DNA of 64,000 nt from Sutcliffiella horikoshii DSM 8719 (GTDB taxonomy: Bacteria > Bacillota > Bacilli > Bacillales > Bacillaceae_I), in NCBI GenBank assembly GCA_001648575.1, contig LQXN01000055.1, forward strand, positions 62,001 to 126,000, given 5' to 3'. Numbering within the stretch: position 1 is the first letter of the stretch; every line of letters begins with the position of its first letter. A program made the translations under genes and the position numbers. The notes beneath the pieces were generated by a model. It saw only the letters and a list, made by a program, of their open reading frames with translations, ran no database searches and had not been told where the DNA came from. Below are positions 1-64,000 of this stretch, in pieces.

Positions 1-202
1 TAAAATAGAAACTATGGCTCTTCCAAAATACAATATTTCCACTCCTTTTAGTACTAAAAGACTATGAAATTCACACTTCTTCTATAATACCTATAATTCC
101 TTCCCGATGACAAGGATAAGTTGGAATTATCACTTAATTCCCTTATTTATGATAGACTATTTAATAGATAAATAACAAGAGGTACTATTTGGAGGGATTG
201 TC

Positions 203-643
203 ATGAAATTTACTGTTTACCTTGCTGGAGAAATTCATACTGACTGGAGAGAAGAGTTGAAGGACAAAGCAAAGGCGTTGGATCTCCCCTTGGAGTTTGT
301 CGGACCAATGACAGATCATGAACGGTCAGATAACATCGGAGAATTAGTAATGGGGACCCAGCCAAACTCGATTGCAAAAGATGAGGCAGCGTCGCAAGTC
401 AACAATCTGCGGACTCAGCTTCTAATGAAAAAGTCAGATGTTGTCATAGCTTTGTTTGGTGAAAAGTATAAACAGTGGAACACCGCGATGGATGCAAGTG
501 CTGCTATCAGTCTTCAAAAACCACTTATATTGATCCGCCCAGAAAGCCTTCATCATCCGTTAAAAGAGCTATCGAATAAAGCAAATATAACCGTGGAAAC
601 TGTGAATCAGGCATTAAAAGTACTTACGTACGTACTCGATTAG
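203..643 (+). CDS. ytoQ: YtoQ family protein
   Basis: A 146-residue soluble protein matching the YtoQ family, whose fold resembles nucleoside 2-deoxyribosyltransferases; no reaction is established. The N-terminal YLAGEIH strand (residues 6-12) and the segment WNTAMDASAAI followed by a hydrophobic strand (about 92-112) are the recognisable parts. The ATG has a strong GGAGGG Shine-Dalgarno at 191-196, 6 bases upstream. The 202 bases before it hold no gene and are AT-rich promoter-type DNA. The gene is convergent with the DUF84 gene and ends directly at a hairpin terminator. Family assignment is fairly sure; function is unknown. Confidence 0.85.
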   Translation: MKFTVYLAGEIHTDWREELKDKAKALDLPLEFVGPMTDHERSDNIGELVMGTQPNSIAKDEAASQVNNLRTQLLMKKSDVVIALFGEKYKQWNTAMDASAAISLQKPLILIRPESLHHPLKELSNKANITVETVNQALKVLTYVLD

Positions 644-665
644 AAGCAGGCAATCAACCCTGCTT
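644..665 (+). terminator. hairpin after ytoQ (left copy of a duplicated terminator)
   Basis: GCAGG and CCTGC arms around an 8-base loop, starting immediately after the ytoQ stop codon. The same 20 bases recur at 887-906, on the other side of the repeat element. This copy lacks a long T run, so it may terminate poorly. Confidence 0.5.
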
Positions 666-670
666 CAGAC

Positions 671-879
671 TGTTGACAAAGCCCTAAATATTTTTAAATT
701 TGCATCCTGCTGTTGATCTTCGTTCCAGGCGCTTCGCTTTTCACGGGCGGTCCGGAAGCCTCCTCGGGCTTACGCCCTGCGGGGTCTTCCCTGTCCCTTC
801 CTCCCGCAGAAGTCTGCGCGCCTTCCACTACGATCAACACAGGTATTGCATATCTCAAAGAAAAAATACTTTGTCTACA
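671..879 (-). repeat. GC-rich structured intergenic repeat, copy 1
   Basis: About 209 bp bounded by imperfect inverted ends (TGTTGACAAAG at 671-681 and CTTTGTCTACA at 869-879). The interior is GC-rich and strongly folded, for example GGAAG/CTTCC and GGGC-ttac-GCCC arms around 750-795. A homologous copy lies at 48747-48995 in the opposite orientation. It resembles widespread non-coding interspersed repeats of Bacillaceae. Short reading frames inside it are not conserved between the two copies, so I call no gene here. Confidence 0.75.
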
Positions 880-884
880 CACTG

Positions 885-908
885 GAGCAGGCAATCAACC
901 CTGCTTTT
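885..908 (-). terminator. terminator of the DUF84 gene, overlapping its stop
   Basis: Same GCAGG/CCTGC hairpin as at 644-665. The DUF84 stop codon (895-897) lies within the loop. On the plus strand the hairpin is followed by TTTTTT, so it is best formed as a terminator for plus-strand transcription, although it closes the minus-strand gene. Confidence 0.5.
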
Positions 909-1434
909 TTCTATCATATTTCCATTGCCCTATAAGCAATTGACATACATGCTCAAACATTTGGAGTCTTGTAACTGCCCCATCGGAAAATATCCCTACC
1001 GCCCCTTCATGTTTACGGATATCCTTACGCTGGCAATATAGATCCATTAAATCTCCAAGTTCTTTTCCAGCAAGTAGTTCTTCTCTAAAGGCTGCTGGAA
1101 GAGGAATTCGTGCCCCACCTGCAATATATTCCTTGCCATCTTTCGCTACAAGCGCCCCCCAGTTACATATCATAACAGGAAATGATGTGGTGTTATCCAA
1201 GACCACTCCTCCTTCAAGGCCAATCGCAAACTCCGCATTCCCACTTTTATCTAAAGCTTCCCTTGCACGTTGTAATGCACCTTCAATGGTTTCTTCATCT
1301 GTTAATGGCTGATTGCGTACACCTGAATCTACATCTATTGAAACTGTGTCACTGCCCTTGAGTCCAAGTCCCTCCAACGCTTGTTGTACCGCCATATATT
1401 TTGCAGGGTTTCTTGACCCGATCATCACTTTCAT
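895..1434 (-). CDS. DUF84 / YjjX-type inosine-xanthosine triphosphatase
   Basis: A 179-residue member of the DUF84 family, whose E. coli relative YjjX hydrolyses ITP and XTP to keep damaged purines out of nucleic acids. Visible features are the N-terminal GSRNPAKYMAV loop, the AIGLEGGV strand and HEGAVGIFSDG towards the C-terminus, in the usual order and length. An in-frame GTG seven codons upstream is possible, but the GAGGCGGG Shine-Dalgarno sits 6 bases before the ATG at 1434, so I start there. The last codons run into the hairpin duplicated around the neighbouring repeat. Substrate is inferred from the family. Confidence 0.85.
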   Translation of the reverse strand: MKVMIGSRNPAKYMAVQQALEGLGLKGSDTVSIDVDSGVRNQPLTDEETIEGALQRAREALDKSGNAEFAIGLEGGVVLDNTTSFPVMICNWGALVAKDGKEYIAGGARIPLPAAFREELLAGKELGDLMDLYCQRKDIRKHEGAVGIFSDGAVTRLQMFEHVCQLLIGQWKYDRKKQG

Positions 1435-1521
1435 CACAATCCCGCCTCTCACTTAAAATTTATCAAAAAGAAAACGATGGGGTACCCCCACCGCTTCCCG
1501 ATTTATTGTATAGCATTCTGA

Positions 1522-2601
1522 TTAGCGACTTCTGATGGAGTCAACTGTGGACTGATCCGTGGATTTAACAAGCTTCACAATCAGTTCTCTTGCTGCTGCA
1601 TAGTCATCCACATGAACTATGGAAGCATGTGTATGAATATAACGGGAACAAATCCCCACTACAGCAGAGGGTACACCCTCATTAGAAGTATGAACGCGGC
1701 CTGCATCCGTTCCTCCCTGGGAGATGAAATACTGATATGGAATACTGTTGGATTCAGCGGTATCCAATACAAAATCCCTCATCCCTGTATGTGTAATCAT
1801 AGAACGATCGTAAATTCTCAGTAATGCCCCTTTACCAAGATGACCGAATTCCTTCTTATCTCCTGTCATATCATTTGCAGGAGATGCATCTAGGGCAAAG
1901 AAGATATCAGGTTTAATCATATTCGCCGCAGTCTGTGCTCCACGCAAACCTACCTCTTCCTGGACCGTAGCTCCAGAATACAATACGTTCGGAAGCGCCT
2001 CTCCTTGAAGGTCCTTCATCAACTCTACAGCCAGTCCACAACCATAGCGGTTATCCCAAGCTTTAGCAAGGATTTTCTTTTCATTGGCCATAGGGGTGAA
2101 TGGACAGACAGGGACGATCTGCTGACCAGGTTTGATGCCGATTTTCAACGCATCCTCTTTATCATCTGCACCAATGTCAATTAACATATTCTTAATATCC
2201 ATTGGCTTTGCACGTCTCGCTTCATCTAAAAGATGAGGAGGGATTGACCCGATAACCCCAATAACAGGGCCATTATCTGTCATCACCTGAACACGTTGAG
2301 CTAAGAGGACCTGACTCCACCAGCCACCAAGTGTCTGGAATCTGATCATCCCGTTTTCTGTGATGGACGTCACCATGAACCCGACTTCGTCCATATGTCC
2401 TGCCACCATGACGGTTGGACCTGTTTCGTCTCCTCTTTTCACACCAAAGATCCCGCCAAGGCGGTCTTGTACCACTTCATCCGAGTATTTCTCCAATTCA
2501 CTGCGCATAAAACGGCGGACATCATGCTCAAATCCCGGAGCTCCCTGCAGTTCCGTTAACGTTTTGAATAATGTTAAAGTTTCCTGATTCAAAAAAGCCA
2601 T
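1522..2601 (-). CDS. ytoP: M42 family metallopeptidase YtoP
   Basis: A cytosolic dinuclear-metal aminopeptidase of family M42 (glutamyl-aminopeptidase/cellulase-M type). In the 359-residue reading the metal ligands can be followed: H69 and D71 in AGHMDEVG, D183 in KAWDNRYG, catalytic E215/E216 in ATVQEEVG, D238 in ALDAS and H323 in RYIHTHA. Length is normal for the family. The start is ambiguous: AGGAG directly abuts the ATG at 2601 with no spacer, whereas a TTG at 2592 lies 9 bases from it and would give MNQETL. The ATG is kept because the family usually has these residues. Confidence 0.92.
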
Positions 2602-2719
2602 CTCCTTTTTAGAAAGCTATTATGTATGGTTATGTATATACTTCGTTAGATTATCGAAATATTATAATTATATTGTATCGAACTTTCTCGCTTGTTTCCA
2701 GCTTTAAAATGACATTTAT

Positions 2720-2749
2720 TTGTTTAACAAGTTATACTATTAGTATAAT
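2720..2749 (+). promoter_or_regulatory. candidate sigma-A promoter overlapped by a 17-bp palindrome, upstream of ytzB
   Basis: TATAAT at 2744-2749 with TTGTTT at 2720-2725 (18-bp spacer). A perfect palindrome with 8-base arms (TTATACTA, one central base, TAGTATAA; 2732-2748) covers the -10 and part of the spacer, as a repressor operator would. The binding protein is unknown. Confidence 0.45.
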
Positions 2750-2840
2750 AGACGTAAACAATTCACTAACGGATCAGCTATTCACATATGTTAAGTCTAT
2801 CTCAGAAGTAGCTGTATGATGGATGAAAGGATGATAGGAT

Positions 2841-3152
2841 ATGAAATGGAAGGCCCTACTACTCGGTGCTGGCATTGGCGCAGCAGCCGCATATTTCTTC
2901 ACAGAAGCAGCTAAACAACAAACAATCAAACCGGAAAAAGCTTTAAAAATTGCCAAAGAAGCTTTCAAAAAGCGTGGCCCTGTCGACGGCTCTTGGATCC
3001 AGATGGTACCGGAAACGATTATTCGGAATGAACTTTCCTATTCCATCTACAGAGGCGGAATTTCCAGAAGGATAGAAAATGTGTTAGAGCAATATGAATT
3101 TATCGTAGACAGGAATACTGGAGTCATATTGGATGTCAATCAATTAAAATGA
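2841..3152 (+). CDS. ytzB: PepSY-domain membrane-anchored protein YtzB
   Basis: A 103-residue protein with one N-terminal hydrophobic segment (about residues 5-22, rich in Ala/Gly) and a PepSY-like domain behind it (KALKIAKEAF...; YRGGISR; FIVDRNTGVILDVNQL). PepSY domains are usually extracytoplasmic and may restrain peptidases; the function here is inferred only from the family. A weak GGATG-type ribosome site precedes the ATG. It is monocistronic, between the minus-strand ytoP and ytnP, and ends at a bidirectional terminator. Confidence 0.8.
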   Translation: MKWKALLLGAGIGAAAAYFFTEAAKQQTIKPEKALKIAKEAFKKRGPVDGSWIQMVPETIIRNELSYSIYRGGISRRIENVLEQYEFIVDRNTGVILDVNQLK

Positions 3153-3154
3153 TC

Positions 3155-3194
3155 AAAGGGCCTAGCAGAAGCCATTCTGCCAGACCCTTTTTTT
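3155..3194. terminator. bidirectional terminator between ytzB and ytnP
   Basis: Long imperfect stem (AAAGGG...GCAGAA / TTCTGC...CCCTTT) followed by a run of T on the plus strand. It overlaps the ytnP stop codon, so it serves both convergent genes. Confidence 0.8.
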
Positions 3195-4041
3195 ATTTCT
3201 CACGTTTCAATGTTTTTTCCATTTCAAAGCGTTCATTCCACTTTACTGCACGGTAAATAGCATCATGATAGAAGGTGAACCATGCATTTCGGCCAATCCC
3301 CTCTTTAATCCACTTCTCCTTGGCATGAATCGATGTCATCGGATAGTCATCATATGCCAAAACCCATAATGATGGAGAGTGCGCGTGAGTCGGCATGAGG
3401 TCTGCCATATGAATGATCACTTCATCTCCTTGTACTAACTCAACAATGGAATGACCATCACTATGGCCGCCCGTGTGTATCATTTTAACGCCGTTAATGA
3501 TGATTACCTCATCTTTGAAGGTTTGCACTTGCTCTTCAATGCCTTGCCAATTCATTTCCCAGTAAGTATTCCTTGAGCGGATATTCGGGTTTCTCATCTC
3601 GTCCCACTCCACTTCTGAAACATGGATAGTGGCGTTCGGAAACACGGATACATATTTTTCTTGATCGGAATCCCAAGTAGTCAGCCCGCATACATGGTCA
3701 AAGTGAAGATGTGTCATAATGATGGTGTCGATGTCTTTTGATGATAATCCAAGCTTTTGCAAACCTTCCTCTACCGAAGATTCTTCTGTCGCACCAAAAT
3801 TGCGTTTTTGCTTTTCGGAAAGTTTACCTTTACCAAGTCCTGCCTCGATCAGAATATTTCGGTCACCTGTCTGAATAAGGATTGGATCTGTCCTGAGTTC
3901 AATCTGATTGTTTTCATTTACAGGATATTTTTTGGACCAAAGCGCCTTTGGCACCACCCCGAACATTGCTCCTCCATCAAGATGCGTCACCCCGCCGTTT
4001 AGCCAGGTCAGTTTCCACTCCCCAAATGTCAGCGTTTTCAT
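3193..4041 (-). CDS. ytnP: metallo-beta-lactamase fold lactonase YtnP
   Basis: A 282-residue metallo-beta-lactamase-fold hydrolase. THLHFDH at residues 110-116 gives the HxHxDH zinc motif, and further ligands follow in HTGGHSDGH. The N-terminal segment [22 protein letters not shown] is diagnostic of YtnP, which in B. subtilis is reported as a quorum-quenching lactonase. A longer frame reaches 4128, but the GGGAG ribosome site (4051-4055) sits 9 bases before the ATG at 4041 and directly against the ATG at 4050. I use 4041, which gives the usual family length. Confidence 0.9.
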
Positions 4042-4132
4042 TTTATCCATCTCCCATCTGTGTTTAAGTTTATATGGACATATTGTATCAAAAGTTGAAC
4101 ACAAATGCAGTTTCAATACCATTAACACAATA

Positions 4133-4161
4133 AAAGCACCCTTCTATGAAAAAGGGTGCTT
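4133..4161 (-). terminator. terminator of trmB
   Basis: AAGCACCCTT/AAGGGTGCTT stem just beyond the trmB stop, followed on the minus strand by TTTTATT. Confidence 0.8.
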
Positions 4162-4165
4162 CCTA

Positions 4166-4807
4166 TTATTCTGGATATTTCACTTCACTGCGATAAATCG
4201 GGAATCCTTTACTTGAGAACTTCTCTTCGTATTCGGTCATGATATTTCCTTCAAAGTCACTGTTATGAAGATCTAAGCTTACATATTTCAAAAGCAGTCC
4301 ATATTCGGAAAAGCTCATTAAACTATACTCAAAAAGTCCACGGTTATCTGTTTTAAAGTGAATCTCGCCTTGTGGGACCAATATTTCCCGATACAAGTCA
4401 ATAAACGCTTTATACGTCAACCTTCTTTTTTCATGTCGGTTTTTCGGCCATGGGTCAGAGAAGTTCAAATAGACCCTGTCCACTTCTCCCGTATTGAAAT
4501 ATTCCGCTAACTTTTGTGCATTAACATTTAAAAGCTTTACATTCGGAATATTCGCAGCCACCGCTTTTTCCAAAGCTTTCACTATTACACTTTCGAAGAG
4601 CTCTATTCCAATGTAATTAATGGATGGATTAGCTTTCGCCATTTCTGTCACAAAAGTCCCTTTTCCAGTTCCAACTTCAATATGGATCGGGTTGTTGTTG
4701 CCAAAAATTTCAGCCCATCTTCCTCTATGGTTTTCAGGATCTGGAATACAATAATACGCATTTTCCGCGATAAATTCTGTTGCCCATGGTTTATTTCTGA
4801 ATCTCAT
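4166..4807 (-). CDS. trmB: tRNA (guanine-N7-)-methyltransferase TrmB
   Basis: Methylates N7 of G46 in tRNA using SAM. The 213-residue protein shows the SAM-binding motif [10 protein letters not shown] (residues 41-50) and the family hallmark [14 protein letters not shown] (117-130). Length is typical. A GAGGTGA ribosome site lies 9 bases before the ATG. It is divergent from ytzH and ends at its own terminator. Neighbour order (ytnP-trmB-ytzH-ytmP) is the conserved Bacillus arrangement. Confidence 0.95.
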
Positions 4808-4954
4808 GTCGTTAAGTCACCTCGTTGTTCTTGTAATTAGATTGCGCCTCTAGCACAGAAAAAAACCGATCTCGATGGACCGATTCTTTTGTCGTGTATA
4901 AGAATGATAAAAAAACAAAGGCTAGTACATATATAAGATAAAGGAGTGCTGAAA

Positions 4955-5233
4955 ATGCCGTTAAATTATCATGATCAAATACATCTTCTAAAGGATATTT
5001 TGGCGGATCATCAGATTGATTGCTGCGGCTCTGTTGCTGAATATGAGCAACTCGAACGTGTCATCAAATCGCTTATGGTCAATAATGAAATCGATCAGAA
5101 CGTAAAAGGTATCCTTCAGGATATCTATAGCTATAGTCAAGCTGGCATCAATTCGGCCAATGATCATGATCATAACCAACTTCATCAATCGAAATTCACC
5201 GGTTGGATTGAAAGCATTGACCAATACTCTTAA
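4955..5233 (+). CDS. ytzH: YtzH-like small protein
   Basis: A 92-residue acidic, histidine-rich soluble protein of unknown function, matching YtzH (MPLNYHDQIHLLKDIL N-terminus, central CCGS, DHDHNQLHQ near the end). AAGGAG at 4941-4946 is 8 bases from the ATG at 4955; an upstream GTG overlaps the ribosome site and is unlikely. Its TAA stop overlaps the stop of the convergent ytmP. Confidence 0.8.
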   Translation: MPLNYHDQIHLLKDILADHQIDCCGSVAEYEQLERVIKSLMVNNEIDQNVKGILQDIYSYSQAGINSANDHDHNQLHQSKFTGWIESIDQYS

Positions 5234-6012
5234 TTGATTGGCAGTAGTCTTTCCAAATAGTTCAGCCAATTTTGCTTTTCTTTTTCAATATCTTTATGAT
5301 GATACCATTGAACAGATAGGATTGTCTGTGCTATCACATACCAATGCATACGATGGCGCAGATCGTCTGTCAATGGAATCCCATAAGTGGACAGCCACTC
5401 TTCCCAATCCTGTTCAGGAATGTACCAGTATAATAACATGCATAAATCGATAGCCGGATCTGCAATTACAGCTCCGTCCCAGTCTATTAAGAATAACTCC
5501 TGATTATCGGAAAGAAGCCAATTGTTATGGTTCAAATCACAATGGCAAACAACCTTATCCTTAAAAAGGACATTTTGAACTTCCTTCGTAAGGAAATCCA
5601 ATGATTTTTGAATCAGATCCAAAGATAGAAGCTCAAATGCCATCCCATTTTTGATATCCTCCAGAATTGTCGAAGGCTCTACAGGCTCTTTCCCTAACCT
5701 GGTAAGCATATCGAGCAGCTCTTTTGAGTGGTGGATTTTGTGTAGGAGCTGAGCCACTGTTTCCATATTCATATCATTGGGCTTTAGTTCCCGGGCACTT
5801 ATCCAGTGCTGGGCAGTGATTACATCCCCATTTTCCAGCCGCTTTGTCCAAACAAGCTTCGGCACGATGCCTTCCGCTGAAAGAACTGCCAAAAATGGCG
5901 ATGAATTTCTTTTCAAGAAAAGCTTTTTGCCTTCATTCTGAGCAAAGTAAGCGTCTCCCGTCAAACCACCTGCAGGACTAATTTTCCACTCATCACCTAA
6001 TAAATGTTCCAA
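5230..6012 (-). CDS. ytmP: APH-family phosphotransferase YtmP
   Basis: A small-molecule kinase of the aminoglycoside phosphotransferase/choline kinase superfamily. The catalytic loop is CHCDLNHNNWLL and the metal-binding motif is LIDWDGA, in the expected C-terminal half; a nucleotide-binding N-lobe precedes (FLKRNSSPF). Substrate unknown. The frame extends to a GTG at 6036 without a ribosome site; AAGGTGA lies 5 bases before a TTG at 6012, giving MEHLLGDEW, so I prefer that start. The C-terminal codons overlap ytzH by 4 bp, tail to tail. Confidence 0.85.
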   Translation of the reverse strand: MEHLLGDEWKISPAGGLTGDAYFAQNEGKKLFLKRNSSPFLAVLSAEGIVPKLVWTKRLENGDVITAQHWISARELKPNDMNMETVAQLLHKIHHSKELLDMLTRLGKEPVEPSTILEDIKNGMAFELLSLDLIQKSLDFLTKEVQNVLFKDKVVCHCDLNHNNWLLSDNQELFLIDWDGAVIADPAIDLCMLLYWYIPEQDWEEWLSTYGIPLTDDLRHRMHWYVIAQTILSVQWYHHKDIEKEKQNWLNYLERLLPIN

Positions 6013-6113
6013 CCATTTCACCTTCAATTTCAACACAACTTTTCATTATCGAATATTAGAAAAGCGCAAGCGCTAAATAGAAATTCATTTTACATAAGTT
6101 CTCATCTTTTAAG

Positions 6114-6148
6114 CAAAAAAAAGCTATTGAAGAAGTTCACAATAGCTA
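6114..6148 (-). terminator. terminator of amyX
   Basis: AGCTATTG/CAATAGCT stem with a long A run on the plus strand (T run on the minus strand), 50 bases beyond the pullulanase stop. Confidence 0.8.
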
Positions 6149-6200
6149 TCTTTTAAATTTTATCTTTATTTCCCGATTAAATCAAGTCTTTGTGAAACAA

Positions 6201-8351
6201 TTAATATTGAGCAAGTACTAAGGTACTGATAGGTGCAATTAGTATTTCTCCATTTACTTTCCGTATCGGTGTTTCACCTGCAACGCTTTCATCTACCAGT
6301 ACCTCCCAATCCCCATCCATCGGCAACTCTATCTTCTCAGGAAGGAGCCCATTATGAAAGATGACAAGAAGATGATTCCATTTTCCGTACTTATTAACAT
6401 CATTCAGATGGTACATGAGAAGATGCCCTTTTTCTATCGGGAACTTGACGTGCTGCTGTATTTCTACGGTAGTCGGAAGCCGGAATGCTTTATGGGACTT
6501 TCTTAATTTAATCAGTCCACTTATATATCTCACACTCTCCAAATGTTGCTCTTTCCTTTGCCAATCTAGATTATTGACGGTATCCGGTGATTTATAACTA
6601 TTTTCTTCCCCGCCCTTGGTTCGGTAAAACTCTTGTCCCGCATGTAGGAATGGGATCCCTTGGGCCAGTAAAATGATTGAGGTCGCAAGCAGATGCCGTT
6701 TCATTCTTATTTTTTCATCCTCATGACTGTTACAGACCGAAATCTTATCCCACATCGTGTGATTATCATGAGATTCTATATAGTTGATGGACTGGACAGG
6801 CTCAAGGAACAGACCCTTAATATGCGGTTCTGTTTGGACACTCCCTGAAAGCGATTGTTTTAATAGTTGGGTCTTATGAGTATTTCCAAGTGCGAATCCG
6901 CGGTCAAATAGATTGAACGTACTTCCTTTGACAGAGTCCCTGACCATATCATTGAAAAACGCTATTTCCGGCATTCTTTTGGCATTGATGATCATTGCTT
7001 TTTGGTCTGCCGGAAGAGGGGTATTGAGTTCCCAGCCTTCCCCAAGTAGAATGGCGTCTGGCTTTATGATGGATATTGCTTCTTTGATAGCATTCATCGT
7101 TTGGACATCCAAGATCCCCATCAAATCAAAGCGGAAGCCGTCTACATCGTATTCTTCCAACCAGAATTTAATGGAATCCAAAATATATTTACGCACCATT
7201 TTTCTCTCTGATGCAATATCATTTCCGACTCCGGTCCCATTTGACGGCATTCCGTGTTGATCATGCCTGAAAAAATATCCTGGCACTATCTTTTCGAATG
7301 AAGAATCCTCCCTGATATATACATGATTATATACAACATCCATGATCACTCTTAAATCTTTTTGATGAAAGGAGTTTATCATAGCTTTAAGCTCTACTAT
7401 CCTGGAATAGGGATCAGTTGGATCAAGGGCGTAGCTTCCTTCAGGTACGTTGAATAACAAGGGGTTATATCCCCAGTTATATGATTTATCAGGTTCTGCC
7501 TCATCCACGCCTCCATAATCATTTATCGGCAGAAGTTCTATATGAGTCACACCTAGGTTTTTCAGGTACATCATTCCTGTTTCCCCAGCTTCAAGACTTG
7601 GAGCCGGTTCCTCCGAAAAGGCTGCATACTTGCCTTTTTGTGTTATGCCGCTCATGGGATGTGAAGAAAAATCTCGAATATGCAACTCGTATATGATGGC
7701 ATCTGTCGCTTCATTAAAAGGAAGGAGCGGTATTTTCGGTGTCATGATCCGGTCTTTATCAATAACAACTGCGGCTCCACTATTGATACCAGAAGCGATG
7801 GCATAAGGATCGACAGCTTCTCTCCAAACCAGGTTCACACAGATGAGATACGTGTATTGAAAGCCCTCCAAATCCCCCTGTACGGTGATTCTCCAAATTC
7901 CTTTTTCTTCTCTGATCAAACTATAATGGATATCCTCTTCACTTTGAGGAGCTCTAAATTTTATTTTGACAGCAGAAGCAGTCGGTGCCCATAGTGTAAA
8001 AGCAGTTTCCCCTTTGTGATAAGTAGCACCAAGGTCATTTCCCTCATAATAAAAAGTTTCATCAAACGAATCTGTCCGGATAACAGCGCCGATCTGAAGA
8101 TCTGTTTTCCGTCCATGTTCATCCACTATCATGTATTTAGAGCCTATATTTATGTCGGGAGTCGTTTTACAAATGTATTTGACCATTTGGGGCAACGTCA
8201 CTTTCTCAATGACTTCTAATGAATAGGTGCTTTCTTCAAAAAGGAGGGTAAAGGTAGCTGATTCTCCATGAAAACTTTCCATTGGTAAGAGGATGGTTAT
8301 TTTATCCATATCATCTAAATATGCTTCAAATTCTCTTTTGATGAAAATCAT
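6201..8351 (-). CDS. amyX: type I pullulanase
   Basis: A GH13 debranching enzyme cutting alpha-1,6 links in pullulan and branched glucans; no signal peptide, so probably intracellular. In the 716-residue protein an N-terminal beta domain and a CBM48-like domain (about 100-190) precede the catalytic barrel. YNWGYNP (291-297) is the type I pullulanase signature. VVYNHVY, GFRFDLMG (nucleophile D409), LLGEGWE (acid E438) and ESHDNH (D529) are the GH13 motifs. A longer frame begins at 8387, but GGGAGGG lies 7-8 bases before the ATG at 8351, which also gives the homologous N-terminus (MIFIKREFEAYLDD). Confidence 0.95.
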   Translation of the reverse strand: MIFIKREFEAYLDDMDKITILLPMESFHGESATFTLLFEESTYSLEVIEKVTLPQMVKYICKTTPDINIGSKYMIVDEHGRKTDLQIGAVIRTDSFDETFYYEGNDLGATYHKGETAFTLWAPTASAVKIKFRAPQSEEDIHYSLIREEKGIWRITVQGDLEGFQYTYLICVNLVWREAVDPYAIASGINSGAAVVIDKDRIMTPKIPLLPFNEATDAIIYELHIRDFSSHPMSGITQKGKYAAFSEEPAPSLEAGETGMMYLKNLGVTHIELLPINDYGGVDEAEPDKSYNWGYNPLLFNVPEGSYALDPTDPYSRIVELKAMINSFHQKDLRVIMDVVYNHVYIREDSSFEKIVPGYFFRHDQHGMPSNGTGVGNDIASERKMVRKYILDSIKFWLEEYDVDGFRFDLMGILDVQTMNAIKEAISIIKPDAILLGEGWELNTPLPADQKAMIINAKRMPEIAFFNDMVRDSVKGSTFNLFDRGFALGNTHKTQLLKQSLSGSVQTEPHIKGLFLEPVQSINYIESHDNHTMWDKISVCNSHEDEKIRMKRHLLATSIILLAQGIPFLHAGQEFYRTKGGEENSYKSPDTVNNLDWQRKEQHLESVRYISGLIKLRKSHKAFRLPTTVEIQQHVKFPIEKGHLLMYHLNDVNKYGKWNHLLVIFHNGLLPEKIELPMDGDWEVLVDESVAGETPIRKVNGEILIAPISTLVLAQY

Positions 8352-8471
8352 GCGTTTCCCTCCCTGATCTACAAATAAGGCTCCCATGCATCTCTGCCCA
8401 TTCTATATTCTATTCTTTGCATAGCTTCTGCTTGACAGATTTTCTAACAATCTCACATTATCGCTTCTACA

Positions 8472-9416
8472 TTATTGCCATTCCGGCCTGTCAATATAAG
8501 TAGATTGGCAATGGGAAAGAAGCGCTCCAGCTGCTTTAAGCTGACTGTGTTTAAGCGGCAATTTGTTTTCCCTCATCTTCTCAAACCACTTTTCATATGA
8601 ACGTTTATCAATAACCTTAACATCAGTCGGACCATCAAAAATATCAATATACCCTTTAGGATGCAGCAGTAATTTTGTCACCGGGAGGCTTATATCGTAT
8701 TGAGGCAGAATGTTCTTGATGATGACCCCCATCCTGTTCAAGCTGATGGTTGGATTCACTATCTTTCTTTCCTTTTCTTTTTCACGGATGGACCAGAAGC
8801 GTTCATTATTACCCAAGATCACACTTTCATCTTGTTCATCCATATAATGGACGGCAAAAATTTCGTTTGGGGTAATGATGATGATTTCCAATTCAACCGG
8901 GGCCTGCTTGACTAGGAATATCGGCTTGTACATAACAAAAAACGTGTCGGGAAAGCGTTGTAAGAAGAATTTCAATAAAGGCTCACGTCTATAATTCTTT
9001 TGAAGATATGACATCTCCCTGATTGTGGAACTCGCCCACTTTAATTGGAGAGGGAGAATGGAGTCCAGGAACTGTTGCTTCCTTTCTTCTGGTGTTTTAT
9101 TGCCACTAACTGTCGGGGGTTCCCAATCCTCATCCATTTCAGCAGCAAGTGCATTCACCTTTCCAACAAAAAGATTTTCTTCTTCCTCTTCCCTTTTCCT
9201 GAACGGCTTGAATATGGAGGACAGCATACTTTCCTTTTCAGCCTTTACCTCCTCATCCGGTTCTTTGGCAGGCAATGAAAAATCCTCTGGGTTTCTAAGC
9301 ATCTCCTCAAACGTTTTCCATTTCTGTTTTTTTAATCGTATATATTGATTGGGATAGCGGTAGATATCTGCTTCATATCGTGTAATATAATCACGTAATT
9401 TAATTAATTGGGCCAA
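8472..9416 (-). CDS. uncharacterised protein, probably YtlQ-like
   Basis: A 314-residue soluble protein. Residues 1-120 are charged, with stretches of K/E; the C-terminal two thirds (from about 125) alternate strands and helices (FFVMYKPIFLV, ELEIIIITPNEIFAVHYM) reminiscent of nuclease-related NERD-type folds, but I see no clear catalytic motif. It starts at a TTG with GAGTGA about 7 bases upstream. Its place between amyX and the ytlP homologue suggests YtlQ of B. subtilis. Function not assigned. Confidence 0.7.
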   Translation of the reverse strand: MAQLIKLRDYITRYEADIYRYPNQYIRLKKQKWKTFEEMLRNPEDFSLPAKEPDEEVKAEKESMLSSIFKPFRKREEEEENLFVGKVNALAAEMDEDWEPPTVSGNKTPEERKQQFLDSILPLQLKWASSTIREMSYLQKNYRREPLLKFFLQRFPDTFFVMYKPIFLVKQAPVELEIIIITPNEIFAVHYMDEQDESVILGNNERFWSIREKEKERKIVNPTISLNRMGVIIKNILPQYDISLPVTKLLLHPKGYIDIFDGPTDVKVIDKRSYEKWFEKMRENKLPLKHSQLKAAGALLSHCQSTYIDRPEWQ

Positions 9417-9451
9417 GTAAGGTCACTCTTTTCTATAAGCTCTTTTTTCAA

Positions 9452-9512
9452 GGCTCTTTTCTAAAAGATTGTTGCTATTCGCATGTAAAAAGTAGCATTT
9501 GGACTTTTGTCT
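9452..9512 (+). repeat. truncated copy of the 184-bp MITE-like repeat
   Basis: GGCTCTTTTCTAAAAGATTG and the following TTGGACTTTT match the left third of the full copies at 43100-43283 and 13744-13927; the right half is missing. The lrgB stop (9511-9513) lies at its edge. Confidence 0.6.
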
Positions 9513-10197
9513 ATAAAAAGTAATGTATGCAAAAAGGCAATACCAGAGCATACACCAAGGCCGAAATTGTCATGCTGATGGAACTGAATGCAGCTTCTTC
9601 CTCTCCATATTCCATTGCCTTGGCAGTACCGATTCCATGGGCTGCACAACCTAACGCAACCCCGACACCAAGATAGTGGGATATTTTGAAATATTTCATC
9701 AGCACCGGGCCGATTAAAGCTCCAATAATCCCGCTCAAGATCACCAATGCTGCAGCAAGACTTGGAATACCTCCAGTGATGGCGGCAATATCCATGGCAA
9801 TCGGGGAAGTGACAGATTTAGGAAGAAAGGTGGCGGAGTAGGCGGGACTAAGGGCTGCCACTTTTACATATAGCAGTCCTGAAATGATTCCCATCATTAT
9901 TCCTGAAAATAAACCTGCAAACAAAGAAAACCTGTAGATGTAAATCTTCTTCCTCTGATAATAAAGTGGATAGGCAAGTGCAACCACCGCAGGTCCAAGC
10001 AATTCTTGGATCCACCATCCACCCAACATATATGTATCATAGCTGACATTGGAAAAGACTAATAGGAGGATGAGCAGTAAAGTTGTAGTGGCCACCGGAT
10101 TAAGCAAAGGGCTGCGCACGAGTTGATATAATTGCCGCATGCCAAGGTAAATCACAAATGTTGTGAAAATGAACAATATACTTATCCATAAACTCAT
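9511..10197 (-). CDS. LrgB/CidB family membrane protein
   Basis: A 228-residue integral membrane protein with about seven hydrophobic segments, of the LrgB family that partners holin-like LrgA/CidA proteins; such pairs have been linked to murein hydrolase control and to export of small organic acids. Diagnostic: LGPAVVALAYPLY near 70-80, PKSVTSPIAMDIA near 125-137, GAAHG-like GCAAHGIGTAKA near 183-194. It overlaps its partner cidA by 4 bp (ATGA), so the two are co-translated. The last codons fall at the boundary of a truncated MITE copy, so the C-terminus may have been changed by that insertion. Confidence 0.9.
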   Translation of the reverse strand: MSLWISILFIFTTFVIYLGMRQLYQLVRSPLLNPVATTTLLLILLLVFSNVSYDTYMLGGWWIQELLGPAVVALAYPLYYQRKKIYIYRFSLFAGLFSGIMMGIISGLLYVKVAALSPAYSATFLPKSVTSPIAMDIAAITGGIPSLAAALVILSGIIGALIGPVLMKYFKISHYLGVGVALGCAAHGIGTAKAMEYGEEEAAFSSISMTISALVYALVLPFCIHYFL

Positions 10198-10586
10198 TTC
10201 CCGTCTCCCCTTGTCACCTTTGTCTTATTATCGACCACAGTAGCGGTTTTTTGAGCTATCAATCCGGAACCCACCAGGACCAATATAGTACCGATCAAAA
10301 GTGCAATCAGCATGATCAATCCGTCACGGCTTGATAAAAACCCAAAGTGGTTCATGACACCGACTGTTGCAGGAACAAAAAACAAGGGAAGATATAAAAG
10401 CAATATATGTGCTCCGTCATTTAGGTATTTTACTTTCACAGCCCCCATCATGAGGAATAGCAAAAGTAACATCATCCCGATGATACTACCAGGAACGGGT
10501 ATATAAAAAACTTCTTGAATGAAAACTCCTATCCGATATAAAACATAAAGAAAACCTATTTGAACTACTAGTTTCATTCCCCTCAT
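10194..10586 (-). CDS. CidA/LrgA family holin-like protein
   Basis: A 130-residue protein with four hydrophobic segments, matching CidA/LrgA: VPGSIIGMMLLLLFL (about 31-45), then LPLFFVPATVGVMNH (about 66-80), the family signature. Forms a two-gene operon with the LrgB-type protein (ATGA overlap). AGGAG is 12 bases from the first ATG; a second ATG three codons in has poorer spacing. No LytR/LysR-type regulator is adjacent. Whether it acts as a holin or a transporter cannot be told from sequence. Confidence 0.9.
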   Translation of the reverse strand: MRGMKLVVQIGFLYVLYRIGVFIQEVFYIPVPGSIIGMMLLLLFLMMGAVKVKYLNDGAHILLLYLPLFFVPATVGVMNHFGFLSSRDGLIMLIALLIGTILVLVGSGLIAQKTATVVDNKTKVTRGDGK

Positions 10587-10601
10587 TATCTAAATCTACT
10601 C

Positions 10602-11153
10602 CTATACTAATGGAAAAATTTCCTTTTCTTCATACTTGGGCAATCTGTTGAGATGTGTTTCATAAAGAATGATGTTGCTTACTTTAAAAGTCCCATTTTT
10701 ATCACCTTGAAGGGTATCTTGGTTAATTGATCCCGGCCCCTTCCATTTCCTTGCTAAGGTGATATGAGGATGGAATGGTCTAGTATCAAGCTGGAATCCA
10801 ACCTTTTCACATGCGGCATATACATCTTTTCGGAGAGAATTAAGCATAGGAGAATTCTCGATACCAATCCAAAATATCCTTGGAGACTGAGGATTCCCGA
10901 ATGTGCCCAACTCACTTAATGTGAGCGAAAAGGTATGATGTTGTGCCGATACATCCCCAATGAGTGAACTCAACTTTTCCTTCTGGGATTCCTCCATATT
11001 TCCAAGAAATGCGAGCGTGATATGCAAGTCTTCCGGGTGCACCCATCTGGTGAATGGATACCTTTCTTTCAGTTCTTTCATATATACATGTAACTCTTCC
11101 TTCCACTCTTTTGGAAGAGGGACCGCTATAAAATAATGAGTTTGAGTTGTCAT
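10602..11153 (-). CDS. thpR: RNA 2',3'-cyclic phosphodiesterase (2H family)
   Basis: A 183-residue 2H phosphoesterase equivalent to YtlP. Both catalytic HxTx motifs are present: LHITLAFLG near residue 45 and PHITLARKW near 128. The enzyme class opens 2',3'-cyclic phosphates on RNA; the physiological substrate is uncertain. GGTGA precedes the ATG. It lies 15 bases upstream of cidA on the same strand, so it may be transcribed together with cidA-lrgB. Confidence 0.9.
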   Translation of the reverse strand: MTTQTHYFIAVPLPKEWKEELHVYMKELKERYPFTRWVHPEDLHITLAFLGNMEESQKEKLSSLIGDVSAQHHTFSLTLSELGTFGNPQSPRIFWIGIENSPMLNSLRKDVYAACEKVGFQLDTRPFHPHITLARKWKGPGSINQDTLQGDKNGTFKVSNIILYETHLNRLPKYEEKEIFPLV

Positions 11154-11325
11154 CGTCTCACCTTTCTTATTTTAACAGATAGTTTGCCATGCCTTGAATA
11201 GTATCTTAGCATCAAAGAGACCATATGGTTAGTTAATACCCCCTTCATCCATCCATTTAGTCCGTTTTTATATTTTATGTTACAATACGAATTATTAGAT
11301 GTATGTAATAGAAAGGTTGTGCGTA

Positions 11326-12267
11326 GTGGTGAAGGTTGTTACCAATATGGCTGAATTGATTGGGGATACTCCTTTAGTGAAGTTGAACCGCATCGTTCCA
11401 GAAGGAGCTGCAACTGTATATTTAAAATTGGAATTCCAAAATCCAAGCGGCAGTGTAAAAGACAGGGCCGCTTTCAATATGATCATCCAAGCTGAGAAAG
11501 ATGGTCTCATCAGGCCTGGCGCAACCATCATTGAACCAACCAGCGGCAACACTGGTATCGGTCTTGCCATGAATGCGGCGGCCAGAGGTTATAAGGCAAT
11601 ACTGATCATGCCGGATACGATGTCAAAAGAACGGATAAACTTGTTAAAAGCTTACGGTGCAGAGGTAGTATTGACTCCTGGCGATGAAAAAATGCCAGGT
11701 GCGATAAAAAAGGCACAGGAACTGGTAAAAGAAATCCCAAACAGCTTTATGCCCATGCAATTTGAAAACCATGCCAATTCAGATGCCCACAGAAAATCAA
11801 CGGCATTGGAAATTATTGAAGGAATGGCACAGATAGGCAAGCCACTGACAGCATTTGTTGCAACTGCCGGAACGGGCGGAACCATTACCGGGACTGGCGA
11901 GGAATTGAAGAAGAACTTTGAAGGACTCACCGTACACGTCGTGGAACCTGCCGGATCCCCGGTACTGTCAGGTGGGAAACCGGGAAAACACAAGCTTGTA
12001 GGAACCAGCCCGGGATTTATACCTGATATATTGAACCAAGAAGTATATGATGAAATTTTCAAAATCAAAGACGAAGATGCATACGAGATAACACGTAAGC
12101 TTGCACGGGAGGAAGGAATTTTAGTTGGACCCTCATCAGGGGCTGCCTGCTATTCTGCAATAGAAGTGGCGAAAAGACTGACACCTGAGGATATTGTCGT
12201 GTGCATCGCCTGTGATACAGGAGAAAGATACTTATCTACAGACCTCTTTGACTTTGAGAGTGACTAA
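11326..12267 (+). CDS. ytkP: cysteine synthase-like PLP protein YtkP
   Basis: A fold-type II PLP enzyme of the O-acetylserine sulfhydrylase/cystathionine beta-synthase family, about 313 residues. NPSGSVKDRAAF carries the PLP lysine; PTSGNTGIGLAM is the substrate-binding loop; GTGGTITGTG binds the cofactor phosphate. The reaction (cysteine synthesis) is inferred; a cystathionine synthase role is possible. AAAGG (11312-11316) precedes two consecutive GTG codons at 11326 and 11329; the ATG at 11299 has no ribosome site. A TACAAT (11281-11286) could be the -10. It is divergent from thpR and ends at a terminator. Confidence 0.88.
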   Translation: MVKVVTNMAELIGDTPLVKLNRIVPEGAATVYLKLEFQNPSGSVKDRAAFNMIIQAEKDGLIRPGATIIEPTSGNTGIGLAMNAAARGYKAILIMPDTMSKERINLLKAYGAEVVLTPGDEKMPGAIKKAQELVKEIPNSFMPMQFENHANSDAHRKSTALEIIEGMAQIGKPLTAFVATAGTGGTITGTGEELKKNFEGLTVHVVEPAGSPVLSGGKPGKHKLVGTSPGFIPDILNQEVYDEIFKIKDEDAYEITRKLAREEGILVGPSSGAACYSAIEVAKRLTPEDIVVCIACDTGERYLSTDLFDFESD

Positions 12268-12274
12268 ACAAAAG

Positions 12275-12300
12275 ACCCTCCTGCCTTGGCAGGGGGGTTT
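12275..12300. terminator. bidirectional terminator, ytkP / MFS gene
   Basis: ACCCTCCTGCC/GGCAGGGGGGT stem with a 2-base loop. On the minus strand it is followed by TCTTTTGTTT, so it probably also closes the convergent MFS gene. Confidence 0.7.
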
Positions 12301-12378
12301 CAGTGTGTAGAAAAAGCTATTTATTCTTCAAAAGATGAGATTATCGTGTTGATTGTAGTGAAAGGAGCGGTAAAACGC

Positions 12379-13557
12379 CTAAGAAGCCCTGGCAAGTTCT
12401 CTTTTATCAGCTTGGTTAATCAACACAATGAACACAAGGCCACACATCGTCAACAGTCCGAAAAATAAATAGACATGTGCAACAGAGTAATACTCGACAA
12501 TAAATCCACCTAGGAAAGTACAGAACCAACTTCCAAGTCCATTCCCTACAGCTGTATATAAAGAAACGGCTGTCGCTCGTGCGGAGGTGGGGGCAATGTC
12601 ACGGACAAATTGTAAGGCTGCCGGAATGAATAGCCCGACAGAAAATCCTTGGGCAATGGTTGTGACATAGACAAAGTAAAGCGGAGGTTCAAAAAAGTAT
12701 ATAAACCACCGTATCATGGCGATGGTAGCAGCACTGATCATAATGGTATGAAGGCCGAAGCGGCCAATCCACTTCCCTGCCACCCTCATGAAAGGAGCCT
12801 CACTTCCTGCAGCCAATAAAAAGGCAATCCCGACACTTGTCACAGTTCCCCCGATATCGGTTATAAACAAACCAAAATAAAAATTATTCGCAAAAACCGG
12901 TCCGAAAATCAGGAAGGTGGTTACAAGGAACATCACAAATTTCGGCATTTTCATCAATGTACCAAATCCATCCCGTACATTGACCCTGATGCTCTGGCTT
13001 TCTTTTGGCAAAAAGGTCGTTACAACCGTTCCAATCAATAACGCTATTGCAAATGTATAGAAAATCACTTTCAAAGAAAAGAAATCAGAAAGCCAACCTG
13101 CCACAAGAACTGCAACAGCAAAGCCGATTGCCCCCCAAAGTCTTATGGATCCATAATTCCCCTTTACTCTCTGAACATAATTCAGTGTGATGCTATCCGA
13201 GATAGGCACAAGGGCACTTTGAGTCACTGCAAGTAGAAATGCGATTGCCAAAAGTGCTGCATAGCTTCCCATAAAAGAAAAAGCAATGCCTGTCATCGCT
13301 GTAAGAAACAACGTCCAAATAAGTATCTGCTTCGGCTTTTGGGTATAGTCGCTAAAAATCCCCCAAAGTGGCTGTACAAAGATCATGACAACAGGGCTGA
13401 TGGACATGATCATCCCGATCTGAGATCCGCTCAAACCCACATCCTCTTTCAAATACACAGTCAACAGAGGGAATAAAGCACCAAAGCTGAAAAAGGTCAA
13501 AAAGTAAAAGCTGTAAAAATAGCGAGTTGTTTTGTCTTTACTAGAGGCACTGCCCAT
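12379..13557 (-). CDS. MFS transporter (MFS_1-like)
   Basis: A 392-residue, roughly 12-helix permease. The loop GIFSDYTQKPKQ after helix 2 is the MFS motif-A position; the sequence resembles the nucleoside/phenylpropionate-like MFS_1 subgroup. Substrate unknown. AAGGAT precedes the ATG at usable spacing. It stands alone between ytkP and the dipeptidase and is not part of the conserved gene order, so it is probably an accessory gene. Confidence 0.85.
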   Translation of the reverse strand: MGSASSKDKTTRYFYSFYFLTFFSFGALFPLLTVYLKEDVGLSGSQIGMIMSISPVVMIFVQPLWGIFSDYTQKPKQILIWTLFLTAMTGIAFSFMGSYAALLAIAFLLAVTQSALVPISDSITLNYVQRVKGNYGSIRLWGAIGFAVAVLVAGWLSDFFSLKVIFYTFAIALLIGTVVTTFLPKESQSIRVNVRDGFGTLMKMPKFVMFLVTTFLIFGPVFANNFYFGLFITDIGGTVTSVGIAFLLAAGSEAPFMRVAGKWIGRFGLHTIMISAATIAMIRWFIYFFEPPLYFVYVTTIAQGFSVGLFIPAALQFVRDIAPTSARATAVSLYTAVGNGLGSWFCTFLGGFIVEYYSVAHVYLFFGLLTMCGLVFIVLINQADKRELARAS

Positions 13558-13692
13558 AGGTATATCCTTCTTTCTGTTTTGTAGGCTTTATAAACTGTAA
13601 ACAGTCGTCATATGGACTTTTTGCCGTTGTAAGTAAACATTACAAAAGCAAGCATGTGTATAAAAATAGCCCTTAATAAAGTCCAATAAATA

Positions 13693-13720
13693 AGGCTACT
13701 CCCCAGATGGGTAGTAACCT
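13693..13720 (-). terminator. hairpin terminator or attenuator upstream of the MFS gene
   Basis: On the minus strand AGGTTACTACCC pairs with GGGGAGTAGCCT (11 of 12 positions) and is followed by TTATTTATT. It lies 228 bases beyond the dipeptidase stop and 136 bases before the MFS start, so it either ends dipeptidase transcription or sits in the MFS leader. Confidence 0.5.
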
Positions 13721-13743
13721 TTACATTCTATCATATAAATATT

Positions 13744-13927
13744 GGACATTTTCGTAAACTTTGTTGCTTTTTCGTATTAACCAACTAACCGATATAATCA
13801 TTATTGTCGAGCTCTTTTCTCTGTTTTACTTTATAGTCTACTTGTTTATTTTAGAGTAGGTAAGAGGACAAAAAGTCCAAGTATCGACTTTTTGCTAGTG
13901 GTTAGCAACAATCTTTAGAAAAGAGCC
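13744..13927 (-). mobile_element. 184-bp MITE-like element, full copy
   Basis: Bounded by GGACATTTTC at the left and AAAAGAGCC at the right, with inverted ends homologous to those of the 43100 copy and exactly the same length. It fills most of the 390-base space between the MFS and dipeptidase genes. No coding capacity, so any movement would need a transposase supplied in trans. Confidence 0.7.
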
Positions 13928-13947
13928 TAAATATTTCATGGAAGAGG

Positions 13948-15363
13948 TTATTTTGCCAGCTCATAAATGGCCTGAGCATAGATAGCAGTGGCCTTTACCA
14001 AGTCCTCAATGAAAATATGCTCATCTTTTTGATGGGCAACATCTTCCCTGCCCGGAAATAATGGACCAAAAGCAACACCTGCCTCCAGCGAACGCGCATA
14101 AGTGCCGCCACCGATGGATAACAATTCTGCCTTTTCACCAGTTTGCTCTTCGTAGACCTTTTGTAGAGTTTGAATAAGCCCGTGGTCCTGAGGAACATGG
14201 TGAGCCGGGGCAACATTGAACTTGTTGATACTAAAACCGTTTTCTTCCGCTTCTTTACGTAACAGTGACTCTGTTTCCTTTGTGTCACAGGTTACCGGGA
14301 AGCGGATATTCACCCCTAAAGTACCAATGGATTCTTCACGATTATATCTAAATACTCCTGTATTGATTGTCAGGTCGTCTGTAATATCGTCATGATAAGC
14401 GATGCTAAGCTTTTCCCCCCGTGAATCGAAAGCCAGTTTTTCACTGATAAAACCAACATAGGATTTTCCCTTCTCATCCAAATCGACTGTTTGTAAAAAT
14501 GCAGCAAGATGGTACCCCGCATTTATTCCATTATCCGGCTCCATTGCATGGGCCGAAACACCTTTGATGGAAAGGAATAAAGCATTTCCTTCCTTCGTAT
14601 AGCCGCCCTCGATCCCCTTTTCTGAAAGATACTCATTAAAGGCGTGAGTTATATCATCCTTTCCTTCTGAGACTTTCAACACGGCTTTAGCATGATCTGG
14701 CACCATATTCAAACGTCTCCCGGAATCAAACGTTAACAAGGTTCTCCCGGATGGAGGTGCCTCTCCATGGAAATCGAGTTGCAGCTCGATATCCCCCAAT
14801 CCCTTCTCTGCATAGATAATCGGAAAGTCCGCGTCAGGTGCAAATCCCACCGTTGGCATTTCTTCGTGTTTGAAATAATGCCCTACGCACTGCCAACTAC
14901 TTTCTTCGTCTGTACCAATGATGATGCGTACACGTTTAGATAAAGTCAGGTCTAAATCCTTTACTATTTTAAAAGCATAATAAGCTGCCATTGTCGGTCC
15001 TTTATCATCTATTGCACCTCGGGCGAAAATCTTTCCATCGCGGATTGCGGCACTGAACGGCTCGTCAGTCCACCCATCCCCTTCAGGCACCACATCCACA
15101 TGACACAATATCCCGACAAGCTCATCACCTTGGCCATGCTCTATATGTCCCGCGTAATGATCGACATTTTTCGTAAGGAAACCATCCGTTTCCCCTTTAT
15201 GTAATAAATATTGTAGCGCCTCCTCAATTCCTTTTCCAAAAGGAGCCTGTGGGCTTGCTTCCTCTTCATTCAAGACACTGTTGATCTGTAAAAATTCCTG
15301 CGTATCTTTTATTAGTGAATCCCTTCTTTTCTCTACTTCTTCTAACCAATTGATTTTTTCCAT
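13948..15363 (-). CDS. pepV: M20 family dipeptidase (PepV type)
   Basis: A 471-residue zinc dipeptidase equivalent to YtjP. LCHVDVVPEGDGW carries the first zinc histidine/aspartate, RGAIDDKGP the bridging aspartate, GTDEESSW the catalytic and ligand glutamates, and PDADFP a further ligand; a final histidine is in GREDVAHQKDE. The insert between about 200 and 350 is the lid/dimerisation-like domain of PepV. GAGGTGA precedes the ATG. The gene follows ythQ by 7 bases and may belong to that transcript. Confidence 0.92.
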   Translation of the reverse strand: MEKINWLEEVEKRRDSLIKDTQEFLQINSVLNEEEASPQAPFGKGIEEALQYLLHKGETDGFLTKNVDHYAGHIEHGQGDELVGILCHVDVVPEGDGWTDEPFSAAIRDGKIFARGAIDDKGPTMAAYYAFKIVKDLDLTLSKRVRIIIGTDEESSWQCVGHYFKHEEMPTVGFAPDADFPIIYAEKGLGDIELQLDFHGEAPPSGRTLLTFDSGRRLNMVPDHAKAVLKVSEGKDDITHAFNEYLSEKGIEGGYTKEGNALFLSIKGVSAHAMEPDNGINAGYHLAAFLQTVDLDEKGKSYVGFISEKLAFDSRGEKLSIAYHDDITDDLTINTGVFRYNREESIGTLGVNIRFPVTCDTKETESLLRKEAEENGFSINKFNVAPAHHVPQDHGLIQTLQKVYEEQTGEKAELLSIGGGTYARSLEAGVAFGPLFPGREDVAHQKDEHIFIEDLVKATAIYAQAIYELAK

Positions 15364-15370
15364 ATAATCA

Positions 15371-16507
15371 TCACCTCATTAGAAAATGAAAAAGCGTATT
15401 CATGATTAACACAAACCCAACCAATCCAATGGCTGGATAGTAAAGCCACCTTGTTACAAGTTCCTGATAGTGCTCTTGAATCAGTTTTTTTCCCTTATGC
15501 ATATTTAAAAAGGGATGTCCCACCAATTCATCATATACTATATTTAACCACTCTTTCAGAAAAAAGAAAAACGCCATAAACAAACCGAATGTCATCCACA
15601 GCGGAAGATATGCCATAGCGGCGATAGTGATTCCGACCATTTGCAAGTACGAAAAAATATGCCTCGAGTTTCGCAACAAATATTTAAAAAACAACTCGGT
15701 CAAGGCGCCATGCGGTCTCCTGTCTTCTATTATCCTTTGAGAACGCCTGAAGAATAAAGGCTTTGTCCTATCTGATGCACGTGGAACATGCACATACTCT
15801 GAAGCGTAAAAAATCATGCCGACATATTTCTGCCGAATTTTTTCATTATGAGCCATGTCCACCCAAAAACTTTCCGCCCGCAAGTATATGACAAGCAATA
15901 CAATAAAACCACCCATCAGCATAACAATTGCCAGTATCCACATAGATTCTATAACCGTCAAATAGGCGAAAAAACCAATAGCCAGAAATATCGCAATTGT
16001 AATCAGTTTCCGCTTCCATCCAGACCAATGCAAATCGATGACCTTATCAAGAACGGTGATAAACAGGAACAGAGTAAGATAAAACAATATCCACTCCACC
16101 AAAGGCAAAGTGGAAGGACTGATCGCCTCCATTAACAGATAGGAGAGGGCAGCAATCAAAACTCCCTTAACAACATTCAGGCCAAGACCTGCAATAGTCC
16201 CCCACTTCTTCAAACCGTTCAATAAATCCTTACGATGGACAAAAAAGTAAGAATCCGCTTGCTGATAGAATACTCGAATGGTTCCCGACCAGGCGAGATA
16301 ATAGATAACAAAAAAGGATAAACCATATGGGAGCTCCTGTAATATTGCTATTAAACTTGGAAACATATCATAAACCATGCCCGCAACGAATAATAATGTA
16401 AGGACAATATAGACCAGGATCGTCCAATCTATCACAGCCTTTGTATTCTTCCATTGATATTGCCGCTCTTGCTTAAGACGATCTATGTATAAGCGGAATG
16501 AGGTCAT
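15371..16507 (-). CDS. ythQ: EcsB-like ABC transporter permease YthQ
   Basis: A 378-residue integral membrane protein with about 8-9 hydrophobic segments, similar to EcsB, the permease of the Ecs ABC system. It overlaps the ATPase gene ythP by 4 bp (ATGA), a clear sign of a two-component ABC pair. The frame extends upstream, but AGGAAGG sits right before the ATG at 16507. Substrate unknown; Ecs systems affect secretion and proteolysis at the membrane. Confidence 0.88.
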   Translation of the reverse strand: MTSFRLYIDRLKQERQYQWKNTKAVIDWTILVYIVLTLLFVAGMVYDMFPSLIAILQELPYGLSFFVIYYLAWSGTIRVFYQQADSYFFVHRKDLLNGLKKWGTIAGLGLNVVKGVLIAALSYLLMEAISPSTLPLVEWILFYLTLFLFITVLDKVIDLHWSGWKRKLITIAIFLAIGFFAYLTVIESMWILAIVMLMGGFIVLLVIYLRAESFWVDMAHNEKIRQKYVGMIFYASEYVHVPRASDRTKPLFFRRSQRIIEDRRPHGALTELFFKYLLRNSRHIFSYLQMVGITIAAMAYLPLWMTFGLFMAFFFFLKEWLNIVYDELVGHPFLNMHKGKKLIQEHYQELVTRWLYYPAIGLVGFVLIMNTLFHFLMR

Positions 16508-17217
16508 CCTTCCTGCTCCCTTGCAGATAAGGTGTAAAAACAGTCGAGCAACGAAGCACCAGGGAGATTGCAATTTGCCTGTATATCATGCAGGGTCCCT
16601 TCCGCTTTTTTGCGCCCCTCAGCCAAGAGTATAAACCTGTCACAAATCTTTTCTGCCGTATCCAGCACATGGGTGCATAATAAAATGCCTACACCTCTTG
16701 CCTGTTCCTTTTCAAATAAATGAAGAAGTTTTTTCGTCGCAATTGGATCAAGACCAATGAAAGGTTCATCCACAATATATAAAGAAGGTTTAGACATTAT
16801 AGCAAAGATCAACATGGCTTTTTGCTGCATCCCTTTTGAAAAGGTGGCCGGAGATTCATGTATGACTTTTTTCATATCAAACAACTTCAATAGTTCCTCC
16901 ACTCGCTCTTTCCACACCTTTTCTTCTATCTCAAGTAAAGAAGCCATCAAATCAATATGTTCCCACAAAGTCATGTCATAATAGAATACCGGTTTCTCAG
17001 GAATATAGGCATAGGACTTGTTGGAAGGAAGTGAGATCTCCCCTTCGTAAAAAGGATTCAATCCAAGGAGAGTCTTGATGGTCGTACTTTTACCAGCGCC
17101 ATTTGGGCCTATCAGACCAACCATCTCACCTTTGGAAACTGTAATATTAATATTGTGCACAACGGACATTTCATCGTCATACCCTGCTTTCTTTAAATCT
17201 AATGTCAGCAATTCCAT
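16504..17217 (-). CDS. ythP: ABC transporter ATP-binding protein YthP
   Basis: A 237-residue ABC ATPase. Walker A GPNGAGKST at 37-45, signature FSKGMQQKAM near 132, Walker B LYIVDEP near 154, H-loop CTHVLD near 190. The signature is the FSKGMxQK variant of EcsA-type exporters. AAAGGAGAG precedes the ATG. Co-translated with ythQ. Confidence 0.92.
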   Translation of the reverse strand: MELLTLDLKKAGYDDEMSVVHNINITVSKGEMVGLIGPNGAGKSTTIKTLLGLNPFYEGEISLPSNKSYAYIPEKPVFYYDMTLWEHIDLMASLLEIEEKVWKERVEELLKLFDMKKVIHESPATFSKGMQQKAMLIFAIMSKPSLYIVDEPFIGLDPIATKKLLHLFEKEQARGVGILLCTHVLDTAEKICDRFILLAEGRKKAEGTLHDIQANCNLPGASLLDCFYTLSAREQEG

Positions 17218-17515
17218 ACAATTCCTCTCCTTTCTCTAGAATAATACGATATTTTAGGACGAAAGTTTCATATTTTTCAATTAATTACTGGCCGAATATT
17301 GTCGAGTGGTGTAAAATAATGTATATAGTCTCATTTTTTTTTGGGTTTACACTTAACACATTGGAGACTAAATGTTAATATTGTGTAAATTGCATCATTA
17401 TTCTAGAATTTTTTCTACAAAATCGTGTACAATAAAAACTAACTTAATACCTAACACCTGTCATCAAGAATTTAGCTAGTAGTGTCATGTTAAATACCGG
17501 ATAAGGAGTGGTTTT

Positions 17516-17737
17516 TTGAAGCCTTCAACTAACCGTATGCTAACCCGTATTAAAGCCGTCTACATGTTTATTCATGAAAAGGGAACTGTCTCCACACAGC
17601 AGTTGGTCGATGAATTCGGGATTACCCCCCGAACGGTCCAGCGTGATTTAAATGTGCTGGCATTTAATGAACTGGTACAAAGTCCTACGAAAGGTAAGTG
17701 GACTACTACGCAGAAAAAAGTTAGGTTGACTTCATAA
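17516..17737 (+). CDS. ytzE: DeoR-type helix-turn-helix protein YtzE
   Basis: A 73-residue protein consisting only of a DeoR-like winged helix: VSTQQLVDEFGITPRTVQRDLNVL at about 25-48. It lacks any sensor domain. It starts at a TTG with AAGGAG (17503-17508) 7 bases upstream. TACAAT at 17428-17433 may be its -10. Target unknown; divergent from ythPQ. Confidence 0.85.
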   Translation: MKPSTNRMLTRIKAVYMFIHEKGTVSTQQLVDEFGITPRTVQRDLNVLAFNELVQSPTKGKWTTTQKKVRLTS

Positions 17738-17762
17738 GACTACATAGCTTCACATAAATAAA

Positions 17763-17792
17763 GCCCCATTCCGTCATCATCAGGAATGGGGC
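17763..17792. terminator. bidirectional terminator, ytzE / ytzG
   Basis: Perfect 10-bp stem GCCCCATTCC/GGAATGGGGC with 10-base loop. On the minus strand it is followed by TTTATTTAT, so it is best for the pseudouridine synthase gene. Confidence 0.8.
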
Positions 17793-17804
17793 ACTTCGTG
17801 TTAT

Positions 17805-18518
17805 TTATTTTCGCTGCTGCAATAGTTCCAATTCTTCATCTGTCAGTTCACGGTACTCCCCAAGCTCAAGATCTTCATCAAGCTTCAGCTCCCCCATGCT
17901 TAGACGCTTCAAGTAAATAACCGTCTTCCCGACAGCTTGGAACATCCTTTTCACCTGATGGAACTTTCCTTCAACAATGGTGATTTCAATTTGTGATTCC
18001 GGTCCGGCTTCTAGTATTTTCAATTCAGCCGGTAGCGTTTCGTAACCGTCATCCAAGGTGACACCTTGTTGGAATGCTTGAATGTCGTCTTCCGTCACTT
18101 CGCCATCAATTTTGGCATAATAGGTTTTCGGCACATGCTTTTTCGGTGACAATAGCTGGTGTGAAAGCTGACCGTCATTTGTCAAAAGAAGCAAGCCCTC
18201 AGTATCTTTATCAAGGCGTCCGACAGGAAACGGCTCAAAAATCTTATCCTCTTCCTGCAAGATATCCACCACAGTTTCCTGACGGTGATCTTCTGTTGCA
18301 GATAAAAGTCCTGGCGGCTTGTGCATCATCAGGTATATGAACTCACGATATTCCACGATATCATCGTGAACCGTTACTTCCTGTACCTCCGGATCCACAT
18401 GCACCTTCGCATCCTTCACAACATTTCCATCCACTTTCACCACGCCTGTTTTAAGAAGCTTCTTCACTTCTTTACGCGTTCCAAACCCACTGTTTGCAAG
18501 CATTTTATCCAATCTCAT
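17805..18518 (-). CDS. ytzG: RsuA/RluB-family pseudouridine synthase
   Basis: A 237-residue rRNA pseudouridine synthase: an N-terminal S4 RNA-binding domain (residues 1-50, RLDKMLANSGFGTRKEVKKLL) and the catalytic domain with GRLDKDTEGLLLL (catalytic D103). KFHQVKRMF is the conserved C-terminal motif. The modified base (16S U516-type) is inferred from the RsuA family. The last residues are Glu/Leu-rich. AAAGGAG precedes the ATG. Follows murJ by 49 bases on the same strand. Confidence 0.9.
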   Translation of the reverse strand: MRLDKMLANSGFGTRKEVKKLLKTGVVKVDGNVVKDAKVHVDPEVQEVTVHDDIVEYREFIYLMMHKPPGLLSATEDHRQETVVDILQEEDKIFEPFPVGRLDKDTEGLLLLTNDGQLSHQLLSPKKHVPKTYYAKIDGEVTEDDIQAFQQGVTLDDGYETLPAELKILEAGPESQIEITIVEGKFHQVKRMFQAVGKTVIYLKRLSMGELKLDEDLELGEYRELTDEELELLQQRK

Positions 18519-18567
18519 TTATTGCTGCTCCTTTCATAGGGAAAGAGGCCCCTTTGACCCGAGACCT

Positions 18568-20184
18568 CTATCCTCTTTCTTTTCTATTTAAAAATGAAAA
18601 CCGATTACCGAACAAATACATCAACAAGTTACTTCTGTAGCTGAGGAAGAAGTAGATGCCGGCTCCTACTAGACCGCTGACAGCCACAACGGTAATGGCT
18701 TGTAGACGGCCTTCACTGTATGGGACAACCCCTTCAAGCAGTTGTAATACGAATAGAACTGCCACAATCATGATTACATTGAATATGGTCATTAGCATTC
18801 CCCGTCTTAGTACAATAGAATAACTGAAACCAGTGAATTTCTGGATGGCCCAGAGGTTAATGATGACACTAGCTAAATAACCGATAGCAGTTGCCACAAT
18901 GGACCCTTCTGCCTCCATTAAAAAGATCAATGGATAATTCAATATCAGCTTTAAAGCAACTCCTACTGCAAGACCATACACAGTGTATTTTTGTTTATTA
19001 ATTCCTTGAAGAACAGATGCCGTTACTGTGAAAATTGCCAATGGAATGGCAGTTGGTGCATACCAGGTGAGCAAATACCCTCCCAGTTCATCATAGGAGT
19101 AAAAGGCTGCATAAGCCGGACCACCTAATATAGCCAACCCGATGCATGCTGGTACTGTAAGGAACAATAATATCTGGAATGTTGTACTTAATTGTCGCTG
19201 AAGAACACCTGATTCATTGTTAATAAAAGATCTTGTAACAGCCGGAAGCAAGGAAAGCGCAAACGCCGTTGCTAGTGTTACAGGAATGATCACAAGCTTT
19301 TGGCCGTAAGTGTTGATTATCGCAAAAGCGCTTCCGGATGTTTCACTGTCCACTCCGGCAAATACCATCGCTTTATTAAATGTGAATGTATCCACAAGTT
19401 GATATAAAGGCATTGCAAGACCCACAAAAACAAATGGGGCAGCATATAACAGTATTTCTTTATACATTTCTTTATAGGAAACCTCTACATTGCCTTTATC
19501 CTTTTCTAAGAGCGTATCAAGATGTCTCTTCCTGTTAAACCAATACCATATTAAAATCCCCAACCCTGCAAGCGCACCAATAAAGGCGCCAAATGTTGCA
19601 TATCCAATCGCAGTTGGCAAACTTCCTTCTGTTACATTCACGATTATATAGACACTGCCTAACAGGAAGATAATTCTTGCGATTTGCTCTACGACCTGCG
19701 ATACAGCAGTAGGTCCCATTGATTCGTGACCTTGGAAAAACCCTCTGATCAAACTCATCACCGGCACCAGCAGTAATGCAAAACTTACCATTCGGATGAC
19801 TAACGTAACATCATCAAATGAGTGCTGACTGCTATCATTAATTATCATTGGAGAAAATACCGGCGCCAATATATAAAGTACTAAGAAAGACACAATCCCA
19901 GTTATACTCATTAACAATAAACCGGAACTGAATAACTTTCTCCCTACCGCATATTCCTCAAGAGCATTATATTTAGCTACAAATTTTGAAACCGCAAGTG
20001 GTACACCCATGGTTGCGATACTTAAAACAACCGAATAAAGCACATAGGCATATGTATATAATTCCCCTCCTGCATTACCTACCAATGCATAAAAAGGAAA
20101 GATGTAAACAAGCCCAAGAACTCGGGATATCATCGTACCCAGCGTTAAAATAAATGTACCTCTCAATATATTAGAAGTTGACAT
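18568..20184 (-). CDS. murJ: MurJ-family lipid II flippase (YtgP)
   Basis: A 538-residue MOP-superfamily protein with about 14 membrane segments. The N-terminus (ILRGTFILTLGTMISRVLGLVYIFPFYALVG) and the FFQGHESMGPTAVSQVVEQIARI segment are typical of the YtgP subgroup. Its B. subtilis counterpart is reported to flip lipid II. It is the upstream gene of a murJ-ytzG pair on the minus strand. Confidence 0.9.
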   Translation of the reverse strand: MSTSNILRGTFILTLGTMISRVLGLVYIFPFYALVGNAGGELYTYAYVLYSVVLSIATMGVPLAVSKFVAKYNALEEYAVGRKLFSSGLLLMSITGIVSFLVLYILAPVFSPMIINDSSQHSFDDVTLVIRMVSFALLLVPVMSLIRGFFQGHESMGPTAVSQVVEQIARIIFLLGSVYIIVNVTEGSLPTAIGYATFGAFIGALAGLGILIWYWFNRKRHLDTLLEKDKGNVEVSYKEMYKEILLYAAPFVFVGLAMPLYQLVDTFTFNKAMVFAGVDSETSGSAFAIINTYGQKLVIIPVTLATAFALSLLPAVTRSFINNESGVLQRQLSTTFQILLFLTVPACIGLAILGGPAYAAFYSYDELGGYLLTWYAPTAIPLAIFTVTASVLQGINKQKYTVYGLAVGVALKLILNYPLIFLMEAEGSIVATAIGYLASVIINLWAIQKFTGFSYSIVLRRGMLMTIFNVIMIVAVLFVLQLLEGVVPYSEGRLQAITVVAVSGLVGAGIYFFLSYRSNLLMYLFGNRFSFLNRKERG

Positions 20185-20261
20185 AAAATCCCTACCTACT
20201 ATTTGTAACTTTTTGTCTAACCTTTGTATTTTATCATATTTCTTATTGGGGAAACACTATA

Positions 20262-20642
20262 TTACCATCCCGCCTGTAAACTCCTGGTTAGTGATATCTT
20301 CGGAAAGGATAGATATGGTGTGTCCTCTTTAAGGTTTTCCAGATTCTCTAATGTTAAGACTAAGGAAAATTCACCGTATGCATCCGCATCCATCAAGAGC
20401 ACTCCTGCTTCTTTTTGACTGAAGATAAGCCCGAATTCTTCCTTTTTATTTATAAGGAGACACAGGACATAGGCATCCATCTCCTTTTCATAGAGCCACG
20501 TATATGAAAATTTATGTATAGGCGTGTTTATTTTTACAGGCAACGTCGGGACGGAAAGCAATAGTACCGGGATTCCACTTTCTTCTGTCCAGCCTCCATC
20601 ATATGGAATATGAGCTTCTGAAATGTTTGGCGAATATGTCAT
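20262..20642 (-). CDS. hypothetical protein, 126 aa
   Basis: I do not recognise a family. The protein is soluble and beta-rich (alternating hydrophobic strands such as IPVLLLSVPTLPVKI and AYVLCLLINKKEEFGLIF), without signal peptide or membrane segment. AAAGGAG with correct spacing before the ATG supports translation. It lies between murJ and the divergent ytfP and could be co-transcribed with murJ (77-base gap). Confidence 0.65.
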   Translation of the reverse strand: MTYSPNISEAHIPYDGGWTEESGIPVLLLSVPTLPVKINTPIHKFSYTWLYEKEMDAYVLCLLINKKEEFGLIFSQKEAGVLLMDADAYGEFSLVLTLENLENLKEDTPYLSFPKISLTRSLQAGW

Positions 20643-20701
20643 GGGATTCTCCTTTTCTTTGATTTATAATCTACTAGAAATCATACGGAATGTTGCTCTT
20701 T

Positions 20702-20730
20702 TTGTCCAACAGGAGAATAGAGGGTATAAT
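20702..20730 (+). promoter_or_regulatory. sigma-A promoter of ytfP
   Basis: TTGTCC (20702-20707), 17-bp spacer, TATAAT (20725-20730); start of transcription would be near 20737, 32 bases before the ytfP ATG. Confidence 0.7.
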
Positions 20731-20768
20731 AGGCAACAGATAAGAAAATATAGTTGGTTGGTGAAAAA

Positions 20769-22046
20769 ATGAAATACGATGTTATTATCATAGGCGGCGG
20801 TCCATCGGGTCTGATGGCTTCCATCGCTGCAGCAGAACAAAAAACTAAGGTATTACTGATTGATAAAGGAAATAAGCTTGGGCGTAAGCTCGCCATTTCA
20901 GGAGGCGGGCGCTGTAATGTGACGAACAGGCTGCCTGTAGATGAAATCATCAAACATATCCCTGGTAATGGGAGATTCTTATATAGCGCATTTTCTGAGT
21001 TCAATAATGAAGATATCATCAAGTTTTTTGAAAAGCTTGGGATACAGTTGAAAGAAGAGGACCACGGCCGGATGTTCCCTGTTTCTGATAAAGCACAGAG
21101 TGTTGTAGACGCACTGTTGGACAGGATGAAGGAGTTGCGGGTGGAAATTCGCACCAATACTTCTGTGGAAACGGTGGAATATGATGAGGACCGCACAAAA
21201 GGAGTACTGTTGAAAACGGGAGAATTTTTAGAATGCAGTTGTGTGGTAATTGCAGTGGGCGGAAAATCCGTCCCGCACACAGGATCCACTGGTGATGGGT
21301 ATCCATGGGCACGCAAAGCAGGGCACACGATTACCGATTTATTCCCGACGGAAGTTCCTTTGAATTCACAAGAAAAGTTTATACGTGAGAAAAGATTGCA
21401 AGGATTGTCTTTGCGGGATGTTGCATTGAGTGTCTTGAATCCCAAAGGTAAAGTAGTGAAAACCCACCAGATGGACATGATTTTCACCCATTTTGGGATT
21501 TCTGGGCCGGCAGTATTGAGATGTAGCCAATATGTCGTTAAAACGATGAAAAAGTTCGGTGTGGACCGAGTGACGATGAATTTGGATGTCATGCCATCAC
21601 TGAATGAAGAATTAGTGTTTCAACAGCTTAATAAAGCCTTGAAGGACGAACCAAAAAAAGCCATTAAGAATGTCCTTAAAGGGCTAGTACCTGAGCGTTA
21701 TTTATTATTTTTGTTGGAAGTTTGCAGAATTGATGAACAGGAGATCGGAGCGACATTGGCTCATGATAAAATAAGGGACCTCGCGAAAATGTGCAAGCAG
21801 TTCCGATTTGACGTGTCCGGCACCCTTTCGATCGAAAAGGCATTTGTAACCGGAGGAGGCGTTTCGGTGAAGGAAGTTCATCCGAAAGAAATGTCCTCCA
21901 AAATGAAAGACGGTTTATACTTTTGTGGAGAAGTACTTGATATCCATGGATATACTGGTGGTTATAATATCACTTCGGCCTTGGTGACAGGAAGACTTGC
22001 AGGCCTGAACGCCGGTAAAAAGGCGGCAAGCCTACGTCGTTACTAA
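20769..22046 (+). CDS. ytfP: HI0933-like FAD-dependent oxidoreductase YtfP
   Basis: A 425-residue flavoprotein. [19 protein letters not shown] near the N-terminus is the dinucleotide-binding Rossmann motif; [18 protein letters not shown] is the hallmark of the HI0933/YtfP family; [18 protein letters not shown] at the C-terminus closes the FAD site. Biological substrate unknown. The frame opens at a TTG (20754), but GGTGA lies 5 bases before the ATG at 20769, chosen here. It is convergent with and overlaps a 40-aa gene by 15 bases. Confidence 0.9.
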
Positions 22047-22154
22047 TAATACGAAAGACATTACAAATGCCAGTCCTACTCCATACATGCCAAACTCGTT
22101 GATAAATGATTTACTTTCTTCTTGAAGTACCTCGTTTTGTGTGTGGTGGTTCAT
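22032..22154 (-). CDS. small single-pass membrane protein, 40 aa
   Basis: A 40-codon frame with an AAAGGATG ribosome site about 10 bases upstream of the ATG. The first 22 residues are polar ([17 protein letters not shown]), followed by one hydrophobic helix ([16 protein letters not shown]) reaching the C-terminus. I know no family name, though it resembles other tiny tail-anchored Bacillus proteins. Its 3' end overlaps ytfP tail to tail by 15 bp. Confidence 0.6.
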
Positions 22155-22287
22155 AATGGAACATCCTTTCTCAATTTGATTTTAGTTTTTAGCTTCTGTT
22201 TATATGACCTGTTACTAATTAGACGAGTTGTGTTACAAAAATGTTTCAATTATTTATGATTTATTTCAGATATTTATCTATACCCAC

Positions 22288-22332
22288 AAAAAAGAACCTG
22301 ATAAACATCTTTTATAGAAGTTTTCAGGTTCT
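22288..22332 (-). terminator. terminator overlapping the Cse60-like gene end
   Basis: Perfect 9-bp stem AGAACCTGA/TCAGGTTCT followed on the minus strand by TTTTTT. The stop codon of the Cse60-like gene is part of the stem. Confidence 0.85.
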
Positions 22333-22503
22333 AAATATTACCATTGCCGAGAAGCAATAAATCTGTTCTTCCTCATCATTTATGCAACCAACTTGGTACT
22401 TGATATCAATCACATCCCTGTCTGACAACCCTTTCAAAAAATCATTCACCGCATCCTCAAGATCCCGCTCATGCTCCTCATCAAACACCCTAATTTGCAC
22501 CAA
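22324..22503 (-). CDS. Cse60-family sporulation protein
   Basis: A 59-residue protein: MVQIRVFDEEHERDLEDAV at the start, VIDIKYQVGCI in the middle and QIYCFSAMVIF near the end, which matches the Cse60 family of sporulation-associated proteins (cse60 in B. subtilis is sigma-E dependent). It begins at a TTG with GGAGG 9 bases upstream. A terminator is fused to the stop codon. Family assignment is from memory of the pattern; the role is unknown beyond sporulation expression. Confidence 0.75.
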   Translation of the reverse strand: MVQIRVFDEEHERDLEDAVNDFLKGLSDRDVIDIKYQVGCINDEEEQIYCFSAMVIFRT

Positions 22504-22612
22504 CCCCTACACCCTCCCTGTCTGTCTGCCAATCAGATAAATAGAGCCTGTATTTATTACTATGTATAGGTGGAAAACTGAGGTTTTATACGTGAATTTT
22601 GTTGAAATGGAG

Positions 22613-22652
22613 AAAAAAATCCTTTTGGGGGTCAGACCCCCAAAGGGTTTTT
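22613..22652. terminator. bidirectional terminator
   Basis: CCTTTTGGGGGT/ACCCCCAAAGG stem flanked by A7 and T5. On the minus strand it closes the 212-aa membrane protein gene. Confidence 0.8.
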
Positions 22653-22731
22653 GCTTTTCTTGTAGAATTCAATAAAGTTTGAGATTCCTTGAATGAAAGT
22701 TTAATCTGTAAATTTGATAAAGAAAAGTCTT

Positions 22732-23370
22732 TTAGAATCCTAGCAACTGCATGGTACCTACAAAGATGACGATGGCTGCAATACTTAATGAAATTTTGTT
22801 GAATTTGAAAAAGTTGATAGGTGGCCTTTCTTCACGAAGGTCTATCACTACTTCCTTAATGAAGTCTTTATCCGGAAAGCTTTTGAATTCCACTTCCATC
22901 CCACTTGTCTCAAGATCTTTCCACTTTATTTTAATTGTTTGATACGGATCATCGAAATAGTACATAGTGATATAGTTGTGGCTTATATAATCTTCATCTG
23001 CTTTAACATCATTGTTATAAGAATACCTTTTATCGTCAAGATTCCTCTCTAAAACAGCCATGACACTTTGCGGTTCATATTTTTTTATATGTATCTCATC
23101 TTTTTTTCTCTGCGTGAACATCATGATTAATGGCACAAGTAAGGGAAAAAGTGCAAAATATAGCGAATTAATATCCCAATTCTGATTAGTAGTCGTGTAT
23201 ATCAGTAAACCTACCGTAAAAAAGCCAGTCATTATTATTCCTTGAAATCTATTACCAGTCGAGACTCTTGAAACGCCTTTCTGTTGAAAGCTCGTAATTG
23301 CATCAAAAATGAGCAGTACACCAATAAAAAGAAGAAATAATGGAAATATGTTCTGGTCGATGAAATCCAT
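22732..23370 (-). CDS. hypothetical membrane protein, 212 aa
   Basis: Unrecognised. Three hydrophobic segments near the N-terminus (about 7-27, 44-62, 70-86), a polar cytoplasmic or extracytoplasmic domain of about 105 residues, and a C-terminal helix (about 192-210). The domain has alternating strands (YITMYYFDDPYQTIKIKWKD). AAGGAGG precedes the ATG at good spacing. No conserved partner is visible. Confidence 0.7.
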   Translation of the reverse strand: MDFIDQNIFPLFLLFIGVLLIFDAITSFQQKGVSRVSTGNRFQGIIMTGFFTVGLLIYTTTNQNWDINSLYFALFPLLVPLIMMFTQRKKDEIHIKKYEPQSVMAVLERNLDDKRYSYNNDVKADEDYISHNYITMYYFDDPYQTIKIKWKDLETSGMEVEFKSFPDKDFIKEVVIDLREERPPINFFKFNKISLSIAAIVIFVGTMQLLGF

Positions 23371-23438
23371 GCTGATAGTGCCTCCTTCCTTGATGTGGGT
23401 TCTGTATAATATTATTACGGATGAGGGTGGGAATGGTT

Positions 23439-24428
23439 TCAGATTTTTGTTAGGAGTGGGGAGAGGTTGTAGGTGCGGGATTTCTTTTCTCCTACAAAAT
23501 CGATATTGAGGTTTTTCAGCAATCTGATAATAGTTACTCGATTTTCTATCCCTAAATACCTTCTTAACTCTCTCATTGTGATGAATGGGCTTATTAAAAG
23601 TACATAATCTCTTAGCGCTGCTATATGTGCATCTTCAAATTTCCCTCTACATTTCGAACACTCCCAAGCACCGTGAATTCTTTTCATAATTTCATTAGGA
23701 ATACAATTAGGGCATAATACACCTGTAATTATATCTGCAGGGAGGACTCCATACTGGGGAATAGGGGAAGAGTTATCTAGTGTATGTTCTTTAAGTAATT
23801 GTTTTACTAACTTTTTTATAAGCTTTTTATCAAGAGGTTCAGATGAATGTCGCTTAAGTAGAGTATTTACTTTTGTTGAAAGCGCAGGACTCTTAATTAC
23901 ATATCTATCTGCTTCGCCAGGAGAGGATAAAACTTTCGTTATTACTTTTGGATTAGTTAGCACTATTAGCTTTTCACATGGAAATTCAGGAAACTGTTTG
24001 GTTCTAAGCCATGAATTTAGTTTGAAGCATTGATTAGAAGCTTGCAGTATAGGGTCCTGGTATACTTTAAGTGGATTTCCCTCTACCTCTTGTAAAAGTT
24101 GATAGTTTTTCGGGTCAAAATATAGAGTTCCTTTAAAATACTTTACTTCTAATACTAAAAAGAAATTTGAAAATAGAATGAGGGTGTCTATTTGAAAGAA
24201 TGTGTCCCTAAATGGAAGCCTTAGTCCGTGGAAAATATAGTAGGGACGCTCTGTTTCTGGGAGAAGTTTTAAGTAGTAGTCTATAGATTGTTCACCGTAG
24301 ATTCCTGCTTCTTTCCTACCTAATTCGTTGAGGAAATCCTGGTATTTTTCATGATTCGGGCGAATTCTCCTCTTCATTGCTCTCAAAATATGAACTCTTA
24401 AAGGAACGCATCTTGCCTTTTTTATCAA
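23439..24428 (-). CDS. NERD domain protein with C-terminal zinc ribbon
   Basis: A 329-residue protein with an N-terminal helical basic part, a NERD (nuclease-related) domain at about 30-150 (GEQSIDYYL; DTLILFSNFFLVLEVKYFKG with the D...ExK restriction-like core) and a zinc ribbon (CPNC...CSKC, about 230-260). The domain is related to Holliday-junction resolvase-like nucleases. The frame runs on to 24548, but GAGGTGA lies just before a TTG at 24428, which gives the usual MIKKxR-V-PLR-HIL N-terminus of Bacillus NERD proteins. The upstream 21-bp repeats would be in its leader. Confidence 0.8.
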   Translation of the reverse strand: MIKKARCVPLRVHILRAMKRRIRPNHEKYQDFLNELGRKEAGIYGEQSIDYYLKLLPETERPYYIFHGLRLPFRDTFFQIDTLILFSNFFLVLEVKYFKGTLYFDPKNYQLLQEVEGNPLKVYQDPILQASNQCFKLNSWLRTKQFPEFPCEKLIVLTNPKVITKVLSSPGEADRYVIKSPALSTKVNTLLKRHSSEPLDKKLIKKLVKQLLKEHTLDNSSPIPQYGVLPADIITGVLCPNCIPNEIMKRIHGAWECSKCRGKFEDAHIAALRDYVLLISPFITMRELRRYLGIENRVTIIRLLKNLNIDFVGEKKSRTYNLSPLLTKI

Positions 24429-24580
24429 AGTATCACCTCTTTTTTTGTGTATGAGTACTATTTGACACAGTTCAACATATTTCCTTCTTTTCTGCAGATA
24501 TTTTCTTAACAAATTTTCTTTTTTGATGTTGAAACTGGTACTCTGCATTCCAAAATATGGATTGTGAATTAATCATAAAT

Positions 24581-24685
24581 GATTTATTGAATACTTTAGG
24601 CCTTTTATTGTATAACTCTGGCGATTTATTGAATACTTTAGAGTATTTATTGAATACTTTAGAGCATTTATTGAATAATTCATTA
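24581..24685 (+). repeat. 21-bp tandem repeat, 5 units
   Basis: Units begin at 24581, 24602, 24623, 24644 and 24665, each built on ATTTATTGAATACTTTAG; units 1, 3 and 4 are nearly identical and unit 2 is diverged. The period is a multiple of three, so the minus strand reads as a 7-residue repeat, but no ribosome site supports a gene there. Confidence 0.85.
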
Positions 24686-24728
24686 TTGGAATTCCTGCAC
24701 ATTAGTTATCCACCCCCGAAGCAACCTT

Positions 24729-24825
24729 AGTTACCTACTTTTGGAAGAACCTCAAGCCTCCCCCCAGTTACCTATTTTTGGAAAAAGTAAAGTTCCAAAG
24801 CATAAAGTTACCTACTTTCGAAAAG
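24729..24825 (+). repeat. three dispersed copies of an 18-base motif
   Basis: AGTTACCTACTTTTGGAA at 24729, AGTTACCTATTTTTGGAA at 24766 and AGTTACCTACTTTCGAAA at 24806 (spacing 37 and 40). They lie upstream of the NERD gene and downstream of ytwF. With the 21-bp array they fill the 485-base gap from 24429 to 24913. Confidence 0.7.
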
Positions 24826-24854
24826 TACCAATATTCAAACCAAAGCAGACTTAA

Positions 24855-24904
24855 CAAAAAAACCACCAACTGGCGGCCCATTCCTCGCCCACCGGTCAGT
24901 GGTG
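24855..24904 (-). terminator. terminator of ytwF
   Basis: On the minus strand ACCACTGACCGG pairs with CCAGTTGGTGGT (with G-T wobbles) and is followed by T7, 10 bases past the ytwF stop. Confidence 0.8.
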
Positions 24905-24913
24905 TCATTCAAA

Positions 24914-25219
24914 TTATTCTACGTCGCCTTCCCACTCTAGCATGCCGCCTACCAGGTTTCGGACTTTGTAGCCTTGGTCCTGCAAGTAGTGGCAGACATT
25001 TTCGCTGCGGCGTCCTGAGCGGCAGATGAAGATGTACTCGTTATTTTTGTCGAGTTTGTCCAGGCTTTCTGGGATATCTCCCATGCGGATGTGCTCTGCT
25101 TGTTTGATTTTGCCCATTTCGATTTCTTCGTCTTCACGGACGTCTACTAGGAATAGCTCTTCGCCTGCATCAAGCTTTTTCTTTAAATCATCAGTTGTAA
25201 TGGTTTGGATTTCTGACAT
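24914..25219 (-). CDS. ytwF: rhodanese-like protein YtwF
   Basis: A single-domain 101-residue rhodanese. FLVDVREDEE near 24-33 and the active-site loop FICRSGRRSENV near 69-80 (catalytic Cys) are intact. Such proteins carry sulfane sulfur as a cysteine persulfide. A GAGG site precedes the ATG. It sits next to leuS as in B. subtilis. Confidence 0.9.
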   Translation of the reverse strand: MSEIQTITTDDLKKKLDAGEELFLVDVREDEEIEMGKIKQAEHIRMGDIPESLDKLDKNNEYIFICRSGRRSENVCHYLQDQGYKVRNLVGGMLEWEGDVE

Positions 25220-25270
25220 GAGTAAAACCTCGATTCTATGTAAGTGTTATTCTGATTACCTTTATATTAA

Positions 25271-25315
25271 CAAAAAGAAAACAAGACTGCCAAACCGTAG
25301 GGTCTGCAGCCTTGT
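25271..25315 (-). terminator. terminator of leuS
   Basis: ACAAGGCTGC/GCAGTCTTGT stem (one mismatch) followed on the minus strand by TTTTCTTTTT. Confidence 0.8.
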
Positions 25316-25343
25316 ATCTGTAAACTGACTTTCATACTAAAAC

Positions 25344-27761
25344 TTAGTTTGCAACGATGTTCACAAGCTTCCCTGGAACGGCGATGACTTTGCGGATTGT
25401 CTTGCCTTCAATGCTTTCTTTCACTGCATCATCGGCAAGTGCGATCTCTTCCATCTTCTCACGTGTTGCATCAGATGGTACGTAAAGTTTTGCTTTTAGC
25501 TTTCCATTCACTTGGACAACGATTTCGATTTCGTCTTCTACTAGTTTGGATTCGTCGAATGTCGGCCAAGCCTCATAGGTGATGGTTCCTTCGTTGCCAA
25601 GCTTCTCCCAAAGTTCTTCCGCTATATGCGGGCAGACTGGGGAAAGCATTTTTACGAAGCCTTCCACGTAATCTTTTGCGATGGTGTCTGCTTTGTAAGC
25701 TTCATTGATGAAGACCATCATTTGAGAAATGGCTGTGTTGAAGCGCAAGCCTTCGTAGTCTTCCGTTACTTTTTTCACAGTAGCGTGGTACGTTTTCTCA
25801 AGTGTATCCTCTTCTGTCACTTCTGCAATTTTGGAGCTTAGTTTGCCGTTTTCTTCAACAAACAATCTCCAAATGCGATCTAAGAAGCGGCGGGATCCGT
25901 CTAGTCCGTTGGTGGACCAGGCGATGGACGCTTCAAGTGGTCCCATGAACATTTCATATAGACGAAGGGTGTCGGCACCATGGGATTCCACGATGTGGTC
26001 AGGGTTTACGACATTCCCTTTGGATTTACTCATTTTCTCGTTATTTTCGCCAAGGATCATTCCTTGGTTGAAAAGTTTTTGGAATGGCTCTTTAGTTGGG
26101 ACCACACCGATATCATATAAGAATTTGTGCCAGAAGCGAGCGTATAGTAAGTGAAGTACGGCGTGCTCTGCTCCACCGATGTAGATGTCGACCGGCAACC
26201 ACTCTTTTAGTTTTTCAGGATCTGCAAGCTGTTCGCTGTTTTTTGGGTCGATGTAGCGCAAGTAGTACCAGCAACTTCCGCCCCATTGCGGCATCGTGTT
26301 TGTTTCACGGCGGCCTTTTTTGCCTGTTTCAGGGTCTACTACATTCACCCAGTCCTCAATGGCAGCAAGCGGCGATTCACCTGTACCGGATGGACGGATT
26401 TCCGTTGTTTTTGGTAGTACAAGTGGAAGCTGATCTTCCGGAACCGCTGTGGTCGTGCCATCTTCCCAATGAATGATTGGAATCGGCTCGCCCCAGTAGC
26501 GCTGACGGCTGAACAACCAGTCACGAAGGCGGTATGATACTTTCTTTTCGCCTTTTTCATTGGCAGCTAACCATTCGATCATATTGGAGATTGCTTCTTC
26601 TTTTCCAAGGCCGTTCAAGAAATCAGAGTTAACGTGTTCCCCGTCACCTGTGTATGCTTCTTTCGTAACATCGCCACCTGCAACAACTTCTACGATAGGA
26701 AGTTCAAACTTTGTCGCGAATTCCCAGTCGCGCTCGTCATGAGCAGGTACTGCCATGATGGCACCAGTTCCATAGCTCATTAACACGTAGTCAGCAATCC
26801 AGATTGGTAATTTCTCGCCGTTTGCTGGGTTTACTGCGAATGCCCCAGTGAACTCACCGGATTTTTCCTTGGAAAGCTCCGTACGCTCAAGGTCACTTTT
26901 GCTTTGAACTTTTGTGATATACCCTTCTACTGCATCACGTTGCTCATCGGTTGTGATTTTTTTCACTAAAGGATGCTCAGGAGCCAAAACTGCATAAGTT
27001 GCGCCGAAAAGTGTGTCTGGACGTGTGGTGAAAACGGTGAAGTTCTCATCAGTTCCGTCGATGCTGAAGTGTACATTCGCACCTTCAGAACGGCCGATCC
27101 AGTTGCGTTGCATATCTTTCAGGCTTTCAGGCCAATCAAGGTCATTTAGATCCTCAAGTAGACGATCTGCATATTCAGTAATTCTAAGAATCCACTGCCT
27201 CATTGGACGGCGTTCTACAGGATGTCCGCCACGCTCCGATTTTCCGTCGATTACTTCTTCATTGGCTAATACCGTACCAAGTGCAGGACACCAGTTAACA
27301 GGTACTTCATCGACATATGCCAAGCCTTTTTCGTAAAGCTTCAAGAAAATCCATTGTGTCCACTTATAATACTCGGGATCTGTTGTGTTTATTTCGCGAT
27401 CCCAGTCATAAGAGAAGCCCAGGGATTTGATTTGCCTGCGGAATGTGTTGATGTTTTGCTCCGTGAATTCCGCAGGGTCGTTTCCTGTGTCCAAAGCATA
27501 TTGCTCTGCAGGTAGTCCGAATGCATCCCAGCCCATTGGATGAAGGACGTTTTGTCCTTGCATACGCTTCATGCGGGAAAGGATATCTGTTGCTGTATAA
27601 CCTTCCGGGTGACCTACGTGCAGGCCGGCACCGGATGGATAAGGGAACATATCTAGTGCGTAAAATTTCTCTTTCCCTTTTTCTTCGTGTGTTTTAAATG
27701 TTTTATTTTCTTCCCAATACTTTTGCCACTTTTGTTCCATGGACTGATGTTGAAATGACAT
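25344..27761 (-). CDS. leuS: leucyl-tRNA synthetase
   Basis: Class I synthetase charging tRNA-Leu, 805 residues, the usual bacterial length. [15 protein letters not shown] is the HIGH motif (about 40-54), KMSKSKGN the KMSKS motif (about 576-583), and the region 225-420 with [15 protein letters not shown] is the CP1 editing domain. GGAGG lies 8 bases from the ATG. Expression is controlled by the T-box leader upstream. Confidence 0.98.
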
Positions 27762-27792
27762 CTTTTCTTCCTCCTGTTAACTCAAATAAATA

Positions 27793-28072
27793 CAAAAAAC
27801 CCCTCATCCCAATAAAGGGACGAGAGGTTTGAATATACTTAACCTACCGCGGTACCACCCAGATTACTGTCATGGATACACCACGACAATCACTCGAATC
27901 CTTAACGCGGATGATACGGCGAAATATTACTGCCTTCTAATATGAAGGGTTCACACTTGCTACTCCAAGGCGAGTTCATGTACGATCGTTTGTTGACTTC
28001 CACCACCCGTCAACTCTCTATGCTCGTTTCGTCCACTACTGATCCTTTTCAACGTATAAGTTTTAGTTGTTA
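27793..28072 (-). promoter_or_regulatory. T-box leader of leuS
   Basis: An uncharged-tRNA sensing leader on the minus strand. The T-box core GGGTGGTACCGCGG is at 27847-27860. The intrinsic terminator (stem arms 27798-27810 and 27817-27830, then T6) follows it, and the T-box side can instead pair to form the antiterminator. A plausible specifier is CTC (leucine) at 27972-27974 inside GAACTCGCC of stem I. The combination with the leuS reading frame downstream makes the assignment secure; the exact specifier is inferred. Confidence 0.93.
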
Positions 28073-28078
28073 TTTTGT

Positions 28079-28107
28079 ATTGTAATGAATTTACTTGAAA
28101 ACTGCAA
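28079..28107 (-). promoter_or_regulatory. sigma-A promoter of the leuS T-box transcript
   Basis: TTGCAG (28102-28107) and TACAAT (28079-28084) on the minus strand with a 17-bp spacer. Confidence 0.75.
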
Positions 28108-28148
28108 GGGGTATTTTCCCTAATAATCATTATAAACGTTTTTCAAAA

Positions 28149-28179
28149 TTGTATACCGTCCCTCTTTATTGGACGGTAT
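28149..28179 (-). terminator. hairpin overlapping the 3-hydroxybutyrate dehydrogenase stop
   Basis: Perfect 9-bp stem ATACCGTCC/GGACGGTAT spanning the stop codon; the T run that follows is interrupted (ACAATTTTG), so efficiency is uncertain. Confidence 0.6.
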
Positions 28180-28942
28180 AGCCACCATCGATCACTACTG
28201 CCTGCCCGGTAACACCACCTGCTGCGTCGCTGCTTAGGAACATTGCGTAATCGGCTATCTCCTTCACTTGCAGCAGTCTGCGCTGCGGGACAAGTGGATA
28301 AATGACCTCTTCCAATACTTTTTCGAGAGGTACTTTTCTTGTTTCAGCAAGATCTTTCAGCTGTCCCCTCACAAGCGGAGTATCTACGTACCCCGGGCAC
28401 AATGCATTGACAGTGATTCCATTGGCTGCTCCCTCTAATGCAGAGACCTTCGTCAAACCAATGACTCCATGTTTGGCACTGTTATAGGCTGCTTTCCCGG
28501 CAAATCCAACCAAACCATTGATGGATGCCATATTCAAAATCCTTCCGAATCCTTGAGATTTCATCACAGGAAAAGCATGCTTTGTTGCGACAAAAGGAGC
28601 AACCAACATTACGCGTGTAAGCAACTCGAATTTTTCAGTCGGGAAATCTTCCAACATAGAGACATATTGCAGCCCTGCGTTATTGATCAAAACATCAAGT
28701 CTGCCGAACTCTGAAACCGTTGCATCGATGACGGACTTCAATTCTTCTTCTGAAGTAACATCACAACGCAATCCAAGGGCAGTCAATCCAAGTCGGTTTA
28801 ATCCTTCTCCCGCTTCCACGACATTTTCCTCATTCAAGTCTGTCAATACGACCTTGGCTCCCGCTTCAGCAAATTGTTTTCCGATTTCGTATCCTATTCC
28901 TTGGGCTGCTCCCGTGATGAGAACAACTTTATCTTTAACCAA
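28166..28942 (-). CDS. 3-hydroxybutyrate dehydrogenase (SDR family)
   Basis: A 258-residue short-chain dehydrogenase converting 3-hydroxybutyrate and acetoacetate with NAD. TGAAQGIG is the cofactor loop, NNAG follows at the expected place, and the catalytic set S-Y-K is in ASINGLVG / YNSAKHG. LCPGYVDTPLV and the C-terminal GGYTVQ are typical of 3-HBDH. The frame is open to 29002, but GGGAG lies 8 bases before a TTG at 28942 giving MVKDKVVLITG. It is the second gene after the GntP permease, so uptake and oxidation of a hydroxy acid are probably coupled. Confidence 0.88.
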   Translation of the reverse strand: MVKDKVVLITGAAQGIGYEIGKQFAEAGAKVVLTDLNEENVVEAGEGLNRLGLTALGLRCDVTSEEELKSVIDATVSEFGRLDVLINNAGLQYVSMLEDFPTEKFELLTRVMLVAPFVATKHAFPVMKSQGFGRILNMASINGLVGFAGKAAYNSAKHGVIGLTKVSALEGAANGITVNALCPGYVDTPLVRGQLKDLAETRKVPLEKVLEEVIYPLVPQRRLLQVKEIADYAMFLSSDAAGGVTGQAVVIDGGYTVQ

Positions 28943-28970
28943 TGCTCCAATCTCCCTTCGAAAAAAAGTA

Positions 28971-30293
28971 TTAGATTCCAAGTCCCATGGAGAACAACGC
29001 AATAGCTAGTGCCAAGCCGATTAACGGCACAATGACTGTCACTGCTGCAACAGGACCGTATGCCGCCTGATGCGTCTCCCCGCAAATTGCACGGACGGTT
29101 GTTACGACATAACCGTTATGCGGCAAGGAATCGAGCGCACCAGATGAAATGGCAACAGTTCGATGAAGCGCCTCAGGATTGACGCCCATGTCCATGTAAT
29201 GCGGCGCAATCAATGGCAAGGCGATTACCTGGCCACCAGAAGCGGATCCCGTCATCCCAGCGATGACGCTGACTGCGATTGCCGCTCCGATTAATGGGCT
29301 ACCAGGGATATTTGTCATTGCTTCGACGACCGTGCCAAATGCAGGAACTGCTTTGGCAACTCCACCAAACCCGACCACTGCCGCCGTGTTACCTATAGCA
29401 ATTAAAGCTCCCATCGTGCCTTCAGATATGGCGTTCCAGAAGTTTTTGAAGTATTTTTTTCCCAGAATATAGGTTGTAATGATCCCACCAAGTAAAGCTA
29501 AAATGAGGGCGGATTGCATCAATTTATCATGGAAGTAGAATGAAATAACCAACACTACAACAAGAGGGATAAAACTCAAAAACGGATTAGGCAAAGCTCT
29601 TTCACTATCCATTGTTGGATCATTGTCCCTTGATACAAAAATTTCTCCACGGCCCACTGCCTTAGAAATCATGCGCTTTAACCACCAGTATCCAAAGATC
29701 ATCATAAATACAGCAACAAGAGCACTTACTTCCCAACCTGCATATGGGGTTGTATCCAAATATGGAATCGGAATCCAGTTCTGGATCTCAGGAGACCCTG
29801 CAGAAGTCATGGTAAATGTTACGGAACCAAACGCAAGTGCCGCCGGAATGAACCGTCGAGGCAGGTTAGCTTGCTTGAACAAGCTGATTGCCATTGGATA
29901 TACGGAGAAAGCTACTACGAATAAACTGACTCCTCCATAAGTCAAAATCGCACAAGCTGCAACAATTGCGAGTACTGCAAAACGCATGCCAAGCTTATCA
30001 ACAACCAGCCTGGAGACGGAATCCGCCGCTCCACTGTCCTCCATCACTTTCCCGAAAATGGCACCAAGCAAGAACATAAGGTACCAAGAAGTTACAAAGG
30101 ACGAAAATCCACCCATATAACTGCTGACAAAGTTGACTTCTCCTTCTTCTACAAGTTGCGGGAATAATGGCATCCCACTTAGAAGTGCCACAAATAAAGC
30201 TGATAATGGACCCACAACTAAAAGATTCATGCCTCTCATCGTTAAAAAAATCAATAATACCAATCCACCGATAAGGCCAATCATGCTTAACAT
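28971..30293 (-). CDS. GntP-family permease
   Basis: A 440-residue permease with about 12 hydrophobic segments of the GntP (gluconate/hydroxy-acid:H+ symporter) family: ILTYGGVSLFVVAFSVYPMA, FTMTSAGSPEIQNWIPIPYL and GSASGGQVIALPLIAPHYM are typical family segments. The adjacent 3-HBDH suggests 3-hydroxybutyrate or a related acid as substrate (inference). AAGGGGG precedes the ATG at 30293; an in-frame TTG at 30311 overlaps the ribosome site. Preceded by a sigma-54 promoter and a cre-like site. Confidence 0.88.
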   Translation of the reverse strand: MLSMIGLIGGLVLLIFLTMRGMNLLVVGPLSALFVALLSGMPLFPQLVEEGEVNFVSSYMGGFSSFVTSWYLMFLLGAIFGKVMEDSGAADSVSRLVVDKLGMRFAVLAIVAACAILTYGGVSLFVVAFSVYPMAISLFKQANLPRRFIPAALAFGSVTFTMTSAGSPEIQNWIPIPYLDTTPYAGWEVSALVAVFMMIFGYWWLKRMISKAVGRGEIFVSRDNDPTMDSERALPNPFLSFIPLVVVLVISFYFHDKLMQSALILALLGGIITTYILGKKYFKNFWNAISEGTMGALIAIGNTAAVVGFGGVAKAVPAFGTVVEAMTNIPGSPLIGAAIAVSVIAGMTGSASGGQVIALPLIAPHYMDMGVNPEALHRTVAISSGALDSLPHNGYVVTTVRAICGETHQAAYGPVAAVTVIVPLIGLALAIALFSMGLGI

Positions 30294-30315
30294 CTGTCTT
30301 TCCCCCTTCAATTTA

Positions 30316-30329
30316 GGTAAACGCTTTCA
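30316..30329 (-). promoter_or_regulatory. cre-like site (CcpA) in the GntP leader
   Basis: TGAAAGCGTTTACC on the minus strand fits the cre consensus at 13 of 14 positions. It lies between the sigma-54 promoter and the start codon, suited to roadblock repression in the presence of glucose. Confidence 0.65.
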
Positions 30330-30372
30330 AAAAAAGGCAAATACCTTTGTTTTTGTCTTCCGAAAATATCTA

Positions 30373-30388
30373 TGCAAGAAGCGTGCCA
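30373..30388 (-). promoter_or_regulatory. sigma-54 promoter of the GntP/3-HBDH operon
   Basis: TGGCACGCTTCTTGCA on the minus strand: TGGCAC at -24, five-base spacer, TTGCA at -12, a full match to the sigma-54 consensus. The GntP ATG is about 80 bases downstream. Confidence 0.9.
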
Positions 30389-30474
30389 ACTTCCAAAGTT
30401 AATTGTTTCAATATTTCGAACAAACAGTTTTTCCGAGAATCTGGACAAAAACAGACAGACCTTTACGAAATAAA

Positions 30475-30516
30475 GGATTCCAGAAATCCGGAACATTTTC
30501 CGATTTTATGGAATCC
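30475..30516. promoter_or_regulatory. candidate enhancer dyad for the sigma-54 activator
   Basis: A 42-bp hyphenated dyad: outer arms GGATTCC (30475-30481) and GGAATCC (30510-30516), inner arms AAATCCGGAA and TTCCGATTT. Its distance of roughly 90-130 bp upstream of the -24 element is normal for an enhancer-binding protein. Confidence 0.55.
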
Positions 30517-30532
30517 TTGTTTTTCCCTTGAA

Positions 30533-31903
30533 TCATTGAATGGAATATTTTTTTAATTTTTCATATAAACTGGATTTACTTATCCCAAGTTGCTTGGCTG
30601 CCATCAGTTTATCATTATGATACTTCTCCAAGGTTTGAATGATTGCCTGTTTTTCTGCATCTTCCAATGTTTCTTTTAATGGCTTGGATCCAATCGGAAT
30701 GGAGAAGGAATCTGTCAAGTAATCTGGAAGTGCTTCTAATGTCAGCTTTTCGCCTGTCGATAAGTGAACTGCTGCCTGGATGACATTCTCCAGCTCACGG
30801 ATATTTCCAGGCCAACGGTAACGGGACAAAGCAACTAAGGCATCCTCTGTGACAGAAGTGATCCTCCTGCCGGTACGCTTGCATATTTTCTGTATAAAAT
30901 GCTCCACAAGCTGAGGAATATCCTCCGTTCTTTGACTTAATGCCGGGATATAAAATGGGATGACATGAATTCTATAGTAAAGATCCTCACGGAACCGCTT
31001 TTCCTCCATCATCTTTTCTAAGGGGCGATTGGTAGCAGCAATGACTCGGACGTTCACCTGTACAGGCTTAATCGCACCAACCGGCTCCACTTCTCCTTCC
31101 TGTAAAGCACGCAAAAGCTTTATCTGCATCGGCAGGGACATATCCCCGATTTCATCAAGGAAAAGCGTTCCGCCATCGGCTAGCAGGAACTTCCCTTTCT
31201 TTCCGCCTTTCTTCGCCCCGGTAAAAGCCCCCTCTTCATAACCGAACAATTCCGATTCCAGAAGGTGTTCAGGAATCGCTGCGCAATTCAATTTGATAAA
31301 TGGCATCTGGCTCCGGTTGCTTAAGTGGTGGAGGCTGTGTGCAAACAATTCTTTCCCCGTCCCGCTCTCACCGCGGATCAGGATGGAAACATCACTCGCA
31401 GCGATTTGCTTTACCTTATCTTTCAATAATCGGATAAGTTTAGAGTTTCCGATTATATCCTCAAGCGTGTATTTCACCCCGGTTTGTTGTTCGTACTCTT
31501 GCAGATAGTTGCGGATTCGGCCCAGCATACTTTTGACATGACTGTTCATTTTGTCCCATTCGCTTGTATCTCGGAAAATGACAGTCCCATATGCACCGAT
31601 CACTTCCTCATTCTTATTAAAAATCGGCACACGGTTGGCAATCATGTAATTCCCTTTAATATATTGAAGATCTGCCAATTCTTCCTTCCCTGTCTTCACT
31701 ACTTCATGCATGCGTGTATTTTCTATTACTTCCGTCACATGCTTGCCAATCACTTCCTCATTGTCCACCCCAATAAACTCGGAATAACTATCATTTATAT
31801 ATATGATTTTCCCTTCGTGATTGACTACCACTATCCACTCGAACGCATTCGCAATAATAGTATCCATCATTTCTTCGGTCAATAAGCTTTCTTTTACTCC
31901 CAT
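30533..31903 (-). CDS. sigma-54-dependent transcriptional activator (PAS-AAA+-Fis)
   Basis: A 456-residue enhancer-binding protein. PAS domain at about 15-115 (FEWIVVVNHEGKIIYINDSYSEFIG), AAA+ domain from about 150 with Walker A GESGTGKE (178-185), the sigma-54 contact loop GAFTGA (225-230) and Walker B GGTLFLDEIGD, and a Fis-type helix-turn-helix at the C-terminus (KLMAAKQLGISKSSLYEKLKK). GGAGGGG precedes the ATG. It lies directly upstream of the sigma-54 promoter in the same direction and is its likely activator; the PAS ligand is unknown. Confidence 0.95.
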   Translation of the reverse strand: MGVKESLLTEEMMDTIIANAFEWIVVVNHEGKIIYINDSYSEFIGVDNEEVIGKHVTEVIENTRMHEVVKTGKEELADLQYIKGNYMIANRVPIFNKNEEVIGAYGTVIFRDTSEWDKMNSHVKSMLGRIRNYLQEYEQQTGVKYTLEDIIGNSKLIRLLKDKVKQIAASDVSILIRGESGTGKELFAHSLHHLSNRSQMPFIKLNCAAIPEHLLESELFGYEEGAFTGAKKGGKKGKFLLADGGTLFLDEIGDMSLPMQIKLLRALQEGEVEPVGAIKPVQVNVRVIAATNRPLEKMMEEKRFREDLYYRIHVIPFYIPALSQRTEDIPQLVEHFIQKICKRTGRRITSVTEDALVALSRYRWPGNIRELENVIQAAVHLSTGEKLTLEALPDYLTDSFSIPIGSKPLKETLEDAEKQAIIQTLEKYHNDKLMAAKQLGISKSSLYEKLKKYSIQ

Positions 31904-32037
31904 CCTCTACCCCTCCTGCATGACTAAACTAAATATATCACAAAAGTCTGACGATTATGTGAGCGATTACATCATCATTTACAGTACATATTTTGGTAGA
32001 ATAGAAGTAACTACCAATTGATTGAGGGGAATGCATC

Positions 32038-33807
32038 ATGCCGGACTGGTCTTATCATGGAATATTCAGACCTGTATTAAAGAAAATACCTCCCATATGG
32101 GCAAGGGAATTCATTCACCGAGGGATGAATTTGATTGCCTCGCTTCCATTTGGCGCAGGAGGACATATTATTAACTTTCTCGGCAGGGAGGAAAGCTCCC
32201 CTCTTCTAGAAAAAGAACATATGAACATCAGCTTCAAAAACATTGTAGGATTATCTGGTATTTTAGATCCAAACCTAAGCGGCACACGAGCTTTTTCGAA
32301 CCTTGGATTTGGATTTTTGGAAATCGGACCAGTAACATGGCAACCGACCGGGAACGGAAGTGCTCCGATAGTAAAGGAGGAAACTCCGTCCATTATTTTT
32401 CCAAAAGAATCGATAGGGTTCAAATCAACCATGGAAAAACTTAAGAAGGTTCCACCTAAACAACCACTGCTGATTAGACTTCAAGGCAGTAATGAGGAAA
32501 TAAAAGTAATGGCTGATCGGTTGGAGCAATTCGCTGCAGGATTCATAGTGGAAACAGAAGAATCATTCAACTTAGGAGTCACTGATAAACCCGTGCTTCT
32601 CTCCATAAAAAATACAGAAAACCTTTCGCTCAGGAACATATCCTGTTTCTCAGGCTTGATTGTGGAAGAAACAAAAGGGTTTGAAAATCTTAAAGAAGAC
32701 ATCACCCGATTGAGAACATTGGGTTTTGAAAAAACCATCATAAGCTCAGGTGGAATACATGAGCCTGCTCAAGCGCTTGAATTGGCGGATGTTGGTGCTG
32801 ATCTGATGTTGGTAAAGGAAGGCTATGTATTCTCTGGACCAGGCCTGATCAAGCGAATCAAGGAGGCATTTCTAGACGAAGAGAAGATTCCCAACCCATC
32901 AGTGGATGGATGGTTTTCTTATTGGCTTTTCGGTTTGTTCATCCTGGCTGGAGGCGTGTTGGCCCTATTATTCAGTATCACGTCTATCATACTTCCATAT
33001 GATGAACACTTTCTAGGAATGAAAAAAGAAGAAATTTGGATATACAATGAAAGAATCATGCTGTTCATGGCGCATGATCGGATGACCCTTGCAGGGACGA
33101 TGATTTCCGGTGGGATCGTGTATATGCAATTGGCCAAACATGGAGTGAGAAATGGCTTGAAATGGGCGAAACAGGCAATAGATCTTGCCGCCATTGTCGG
33201 TTTTCTAGGAATTTTTGCATTTATTGGCTACGGCTATTTCGATTGGTTGCACCTATTATTTTGGTTGATCCTATTGCCTTTTTACCTTTACGGATATTGG
33301 AAGACCAAACAATTATCAGGTACTCCCTCTTCTTTGAACCGTTTTAATGACAAGAGTTGGAAGGTCGGGGTCTTTGGACAATTGGCATTTGTCCTATTAG
33401 GATTTTCCTTTGTAATTGGAGGCATTATTATATCTGGTATCGGTGTATCCTCTGTATTTGTGGCAACAGATATTCAATATATTTGTATGCCACCCGAGAT
33501 GCTAGAGAGCTTCAATCAAAATCTGATACCAGTTCTTGCCCACGACCGGGCTGGTTTCGGGAGCGCGCTTTTAAGTGTCGGACTTTTGGTATTGACCATG
33601 GCTCTATGGGGTTATCAACAAGGGAACAAGTGGGTCTGGTGGACTTTCCTGATTGGAGGTATGCCTGCTTTTATCGCCGGTATCTATATTCATTTCGCAA
33701 TTGGGTATACAACATTTGTCCATCTGCTTCCAGCCTATTTCGCCTTAGTACTATACATTTTGGGATTACTATTATCCTATCGTTTTTTACAAAAAATCTC
33801 TGCATGA
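32038..33807 (+). CDS. DHOD-like domain fused to a duplicated membrane domain
   Basis: A 589-residue protein. Residues 1-280 resemble class 2 dihydroorotate dehydrogenase: amphipathic N-terminal segment (GIFRPVLKKIPP), IVGLSGILDPNLSGTRAFSNLGFGFLEIGPVTWQP (69-103), and the phosphate-binding SSGGI (237-240) and GADLMLVKEGYVFSGPGLI (253-271). I cannot find the catalytic NxSSPN segment, so DHOD activity is doubtful. Residues 290-585 hold about eight membrane helices in two similar halves, each with an AHDR motif (345-348 and 501-504) after a hydrophobic pair. GAGGGG precedes the ATG. Monocistronic; the 52-bp array follows. Confidence 0.8.
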   Translation: MPDWSYHGIFRPVLKKIPPIWAREFIHRGMNLIASLPFGAGGHIINFLGREESSPLLEKEHMNISFKNIVGLSGILDPNLSGTRAFSNLGFGFLEIGPVTWQPTGNGSAPIVKEETPSIIFPKESIGFKSTMEKLKKVPPKQPLLIRLQGSNEEIKVMADRLEQFAAGFIVETEESFNLGVTDKPVLLSIKNTENLSLRNISCFSGLIVEETKGFENLKEDITRLRTLGFEKTIISSGGIHEPAQALELADVGADLMLVKEGYVFSGPGLIKRIKEAFLDEEKIPNPSVDGWFSYWLFGLFILAGGVLALLFSITSIILPYDEHFLGMKKEEIWIYNERIMLFMAHDRMTLAGTMISGGIVYMQLAKHGVRNGLKWAKQAIDLAAIVGFLGIFAFIGYGYFDWLHLLFWLILLPFYLYGYWKTKQLSGTPSSLNRFNDKSWKVGVFGQLAFVLLGFSFVIGGIIISGIGVSSVFVATDIQYICMPPEMLESFNQNLIPVLAHDRAGFGSALLSVGLLVLTMALWGYQQGNKWVWWTFLIGGMPAFIAGIYIHFAIGYTTFVHLLPAYFALVLYILGLLLSYRFLQKISA

Positions 33808-33831
33808 CATCGGTAATGATCCTCCACAAAC

Positions 33832-34686
33832 ATTCGTGCTGTATGACACGCATAATCTTGTTCCTTTAGGATTTTCGCGTCTCATTCGTGCTGTATGACA
33901 CGCATAATCTTGTTCCATTAGTATTTTCGCGTTTCATTCGTGCTGTATGACACGCATAATCTTGTTCCATTAGAATTTTCGCGTTTCATTGGTGCTGTAT
34001 GACACGCAAAAATCTTGTTCCATTAGGATTTTCGCGTTTCATTGGTGCTGTATGACACGCATAATCTTGTTCCATTAGGATTTTCACGTCTCATTCGTGC
34101 TGTATGACACGCAAAATCTTGTTCCATTAGGATTTTCGCGTCTCATTCGTACTGTATGACACGTAAAATCATGTTCCATTAGAATTTTCGCGTTTCATTG
34201 GTGCTGTATGACACGCATAATCTTGGCTCATTAGAATTTTCGCGTTTCATTCGTGCTGTATGACACGCATAATCTTGGCTCATTAGAATTTTCGCGTCTC
34301 ATTCGTGCTGTATGACACGCAAAATCTTGTTCCATTAGGATTTTCGCGTTTCATTGGTGCTGTATGACACGCAAAATCTTGTTCCATTAGGATTTTCGCG
34401 TCTCATTCGTGCTGTATCTGTATGACACGCAAAATCTTGTTCCATTAGGATTTTCACGTTTCATTCGTACTGTATGACACGCAAAATCTTGTTCCATTAG
34501 GATTTTCGCGTCTCATTCGTGCTGTATGACACGCAAAATCTTGTTCCATTAGGATTTTCACGTCTCATTCGTGCTGTATGACAGACATAATCATGTTCCG
34601 TTAGAATTTTCGCGTTTCATTGGTGCTGTATACACGCAAAATCTTGTTCCATTAGGATTTTCACGTCTCATTCGTGCTGTATGACA
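33832..34686 (+). repeat. 52-bp tandem repeat array, about 16.5 units
   Basis: Seventeen occurrences of the anchor CTGTAT at intervals of 51-53 bases (one unit carries a 6-base CTGTAT duplication near 34411). A unit reads roughly TTCGTGCTGTATGACACGC, then AAAATCTTGTTCCATTAG, then GATTTTCGCGTCTCA. Two imperfect dyads alternate: GCGTCTCAT/ATGACACGC and AAAATC/GATTTT. Units differ by point changes only and there are no unique spacers, so it is not CRISPR. It occupies most of the 987-base gap between two convergent transcription units. Confidence 0.95.
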
Positions 34687-34735
34687 ACCTTTTCCGCCTC
34701 AACTGTTCCACCAGGTAACAACTTTTCAACAGTCC

Positions 34736-34772
34736 AAAAGCAGCTGTCACGTCTATCTGACAGCTGCTTTTT
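34736..34772. terminator. bidirectional terminator at the end of the gas-vesicle cluster
   Basis: AAAAGCAGCTGTCA/TGACAGCTGCTTTT stem with an 8-base loop and T/A runs on both sides, 22 bases after the last gvp stop. Confidence 0.9.
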
Positions 34773-34794
34773 CTGGCTAAACTTTTATTCCATA

Positions 34795-35190
34795 TCAGGA
34801 ATCACTATTTGAAATTCTTCCTAAAAAGAAACCGTCTACTTCACTGAGCTTCCCTCTCCAAAGAATTTTGCCTTCTGATGGCGTGGGCTTACTGTCTCCA
34901 CAGAAAACCTTTGTATTTTTTAGATGGATGAAATTTGCTTCTGCCCCTTTACTGGTGTCCACGTTTTCCCCTGCACCTGCAAGTTGTTCACTAATCTTTT
35001 GAGCAATATCATTTCCATCTTCAAAAGTTTCACTCATTGCATCAAAGTAATCTTTTACTGGAATTAGTGTTCCTGATACAACAGCACCATTAACGTTCAA
35101 AGTTATGTCCAGGGAAAAATCATGTTGATTGGCTGCCTGCACAAAAAATTCTAGAATACTATCTTTACCGGCTCCCATCTCACTGCTCAT
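34795..35190 (-). CDS. gvpU2: gas vesicle protein GvpU, short paralogue
   Basis: A 131-residue GvpU core without a tail. It shares with the upstream paralogue the segments ITLNVNGAVVSG, FIHLKNTKVFCG, SKPTPSEGKILWRG and GFFL. GvpU of Priestia megaterium is reported to control clustering of gas vesicles. AAGGAG lies 8 bases before the ATG. It is the last gene of the cluster. Roughly half its residues differ from the paralogue, so the duplication is not recent. Confidence 0.88.
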   Translation of the reverse strand: MSSEMGAGKDSILEFFVQAANQHDFSLDITLNVNGAVVSGTLIPVKDYFDAMSETFEDGNDIAQKISEQLAGAGENVDTSKGAEANFIHLKNTKVFCGDSKPTPSEGKILWRGKLSEVDGFFLGRISNSDS

Positions 35191-35243
35191 TCACATTTCT
35201 CCTTTCATACAAGACATCTGTCGTATTTCACTTCCGATCTTAC

Positions 35244-35924
35244 TTATTCAGAACTGGTCTTTTCTGCGGAAGCTTTCTTTTTTGTTTTGGCAGAACTGGA
35301 TTTAGTCCCTGAACGTTTTTTCTGACTCTTTTCTTTATCTTCATCATCCTTGGATGTTTCTTCGTCCGAATCTTCCTTTTCTTCAGACTTAGATTCTTCC
35401 TCTTGTTCTTCGGACTGATCATCGCTATCATCAGGTCTTAGTTTGCCTATCATTTCTTCGAGTTTACCAATCCTGTCTGTCAATTTACTATTTTCCTCTT
35501 TCAAAGATTGAGAGTCGCTATCATCGTCTTCGTCCCCGTTTTCAGGGATGTCCTCTAAGAAGAAGCCGTTAATATCACTAAGTGCCCCTCTCCAAAGTAC
35601 TTCTCCCTTTGAAGGTGTGGGTTTACTGCTGCCGCAAAATACTTTGGCATCACTAAGATGGATGAAGCTTGCTGAGCCGTTCTCTCCTGAACCGATCGCT
35701 TCACTAGCTTGTGCAAAATTATCGCTAAGCTGCTGAGCTACTTCGTTTCCGTCTTGAAAGGCCTCACCTAATCTTGTGAAGTATTCCTTAGCAGAAACAA
35801 TGGTCCCTGTCACTAGTGCGCCGTTTACATTCAATGTGATGGAAATTGATAGGTCATTATTATTTGCCGCCTCAACTAGAAAAGCAAGAATATTGTCCTT
35901 TCTTTCCGACTGCTGATTAGTCAT
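35244..35924 (-). CDS. gvpU: gas vesicle protein GvpU with coiled-coil and polyampholyte tail
   Basis: A 226-residue GvpU. Residues 1-128 form the GvpU core (ITLNVNGALVTG, FIHLSDAKVFCGSSKPTPSKGEVLWRG). A coiled coil follows (SLKEENSKLTDRIGKLEEMI, about 137-160), then an acidic Asp/Glu/Ser stretch (about 163-200) and a terminal Lys/Ser/Thr-rich basic segment (about 200-226). The tail is predicted disordered and is similar in plan to that of GvpT just upstream. GGGAG precedes the ATG. The domain architecture suggests a scaffold or condensate-forming role (inference). Confidence 0.9.
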   Translation of the reverse strand: MTNQQSERKDNILAFLVEAANNNDLSISITLNVNGALVTGTIVSAKEYFTRLGEAFQDGNEVAQQLSDNFAQASEAIGSGENGSASFIHLSDAKVFCGSSKPTPSKGEVLWRGALSDINGFFLEDIPENGDEDDDSDSQSLKEENSKLTDRIGKLEEMIGKLRPDDSDDQSEEQEEESKSEEKEDSDEETSKDDEDKEKSQKKRSGTKSSSAKTKKKASAEKTSSE

Positions 35925-35949
35925 GTTTTAAGCTCCCTTCATTCACAAA

Positions 35950-36747
35950 TTAAGAGGAAGTATCGTCATCACTTGATAGTTTTGTTTCATTATCCTCTTC
36001 CTCTTTTTTCTTTTGCGATTTTGAAGATTTTTTACTAGTAGAACGTTTCTTTTTCGGTTTGCTCTTCTTCTCCTTTTCCTCATCATCTTCGTTACTATCA
36101 TTTTCAGCATCATCTTCTTCGCTGTCTTCCTCTGTATCATCTTCGCTATTATCATCTTCGTCTTCTTTTTCCTCTTTATCGTCTGTCTCCTCTTTATCGT
36201 CTGTTTCCTCTTCGCTGTCCTCTTCTTCCTCATCATCAGAACCATTGTCAGCTTCTTTTTCCTCTGAAAGCTTTGTTAACATTTCTTCTAATTTTCCTAA
36301 TCGGTCGGTAAGATTTTTATTTTCTTTCTTCAAGGATTCGTAATCTTCATTTGTGGAATCTTTTGTCGATTCTTTTGATGCAGCCACTTCTTTATCACTT
36401 GATGTATCATCATTGGATTCTTCATTTTCAGATTGGTCGTCACTGGATTCTTCATTATCTTTATTGAATAATCCCTTTGCAGAATCTTTGATAGATTCAT
36501 AAGCTTTCTTTGATTTTTCCTTTGCCGATTCTCCGAAACTGGAACCCTTTGTCTTAATAGCATCCGTATCAATGCTTTCCAACAGTCTTTTTCCATTCTC
36601 GGGAGTAGCAAGATACCCCACTGCCGCTCCAATGATTCCTCCGGTGATGGAACGAGTTAACGGACCTGCATATGAATTATTCTCTTCCTTTGATGTGTTT
36701 TGTTCCTCTGTTTGATTTTCTGAATTGTTTCCTTTGTTTTCTGCCAT
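35950..36747 (-). CDS. gvpT: gas vesicle protein GvpT (YtxH-like N-terminus)
   Basis: A 265-residue accessory protein. An acidic N-terminus precedes a glycine-rich hydrophobic YtxH-like segment (SITGGIIGAAVGYLATPENGKRLL, about 33-56), an amphipathic helix, a coiled coil (SLKKENKNLTDRLGKLEEML, about 138-158), a nearly pure Asp/Glu/Ser tract and a basic Lys/Ser segment (KKKRSTSKKSSKSQKKK) before an acidic end. AGGAGG precedes the ATG. Position after gvpJ and before gvpU matches GvpT of P. megaterium. Function not established. Confidence 0.85.
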   Translation of the reverse strand: MAENKGNNSENQTEEQNTSKEENNSYAGPLTRSITGGIIGAAVGYLATPENGKRLLESIDTDAIKTKGSSFGESAKEKSKKAYESIKDSAKGLFNKDNEESSDDQSENEESNDDTSSDKEVAASKESTKDSTNEDYESLKKENKNLTDRLGKLEEMLTKLSEEKEADNGSDDEEEEDSEEETDDKEETDDKEEKEDEDDNSEDDTEEDSEEDDAENDSNEDDEEKEKKSKPKKKRSTSKKSSKSQKKKEEEDNETKLSSDDDTSS

Positions 36748-36774
36748 TATTGAAAACCTCCTATTAATAGTTAA

Positions 36775-37113
36775 TTAGTAATTAAAATCTGTTTGATTAA
36801 TACGATTTGAAGCTGGAGTCAATTTCTTTTCAAGTGCTTCCAATCTCTCCTGCAACATTTTGTTTTCCTCTTCCAATGCTTTCGTGTTGTTATCTACTGC
36901 CTTGGAACTTAGGTAAGGATCTGTCTCCCACCAATCCATCCCGATTTCCTTGGCTTTATCGACTGATGCAACGATTAGGCGTATTTTGATTGTCAAAAGC
37001 TCTACATCTGCAATGCCTACCGTGATGTCACCGGCGATAACCACACCTTTGTCTAAAATTTTCTCAAGAACATCAACAATCGTACTTGATTGTCCAGTTG
37101 TTTGAACTGCCAT
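36775..37113 (-). CDS. gvpJ: gas vesicle protein GvpJ
   Basis: A 112-residue GvpA-family minor protein: TIVDVLEKILDKGVVIAGDITVGIADVELLTIKIRLIVASVDKAKEIG is the GvpA/J fold. Unlike GvpA it has a C-terminal coiled coil (KALEEENKMLQERLEALEKKL). GvpJ proteins are thought to help nucleate the vesicle cone. AAGGAGG precedes the ATG. Confidence 0.92.
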   Translation of the reverse strand: MAVQTTGQSSTIVDVLEKILDKGVVIAGDITVGIADVELLTIKIRLIVASVDKAKEIGMDWWETDPYLSSKAVDNNTKALEEENKMLQERLEALEKKLTPASNRINQTDFNY

Positions 37114-37139
37114 TGTGTGAACCCTCCTTGGGTGATCGG

Positions 37140-37424
37140 TTAAAGCAGACTTCCTAGAGGTCCAAGGTCCAGATTTAAATCGTCTGCATCAAGACCGAAT
37201 ATTTCTTTCAATTCTTCCATCTTTTCCTCTAGGTTCATTAATGCTTCACCAAGATCCTCAATTTGCTGATCTGTCAGCGTTCCGCCTTCAACTCGGCGCA
37301 TCGCATGACGTTCCACTATTTGCCTTAACAATTCCACCACCGTCAAAACTAGCTGAGCAAGGCCGTGTTCGGCTTTATCAGGATCTAAATTAATTCTTCC
37401 ACTTGTCGGGCTGGCCGGTTGCAT
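37140..37424 (-). CDS. gvpK: gas vesicle protein GvpK
   Basis: A 94-residue GvpK, required in other systems for vesicle assembly. RINLDPDKAEHGLAQLVLTVVELLRQIVERHAMRRVEGG and the LTDQQIEDLGEALMNLE segment are diagnostic. The 5' end overlaps gvpS by 35 bases; GGAGG 9 bases upstream of the ATG lies within gvpS. Confidence 0.95.
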   Translation of the reverse strand: MQPASPTSGRINLDPDKAEHGLAQLVLTVVELLRQIVERHAMRRVEGGTLTDQQIEDLGEALMNLEEKMEELKEIFGLDADDLNLDLGPLGSLL

Positions 37425-37665
37425 GGATCAATCCCTCCCTTTGATTATCGAATTCAACAGAAGACACCGTCTTGCCGTTTCCTTGTTGAGCCTGTACAAG
37501 AGACTCTACTGATGCAATCAGGACACGGAGATCTAAATACACTAAATCCACTCCCGCAATAGAGATGACCAGATCTGCTTTTATTGCCACCCCTTTATCA
37601 AGGATGACGTCTAGTATATCTATTAATGCTATATCCTTATTTTCGATGGAATCCCTATGGGACAT
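37390..37665 (-). CDS. gvpS: gas vesicle protein GvpS
   Basis: A 91-residue GvpA-family minor protein: ALIDILDVILDKGVAIKADLVISIAGVDLVYLDLRVLIASVESL. AGGGTGA precedes the ATG, 16 bases after the gvpL stop. Assigned as GvpS by position between gvpL and gvpK. Confidence 0.9.
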   Translation of the reverse strand: MSHRDSIENKDIALIDILDVILDKGVAIKADLVISIAGVDLVYLDLRVLIASVESLVQAQQGNGKTVSSVEFDNQREGLIHATGQPDKWKN

Positions 37666-37681
37666 ATTAGATCACCCTCAC

Positions 37682-38488
37682 TCAAGAAAAGCTTGAGAAG
37701 TGATAAGCAGGCCATGGTCCCGTTGGTTCAAACTGCCAACCCATCTCTCCTTTTTCTTTTTTTAATTGTTCTATTTCTTCTAAGAACTTTTCTACATTAG
37801 AGGAAGAAATCAAATAAACGCTATTCCAGGTCATGTTTTCTTTTCTCCCTGTCACATCTTTGCTCCAGTTCCTCTTTACATTCCCCTGCAGCACAAAGTC
37901 CTTCAGGTGTGTATGAATATTTTCACTGAACCTGTCTTTCTCTTTTTCCACTTCTTCTTCAATCAACTTATCCAATTTTTTCTTTTCAAAAAATTGCTTC
38001 CCTTTAGATAAGTGACTTATTTCTTCTCGACGCTCTTCTATCGCGGGATTGTTTTGGCTTACTTGATTCTTTAGTAGTTCTTCATTGCAATAGATTTTTA
38101 GATTCCATTCCTCATTGCCTTCAAGCAGCGCAAATGTGTCTCTCATCTTGGAATGATTAGTTTGCACAGTTTCTATCAAGTTGCTTTCATTCTTATATAA
38201 CGTACAGAATTTCAGTGGTATCACTGTATATAATCTTGATAATGCCATTACTGTTTCATGATGATGGAATGCTTTTTCCTGCAGCCATTCCATATCGCTA
38301 TTTATTTTCTCTTTAATCGTCTCTTCGGAATACTCTTTGGCATCCAGTGAACTTACAATTGCGGTTATTTCACCTACCGGGACGGTGTATAAGTCATCTT
38401 TGCCATCGAACCCTTTCATAGGTGGTACCGGCTGGCTAGCTAATTCATTCGATGGAATTAACCCATATAAATAAATTAAATCCCCCAT
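37682..38488 (-). CDS. gvpL: gas vesicle protein GvpL (GvpF/L family)
   Basis: A 268-residue GvpF/GvpL-family protein: IYLYGLIPSNEL at the start, EITAIVSSLD near 42-51, VMALSRLYTVIPLKFCTLYKNE in the middle, and the conserved ending WQFEPTGPWPAYHFSSFS. These proteins chaperone GvpA and cap the nascent vesicle. GAGGG precedes the ATG. Confidence 0.92.
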   Translation of the reverse strand: MGDLIYLYGLIPSNELASQPVPPMKGFDGKDDLYTVPVGEITAIVSSLDAKEYSEETIKEKINSDMEWLQEKAFHHHETVMALSRLYTVIPLKFCTLYKNESNLIETVQTNHSKMRDTFALLEGNEEWNLKIYCNEELLKNQVSQNNPAIEERREEISHLSKGKQFFEKKKLDKLIEEEVEKEKDRFSENIHTHLKDFVLQGNVKRNWSKDVTGRKENMTWNSVYLISSSNVEKFLEEIEQLKKEKGEMGWQFEPTGPWPAYHFSSFS

Positions 38489-38498
38489 CTTCTAACCC

Positions 38499-38753
38499 TC
38501 ACTTCTTTTTGGTCATCTGCTCCCATTGTTCCATTTCCAAATTCTTGGCTACTTCATAACGGTGCAGCAGTTCTGCTTCTTTCTCTTTATATGCTTCCTC
38601 TGGGATCTCACCCAGTTCATACATCATCTGCAATTGAATGAGCTTTTTTTGGATGGTTGGAAGGTCGTACAGCTCCTTGTCCGCTTCCTCTTTCACTTTT
38701 TCGCCTATCTTTATGACAAGATTGATAGGTGCAGATACTAGTTTATGAATCAT
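38499..38753 (-). CDS. gvpG: gas vesicle protein GvpG
   Basis: An 84-residue helical GvpG: an N-terminal VSAPINLVIKIGEKV amphipathic segment followed by LQMMYELGEIPEEAYKEKEAELLHRYE, the GvpG signature. Its ATG directly follows the gvpF stop, so the two are translationally coupled. Confidence 0.92.
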   Translation of the reverse strand: MIHKLVSAPINLVIKIGEKVKEEADKELYDLPTIQKKLIQLQMMYELGEIPEEAYKEKEAELLHRYEVAKNLEMEQWEQMTKKK

Positions 38754-39521
38754 TTAAGCACCCTCGACAGTTAATCTGATATTGACAAAGTTGTAGGCCG
38801 GCCAGGGACCGCTGTAATTGAAATCGACCTTATCCTTCCACTTATCATGTGCTTCATTCACCTTCTGGTCGAACTCTGCTTCCTTTTCCCTATCAATCAG
38901 GAAGGAGGCATTCAATAGCATTTTCTCCCCGATATTATCATTTACTTTGGATGCTTCCGCTGTATCATTCAAAGGTTGAAAGATTTCAGTCTGCATCTCT
39001 TCTTGAAGGGAGAGGAATAACTTTTGCGCAGCCTCGCCTAATTGGATTCGCTCGTAATAACTGGCTGCTTGAGATTTCCCTCGAACTTTCTCTGCCATTT
39101 TGCCCATTTGTTCGTTTCCACCAGCCAATTCTTCCAACCATTCCTTTTTCCCTATAACTTTAAGCCCTAATTCGATTTTTCCTTTGATAGATGGGAAGAG
39201 CTTTTCAAATTGGGGGTATAGGTTTTCAAGTAGTACGGCCACATCCTCTTTTGAGTGAAATACATTACCGAAGCTGACTGGGATGACAGTATCATTTTGC
39301 TTCATCACTAATGAAATCGCATTTTGATGCATCATAAGGTTTTCTTTATTGGGATGGTAGATTTTCATGGGCACTTCAGCAGCTACCATGGCAGAGTCTT
39401 TAAATTCAATTGTAAAGAGTTCCCTCTTCTCACCCTCCAATTCGATATGACCAAAATCCTCTTTCCCATCTGTTTGGATTCCGCAAATGATATATATTCC
39501 CATTTTCTCTTCTTGACTCAT
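38754..39521 (-). CDS. gvpF: gas vesicle protein GvpF
   Basis: A 255-residue GvpF/L-family protein (IYIICGIQ at the start; TVIPVSFGNVFHSKEDV in the middle; FNYSGPWPAYNFVNIRL at the end). The frame is open to 39542, but AAGGAG lies 9 bases before the ATG at 39521. Follows gvpN closely; paralogous to gvpL. Confidence 0.92.
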   Translation of the reverse strand: MSQEEKMGIYIICGIQTDGKEDFGHIELEGEKRELFTIEFKDSAMVAAEVPMKIYHPNKENLMMHQNAISLVMKQNDTVIPVSFGNVFHSKEDVAVLLENLYPQFEKLFPSIKGKIELGLKVIGKKEWLEELAGGNEQMGKMAEKVRGKSQAASYYERIQLGEAAQKLFLSLQEEMQTEIFQPLNDTAEASKVNDNIGEKMLLNASFLIDREKEAEFDQKVNEAHDKWKDKVDFNYSGPWPAYNFVNIRLTVEGA

Positions 39522-39538
39522 CGTAGAACGCTCCTTTA

Positions 39539-40453
39539 TCACTCAGTGACTTTCATATTTTCACAGGCATTTACAATCATTTCTTCTGCCTCTTTTAACG
39601 GCTTCTCACTATCAAGACATCGACTTAATGGATGTCCGAGTATATCCTTGCACAACCGCTTGAACTCTTCGTCATCCCCGTTAATCGGAATATCTCCCTC
39701 TGATGCCAATTTAGCTATCATAAGGGACGCCCGTAAACTGGGACCGTTCTTTTGGCATGCTTTTCTCAGTTCTGCTACAAGCATAGTAATAGCCCTTGCT
39801 TCTTCCTCTTTGATCCCCACTTTTTGTGAAACGATTCTTGCCTCCCTATCCACTTCTTTATAATCAATATGGATAGTGATCAATCGGTCCAGCAGGGCAT
39901 CTTGAGTATGAAAAACACCAGCATATTCATCTGGGTTGCTAGTAAATATCACTGCAAAATCAGGATGAACAGGAATAAACGGTTCTGTCATTTTTGACCC
40001 ATATAAGGGGAGGATACCCTCCTCTAATATAGACAAGAAAATGTTATTGGTTGTAGGTTGAGACCGGGTAAACTCATCGTATACAAGCGTGTAGCCGTTT
40101 TTCACAGCTTCCAATAAACGACCGTCTCTCCAAGTTTCTGTGACACTTTCATCCTTCTTGTAAACAGAACGAATATAGTTATCCACTACTTTTTTCCTTG
40201 TATACCCTGTGAAATCACCTATTAAATCCTTATTGTCCAACTCATGATTTCCGTGAATAAGCATCACAGGTTTTTTCCTCTTCTTTGCAAGTGCAAGTGC
40301 CAAGGATGTTTTACCTGTACCAGAAGGGCCAGTAAAATGAATAGGATATCCAGCCTTTAGATAATGCAGTGAGCGAGAAAGCAATTCTTTTGTATCTGAA
40401 TCCTGGATCAGTGCCTTTGGTTCTTTCTTAATTTTTTCTTTTAAAACCGTCAC
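39539..40453 (-). CDS. gvpN: gas vesicle AAA+ ATPase GvpN
   Basis: A 304-residue MoxR/CbbQ-type AAA+ ATPase. Walker A GPSGTGKTSLALAL at about 39-52, Walker B TLVYDEFTR near 118-126, sensor-1 FTSNPDEYAG. GvpN is needed for vesicle growth in other species. It begins at a GTG with GGAGG 7 bases upstream. Confidence 0.95.
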   Translation of the reverse strand: MTVLKEKIKKEPKALIQDSDTKELLSRSLHYLKAGYPIHFTGPSGTGKTSLALALAKKRKKPVMLIHGNHELDNKDLIGDFTGYTRKKVVDNYIRSVYKKDESVTETWRDGRLLEAVKNGYTLVYDEFTRSQPTTNNIFLSILEEGILPLYGSKMTEPFIPVHPDFAVIFTSNPDEYAGVFHTQDALLDRLITIHIDYKEVDREARIVSQKVGIKEEEARAITMLVAELRKACQKNGPSLRASLMIAKLASEGDIPINGDDEEFKRLCKDILGHPLSRCLDSEKPLKEAEEMIVNACENMKVTE

Positions 40454-40478
40454 TCCATTCCCTCCTACTCACCACGTG

Positions 40479-40745
40479 CTATCCCTCATGTTTAATGGCA
40501 CTCCTATACCTGATATCACGCCTTTTGTATGCCACAACTTCTTTCTCTTCATTGAGGCGAACATCATATATGCCCAGCATTTCATCTTTTGCATACTTTT
40601 TCATATATTCCTTTTCTTCGATCACTTCGACTGTCAGCTTCCAACCTTCGTTGTCACTTTCTTCAATCGAGGTGATTTTATGAAGGGGAGCGACGTATTC
40701 ATTGAAGAAATCAGTGACACTCCCCATGATTTTTTTAATTTCCAT
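40479..40745 (-). CDS. gvpR: gas vesicle protein GvpR (GvpO family)
   Basis: An 88-residue protein of the GvpO type: DFFNEYVAPLHKITSIEESDNEGWKLTVEVIEEKEY and LGIYDVRLNEEKEVVAYKRRDIRYRS. GGAGGGG precedes the ATG. Named GvpR by its position between gvpB and gvpN as in P. megaterium. Confidence 0.9.
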   Translation of the reverse strand: MEIKKIMGSVTDFFNEYVAPLHKITSIEESDNEGWKLTVEVIEEKEYMKKYAKDEMLGIYDVRLNEEKEVVAYKRRDIRYRSAIKHEG

Positions 40746-40814
40746 ATAGACCCCTCCTGCATAAATAGAAGGGAAAGCCTAAGAGGCATCTCCCGGCTGT
40801 TCCCATTCTAATTT

Positions 40815-41075
40815 CTAGATACTAAAGCGTGGGCTTCGTTCATTCTGCTGTTCTGGGAGCCCGTTTTCTTCCACTTCATCTCGGAGTAATCCAACCGCTT
40901 CGGCATAACGCAACCATGTGTCCACACTTGCAATGACGACTCTAGCTTCGACTGTCAGAATCTCTATTCCTACCACCGAAACCCTTACGAAGGCGTCAAT
41001 GACAATACCTTTATCCAATATACGGTCAATTACCTCTGCTAAACTTGAACTGTCTGTACTTTTTTGAACGGCCAT
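40815..41075 (-). CDS. gvpB: gas vesicle structural protein GvpB (second GvpA)
   Basis: An 86-residue shell protein nearly identical to the first GvpA over residues 2-67 (only a V/L change near residue 33), diverging at the C-terminus ([17 protein letters not shown]). GvpA-family ribs form the gas-permeable shell. AAAGGAG precedes the ATG. Confidence 0.95.
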
Positions 41076-41102
41076 ACATCATTTCTCCTTTCATCCTGTT
41101 CC

Positions 41103-41552
41103 TCAAGACCCCATTGTCTTGATGTCATTAGAGGATTTGATATTTTTAGAGCTTTTGACATTACTGGCACCTTTCATGTCAGTATAGCTTTTGATGCTTT
41201 TCACACCTTTGATTTTGCGGTCATCTTCGTCATCCTTTGTTGAGGAAACCTTATCTTGGAAATCCTCTCCCGCTTCGACAACTTTACCTACTTTGTCCCG
41301 AACAGAAAGCAAAGCATCTTGAGCTTTTTCTTTACCTTCTTCTGCTTTATCTTCAAACTGCTCCGCTTTTTCTTCTGTCGCTTCTTTTAGGTTGTCTGTA
41401 GCATCTTCTGCCTTATCTTGGATGCTATCAACGAACTTTTCCTTCGCTTTTTCTTTGACCTTGTCTTTAATTTCTTCTTTAATCGGTTCCGAAGTATGTT
41501 CAAGAACTTTTTTTGCCGCTTTGCCTAAGGTCTTCTTCATTTCATTGCCCAT
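41103..41552 (-). CDS. gvpQ: gas vesicle protein GvpQ
   Basis: A 149-residue, highly charged helical protein with Lys/Glu-rich heptads (KEEIKDKVKEKAKEKF; EEKAEQFEDKAEEGKEKAQD) reminiscent of LEA/YtxH-type proteins, and a C-terminal Ser/Lys repeat region (VKSIKSYT, NVKSSKNIKSSNDIKTM). AAAGGTGG precedes the ATG. Position corresponds to GvpQ; function unknown. Confidence 0.85.
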   Translation of the reverse strand: MGNEMKKTLGKAAKKVLEHTSEPIKEEIKDKVKEKAKEKFVDSIQDKAEDATDNLKEATEEKAEQFEDKAEEGKEKAQDALLSVRDKVGKVVEAGEDFQDKVSSTKDDEDDRKIKGVKSIKSYTDMKGASNVKSSKNIKSSNDIKTMGS

Positions 41553-41590
41553 TCAATTACCACCTTTGGGTTCATAGAGAGGACTGATTA

Positions 41591-42019
41591 TTACTTTGAA
41601 TCTACTAATTTACCCAGCATATTTTCGATTTTATCTAGTCGGTCATTAATGTTTTTGTTTTCTTCCTTTATTCCATCTAATTCTGAAGAATAGTTCTTAT
41701 CATCTGAATCTTTCTTTTCACTATTCTTCGTAGGGTTCAGTAGATTAGCCACATTTTTCCCCATATAACCTGAAGCCAATTGTTTGATCCCGTTTTGTGC
41801 TTGGGCAGCCAGCATCTCTTGAGCTGATCTTCTCAATTGGTCACCTGCAACCCTCACCAATTCAGATTCACTGATATTTTTATAAATCTTTTTACTTGTC
41901 CCTGGGCTTGATAGCAAGCCGATTCCTGCACCTACCACTCCGCCGACAATTGCTAAATTGATAGAGTGATTGCCATTATCATTTTTTTCTTCTTGTTCTT
42001 TCTTCTCTTTCACTGCCAT
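41591..42019 (-). CDS. gvpP: gas vesicle protein GvpP (YtxH-like)
   Basis: A 142-residue protein with a YtxH-like hydrophobic segment (LAIVGGVVGAGIGLLSSPGTSKKIY, about 22-46) and a C-terminal coiled coil (ELDGIKEENKNINDRLDKI, about 113-137) similar to those in GvpT, GvpU and GvpJ. An ATG 5 codons upstream overlaps the GAGG ribosome site; 42019 is preferred. Position corresponds to GvpP. Confidence 0.85.
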   Translation of the reverse strand: MAVKEKKEQEEKNDNGNHSINLAIVGGVVGAGIGLLSSPGTSKKIYKNISESELVRVAGDQLRRSAQEMLAAQAQNGIKQLASGYMGKNVANLLNPTKNSEKKDSDDKNYSSELDGIKEENKNINDRLDKIENMLGKLVDSK

Positions 42020-42084
42020 GTAAATCAACCTCATCCCTTCTGTATCACTTTATTAACTACACTATCTTTTAACAGGATTAATGA

Positions 42085-42339
42085 TTAAAAACTGAATTGT
42101 CCTTCTTGATTTCTGTTGGCAAGACCTTCTTCTTCCACCTCATCGCGTAAAAGGCCGACCGCTTCTGCATATCTTAACCATGTATCTACACTAGCAATGA
42201 CCACCCGGGCTTCTACTGTTAGTATTTCAATTCCTACCAATGAAACCCTAACAAAGGCATCAATAACGATTCCCTTATCAAGTATGCGATCGATCACTTC
42301 TGCAAGACTGGAACTATCCGTACTTTTTTGAACACTCAT
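42085..42339 (-). CDS. gvpA: gas vesicle structural protein GvpA
   Basis: An 84-residue shell protein: [54 protein letters not shown] is the GvpA consensus. First gene of the cluster, with AAAGGAG before the ATG and about 300 bases of AT-rich non-coding DNA upstream. Confidence 0.96.
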
Positions 42340-42398
42340 TTTTCATTTCTCCTTTCTATTGATTCATTTCATATATTGCTTTTGGCTTAGTAGATATA

Positions 42399-42423
42399 TA
42401 ACCCATATTTCTTATTACAAAAC
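42399..42423 (-). promoter_or_regulatory. candidate promoter of the gas-vesicle cluster
   Basis: On the minus strand GTTTTG (42418-42423) is followed after 13 bases by GGGTTA (42399-42404), a partial sigma-B-like match; the same region also gives GTTTTG-17 bp-TATATA for sigma-A. Neither is strong. The rest of 42424-42597 is AT-rich with TTATTAATAATAA-type palindromes and no gene. Confidence 0.3.
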
Positions 42424-42597
42424 CGGGGCTTTAGGAGCAATATCAACCTAAATTCCAATATTTTCATTTTTTATGTCCGATTTCTTCTTTTACGTAATAT
42501 TAAGGAAGGGACAGATATAGAGTGTTATTAATAATAAGGAAAAAAATTGAAGTTATATTACAATAATAATACATTTTATTAATATTGAATTTTGACA

Positions 42598-42632
42598 AAA
42601 AAAAAGAGAATGCGGGCAATTCGCAAACTCTC
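42598..42632 (-). terminator. terminator of the VOC protein gene
   Basis: On the minus strand GAGAGTTTGCG pairs with CGCATTCTC and is followed by T8 or more. Confidence 0.85.
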
Positions 42633-42651
42633 AGAAAGGATTAAGTTGTAT

Positions 42652-43032
42652 TCAGCAATTACAGATCATGATTACATTATCATCCGGATCCTTAATGTTA
42701 AACCATGCTGTATCCTCCACCCATTCAATTTCACGCACCACTTCAATGTTATTATCCTTCACAAATAGTAATGCCTCATCAATATCTTCCGTGTAGAAAT
42801 TAAATACAGGAGCATTGCTTGGTTCGTGCTTGAAAGCTGGGTCAAAAGTATGGTCATCAAGAGTCAGGGATGTGGTTCCTTTAATAGGTACATTAAATAC
42901 AGGTGATTTCACGCTTTCAAGATCAATTTCCAGCCCAAGCAGATTCGTATACCAATCTGCGGATTTTTTGAGATTCGAAACATGGATAAATACACCGTTC
43001 ATTTGATTTTTTATTGGTAAGGCTTTTTGCAT
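42652..43032 (-). CDS. VOC (glyoxalase/bleomycin-resistance fold) protein
   Basis: A 126-residue single VOC domain: FIHVSNLKKSADWYTNLLGLEID at the start and AWFNIKDPDDNVIMICNC at the end, the usual paired beta-alpha-beta-beta-beta modules. The metal-ligand pattern is incomplete at the first histidine site, so the reaction cannot be assigned. GGAGGG precedes the ATG. Monocistronic. Confidence 0.82.
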   Translation of the reverse strand: MQKALPIKNQMNGVFIHVSNLKKSADWYTNLLGLEIDLESVKSPVFNVPIKGTTSLTLDDHTFDPAFKHEPSNAPVFNFYTEDIDEALLFVKDNNIEVVREIEWVEDTAWFNIKDPDDNVIMICNC

Positions 43033-43099
43033 ATTATTTTCCCTCCTTTTTCCCTTGTTATTTGTATTCTGGATTTAAGGAAGATTTCCTTTTTTAAAA

Positions 43100-43283
43100 G
43101 GCTCTTTTCTCAAAGATTGTTGTTATTCACTAGTGAAAAGTCGGTAATTGGACTTTTCATAGCTTAGAAACAGTAAAATAGGCATGCAGTCTATTACTTT
43201 TAACCAAGAAAAGAGCACGACAGCAAGTAAAATAACGGCTAGTTTGAGTATTCGAACCAGCAACAAAGTTTACGAAAACAGCC
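43100..43283 (+). mobile_element. 184-bp MITE-like element, full copy
   Basis: Begins GGCTCTTTTCTCAAAG and ends with the inverted counterpart GAAAACAGCC. The terminal repeats of about 25 bases match with scattered differences, and the flanks (TTTTTTAAAA left, TTTTAAAAA right) extend the dyad. Exactly as long as the copy at 13744-13927. It lies between the VOC and htpG genes. Confidence 0.75.
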
Positions 43284-43286
43284 TTT

Positions 43287-43328
43287 TAAAAAGGCCGATC
43301 CCGCTCGTAAACGGAGCGGGATCGGCCT
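43287..43328 (-). terminator. terminator of htpG
   Basis: Perfect 15-bp stem (43292-43306 with 43314-43328; AGGCCGATCCCGCTC) and a 7-base loop, followed on the minus strand by TTTTT. Confidence 0.92.
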
Positions 43329-43352
43329 ATATCAAATTAGATTATCTTTTTC

Positions 43353-45233
43353 TTACACCATCACTTTACAAACATCATTAGTAAACTCTACTGGATCCTC
43401 TAATGGCAATCCTTCAATAAGCAATGCTTGGCTGTAAAGCAGATTTGTGTACAATGCAAGCTTCTCACGATCGCCTTCATGAGCACTCTTCAATGACGTA
43501 AATACATCATGGTTCGTGTTGATCTCAAGAACCTTGTTTGCCTTAATATTTTGGTTGTCAGGCATCGCGCTCAAAATCTTTTCCATCTCGATGGTTACTT
43601 CCCCTTCGGTAGACAGGCAAACAGGGTGGGTTTTAAGACGCTTAGATACCTTAACTGCCGAAACCTTATCTGCAAGGATTTCCTTCATCGCCTCAAAAAG
43701 CTCCTTATTTGCAACTTGTTCGGATTCAGTCTGTTTGTCATCCTCTTCGGAGTCAATGCCAAGGTCTCCGCTCGATACATTTTTGAACTCTTTTTCCTTG
43801 TAGTTCATCAGCATCTTGATGGCAAACTCATCAATGTCCTCCGTGAAATAAAGGATTTCAAATCCTTTGTCAGAAACCAACTCTGTTTGGGGAAGCTTTT
43901 CTATTCTTTCCTTGGATTCACCAGTTGCATAATAGATGTACTTTTGGTCCTCTTTCATACGGGAGATGTATTCATCAAGTGTCACAAGCTTTTTCTCTGT
44001 GGATGAGTAAAACATCAACAAGTCTTGCAGCTGCTCTTTGTTTGCCCCATACTCTGCATAAACGCCATACTTCAGTTGACGTCCGAATGCCTCGAAGAAC
44101 TTCACATAGCTGTCGCGCTCGTCCTTTAACATGCCAAGCAGGGCACTCTTGATTTTCTTTGCCAGGTTCTTCGCGATGAACTTCAACTGACGATCCTGCT
44201 GCAGCATTTCACGGGAGATGTTTAGGGATAGGTCCTCAGAATCCACCAATCCTTTCACAAAACTGAAATGATCCGGCAACAAGTCAGCACATTTGTTCAT
44301 GATCAATACGCCGCTTGAATATAGCTCAAGTCCTTTTTCAAACTCCTTGGAATAATAATCAAACGGAATACTCTCCGGAATATACAGGATGGAGTTATAG
44401 CGAATCGTACCGTCCACACTTATATGAAGGTGCTTTAACGGCTTATCAAAACCATAGTGTTTTTCATGATAAAATTTTTCATAATCTTCATCTGTCAATT
44501 CCGATTTATTTTTCCGCCAGATCGGCACCATGCTGTTGATGGTCTGCTCTTCTGTCACTTCTTCCAGTTCTTCTTCATTGTCCGCTTTTGGTTTGGATGT
44601 TGTAACATCCATTTTGATCGGGTAGCGGATAAAGTCGGAATATTTCTTGATGATGGACTTTAGTCGATACTCATCCAAGTACTCGTCATAACTTTCATCT
44701 TCCGTGTTTTCTTTAATTTTCAAGACGATTTCTGTACCGACAGAGTCTTTCGCCGCAGTCTCGATTGTATATCCATCTGCACCTTCAGATAGCCATTTGT
44801 ATGCCTCATCGCTTCCAAGTGCTCTACTTGTCACCGTCACTACATCCGCAACCATGAATGCAGCATAAAAACCGACACCAAACTGACCGATAATGTCATG
44901 ACCATCCTTGATTTCGTTTTCTTTTTTGAACGCCAAAGAGCCACTTTTTGCGATAATACCCAAGTTGGCTTCCAATTCTTCTTTTGTCATCCCGATACCC
45001 GTATCGATAATGGTTAAAGTTCGTTCTTCTTTATTAGGGATGACCTTTACAAAGTAGTTGTCTTTATCAAATGTTAATGAATCATCTGTCAATGCACGGT
45101 AATAGATTTTATCCATTGCATCACTTGCATTGGAAATCAGCTCCCGTAAAAATACTTCACGCTGGGAGTAAATGGAGTTGATCATCATTTCCAGCAGTCG
45201 CTTCGATTCAGCTTGGAATTCTTTCTTTGTCAT
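43353..45233 (-). CDS. htpG: molecular chaperone HtpG (Hsp90)
   Basis: A 626-residue Hsp90. The N-terminal GHKL ATPase motifs are [23 protein letters not shown] and [15 protein letters not shown]; the middle domain has [17 protein letters not shown] and [11 protein letters not shown]; the C-terminal dimerisation domain follows. AAGGAG lies about 10 bases before the ATG. A perfect CIRCE operator upstream implies HrcA control. Confidence 0.97.
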
Positions 45234-45272
45234 GGTCTGATTTCTCCTTCCGGTTATGTATCATTGTATATT

Positions 45273-45299
45273 TTAGCACTCTAGGGAGAAGAGTGCTAA
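45273..45299. promoter_or_regulatory. CIRCE operator (HrcA) upstream of htpG
   Basis: TTAGCACTC, 9 bases, GAGTGCTAA: an exact match to the CIRCE consensus, 40 bases before the htpG ATG and just downstream of the promoter. Confidence 0.95.
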
Positions 45300-45311
45300 C
45301 GCTCAATAAAA

Positions 45312-45341
45312 TAATTATCACATTTGGATATTTTGTGTCAA
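45312..45341 (-). promoter_or_regulatory. sigma-A promoter of htpG
   Basis: Consensus TTGACA (45336-45341) and TAATTA (45312-45317) on the minus strand, 18-bp spacer, with TG near the -10. Transcription would start just before the CIRCE. Confidence 0.65.
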
Positions 45342-45360
45342 TAGGTTCTGATATATTTTA

Positions 45361-45408
45361 GGTTCTTTTCTCAAAGATTGTGGCTATTCACTAGTAAAAA
45401 GTCAGAGT
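45361..45408 (+). repeat. truncated copy of the 184-bp MITE-like repeat
   Basis: GGTTCTTTTCTCAAAG... with CTATTCACTAGTAAAAAGTC matches the left end of the 43100 copy over about 48 bases; the remainder is absent. Confidence 0.6.
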
Positions 45409-45420
45409 ACTGCTTCCACC

Positions 45421-45457
45421 AAAAAAGCCGGTACCCTTTTGAAAGAGTACCAGCTTT
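45421..45457 (-). terminator. terminator of the TRAP permease gene
   Basis: On the minus strand AAGCTGGTACTC pairs with GGGTACCGGCTT (mismatches within) and is followed by TTTT. Confidence 0.8.
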
Positions 45458-45460
45458 CCC

Positions 45461-47428
45461 TTAAACCGCCTTGTTAGTCGAGATAGGGGGTTCTGATTTA
45501 TTTTTCATCCTTTGGATTACAACCGCTACAGCAGCAATGCCAATTGCAATTAAATCGGTAACTAATCCCGCATTTATAAGTGTCAGGGAAGCTGCAAGCA
45601 ATAAGATACGGACGATCAAATTCGTTTTACCGCCTGCAAACCAACCTTGGACCATCGCTGCCAGGAAATAGATTCCCACAGATGCGGTGATGGTGGCGAG
45701 AAGGATCTTCCAGCCAGCCCCCATCATCATCAATTCTTGGCTATAGATGAACATAAATGGAACGATGAATGCCGCGATTCCCAGCTTGAAGGCAGTTACT
45801 CCTGTTTTAAACGGGTCTGTACCCGCGACACCTGCCGCAGCATAGGCAGCTAATGCAACTGGAGGGGTTATGGCAGACATAACAGCAAAATAGAAAACAA
45901 ACATATGAGCAGCCAAAGGTTCCAGCCCCATTTGTATCAAACCAGGGGCAACCACAGAAGCAGCAACTGCATAAGCAGCCGTTGTAGGCATCCCCATTCC
46001 TAGAATGATGGAGATAAGCATGGCAAAAATAAGAGCTACTAACATATTGTTATCTGCAATACTCAATAAAAGGGAACTGAATCTTTGTCCCACACCAGTA
46101 AGAGCGATAACACCTACAATAATCCCTGCACATGCACACACTGCAAGTAGTTGAATGGTGTTTTTCATACCGAGTTCCAAAGCATGAATGATTTTTTTCA
46201 GTCCCATTCTAGTGGAAGGATGAATCCAGCTCACCACTAAACAAGCAAGAATGGAAATGGTCCCCGAGCGAATAACTGAATAACCCATCACTAAAGACGT
46301 AATCAAGATAATAATCGGGATGAAAAGATATGCCTGTTTAAGGATTCCTTTTAAAGAAGGCAACTCATTTCGTTTGAGGCCGCGCATATTATTTTTCACG
46401 GCCTGTAAATCTACCATAAAATAAACAGAAATGAAATAAAGCAAGGCTGGAATGGTTGCAGCAATGATGATTTCAGAGTATTTAATACCAGTAACCTCAG
46501 CCATGATAAATGCACCGGCACCCATGATTGGTACCATGATCTGACCACCTGCAGATGCGGTAGCTTCAGTTGCCGCTGCAAAACGACCACTATAGCCGAC
46601 CCTTCTCATCAAAGGTATTGTAAGAGAGCCTGTTGCCACGGCATTTCCTGCTGATGTACCATTCATCATCCCCATCAGTCCGCTAGAGATGACTGCAACC
46701 TTAGCCGGACCACCACGCATTCCACCAGCCAAAGAAAAGGCAAAGTCAATAAAATAACGACCAACACCTGACATCTGCAGGAAAGCCCCAAATACGATAA
46801 ATAACAGAATGTATTTAGATGAAACATCTAACGTGACACCAAAGATTCCATTATCTTTGAAAATATAAGTGACGAATCGTTCAAAACTGTATCCTCTATG
46901 ATTAAGGATCCCCGGCAAATATGGACCAATAAAGGCATATAACGAAAAGATTCCCGCAAGGATAGGTAATGTCCAACCACTTGTTCTCCGAGTAAGTTCC
47001 AATACTACAATAAAGCCCAGTACAGCAACTATAGTGTCCTGTGTTTGCGGAACGGTCCCGAACCTGCTGAGGACTGCTTGTAGATTCGTATATATATAGA
47101 AGGTTACGTATAGAATTGCTGCAATCAATAACCAGTCCAAGATGGAAACTTTGTTCGAATTTGTCTTCCATCCCTTAAATAAGATAAAGCCAAGTACAGC
47201 ACCGAATGCCAAGTGTATGCTTCTGAATATCATGGGATCGATGGGATGAAAATTCAGGATATATAAATGAAATAATGCCCCTGCAACTGCAATCGTCATG
47301 AAAGAATATTTTACCCAACCAGTCAACACCCTCATATTTGAGTTTCCATCGACTGCTTCCTCGAGCTCCTTTGCTTTCTCATCACTGACGATGGATTGCT
47401 TCTTTTCTTCGTTTGTCAGATTATCCAA
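45461..47428 (-). CDS. TRAP transporter fused permease (4TM/12TM, TAXI type)
   Basis: A 655-residue fusion of the small (DctQ-like) and large (DctM-like) TRAP subunits, as is usual for TAXI systems. The large part shows GLMGMMNGTSAGNAVATGSLTIPLMRRVGYSGRFAAATEATASAGGQIMVPIMGAGAFIMAE and GMGMPTTAAYAVAASVVAPGL. About 16-18 membrane helices. The start is a TTG at 47428 with GGGAGG 8 bases upstream, giving MDNLTNEEKK. The solute-binding protein gene lies upstream in the same direction. Substrate unknown, possibly a dicarboxylate. Confidence 0.93.
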   Translation of the reverse strand: MDNLTNEEKKQSIVSDEKAKELEEAVDGNSNMRVLTGWVKYSFMTIAVAGALFHLYILNFHPIDPMIFRSIHLAFGAVLGFILFKGWKTNSNKVSILDWLLIAAILYVTFYIYTNLQAVLSRFGTVPQTQDTIVAVLGFIVVLELTRRTSGWTLPILAGIFSLYAFIGPYLPGILNHRGYSFERFVTYIFKDNGIFGVTLDVSSKYILLFIVFGAFLQMSGVGRYFIDFAFSLAGGMRGGPAKVAVISSGLMGMMNGTSAGNAVATGSLTIPLMRRVGYSGRFAAATEATASAGGQIMVPIMGAGAFIMAEVTGIKYSEIIIAATIPALLYFISVYFMVDLQAVKNNMRGLKRNELPSLKGILKQAYLFIPIIILITSLVMGYSVIRSGTISILACLVVSWIHPSTRMGLKKIIHALELGMKNTIQLLAVCACAGIIVGVIALTGVGQRFSSLLLSIADNNMLVALIFAMLISIILGMGMPTTAAYAVAASVVAPGLIQMGLEPLAAHMFVFYFAVMSAITPPVALAAYAAAGVAGTDPFKTGVTAFKLGIAAFIVPFMFIYSQELMMMGAGWKILLATITASVGIYFLAAMVQGWFAGGKTNLIVRILLLAASLTLINAGLVTDLIAIGIAAVAVVIQRMKNKSEPPISTNKAV

Positions 47429-47460
47429 GCTTAAAACCTCCCTCACTTCTAGCATTATTT

Positions 47461-47515
47461 AAAATGGTATTCTAAAAGGTTTCTATGGAATAAACGCCTT
47501 TTGGAATACCATTTT
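47461..47515. repeat. 19-bp inverted repeat between TAXI protein and permease genes
   Basis: Arms 47461-47479 and 47497-47515 (AAAATGGTATTC-t-AAAAGG and its complement) match at 18 of 19 positions with a 17-base loop. On the mRNA this forms a long hairpin 30 bases before the permease start. Confidence 0.8.
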
Positions 47516-47555
47516 CAAAAAGAACACTCACTCTCCAAACCAACTGGGAGAGTGA
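47515..47555 (-). terminator. intra-operon hairpin after the TAXI gene
   Basis: TCACTCTCC/GGAGAGTGA stem followed on the minus strand by TTCTTTTTG. Probably a partial terminator that lowers permease expression relative to the binding protein. Confidence 0.6.
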
Positions 47556-47564
47556 ATGAAGTAA

Positions 47565-48611
47565 TCAATTGTTCTTATATTCAGGTGGATAGACAGATTC
47601 CGGTAGCTCAATGCCGATTTCTTCGTAATACTTGATAGCACCAGGGTGCAATGGAACTGCTTCATTCAAGAGTATTGCTTCTGGCACTGCTTCTTCTGCA
47701 GACGAATGGGTTGTTAGTAAAAGATCATTGTTTTCATGGTATGCTTTCACTAACTCATAAACAAAATCAATATTCATTGTCTTATGAACGATTCCAAAGT
47801 TAAACTGTGCAATTGTTTCAATATCCCCATGTTCAATGTTTTCATATGTCCCTGCTTCAATCGTGAAAGGAGTAAAGAATGGAAATTCTTCTATAACCTT
47901 GTCACGTTGTTCGCCCTCAATTCCAAAAAGTGTTACATCGCGAAGTGCTGCTACTTCTTGAACAGCAGGAATAGGTAGTCCTGCCGCAAACCCAATAACA
48001 TCAAGCTGTCCATCTTGTTGTTGAGAAGCCATGTCCCCTGCGCCAGCAAAGACAGGAGTAACATCCATCCCTAATAATTCATGGATTTGAGGAAGGTATG
48101 TTCCAGATGTCCCACCCATCGGGCCTACACCTGCACGATTAATGCCTTTGTCGATCATATCCTGAAGAGATCCAACCCCACTTGATTCAAGCGCCCACCA
48201 ATGAAAAGGAGTATTGTACATTGGGAAGATCACACGAATGTCATCATGCTTATTTCCATCAAACTCTGTTCCCACACCGTTCATCGCTTCATAACCAGGA
48301 CCAGTTGTGATCATTCCAAGGTCTTGGTCACCATTTTGAATCAAGCGGATATTATCGACAGGCCCACCCGTTACCTCCACATTTGCAGTAACATTCAACT
48401 TAGATTCAAGCAACTGACCTAATCCGCCCCCATAAATGTAATAGACCCCACCTTGGGATGCTGTTCCTATTACTACCGTCGATGGTGCATCTTGGTATTG
48501 AACTTCTGTATCGTCACCACCACTGCCACCTGTTTCATTCCCGCCGCAAGCTGCTGAGAAGATCAACCCGACACTCGCAACTGAAGCTAATAAAGCCCGT
48601 TTAAAATTCAT
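47565..48611 (-). CDS. TAXI-family TRAP solute-binding lipoprotein
   Basis: A 348-residue extracytoplasmic binding protein. The signal peptide ends in the lipobox SAAC at about 19-22, followed by a Gly/Asp-rich linker. VVIGTASQGGVYYIYGGGLGQLLE and GPMGGTSGTYLPQIHELLGM are typical of the TAXI family (TRAP-associated extracytoplasmic immunogenic). GGGGGGAAA precedes the ATG. First gene of the transporter operon. Confidence 0.93.
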   Translation of the reverse strand: MNFKRALLASVASVGLIFSAACGGNETGGSGGDDTEVQYQDAPSTVVIGTASQGGVYYIYGGGLGQLLESKLNVTANVEVTGGPVDNIRLIQNGDQDLGMITTGPGYEAMNGVGTEFDGNKHDDIRVIFPMYNTPFHWWALESSGVGSLQDMIDKGINRAGVGPMGGTSGTYLPQIHELLGMDVTPVFAGAGDMASQQQDGQLDVIGFAAGLPIPAVQEVAALRDVTLFGIEGEQRDKVIEEFPFFTPFTIEAGTYENIEHGDIETIAQFNFGIVHKTMNIDFVYELVKAYHENNDLLLTTHSSAEEAVPEAILLNEAVPLHPGAIKYYEEIGIELPESVYPPEYKNN

Positions 48612-48649
48612 ATTGCTTTCCCCCCTATTGACTTTGTCTAACTATTCAA

Positions 48650-48678
48650 ATTATAAAGCGCTTACAAAACGTTTAGGT
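48650..48678 (-). promoter_or_regulatory. candidate TAXI operon promoter with overlapping cre-like site
   Basis: TATAAT (48650-48655, minus strand) without a good -35, as expected for an activator-dependent promoter. TGTAAGCGCTTTAT (48653-48666) fits the cre core and overlaps the -10. The DctR target would lie above 48678, close to the interspersed repeat. Confidence 0.45.
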
Positions 48679-48716
48679 TATTTGCTCTTATTTTTCTTTT
48701 TGGTCTTTTTGGTCAG

Positions 48717-48737
48717 CAAAAAAACAGCCTTTTGGCT
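48717..48737 (-). terminator. hairpin beside the structured repeat
   Basis: AACAGCC-4 bases-GGCTGTT, followed on the minus strand by T7. It probably ends the dctS-dctR-dctB transcript after the repeat. Confidence 0.8.
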
Positions 48738-48746
48738 GTTTCAATG

Positions 48747-48995
48747 TGTAGACAAAGCTCTTTTCGAGTTGTAAATTCCCTAGTTGATCGCAGTGGAAGG
48801 AGCGTAGACTCCTGCGGGAGGAAGGGACAGGTAAGACCCCGCAACGGAGTGAGGAGGCTTACGGACCGCCCGCTGGAAAGCGAAGCTCCTGCAACGGAGA
48901 TTAACTGTTCCAACCAATAACATATCTTACATATTTTTAGGTTTGAAAGTACCTGTTAATCTCATCATTTTAAATAATAATTGAATTTGTCTACT
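48747..48995 (+). repeat. GC-rich structured intergenic repeat, copy 2
   Basis: Homologous to 671-879 in opposite orientation. Ends TGTAGACAAAG (48747-48757) and ATTTGTCTAC (to about 48995). The core from about 48780 to 48905 (GGAGCGTAGACTCCTGCGGG; GACCCCGCA; GAGGAGGCTTACGGACCGCC) matches copy 1 closely. Non-coding. Confidence 0.75.
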
Positions 48996-49011
48996 AGCTT
49001 AAACAACTTAG

Positions 49012-50058
49012 TTAATCTTCACTGTAAAGTAGCTCGTTCAATAATTCTTCTCCAATGACATTGGAATATTTCTGATAGACTGGGGTCAACTCATTTCTCC
49101 AGAGCTGTTTCTCTTCTTCTGTTAGAAAGTGAATCTCTAGAGAATTGCCACCCTTAAGTTTTTCCAGCATTTCTTGATTATGTGATTTAGCATATTCACG
49201 CAGCCAATCTGTCACTTCTCCCATAGCATCTTCAATGTTTTTCTGATGATCGAGGGGCAGCGCATCCCAGAATTCAGCATTCATTAACACTGCATATCCC
49301 AAATAATTATGATTAGTAACTGTCATATACTCCTGTTGTTTATAAAAACCTTTAGAATAGATATTTGAAAACGTATTTTCGGTTCCGTCAATTTGGCCAG
49401 AGCTTAAGGTTTCATAAACTTCATTGAATGAATGGGTACTAGGTGACGCTCCAAGATGTTTGTATGTATCCATCAGCACATCACTTGGCATCACTCTTAC
49501 CGCGATTCCTTCTACATCCCTTGGTTTAACGACTGGACGTATCCTGTTGGTGAATTGTTTAAAGCCGTTGTCCCAATAAGCGACCCCCTTATAACCACGA
49601 GTCTCGATGCTTTCAAAGAGTTTTTTTCCTAATTCCCCTTCGAAAGCCCGCTTTACCTCTAACTCGTCTTCAAAAACGAAGGGGAGATCCATCACCATCC
49701 AATTGGGATCATGAACCGTAACTTCAGAGAAAGCCGGCGCTATCAGATGTACTTCATTCTCCAACAATGCCCCAAACTCCTCCTGAGCATCATAGAGCAC
49801 ACCGTTTGGAAATATCTGAACCTCCACCCAGCCATCAGTCTTTTCTCTCACTAGCTTTGCAAACATCGCCGCTGCCAAACCTTTTGGAGTATTCTCTGCC
49901 ACAACATGACTGAATTTCAGTACATACTTTTCATTTAATCCTTCCATTTCAACGTCAATTGCTTTAGGTTCCGATTTTACATCTGTTCCAAAACCGATAT
50001 AAATGGCAGAAATGACACCAAGACATAAAAATGCCAAGATGGCAATAAATCCTTTCAT
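49012..50058 (-). CDS. dctB: DctB-like TRAP-type dicarboxylate-binding protein
   Basis: A 348-residue DctP-type solute-binding protein with an uncleaved or signal-peptide-like N-terminal helix (GFIAILAFLCLGVISAIYIGF). KFSHVVAENTPKGLAA, GYKGVAYWDNGFKQFTN and GQIDGTENTFSNIYS are family motifs. In B. subtilis DctB acts with DctS/DctR in sensing C4-dicarboxylates, and the gene here follows dctS-dctR. A GTG start directly after the dctR stop (50067) is possible; TAGGTGA before the ATG at 50058 is better spaced. Confidence 0.88.
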   Translation of the reverse strand: MKGFIAILAFLCLGVISAIYIGFGTDVKSEPKAIDVEMEGLNEKYVLKFSHVVAENTPKGLAAAMFAKLVREKTDGWVEVQIFPNGVLYDAQEEFGALLENEVHLIAPAFSEVTVHDPNWMVMDLPFVFEDELEVKRAFEGELGKKLFESIETRGYKGVAYWDNGFKQFTNRIRPVVKPRDVEGIAVRVMPSDVLMDTYKHLGASPSTHSFNEVYETLSSGQIDGTENTFSNIYSKGFYKQQEYMTVTNHNYLGYAVLMNAEFWDALPLDHQKNIEDAMGEVTDWLREYAKSHNQEMLEKLKGGNSLEIHFLTEEEKQLWRNELTPVYQKYSNVIGEELLNELLYSED

Positions 50059-50067
50059 CCCATTCAC

Positions 50068-50760
50068 CTACCCCTTAAAACGATACATCTGTATCGGCCT
50101 TCCAATCGTGCCATATGTTAATTCCATCTCCACTTTTCCAACAGATTCCAAATAACTCAAATACCTTCTGGCCGTTACTCTAGCAAGGCCGACATTATTT
50201 CCGATTTCCTCAGCTGATTGTGCGCCATTCAATTCATTTATATAGTTAATGACCTGATTAAGCGTTTGATGTTGCAGCCCTTTCGGTAAATGCTCCACGC
50301 TTTTTTTTGGGGTAGTAACCATCACTTTATCCCATTTATCCTGGGAAATGGATGCTTCCCTATACAGTTGTCTTTGGACTTCCTTGTATTGAAGAAACGC
50401 CTTTTCCAGACGCTCAAAAGTAAATGGCTTTACAATATAATCAATAACCCCGTTCCTCATGAAGGACTTAACTGTGCTCGTATCGTTCGCTGCAGTCACG
50501 GCAATGATATCTACATCTATCTGATCCTGTCTAAGCTCTTGAATCAAGGAAAGACCGTCTTGCCCCGGCATATAGACATCCAAGAGAACCAAATCAGGCT
50601 CTAACTCTTCAATTAACTTTTTCCCTTCCACTCCTGAAGCAGCAACACCGGAAACGATAAAACCCTCTATTTTTTCTATAAAAAGTTTATTGACATGCTG
50701 CACCATAGGATCATCTTCAATCAATAAAACCTGAATCAATGAATTCTTTCTACTAACCAT
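50068..50760 (-). CDS. dctR: response regulator DctR (CitB/DcuR family)
   Basis: A 230-residue response regulator. Receiver domain 8-125 with phospho-acceptor D61 in LVLLDVYMPG, acidic pocket EDD (15-17) and K near 115 in DYIVKPF; C-terminal helix-turn-helix (SAEEIGNNVGLARVTARRYLSYLE) with the GRPIQMYR ending of the CitB class. Overlaps dctS by 8 bp. Likely activates the TAXI-TRAP operon downstream (inference). Confidence 0.93.
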   Translation of the reverse strand: MVSRKNSLIQVLLIEDDPMVQHVNKLFIEKIEGFIVSGVAASGVEGKKLIEELEPDLVLLDVYMPGQDGLSLIQELRQDQIDVDIIAVTAANDTSTVKSFMRNGVIDYIVKPFTFERLEKAFLQYKEVQRQLYREASISQDKWDKVMVTTPKKSVEHLPKGLQHQTLNQVINYINELNGAQSAEEIGNNVGLARVTARRYLSYLESVGKVEMELTYGTIGRPIQMYRFKG

Positions 50761-52366
50761 GTTCCCACACTCTCCTCTTCATCGGGAGCTTGATGTTGAA
50801 TTCCGTTCCTTCTTGCGACTGACTTTTGAAAGTAATTTCTCCGTCGACCCGAGACACGATGGAATGAATAAGAAACAACCCGATGCCCCTCCCCTGTTTT
50901 GCTTTGGTGGAATAGCCCCGTGAAAAGACTTTTTCTTTTTCAACGGTATGCATCCCTCCCCCATTGTCCTTGACTGCAATATGCAACTCCTCATTTGATT
51001 GCATTAAAAGAATGCATACTTCCTTGCAGTCATGTTTTGATTCGCTCAAAGCATCAAAGCTGTTATCTATTAGATTTCCAAGGATGACAACTAAATCATG
51101 ATTGGTAATCCCCTCAGGATACTCCTCAAAACGACTATCGGGATTAATTTTCACCTGAAAATTCAATTCCTTTCCTCTACTGATTTTCCCAAGCAATAAC
51201 CCCGCCACGTTATCATCGTGAATTTTCTTTTGCAGCACCTGGGAAATCCCTGTCTCCTCATCCTGCAAGGAAAAAATATATTCCAATGCCTTTGAACTTT
51301 CTTCAAGCTGGATCAGCCCTGCAATCGTATGCAGTTTATTAGAGTATTCATGGTTTTGCACCCTTAGCGCCTCCACAAATGCTTGAACCCCTGTGAGCTC
51401 CTGTGCCAACCGGTTAACTTCCGTCCTATCTTGGAAAATCGCCAAAGCCCCAACAGTCCTTTCTCCAACCGTAATTGGCACCCGATTACTCAAAATCGCT
51501 TTGTTCTGCACAAATAAATCCCGCTGGAAAATCGGCTTCCCCAATTCCAGTATTTCAGGCAACCTGGTATCAGGGATGACCTCGCGTATCTTTGCACCTA
51601 CCACATCCCCTTTAACGCCAAGCATCTTTTTAGCTGCATGGTTTATGACTGTGATTTGCTCCTTATCATCGATGGCAATGACCCCTTCATGAATGGCATT
51701 GAATGTAGCCGTTCTTTCCACAAGTACACGAGCCAATTCGCCTGGCTCCATTTCAAAAGTCTGCTTTTTAATGTGATTGGCCAACAGCCAAGCTCCCCAC
51801 ACACCAAATAAAGTAGTGATGAAAACGATTACAATAATGGATTGTAAATATTCATAAAGGATGTCTTTCATGGTCGGTAAGACATTTCCGACAACCACAA
51901 CACCAATTTGATCTTGGACCTGATCTGCCTTTTTGATTGGGACAAATGCCCGTACTGAAGTATTACCGTCTGATACTTCTGCTTTAGAGATATAAATATG
52001 TTCTGCAAATGCAGGACCTTCGTCACCTCCCGTAAACGAAGTATTCACTCGTTCTTGTATTGGATGGGTTAGTCTGACCTTATCCATATTGAGGATGACA
52101 ATATAATCATGGTTATTAATGACCCTTATCCGTTCCACCAGCGGCCTTAATAATTCTGGAGCATTTGGGTCTTCAACAGACTGCTGGACGACCGGATTGG
52201 TAGCGACTACTTGAGCAGTAATTAACGCCCTTTGGGAAAACTGCTCTTCTTTCACACTTGACATATATCCCAATAAAATAATTCCAATGATGAGGAGTGA
52301 AAACAAGACAATGCCAAATGATAAACCTGTTATTTTCCAACGAATTGGTAAATTGATTCTTTTCAT
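50753..52366 (-). CDS. dctS: sensor histidine kinase DctS (CitA/DcuS family)
   Basis: A 537-residue kinase. Two membrane helices (about 15-34 and 173-197) enclose an extracytoplasmic PDC/CitA-type sensor domain; a PAS domain follows (about 215-315), then the dimerisation H-box RVQNHEYSNKLHTIAG with H339 and the ATPase domain (ILGNLIDNSFDAL, VKDNGGGM, GRGIGLFLI). AGAGG precedes the ATG. First gene of dctS-dctR-dctB. Confidence 0.94.
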   Translation of the reverse strand: MKRINLPIRWKITGLSFGIVLFSLLIIGIILLGYMSSVKEEQFSQRALITAQVVATNPVVQQSVEDPNAPELLRPLVERIRVINNHDYIVILNMDKVRLTHPIQERVNTSFTGGDEGPAFAEHIYISKAEVSDGNTSVRAFVPIKKADQVQDQIGVVVVGNVLPTMKDILYEYLQSIIVIVFITTLFGVWGAWLLANHIKKQTFEMEPGELARVLVERTATFNAIHEGVIAIDDKEQITVINHAAKKMLGVKGDVVGAKIREVIPDTRLPEILELGKPIFQRDLFVQNKAILSNRVPITVGERTVGALAIFQDRTEVNRLAQELTGVQAFVEALRVQNHEYSNKLHTIAGLIQLEESSKALEYIFSLQDEETGISQVLQKKIHDDNVAGLLLGKISRGKELNFQVKINPDSRFEEYPEGITNHDLVVILGNLIDNSFDALSESKHDCKEVCILLMQSNEELHIAVKDNGGGMHTVEKEKVFSRGYSTKAKQGRGIGLFLIHSIVSRVDGEITFKSQSQEGTEFNIKLPMKRRVWEHG

Positions 52367-52415
52367 ATCAAACCTCTGTCATAATTTTTAGATTATTTAA
52401 ACAATCATACATTAT

Positions 52416-52453
52416 AAAAAAAAACAGCGCAATCCATGGTGGGATTTACGCTG
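52416..52453 (-). terminator. terminator of the MFS gene
   Basis: CAGCGTAAATCC/GGATTGCGCTG stem followed on the minus strand by T9. Confidence 0.85.
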
Positions 52454-52460
52454 TGTATGT

Positions 52461-53663
52461 TTAAGATACATTTTTGGAAAGTACATTAATCGGCTCTTCT
52501 TTTAATTTTTTGTCATATACCAAGGTTGTAAATATCGCTATCACCATAAAGGACATCAAAACACCAAACAACATTCCCATACCTGACAGATCAACTAATA
52601 CCCCGCCCATAAACGGGCCTAACATCCTGCCGCCTGTTGCAGTCGAGTTGACGATTCCCTGATAGAATCCTTCCCGCCCTTTTGGTGCAAGTTGATTCGC
52701 CACAGTCGGAACTGCCGGCCAGACGAACATTTCCCCGATTGTAATGATGATCATCGCTACAACGAAAGCCGTGTATTGTTCAGCCACTCCCACCACCGCA
52801 AAGGAAATAATGAAGATGACCAAGCCCACAATGATCTGAGTTTTCAACGTTTTAGTATAATTTTTGACTATCCATGAAATGATCGGTTGTGCCAGTACGA
52901 TTAATGCTCCATTAATCGTCCATAAAACACTGTACTGCTTTAGAGATATCCCCAATGATTGGGTGTGGGTAGCTATGGTCGTCTGCCATTGTACATAGCC
53001 CATCCAGCACAGAAGATATCCGATACACACTATTAATAAAGCGTAAAGCTTAGTATGGTCCTTAATTTTCCGCTTTTGATCCAACACGGAGGTCTGGCTA
53101 GTAGGATTAGCCTGTATTTTTCGATAGCCAATTAAAGCAATGATGAAAAAGACGGCGTATGTCACTGTATTCGCGAGGAATATGTAGTCAAAACGAATAT
53201 CAGCTACAAGCCCGCCTAGTGCCGCTCCAATCGCCACACCAAGATTCTGTGATACATACATGGCATTGAACGATTTTCGTCCACCTTCCTTCCACACGGA
53301 CCCTGCCATCGCATACATGGATGGGAACACAATCCCTGATCCAAAACCGATGATGGTCAAGTACATCACATAGAAATTCCACGTGTGATTGATGGTCATT
53401 CCAATGAGAGCAATGATGGTGATGGAAATCCCTAACAGAATGGACCTGTACCCTCCAATCTTATCAAAAAGCACACCGCCTATAAGGTTTCCTATTACAC
53501 TTGCACCGGCATTGACCATTAATACAAGTCCCGCTACAGAAAGAGACTTACCAAGAATATCATGAATATATATAGTATTTAACGGCCATAAAAAAGAAGC
53601 CCCAGTTACGTTGATTGCCATACCAATAACTAATAACCAAAGGGCTCTGGGCATTTTACGCAT
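52461..53663 (-). CDS. MFS transporter, putative efflux
   Basis: A 400-residue, 12-helix permease. GGVLFDKIGGYRSILLG after helix 2 is motif A of drug:H+ antiporter-type MFS proteins. The frame is open to 53687; AAGGAGG lies before the ATG at 53663. The position upstream of ytzC recalls YttB of B. subtilis, but I cannot confirm orthology. Substrate unknown. Confidence 0.87.
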   Translation of the reverse strand: MRKMPRALWLLVIGMAINVTGASFLWPLNTIYIHDILGKSLSVAGLVLMVNAGASVIGNLIGGVLFDKIGGYRSILLGISITIIALIGMTINHTWNFYVMYLTIIGFGSGIVFPSMYAMAGSVWKEGGRKSFNAMYVSQNLGVAIGAALGGLVADIRFDYIFLANTVTYAVFFIIALIGYRKIQANPTSQTSVLDQKRKIKDHTKLYALLIVCIGYLLCWMGYVQWQTTIATHTQSLGISLKQYSVLWTINGALIVLAQPIISWIVKNYTKTLKTQIIVGLVIFIISFAVVGVAEQYTAFVVAMIIITIGEMFVWPAVPTVANQLAPKGREGFYQGIVNSTATGGRMLGPFMGGVLVDLSGMGMLFGVLMSFMVIAIFTTLVYDKKLKEEPINVLSKNVS

Positions 53664-53807
53664 AACTGCATGCCCTCCTTCAACCAATTATTTCGAAATC
53701 CAAAATAATTGTAATCCGTTTTGAAAGGAGTTTCAATATAAAAAAACAGAAATGAGAAAATGTATTTATTCTGACATTTTGGACGGGCATGCTGAGAGTT
53801 ACTGATG

Positions 53808-53974
53808 GGGTGGTGACTTTTTCATGGAGTTATCGGGATCAGTTCATGGTGATACTAGGCTTTTGATGGGTGATTGTGACTTTTCCGCGGGGTATTGTGA
53901 GTTTCCCATGAGTTATTGTGACTTTTGAAAAGGGTATTGTGAGTTTTCCATGAGTTATTGTGACTTTTGCGAAA
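53808..53974 (+). repeat. 21-bp tandem repeat, about 8 units
   Basis: Clear units at 53870, 53891, 53912, 53933 and 53954 (GTTATTGTGACTTTTG... alternating with GGTATTGTGAGTTTCCCATGA, giving a 42-bp super-period); three degenerate units precede from about 53808. It fills most of the gap between the MFS start and the small gene at 54021-54185. Confidence 0.85.
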
Positions 53975-53992
53975 ATACAAAGTTTTACTGCA

Positions 53993-54017
53993 CAAAAAAA
54001 GCAGCACCAAGGCTGCT
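53993..54017 (-). terminator. terminator after the 54-aa gene
   Basis: AGCAGC/GCTGCT stem followed on the minus strand by T7. Confidence 0.8.
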
Positions 54018-54020
54018 CTC

Positions 54021-54185
54021 CTACTCGTTCTCGCTGTGATTTTTGGATCTGACTGGTTGGGCTTTTTTCAGATTCTTCTGCTTAACTTCCCTGACAGGAT
54101 TATATTCTGCACCCATTTCAACGGCCGTGTTTTCGGCGTTTCTCGTTTTTTGCTCCGGGTTATTTTGTTTGGAACGTTTCTTCAT
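54021..54185 (-). CDS. small basic hydrophilic protein, 54 aa
   Basis: A 54-residue protein, Lys/Asn/Glu-rich with no hydrophobic segment (MKKRSKQNNPEQKTRNAENT at the start, VREVKQKNLKKAQPVRSK later). GGGAG lies 9 bases before the ATG, 27 bases after ytzC on the same strand, and a terminator follows the stop. Composition resembles minor small acid-soluble spore proteins, but I cannot assign a family. Confidence 0.65.
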   Translation of the reverse strand: MKKRSKQNNPEQKTRNAENTAVEMGAEYNPVREVKQKNLKKAQPVRSKNHSENE

Positions 54186-54212
54186 ATTGGAGTTCTCCCT
54201 TCCACAAACGTT

Positions 54213-54476
54213 TTAATGTCTCAATAAAGTCATTTCATTTTGAAGATTTTGCAGCTGCAGGCGCATGCGATTCAATTGTTCACGTTGCTGAGCATTGCAG
54301 CTTTGGGAAAGATGCATGAGGTCATTGTACGTTGCCTCAATTTGCTCTTGGGCACTTGTGAATTCGGTATCGTTATAGTGTTCCAACTGCTTCGCTTCAC
54401 TATATTGTGCATGTGCATTTCGCAGTGCATCTTCACATTGTTGAATAAACTGCTCTACAGATTCTCTCGTTGCCAT
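54213..54476 (-). CDS. ytzC: DUF2524 family protein YtzC
   Basis: An 87-residue helical protein (SVEQFIQQCEDALRNAHAQYSEAKQLEHYNDTEFTSAQEQIEATYNDL) with Gln-rich heptads, matching DUF2524/YtzC. Function unknown. The frame is open to 54542, but GGGGTGA lies before the ATG at 54476. Divergent from ytqA, as in B. subtilis. Confidence 0.82.
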   Translation of the reverse strand: MATRESVEQFIQQCEDALRNAHAQYSEAKQLEHYNDTEFTSAQEQIEATYNDLMHLSQSCNAQQREQLNRMRLQLQNLQNEMTLLRH

Positions 54477-54561
54477 GGTTCTATTCACCCCACAATTTTT
54501 CTGTGTACTCTGCTTTATTTTGCACATTTTTTTCAAGTCCATGCTAAAAAAGTGAATGGCA

Positions 54562-54604
54562 TTGAAGCTAGTTGTCCTTACATGCTAAAATAGTTTGTTA
54601 GCAT
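54562..54604 (+). promoter_or_regulatory. candidate ytqA promoter with dyad over the -10
   Basis: TTGAAG (54562-54567), 18 bp, TAAAAT (54586-54591). ATGCTAA (54582-54588) and TTAGCAT (54598-54604) form a 7-bp dyad across the -10 and start region. Confidence 0.4.
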
Positions 54605-54632
54605 TAGTTGGACAAAAAGAGGAGGATTACGG

Positions 54633-55610
54633 ATGACTAAACAAACAACGCAAAATCCGTTTCCATATTCCGTTGAAGATAAACGATATCACACGTGGAA
54701 TTATCATTTACGCAATCATTTTGGACATAAGGTATTCAAAGTGGCTTTGGATGGTGGCTTTGACTGCCCTAACCGTGATGGGACAGTAGCTCATGGCGGC
54801 TGTACTTTTTGCAGTGCAGCAGGTTCCGGTGATTTTGCAGGAAACCGTGCAGATGATCTAATCACACAATTCAATGAGATAAAGGGGAAAATGCATCATA
54901 AATGGAAAGACGGTAAATATATGGCCTATTTCCAAGCTTTCACTAATACCCACGCACCGGTAGAAGTCCTAAGGGAGAAATACGAAACCGTGCTACAACA
55001 GGACGGGGTGGTCGGCCTTTCCATTGGAACACGGCCTGATTGCCTCCCAGATGATGTGGTGGAATATTTAGCCGAGTTGAATCAGCGCACCTATCTTTGG
55101 GTCGAGCTCGGTCTCCAAACTGTTCATGAAAGAACTGCCCTCCTGATTAACCGTGCCCATAACTTCGACACTTATGTGGAAGGTGTCAACAAGCTGCGAA
55201 AGCATGGCATCCGAGTATGTTCCCACATCATTGACGGTCTGCCCTTGGAAGATAATAAGATGATGATGGAAACGGCTCATGCTGTTGCAAAGCTTGATGT
55301 ACAGGGAATCAAAATTCATTTGCTTCATCTCCTGAAGGGCACTCCTATGGTGAAGCAATATGAAAAAGGCATGCTGGAGTTCCTTTCCTTCGAGGATTAC
55401 ATCCAACTTGTTTGCGATCAGTTGGAGATATTGCCTCCAGAAATGATCGTTCACCGCATTACGGGGGACGGCCCCATTGATATCATGATCGGGCCAATGT
55501 GGAGTGTGGACAAATGGTCGGTGCTGAATGCAATCGATGCCGAATTAAAAAGACGAAACAGCTGGCAAGGAAAATATTATGTTGGGAAAGGCGCTGAGGA
55601 TGAACGATGA
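54633..55610 (+). CDS. ytqA: radical SAM protein YtqA (YhcC/TIGR01212 family)
   Basis: A 325-residue radical SAM protein with an atypical cluster motif: C45-x11-C57-x2-C60 (FDCPNRDGT...GGCTFC) instead of Cx3Cx2C, typical of this family. GLSIGTRPDCL and WVELGLQTVHERT follow. The family is thought to act on tRNA or on a related RNA step; substrate not established here. AGGAGG precedes the ATG. Overlaps ytqB by 4 bp. Confidence 0.92.
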   Translation: MTKQTTQNPFPYSVEDKRYHTWNYHLRNHFGHKVFKVALDGGFDCPNRDGTVAHGGCTFCSAAGSGDFAGNRADDLITQFNEIKGKMHHKWKDGKYMAYFQAFTNTHAPVEVLREKYETVLQQDGVVGLSIGTRPDCLPDDVVEYLAELNQRTYLWVELGLQTVHERTALLINRAHNFDTYVEGVNKLRKHGIRVCSHIIDGLPLEDNKMMMETAHAVAKLDVQGIKIHLLHLLKGTPMVKQYEKGMLEFLSFEDYIQLVCDQLEILPPEMIVHRITGDGPIDIMIGPMWSVDKWSVLNAIDAELKRRNSWQGKYYVGKGAEDER

Positions 55611-56179
55611 AATTGGAGCGGGTCTTACCATATAGTAAAAAAATCTTGAAGCTTGCTGTCTCAGAAGGTGATATTGCTGTGGATTGTACGGTGGGAAACG
55701 GACACGATACCCTCTTTCTCGCAGAGCTTGTGGGAGAAACAGGCCATGTGTATGGATTTGATATTCAGCGTGAGGCATTAATGAACACTGACACTCTGCT
55801 TTCGGAACATGGTGCTGGACCCCGTGTCACGCTGTTTGAAGCAAGCCATGCAGAGGTTTTGGATAAAATCCCTTCAGAAAAACATGATCAGATCAGGGGA
55901 GCCATCTTCAATCTGGGTTACCTCCCTGGTGGAGATAAAGAAATTGTGACGGTGCCTGAGAGTACCATTAGCGCCGTGGACAAGCTTCTTTCAGTCATGA
56001 ATAAAGAAGGAGTCATCGTAATCGTCGTCTATCACGGACACCCGGAAGGCCAGGTTGAACGGGATGCCCTACTCGACTACGTCACCAAACTCGACCAAAA
56101 AAAAGCACACGTCCTACAATACCGCTTCATGAACCAAGTGAACAACCCACCATTCATCATCGCCATCGAAAAAAAATGA
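55607..56179 (+). CDS. ytqB: class I SAM methyltransferase YtqB
   Basis: A 190-residue methyltransferase with the Rossmann motif AVDCTVGNGHDTLFLA and a second acidic strand YGFDIQ; NLGYLPGGD is the family signature (putative rRNA methylase). Co-translated with ytqA through an ATGA overlap, which suggests that the two act on the same RNA. Ends at a strong terminator. Confidence 0.9.
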   Translation: MKLERVLPYSKKILKLAVSEGDIAVDCTVGNGHDTLFLAELVGETGHVYGFDIQREALMNTDTLLSEHGAGPRVTLFEASHAEVLDKIPSEKHDQIRGAIFNLGYLPGGDKEIVTVPESTISAVDKLLSVMNKEGVIVIVVYHGHPEGQVERDALLDYVTKLDQKKAHVLQYRFMNQVNNPPFIIAIEKK

Positions 56180-56180
56180 C

Positions 56181-56211
56181 AAAGGATCCGGCAATAGATG
56201 CCGGATCCTTT
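56181..56211. terminator. terminator of ytqB
   Basis: Perfect 13-bp stem AAAGGATCCGGCA/TGCCGGATCCTTT with 5-base loop, then TTATTACT. Confidence 0.88.
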
Positions 56212-56237
56212 ATTACTCTAAAGCAGTGAGGGTCAGA

Positions 56238-56371
56238 CCCCTCTTCACTCCTCTAAATCAATGAAGGAAGTCCCCTCTTCACTCTCTAAATCAATGAAGG
56301 AAGTCCCCTCTTCACTCTCTAAATCAATGAAGGAAAACCCTTCTTCACTCCTCCATATTATTGAAGGAAGA
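56238..56371 (+). repeat. 33/34-bp tandem repeat, 4 units
   Basis: Units at 56238-56271, 56272-56304, 56305-56337 and 56338-56371, each CCCCTCTTCACTC...TCAATGAAGGAAGT; the last is diverged. Each unit has TTCA/TGAA arms that could fold. Lies between the convergent ytqB and ytpB. Confidence 0.85.
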
Positions 56372-56397
56372 TCCCTCATAAATCAAATTTTCCACTT

Positions 56398-57474
56398 TCA
56401 AGCCCCACGCCAGCTTTGGAATTTTCTGTAGGCTCTTCCATTCATGTAGAAGAAGTAGGCGGTGCCGCCGCTTGTTTTGATGATATTCTTGGCCATTGTG
56501 GAGATGTCTTTGCAGTCGTGGACTTTGCGGTCGGATAGGTAGACTCCTAGCAATCCACGATTAATCAAACGGTGGAATTTCTCAAAAGGCAGGCCAGCCG
56601 TATAGACATCCGCCTGTTCTATGAAATGCCGCAGCCTATTCAAGAAAACCGAGTCACTTTCATAGTAGGTACAAAAATTGAGATCCCCGCCTGCCAAGTC
56701 CTCTTCTTGATCGATGAAATAATCAAGTAATATATGTAAGCCTTGAATATAAGGAAAATAGCCTCCAACAATTTTCTCTGCATGCTCTGAAGTAAAAGAC
56801 TCACGATAGGACTGGGAAACCAAACAGAATATCCCTAACGTCGATCCTGAACAAGCAGAGAATTCGTACCACTCCATTGTTGGCAGTTCCTCCTTATAAA
56901 GCGAAAACCACTCCTCAAGCCTAGGCACTCTTTCTTCCACCACTACATGCTTATGTACTTGTAAATCGCAATAATACCTGGCAAGCTTCACTAAATGTGG
57001 AGCTATCAGTTCATAATTTCCTAAGGAACTTAACACACTTTGGCATGTTGTGACCAAACTTGCAAGATACCCTCCGTCCTCCTGTTCTTCCCTGAACCGG
57101 TAGTAATTTTTCAGTGATGCCCCAACGGTCAACGCATCCGGCATCGACTCATGTAGTGCGGCAAAATCAGCAGGGTCCATCGAAGTACTTCTATCACAAA
57201 GATTATCCAAATAGTCACTTATCGTCTGATATGCAACGATGAACTTTATCGCTTTTCGAAAGTCTGCTCCTGCAAGCAGCGATAATATACTTCCCCCCTC
57301 ACAGTGAAAGGCCTTTGTCTCGATGCTGGCAAGCGCCTGCTTACGAAGCTCCTGATTGGGGATAGCAGACGCAATCTTTTTCCAATACTCCAATTCCTCA
57401 TATACCACAGGGAAAACATCTCGATACACCCTTTTCATCAAGGAAAAAGGATGGGTGGGTACCTTCAAATTCAT
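56398..57474 (-). CDS. ytpB: tetraprenyl-beta-curcumene synthase YtpB
   Basis: A 358-residue class of terpene synthase (DUF2600) that in B. subtilis cyclises C35 tetraprenyl diphosphate to tetraprenyl-beta-curcumene, a precursor of sesquarterpenes. The metal-binding DYLDNLCD (D87, D90, D94) is intact. Overlaps ytpA by 4 bp, so the pair is co-translated. Confidence 0.92.
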   Translation of the reverse strand: MNLKVPTHPFSLMKRVYRDVFPVVYEELEYWKKIASAIPNQELRKQALASIETKAFHCEGGSILSLLAGADFRKAIKFIVAYQTISDYLDNLCDRSTSMDPADFAALHESMPDALTVGASLKNYYRFREEQEDGGYLASLVTTCQSVLSSLGNYELIAPHLVKLARYYCDLQVHKHVVVEERVPRLEEWFSLYKEELPTMEWYEFSACSGSTLGIFCLVSQSYRESFTSEHAEKIVGGYFPYIQGLHILLDYFIDQEEDLAGGDLNFCTYYESDSVFLNRLRHFIEQADVYTAGLPFEKFHRLINRGLLGVYLSDRKVHDCKDISTMAKNIIKTSGGTAYFFYMNGRAYRKFQSWRGA

Positions 57475-58262
57475 TCACTTCCTTCTATTTGTAAGTCCAG
57501 AAAAGCTTTGGCATAACGAAACACACGATCCCTCTCAGGCTCATTAAAAATTTCGTGGTATAGCCCTTTCCATTCCTTGTAGCTTTTTTCTTTTGCTGAA
57601 AGGGAATTGAACCATGCCTCTGAAGCAAACTTTTCCACAATCAAATCGTCGCCTGCCTGCATAAGTAATACAGGTATATCCGGAAACTTATCGATCCCAA
57701 TAAATGCCTGATTCATGGACTGGACAAGCTCACGGTACCATCTAACAGATACTTTCGTGATATAAAGCTCATCTCCTGCTGCGCTTTTCCAAATTTCTTC
57801 ATTTCTCGTCGCTTTGTCAATGGTGATCCCTGTTTCGAATTTAGTCTTTGGCAAAATAAAATTCAGCCCTTTGGATAAGACATCCAAACCTTTTGTCGGA
57901 GGCTGTATCAGCTTCAAACATGGAGAAGATAAAATAACCGCGTCCACCATCAACGGTTTCTTCTCCTGAAGAGTACGGATCACGGCCAATCCTCCCATGC
58001 TATGACCAATGACAAAAACCGGCGGCTTAAGAAGATATGCTTCTTTAATCCAATTTTCCACTTCATCTATATATTCATTGAAATTATCGATATGACCCCT
58101 TCTGCGTGTGGAAAGTCCTTGCCCAGGCAAATCCCCCTTGATGACATTGTACCCATTTGACTTCCACTGATCCATCAGCCACGTATATCTTCCGTGATGT
58201 TCCTGAGCGCCATGAACAATAACGATAGTTCCCTTAGGTTCTTCTGCCTCCCATTTCCACAT
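57471..58262 (-). CDS. ytpA: alpha/beta hydrolase YtpA (lysophospholipase-like)
   Basis: A 263-residue serine hydrolase: VIVHGAQEHHGRY (oxyanion region), nucleophile elbow VIGHSMGGLAV, acid in LLMQAGDDLIV, histidine in GLYHEIFNEPER. In B. subtilis YtpA is linked to bacilysocin formation. The frame is open to 58322, but GGGAG lies 10 bases before the ATG at 58262, which gives the homologous start MWKWEAE. Divergent from ytoA. Confidence 0.92.
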   Translation of the reverse strand: MWKWEAEEPKGTIVIVHGAQEHHGRYTWLMDQWKSNGYNVIKGDLPGQGLSTRRRGHIDNFNEYIDEVENWIKEAYLLKPPVFVIGHSMGGLAVIRTLQEKKPLMVDAVILSSPCLKLIQPPTKGLDVLSKGLNFILPKTKFETGITIDKATRNEEIWKSAAGDELYITKVSVRWYRELVQSMNQAFIGIDKFPDIPVLLMQAGDDLIVEKFASEAWFNSLSAKEKSYKEWKGLYHEIFNEPERDRVFRYAKAFLDLQIEGSE

Positions 58263-58344
58263 TCTCGAACACTCCCTCAAAATAATGACTTTCTTTCTGA
58301 TATAATAAAATAAAACAAACATTTCTTACAAGCCGGAGGAACTT

Positions 58345-58863
58345 ATGTATAAAATATACCCATATCTTGATAAAAAACCACAAATCGATGAAACAGCCTA
58401 TCTTGCAGACTTCTCTGTCATCACTGGCGATGTGACCATCGGAAAAGAATGCAGCGTTTGGTTTCACACTGTCATCCGCGGCGACGTTGCCCCGACCATG
58501 ATCGGTGAGAGGGTGAACATCCAGGATCAATCCCTGCTTCATCAAAGTCCCAACAAACCATTGATAATAGAAGATGATGTCACAATCGGCCACCAATGTA
58601 CACTACATAGCGCATTTGTTCGCAAAAACGCCTTAATTGGCATGGGCTCGATCATCCTTGACGGTGCCGAAATCGGAGAAGGTTCCTTCATTGGTGCTGG
58701 CAGCCTTGTCCCACCAGGCAAACGGATACCTCCCAACACCCTTGCATTCGGCCGTCCCGCAAAAGTGGTCCGAGAACTCACAGAGGAAGACAAGCTTGAC
58801 ATGGCTCGCATACGAAGGGAATACGTGGAAAAAGGACAATTTTATAAATCCATTCAAAACTGA
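58345..58863 (+). CDS. ytoA: gamma-carbonic anhydrase family protein YtoA
   Basis: A 172-residue left-handed beta-helix protein of hexapeptide repeats (AEIGEGSFIGAGSLVPPG). The zinc histidines are in HQ..., VTIGHQCTLHSA and the preceding LLHQS. GVLDGA-type stacking and the C-terminal helix (LDMARIRREYVEKGQFY) are typical. Activity as carbonic anhydrase is unproven. GGAGG precedes the ATG. Confidence 0.92.
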   Translation: MYKIYPYLDKKPQIDETAYLADFSVITGDVTIGKECSVWFHTVIRGDVAPTMIGERVNIQDQSLLHQSPNKPLIIEDDVTIGHQCTLHSAFVRKNALIGMGSIILDGAEIGEGSFIGAGSLVPPGKRIPPNTLAFGRPAKVVRELTEEDKLDMARIRREYVEKGQFYKSIQN

Positions 58864-58869
58864 TGTACC

Positions 58870-58906
58870 AAGCACACCACCAATTCCCTGGTGGTGTGCT
58901 TTTTTA
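58870..58906 (+). terminator. terminator of ytoA
   Basis: AGCACACCACCA/TGGTGGTGTGCT stem then T6. Confidence 0.9.
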
Positions 58907-59034
58907 TTCCTAAATTTCTGTTAATTTTCTTCCGGTAAATCCTAACCTTTTCTTTACAAAGGCTTATTACTTCCTAAATATTTGCCAATTAGAATGAAAG
59001 ATGAATACAGTCTAGCTGAAAAGGAGTCGTGATG

Positions 59035-59574
59035 ATGGTAAAATTACTCGCTAATTTTTACGAATTCGAATGTAACCTGTTTCGCAGTGTGAATCGTCAT
59101 TTTGACAGAAAGCATGCGAACTTCTTTTTCCGCAACATCACACATGTTGGTGGGGCTACTTTCACTATTTGCACCCTTCTGCTTCTAATCATCTTCAGTA
59201 ATCATTCTCTTAAATATACAGCTATTGCAGCAGGGCTTTCCTTGGCGCTCAGTCATATCCCGGTGGCCATTGCCAAAAAGCTATATCCAAGACGCCGCCC
59301 ATATCTCGCTTTAGAAGCAATCAAAGTGGCCACCAATCCATTAAAGGATCATTCATTCCCATCAGGCCACACCACTGCAGTCTTTTCAAGTGTCATCCCT
59401 TTCATACTATTCATGCCGTCACTTGCAATTCTTTTGCTACCTGTTGCGGCTTGCGTAGCGGTTTCAAGAATCTATCTTGGACTTCATTATCCATCTGATG
59501 TCGCAGTCGGAATGGTGCTTGGCTCAAGCACAGGTATTCTTTCATACATGATGATCGTTCCGCTATTTTCTTAA
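59035..59574 (+). CDS. PAP2-family membrane phosphatase
   Basis: A 179-residue membrane phosphatase with about five helices. The three PAP2 motifs are KKLYPRRRP (near 78-86), PSGHTTA (near 113-119) and SRIYLGLHYPSD (near 145-156). Likely acts on undecaprenyl pyrophosphate or a phosphatidate (inference). GTG 59029, ATG 59032 and ATG 59035 are possible starts; AAGGAG (59021-59026) is best spaced for 59035. Shares a transcript with the glycosyltransferase 17 bases downstream. Confidence 0.88.
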   Translation: MVKLLANFYEFECNLFRSVNRHFDRKHANFFFRNITHVGGATFTICTLLLLIIFSNHSLKYTAIAAGLSLALSHIPVAIAKKLYPRRRPYLALEAIKVATNPLKDHSFPSGHTTAVFSSVIPFILFMPSLAILLLPVAACVAVSRIYLGLHYPSDVAVGMVLGSSTGILSYMMIVPLFS

Positions 59575-59591
59575 AACTGAGGAGGTAAACT

Positions 59592-60734
59592 ATGAAAATT
59601 GCTATCTTTACAGACACATTTGCTCCAGATGTCAACGGTGTGGCCAAAACATTGAAGCGATTTACCAACTATATGGATTCCAAAGGAATAGAGTATCGTG
59701 TTTTTGCGCCGGAAAGTACAAACAAGGATCTATTTACAAGCCAGGTTCACCGTTTTGCTAGTCTGCCATTTTTTCTGTATCCGGAATGCCGTCTTGCATT
59801 GCCTAATATGCTGTCCGTGAAGGCCGAACTTATAAAATTCAAGCCCGACCTCATTCATGTTGCAACTCCCTTTAATATCGGCCTTTGCGGACTTCACTAT
59901 GCAAAGAAATTCGACATTCCGGTTGTTGGATCCTACCACACTGACTTTGACAAATACCTCGAATACTACGATCTTCAATTTCTGACAAAAGTGCTTTGGA
60001 GTTATATGCGTTGGTTCCATCGACCTTTACGCAAGATTTTTGTTCCATCCACCGACACCCAGAACCACCTCAATAAACATGGATTCACCAATACTGCCAT
60101 CTGGCCTAGAGGGGTGGACTGTTCCGTCTTCCATCCTGGAACCTCCTCTCAACTATTAAAAAATAAATTCAACATCAAAGAAAAACATATCCTAACCTAC
60201 GTGGGCAGGCTTGCCCCTGAAAAAGATGTAGCCTTACTTCCTAAGATTCAATCATCCCTACCTCCATCTATACGACATGATGTGCACTGGTTAATAGTAG
60301 GCGACGGTCCATTAAAACTGGAACTGCATAAACATGCCCCAACTAACATGACTTTCGCAGGCTTTCAGTCTGGAAAAAACCTAGCAGAAATCTATGCCGG
60401 ATCTGATATATTTGTCTTCCCTTCAGCTACCGAAACCTTTGGGAATGTAGTGTTAGAAGCATTGGCATCCGGGACACCTGTTGTTGGTGCAAATGCTGGA
60501 GGTGTCAAAACGATTATCAACCAAGGGATGACAGGCCATCTATGCAACCAAAATGATGCCGTTTCGTTTGCTTCTGCCATCACCAGTCTTATTGAAGACG
60601 ATGAAAAGAGAGAACAAATGGGATATGCCGGCCGCCAATATGCCTTAGAGCAGTCTTGGGATTCTATTTTCGAAAGGCTCCTTCACGACTATCAAGTCGC
60701 TTTAGCACCACAAAAAATACAAATACTTGCATAA
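59592..60734 (+). CDS. GT4 glycosyltransferase (MgtA/mannosyltransferase-like)
   Basis: A 380-residue GT-B glycosyltransferase. FTDTFAPDVNGVAKTLKRF (acceptor side), GSYHTDFDKYLEYY, and the donor site YVGRLAPEKDV plus VFPSATETFGNVVLEALASGTPVVGANAGG (EX7E). Such proteins glycosylate diacylglycerol or make mannosylated lipids; the neighbouring PAP2 phosphatase fits a lipid role. GGAGG precedes the ATG. Confidence 0.9.
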   Translation: MKIAIFTDTFAPDVNGVAKTLKRFTNYMDSKGIEYRVFAPESTNKDLFTSQVHRFASLPFFLYPECRLALPNMLSVKAELIKFKPDLIHVATPFNIGLCGLHYAKKFDIPVVGSYHTDFDKYLEYYDLQFLTKVLWSYMRWFHRPLRKIFVPSTDTQNHLNKHGFTNTAIWPRGVDCSVFHPGTSSQLLKNKFNIKEKHILTYVGRLAPEKDVALLPKIQSSLPPSIRHDVHWLIVGDGPLKLELHKHAPTNMTFAGFQSGKNLAEIYAGSDIFVFPSATETFGNVVLEALASGTPVVGANAGGVKTIINQGMTGHLCNQNDAVSFASAITSLIEDDEKREQMGYAGRQYALEQSWDSIFERLLHDYQVALAPQKIQILA

Positions 60735-60760
60735 AAAAAGGAGCCTTTTAGCCTCCTTTT
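60733..60760 (+). terminator. terminator of the glycosyltransferase gene
   Basis: AAAAAGGAG/CTCCTTTTT arms just after the stop codon, ending in a T run. Confidence 0.75.
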
Positions 60761-60791
60761 TCCAATGAGAAGGAAAGAATTGCAAAAAAAT

Positions 60792-60821
60792 TTGCAACAT
60801 TAAAATGGAATATTATATAAT
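60792..60821 (+). promoter_or_regulatory. sigma-A promoter of the ABC-F leader
   Basis: TTGCAA (60792-60797), 18 bp, TATAAT (60816-60821); transcription start near 60828, leaving a leader of about 320 bases before the ABC-F gene. Confidence 0.72.
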
Positions 60822-60856
60822 AAATCTATCTTACTTGTTCGGAAGGAGGGTAAAAG

Positions 60857-60988
60857 ATGTTACTATCTGTTAATGCTCGCACACAATACATGGCATACTT
60901 GCATATTTGTCGTGCAATTTTTCATGATTCAGCTATCAACGGGACACGTATGTCCATTTTTAAACAGCTGAATAGGAAAGACAGATAG
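60857..60988 (+). CDS. leader peptide upstream of the ABC-F gene, 43 aa
   Basis: A 43-codon frame (begins MLLSVNARTQYMAYLHICRA) with a near-perfect GGAGG 7 bases before the ATG. No hydrophobic or domain features. Its position between a promoter and an intrinsic terminator in front of an ABC-F gene suggests a regulatory peptide whose translation senses ribosome inhibition. The bases around its ribosome site and start can pair with 60994-61004 beyond its stop. Confidence 0.7.
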   Translation: MLLSVNARTQYMAYLHICRAIFHDSAINGTRMSIFKQLNRKDR

Positions 60989-60993
60989 TAAGA

Positions 60994-61114
60994 ATCTTTT
61001 ACCCAACAGCACACCATTTGTACAAGTGTACTCACTTTGCGTTGTTTACACTTGTACTTGTGCCTAGATAAAAAACCATGGGAAAGAAGGCTTCTTCTTA
61101 CTCATGGTTTTTTT
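60994..61114 (+). promoter_or_regulatory. attenuator (stem-loops and terminator) of the ABC-F gene
   Basis: Three elements: ATCTTTTACCC (60994-61004), complementary over 11 bases to the leader peptide ribosome site/start (60848-60858); a long stem GTACAAGTGTA (61020-61030) with TACACTTGTAC (61047-61057), extended by GCACA/TTGTGC; and an intrinsic terminator (arms 61070-61080 and 61103-61112, AAAAAACCATG/CATGGTTTTT, then T7). The ABC-F ribosome site follows, so termination would block the gene. Confidence 0.78.
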
Positions 61115-61147
61115 GTGCGTTTAAATTCTGAAGGAGTGAACTAAACA

Positions 61148-63031
61148 ATGATGATCTGTACATTAAATAATATAAGCAAAAGCTTTGCAGGCACGATGAT
61201 TTTTGAGAATGTTTCTATGGAAATACAGGCAAACGACCGCATTGGACTTGTTGGAAGAAACGGAAGTGGCAAGACGACACTCTTTCAACTAATCAGTGGG
61301 ATGGAAGCCCCTGATAAGGGAGCTATTCATATTAAAAAAGGTGCTAAAATCGGCTACCTTGCTCAAATCCCCTCCTATCCTGTAGGAACAAAAGGAGAAG
61401 ATGTCTTGCTTTTAGCTTTCAAGGAAACTGTGGAACTGCAAAAAAAGCTTCGGACATTAGAAAACCAAATGGCTGAGGTTGCTGAAGATAACCAATTAAA
61501 CAAGATTATGCAGGAATACGGTGTATTGCAAGAACGTTTCGGTTTTATGGGAGGTTACGAAATGGATGCCTCCATTCAGCGAATTGCAAATGGCCTGAAG
61601 ATAACACACTTGCTCCCTCAGCCATTCTCAAGCTTAAGTGGCGGAGAACAAACAAAGATATGCTTAGGGTTTATCCTATTACAAAACCCTGATGTTTTAT
61701 TGCTAGATGAACCGACCAACCATCTTGATATCTTTTCGGTAGAGTGGCTCGAGCAATATCTTAAAGATTATGACGGGACAGTTGTTGCCATCTCTCATGA
61801 CCGCTACTTCCTTGATGAAGTAGCAACTAAAATAATTGATTTAGAGGACGGCGAGATTCACACTTACCACACCAATTACAGTGGTTTCCTTAAGGAAAAA
61901 GAAGAACGTCTGCTGTTGGAGTTCTCAGCCTATCAGGAACAACAGAAAAAAATCAAAAAAATGAAAGAGGCCATCAAAAGGCTGAAGGAATGGGCGAACC
62001 AGAGCAATCCGCCTAACGCTGCCATGCACCGACGTGCGAAAAGCATGGAAAAAGCATTAAATAGAATGGAAAAGTTAAAACGTCCTATTCTTGAAAGAAA
62101 GGCAATGGGCCTTCAATTTGATGCCACAGATCGAAGCGGAAAAGATGCAGTCATAATGGAGAAGGTCAGTAAATCTTTTGGTGCGAAACCTCTTTTCCAA
62201 GAGATTGATCTTGCGGTTTATTTTAGAGAACGGGCTGCCATTGTTGGACAGAATGGTACGGGTAAGTCTACTCTTTTAAAGCTATTACTTGGAGAACTAG
62301 ATGCGGATAGTGGGTTGATGAAACTTGGCAGCAATGCAAAAGTCGGTTATCTTTCTCAGCACATCAAGGCCAGTAACCCAAACCAAACATTAATAGAGGC
62401 TTTCCGTGAGAATATTTCCATTACTTTAGAACAAGCAAGACATGTATTAGCAAAATTCTTATTCTATGGACCTGCTGTATTTAAGAAGGTGGAAAATTTA
62501 AGCGGCGGTGAAAAAATGCGCCTTCGCCTGGCACAGCTCATGCACCAAGACATCAATCTTTTGATATTAGATGAGCCGACAAACCACCTGGACATAGACT
62601 CCCGCGAAGTGCTGGAAGAAGCATTGGAGGAGTTCGACGGTACCATCCTTGCAGTCTCCCATGATCGATTCTTCTTAAATAAGTATTTTGAGAAAACATG
62701 CTGGTTAGAAGACGGAAAACTCGTTACCTATGAAGGGAACTATCAGTATGCGCGGGAGAAGCGGGAGGAATTGGAGAGGGAAAAGGTTGTGAGCCTTCCC
62801 CAAGTAACTAAGGTTGACAAAAAGATAAGAGACACAGTTCCTGCCGTAAATGATAAAAGCTACGAAAAGCTTGAAATGGAATTAGAAGAGTTGGAAACAA
62901 AGATTGCTGAATTGGAAAATCGGATGGTGAATGAAGAGGATTTGCTTGAGTTGCAAAGGCTGCAGGATGTTCTCACCGATTTAGAAACAAAAAGAGATTC
63001 TTTATATAGCAAATTAGAAGAGATTATTTAA
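61148..63031 (+). CDS. ABC-F family ATPase (ribosome-associated)
   Basis: A 627-residue soluble protein with two ABC domains and no membrane segment. First Walker A GRNGSGKTT (36-44), signature LSGGEQTK (163-170), Walker B LLLDEPTNHLD; second GQNGTGKST, LSGGEKMR and LILDEPTNHLD. The linker at about 245-320 (KKMKEAIKRLKEWANQ...KSMEKALNRMEKLKRP) is the helical arm that reaches into the ribosome in ABC-F proteins. A C-terminal coiled coil follows (about 580-625). Whether it confers antibiotic protection or is a translation factor cannot be told from sequence; the attenuated leader favours inducible protection. Confidence 0.9.
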   Translation: MMICTLNNISKSFAGTMIFENVSMEIQANDRIGLVGRNGSGKTTLFQLISGMEAPDKGAIHIKKGAKIGYLAQIPSYPVGTKGEDVLLLAFKETVELQKKLRTLENQMAEVAEDNQLNKIMQEYGVLQERFGFMGGYEMDASIQRIANGLKITHLLPQPFSSLSGGEQTKICLGFILLQNPDVLLLDEPTNHLDIFSVEWLEQYLKDYDGTVVAISHDRYFLDEVATKIIDLEDGEIHTYHTNYSGFLKEKEERLLLEFSAYQEQQKKIKKMKEAIKRLKEWANQSNPPNAAMHRRAKSMEKALNRMEKLKRPILERKAMGLQFDATDRSGKDAVIMEKVSKSFGAKPLFQEIDLAVYFRERAAIVGQNGTGKSTLLKLLLGELDADSGLMKLGSNAKVGYLSQHIKASNPNQTLIEAFRENISITLEQARHVLAKFLFYGPAVFKKVENLSGGEKMRLRLAQLMHQDINLLILDEPTNHLDIDSREVLEEALEEFDGTILAVSHDRFFLNKYFEKTCWLEDGKLVTYEGNYQYAREKREELEREKVVSLPQVTKVDKKIRDTVPAVNDKSYEKLEMELEELETKIAELENRMVNEEDLLELQRLQDVLTDLETKRDSLYSKLEEII

Positions 63032-63035
63032 GACT

Positions 63036-63086
63036 AAAAAACGCCCTGGAATCATGCTTTCAAGAAACATGATTCCGGGCGTTTTT
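63036..63086. terminator. bidirectional terminator, ABC-F / metK
   Basis: Long stem AAAAACGCCC-GGAATCATG with its complement (one internal mismatch), flanked by A and T runs on both sides. Confidence 0.92.
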
Positions 63087-63100
63087 CTTAATCTAAGATA

Positions 63101-64000
63101 TTAAGCGTTCGCTTGCTCTTTCAACGCATCTGCTTTATCTGTTTGCTCCCAAGGAAGATCCAGATCATTACGTCCGAAGTGGCCGTATGCAGCAGTTTGT
63201 TTGTAGATAGGACGACGAAGGTCTAGCATTTTGATGATTCCTGCTGGACGAAGGTCGAAATTGTTGCGAACCAATTCCACTAATTTCTCTTCAGAAACTT
63301 TACCAGTTCCGAAAGTATCAACTGCGATGGATACTGGTTGTGCAACTCCGATCGCGTAAGCCAATTGAACTTCACACTTGTCGGCAAGTCCGCTAGCTAC
63401 GATGTTTTTAGCCACATAACGTGCAGCATAAGCACCAGAGCGGTCTACTTTCGTTGCATCTTTACCGGAGAAAGCTCCGCCACCGTGGCGAGCGTATCCA
63501 CCGTAAGTGTCAACGATGATCTTACGTCCAGTAAGACCTGCATCCCCTTGTGGTCCACCGATTACGAAACGGCCAGTCGGGTTGATGAAGTATTTTGTGT
63601 TCTCGTCGATCAATTCAGCAGGAACTACCGGCTTGATCACGAATTCCTTAATGTTGCGTTGAATGCGCTCCAAGGAAACCTCTGGGTGATGCTGTGTGGA
63701 GATTACGATTGTATCAACACGAACGGGTTGATTGTTCTCATCATATTCCACTGTCACTTGTGTTTTTCCGTCTGGACGTAAGTAAGGAAGAACTTCATCT
63801 TTTCTTACTTCAGTTAAACGACGAGAAAGTTTGTGCGCCAGCGAGATAGGTAGTGGCATTAATTCTTTTGTTTCATTACAAGCAAACCCGAACATAAGAC
63901 CTTGGTCCCCTGCTCCGATTGCATCGATTTCTGCATCTGACATTTGACCTTCACGAGCTTCTAATGCTTGGTCAACACCCATTGCGATGTCAGCTGACTG
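63101..64000 (-). CDS. metK: S-adenosylmethionine synthetase, 3' part
   Basis: Makes SAM from methionine and ATP. The C-terminal 299 residues are in the window; the frame continues past 64000, so the start and any SAM riboswitch lie outside. [50 protein letters not shown] and GHFGR are the MetK motifs. Convergent with the ABC-F gene across a shared terminator. Confidence 0.97.

Follow-up and report, generated by a model that had tools for sequence, protein, structure and literature searches.

How does the long leader upstream of an ABC-F gene in Sutcliffiella horikoshii DSM 8719 control that gene, and is its control a local peculiarity or the property of a family of regulatory RNAs? The locus lies near the 3' end of the 64,000-nucleotide stretch of contig LQXN01000055.1 that was analyzed as a whole (the window). 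A preliminary description of this DNA had proposed that a leader peptide and an attenuator govern the ABC-F gene by way of a sigma-A promoter, a 43-codon frame with a ribosome site, an 11-base complement linking the start of this frame to bases just behind it, an 11-bp hairpin and an intrinsic terminator. The parts of the locus, in window coordinates, were as follows.

60792..60821, + strand: sigma-A-like promoter, TTGCAA-18 nt-TATAAT (10/12 consensus matches)
60844..60850, + strand: Shine-Dalgarno sequence AGGAGGG of the leader ORF, with its 3' part inside helix P1a (from sequence)
60848..60871, + strand: element 1, the 5' strand of P1 (P1a, 60848-60858; P1b, 60860-60871; from fold and covariation)
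60857..60988, + strand: leader ORF of 43 codons (open frame retained in relatives)
60879..60915, + strand: hairpin P2 of the cloverleaf (fold, covariation)
60920..60979, + strand: hairpin P3 of the cloverleaf, which encloses P3a (fold, covariation)
60942..60955, + strand: P3a, site of the GUNUGYC motif, the best conserved of the family, with a U run behind it in most members (alignment)
60980..61004, + strand: element 2, the 3' strand of P1 and candidate partner of the terminator 5' arm (folds, complementarity tests)
61020..61057, + strand: 11-bp hairpin of S. horikoshii (61020-61030 with 61047-61057; from sequence, not genus-wide)
61073..61114, + strand: intrinsic terminator (elements 3 and 4 and a T run; stem 61073-61110, -18.8 kcal/mol)
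61078..61091, + strand: element 3, the terminator 5' arm, complementary to element 2 (duplex energy, -8.4 kcal/mol)
61131..61136, + strand: Shine-Dalgarno sequence of the ABC-F gene (from sequence)
61148..63031, + strand: ABC-F gene, 627 aa, ribosomal protection-like ABC-F family (478.5 bits on NF000355, cut-off 380)

The individual parts largely agreed with the preliminary description. The promoter was present where expected, and it is weak evidence when taken alone since four promoter-like sites of equal quality were seen in the region (both strands) against 2.3 expected. The 43-codon frame and its ribosome site were confirmed, 60848-60858 and 60994-61004 proved to be exact reverse complements of each other, and the terminator stem, with its T run reaching to 61114, does precede the ABC-F ribosome site. 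A simple terminator scan missed this stem and instead flagged the hairpin within the ORF at 60942-60955 together with its T run. The 11-bp hairpin is likewise found in S. horikoshii, but leaders of the same genus differ in that stretch, and it was therefore dropped as a feature of the family.

The encoded protein carries two ATPase domains (ABC_tran in two stretches) and falls in the NCBI ribosomal protection-like ABC-F family. Among the best 25 of 194 rows, the models for Vga, Lsa, Msr, OptrA, Sal and CplR all scored far under their cut-offs. The best matches among solved structures included Uup, EttA and two ExpZ (VmlR-type) chains, whose scores were close to one another.

Folding of the 320-nt leader gave -114.8 kcal/mol (z = -9.4), which none of 100 shuffles equalled. 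The long-range pairing of the start region is real, and the 11-base complement turned out to be only half of it. In the minimum free energy fold, helix P1 comprises 23 pairs in all: 60848-60858 with 60994-61004, and 60860-60871 (codons 2-5) with 60980-60991 (the last codons and the stop region). The ribosome site, start and first codons of the leader are thereby paired with its last codons and post-stop bases, and P1 closes a three-way cloverleaf with P2 and P3 as its arms, P3a being the inner hairpin of the latter.

We fetched the 30 best-matching ABC-F ortholog loci from 61 genomes, with the S. horikoshii locus included. A leader ORF was present in all 30 (28 by script; L012 and L018 were added by hand), every leader folded better than its shuffles (z from -3.3 to -9.8), and a cloverleaf with an ORF stood upstream of the orthologous gene in each of these best-matching loci. 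Among 15 leaders from outside the genus, double-sided changes were found in 30 pairs compared to 20.3 +/- 2.6 in shuffled data, a value reached in 0/500 shuffles, and 74.6% of cells were paired compared to 41-49% for slid structures. Fitting 76 leaders to a covariance model, a procedure biased towards the structure, gave 764 double-change cells versus 293 in shuffles. RNAalifold on plain MAFFT alignments returned almost no consensus structure, owing to misalignment of the spacer and the 3' strand, a problem that was solved by trimming, single-sequence folds and the covariance model. The preliminary description had staked its reading on the frame and hairpins being kept in relatives; the frame and the cloverleaf were conserved, the cloverleaf pairs covaried, and the reading was not refuted.

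The covariance model, built from 15 leaders with the genus of the window left out, recovered the S. horikoshii leader at E = 6.5e-24 and matched 113 of 299 genomes of the class. An ABC-F ortholog (E up to 1e-130) was present in 133 of the class genomes, 105 of which also had a model match; 28 had the ortholog without a match, eight had a match without an ortholog at this threshold, and 158 had neither. Downstream of the element in those eight genomes we found an ABC-F fragment or homolog in five (G137, G207, G258, G292 and, by reading, G055) and a Cfr gene in G216, with G175 and G247 left out of the reading. A sample of the whole phylum gave matches in 5/299 genomes, three of them within the class; the two outside it were G470, which has the ABC-F gene, and G610, which looks like a chance match.

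We then considered whether conservation acts on the leader peptide or on the RNA. The leader ORF lies behind a Shine-Dalgarno sequence and is mostly 35-50 codons long. It was open for at least 25 codons in 38 of 42 leaders, compared to 7/42 and 12/42 for the other frames; two leaders (L096, L105) were not placed, and for four (L018, L028, L050, L039) the count began at an incorrect upstream ATG, which makes them misses among the 42. On this purely comparative evidence the ORF qualifies as a putatively translated upstream ORF. The preliminary description had also called the peptide distinctive, which was not borne out. Variable columns within the genus were distributed over codon positions 1, 2 and 3 as 21/14/20, with no excess at the third position. 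Six positions of the P3a motif (G105 T106 T108 G109 C111 C112) were invariant in 30/30 aligned leaders, and the GUNUGYC hairpin was read in one frame in 31 of 36 leaders and in two other frames in the remaining five. Three frames end before P3a altogether (L062 after 26 codons, L080 after 25 and L096 after about 11), as expected if only the start of the leader matters. It is the open frame that is retained and not the amino acids: the ORF seems to be important as a place for a ribosome to occupy, with the conserved information carried by the RNA. The leader would thus be an example of a translated frame seemingly conserved for RNA switching and not for its peptide.

These data bear on a macrolide-type attenuator, in which a peptide-specific stall in mid-frame, for example at CRAIFH, would be the trigger and the peptide sequence would be the sensor. 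Such a sensor would account for the nearly unchanged peptide within the genus and for a motif like CRAIFH...NGxRxPxF that recurs in several other families. It is at odds with the codon-position counts, with the great differences among the peptides of distant members, with the reading of the conserved hairpin in more than one frame, and with folds in which masking mid-frame codons kept P1 closed in 6/7 leaders (the exception was L108). We consider this alternative unlikely, and peptide conservation as a sensor was set aside on the basis of the differing reading frames, the column counts and the codon-mask scan.

The GUNUGYC hairpin (60942-60960) is conserved beyond the needs of base pairing and has a U run behind it in most members, but an A run in Listeria. 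We considered P2 or P3a as intragenic terminators; given the A run in Listeria, a role for P3a in pausing is possible. It could also be imagined that P3a binds a factor or ligand while the ORF merely keeps the RNA free of other structures. GUNUGYC does vary less than any other part of the family, irrespective of the frame in which it is read. Such an arrangement would leave unexplained a frame that is kept open behind a ribosome site and a start codon that lies inside the switching helix, and we regard it as extremely improbable.

A terminator-like hairpin with a U run was predicted upstream of the gene in 98 of 101 leaders; none was found in the other three, namely L112 and two staphylococcal plasmids. 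In assembling this collection L073 and L091 were skipped, and the best-scoring terminator was taken where two were present. Together with the conservation and the folds, these terminators support the original proposal of a leader ORF combined with a switching structure and a terminator before the ABC-F gene.

Pairing between element 2 and the terminator 5' arm (element 3), here termed 2:3 pairing, was assessed in 41 leaders under 70% identity, thinned from the 98 with a terminator; in L039 the end of element 2 was placed manually. Along the leader, complementarity to this arm showed one strong peak, at the end of element 2, with a mean percentile of 0.316 against the terminators of other species (n=41) and of 0.314 against dinucleotide shuffles (z = -4.12; n=41, 28 overlapping 25-nt windows). 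The other 27 windows ranged from z = -3.3, in a window overlapping the peak, to +2.1, and the lowest value away from the peak was -2.3. In the two Cfr leaders the 2:3 duplex extends over 11 bp with one internal mismatch (-13.2 and -14.5 kcal/mol). It was modest in S. horikoshii (-8.4 kcal/mol versus -18.8 kcal/mol for the terminator) and slight in L027 (-3.4) and L095 (-5.6), and L083 gained none when the start was masked.

Masking the start in folds of the nascent RNA increased 2:3 pairing in 10 of 11 leaders, from 0.13 to 7.5 expected pairs in S. horikoshii. When a ribosome-sized mask was moved along the frame, placing codon 1 in the P site raised 2:3 pairing in 7/7 leaders, and in S. horikoshii codons 1 and 4 were the only scanned positions to do so. 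There were exceptions to this restriction: L108 freed element 2 from many positions, L100 did so up to codon 7, and L023 responded also at codon 43. In the S. horikoshii folds, the earlier suggestion that a ribosome on the frame reshapes the leader held for codons 1 to about 4, where element 2 is predicted to be freed, and not for mid-frame positions, where nothing changed. Once the terminator was complete it prevailed even with the start masked (15.4 expected terminator pairs versus 0.02 antiterminator pairs in S. horikoshii), and it dominated the equilibrium folds in 11 of 11 leaders. Antitermination would therefore have to be kinetic or assisted.

From these data we propose, with a probability of roughly 70%, that the element is a ribosome-operated transcription attenuator that is opened by a ribosome parked on codons 1 to about 4. 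By default the leader would close as the cloverleaf supported by fold and covariation, with P1 joining element 1 (the Shine-Dalgarno spacer, the AUG and codons 2-5) to element 2 (the last codons and the post-stop bases). With element 2 occupied, the terminator would form as the polymerase arrives there, and transcription would stop before the ABC-F gene. If a drug held a ribosome at codons 1 to about 4, element 1 would be covered and P1 could not close; element 2, left free, would pair with the emerging terminator 5' arm, a step for which the complementarity is statistical, and read-through would follow. A ribosome further along the frame is predicted by folding to leave P1 closed, and one at the stop codon is predicted to cover element 2 in S. 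horikoshii. Ordinary translation should consequently be an OFF state, since later ribosomes either leave P1 closed or cover element 2 in the S. horikoshii folds. Drugs that arrest initiation are the expected inducers, because release of element 2 is predicted only for a ribosome within codons 1 to about 4. Lincosamides, pleuromutilins and streptogramin A arrest initiation or the formation of the first bonds, and macrolides need a nascent chain. Lincosamides, pleuromutilins and streptogramin A, rather than macrolides, would be the expected inducers under this model. The excerpt of the vmlR study that was available agrees with these modes of drug action (PMC9226507).

A different form of control would be mainly translational attenuation, with P1 and the downstream hairpins gating the ABC-F ribosome site and the terminator being secondary. 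The three leaders in which no terminator was found would suit such control. In both staphylococcal members (L040, L041), which have the ABC-F ortholog and a leader that looks translational, element 3 closely resembles element 1 in sequence and has two alternative partners, element 2 and the ABC-F ribosome site. This suggests that these leaders are a translational version of the same switch. When the start was masked in the staphylococcal fold, the ABC-F ribosome site was freed from element 3 and then paired with the U run, so that this variant is only suggestive. For the family as a whole, the terminator hairpins upstream of the gene in nearly all leaders speak against translational control as the main mode, and we hold it to be highly improbable. 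Transcription attenuation by a ribosome at the leader start thus remains our preferred reading.

Several known systems resemble the proposed attenuator. In the msrD leader, arrest is one of elongation and specific to macrolides, whereas the S. horikoshii folds favor arrest at the start codons. The msrD leader is reportedly a case of leader-peptide-mediated regulation of an ABC-F gene (PMC10314930). According to the part of the report consulted, the vmlR leader of Bacillus subtilis consists of an anti-antiterminator containing a short ORF, an antiterminator and a terminator, and is triggered by initiation arrest (PMC9226507). The cplR leader of Clostridioides difficile, in the portion of its description covered here, combines a leader ORF, a sequestering hairpin and a terminator under dual control (PMC10201436). 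The vmlR, cplR and cloverleaf leaders share a logic in which a short ORF lies within a structure that initiation arrest opens, as is here proposed for the last of these. The three-codon ORF of vmlR sits in one hairpin in the account available, whereas the cloverleaf leader has an ORF of some tens of codons closed on its own start; the covered text on cplR describes an MR(I/M) mini-ORF and no cloverleaf (PMC10201436), in contrast to the S. horikoshii leader. The cloverleaf leader thus differs from vmlR and cplR in its longer ORF, its conserved sequence motif and its use by both ABC-F and Cfr genes.

The genes downstream of the element were read for 70 of the 119 covariance-model matches, the S. 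horikoshii locus included. BLAST identified the same ABC-F directly downstream in 60 of the 70. An ABC-F start was found downstream by reading in three more (L061, L109, L111), which are also in the list from the ortholog search, and in L073 a contig end cuts the gene, which reads as a piece of an ABC-F. Two loci, L096 and L103, have a shortened element (model matches spanning 123 and 122 nt) before a second, distant ABC-F with 37% identity. In L088 and L091 the cloverleaf leader precedes a 265-aa class I methyltransferase; that of L088 matches general methyltransferase domains in Pfam.

A Cfr-type gene follows the cloverleaf leader in L100 and L108, the protein of L108 scoring 638.6 bits on the Cfr model (cut-off 550). 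Cfr genes over the cut-off occurred in 16 of 299 genomes. Examined from the side of the gene, the element was present at 3 of 20 Cfr-type loci (16 over and 4 under the cut-off), all three over the cut-off: L117, which is the L108 gene, L124, which is the L100 gene again, and L126. L113 and L114, with model matches at E 0.93 and 0.38, were counted as being without the element, and a further 10 loci, which scored about 270 bits on the Cfr model and were taken as RlmN, all lacked it. Another type of leader, without the cloverleaf, lies upstream of five Cfr-type genes (L127, L128, L129, L130, L131). In it, the 3' side of a GCGAAAACAT stem continues into ACATRCCGG, which complements the 5' arm of a GGCACCGGTATGTCC terminator, and its 1:2 / 2:3 / 3:4 logic is similar to that of the cloverleaf leaders.

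That the same regulatory RNA precedes some Cfr methylase genes suggests a common sensing of peptidyl-transferase inhibitors. A broader proposal, which we put forward tentatively and with the odds leaning against it, is that one ancient, frame-independent RNA module, consisting of a translated cloverleaf with a near-invariant GUNUGYC hairpin, serves as a portable sensor of initiation-arrested ribosomes. It would stand before several genes of ribosome defence that are unrelated to one another (two ABC-F types, Cfr rRNA methylases and perhaps a new methyltransferase), rliI of Listeria would be one copy of it, and the hairpin would act beyond base pairing, for example by timing RNA polymerase.

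Scanning named genomes with a DNA pattern gave at least 120 loci. Among the 120 listed, an ABC-F lay within the first four downstream ORFs in 110, in nine the motif was near the end of the locus and was followed by no ORF of 80 aa, and one (L235) was without an ABC-F. The genera among the listed matches included Sutcliffiella, Neobacillus, Cytobacillus, Oceanobacillus, Exiguobacterium, Thermoactinomyces and Listeria. Two contigs titled Pseudomonas sp. and Chryseobacterium sp. (L216, L230) have a Bacillus-type leader and ABC-F, and are perhaps mislabelled assemblies. An uncharacterised ABC-F family in Bacillus relatives, Listeria, Exiguobacterium and staphylococcal plasmids is hereby tied to control that is likely drug-responsive.

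At Rfam gathering scores no family was found for the S. horikoshii leader; elsewhere in the window a T-box leader exceeded its gathering score (27813-28061, - strand). The only Rfam family to match the S. horikoshii leader convincingly, below threshold, was Listeria rliI (RF01487), at 24.5 bits and E 1.6e-4 to 2.1e-4 and thus short of the gathering score of 45. A blind search with RF01487 gave 10 matches in 10 of 61 genomes, eight of them directly upstream of the ABC-F ortholog and two elsewhere (G034, G036). The gathering score was exceeded in none of the 61 genomes searched, and at E 0.01 there was no match in the genome of the window or its 15 congeners. In the other direction, our model R1 found the Listeria locus at E 2.1e-7. 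In L. monocytogenes, a full-length RF01487 match (282.6 bits) ends 65 nt upstream of the ABC-F ortholog, with an ADP-ribose-binding gene and guaB next in line. From its place this ortholog is probably lmo2760. The RF01487 match holds a 36-codon frame with a ribosome site, and alignment and locus comparison showed the cloverleaf structure and the genomic place to be common to RF01487 and the S. horikoshii leader. By these sequence comparisons the S. horikoshii leader is best described as a relative of rliI and not as a thresholded member, and rliI and the cloverleaf leader appear to be elements of one kind.

Rfam and the literature, in the parts covered, treat rliI as a small RNA, whereas we read a leader ORF in it. 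It could be argued that the terminated leader is itself the functional product, a trans-acting small RNA whose link to the ABC-F is secondary. RliI is described in the excerpts consulted as a small RNA reported to bind the lmo1035-lmo1036 mRNA (PMC8079631), and a 2024 paper, in the part available, treats it as a trans-acting RNA reported to bind Rli51 (PMC11394854). The linkage to the ABC-F (105 of 133 ortholog genomes matched, compared to eight matched without an ortholog) and the retention of an open frame with a ribosome site point the other way, as does Term-seq evidence, in the same excerpt, for a putative conditional terminator of lmo2760 (PMC8079631). A function primarily in trans is, in our view, very unlikely. 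In the portions of the rliI literature covered, with the primary papers outside that scope, we found no mention of a translated frame. Read as a copy of the ribosome-operated attenuator, rliI, so far studied as a small RNA, gains a testable interpretation as a translated attenuator leader. At the Listeria locus L039, a hypothetical protein is annotated opposite part of rliI (2512-2820, - strand), possibly spuriously.
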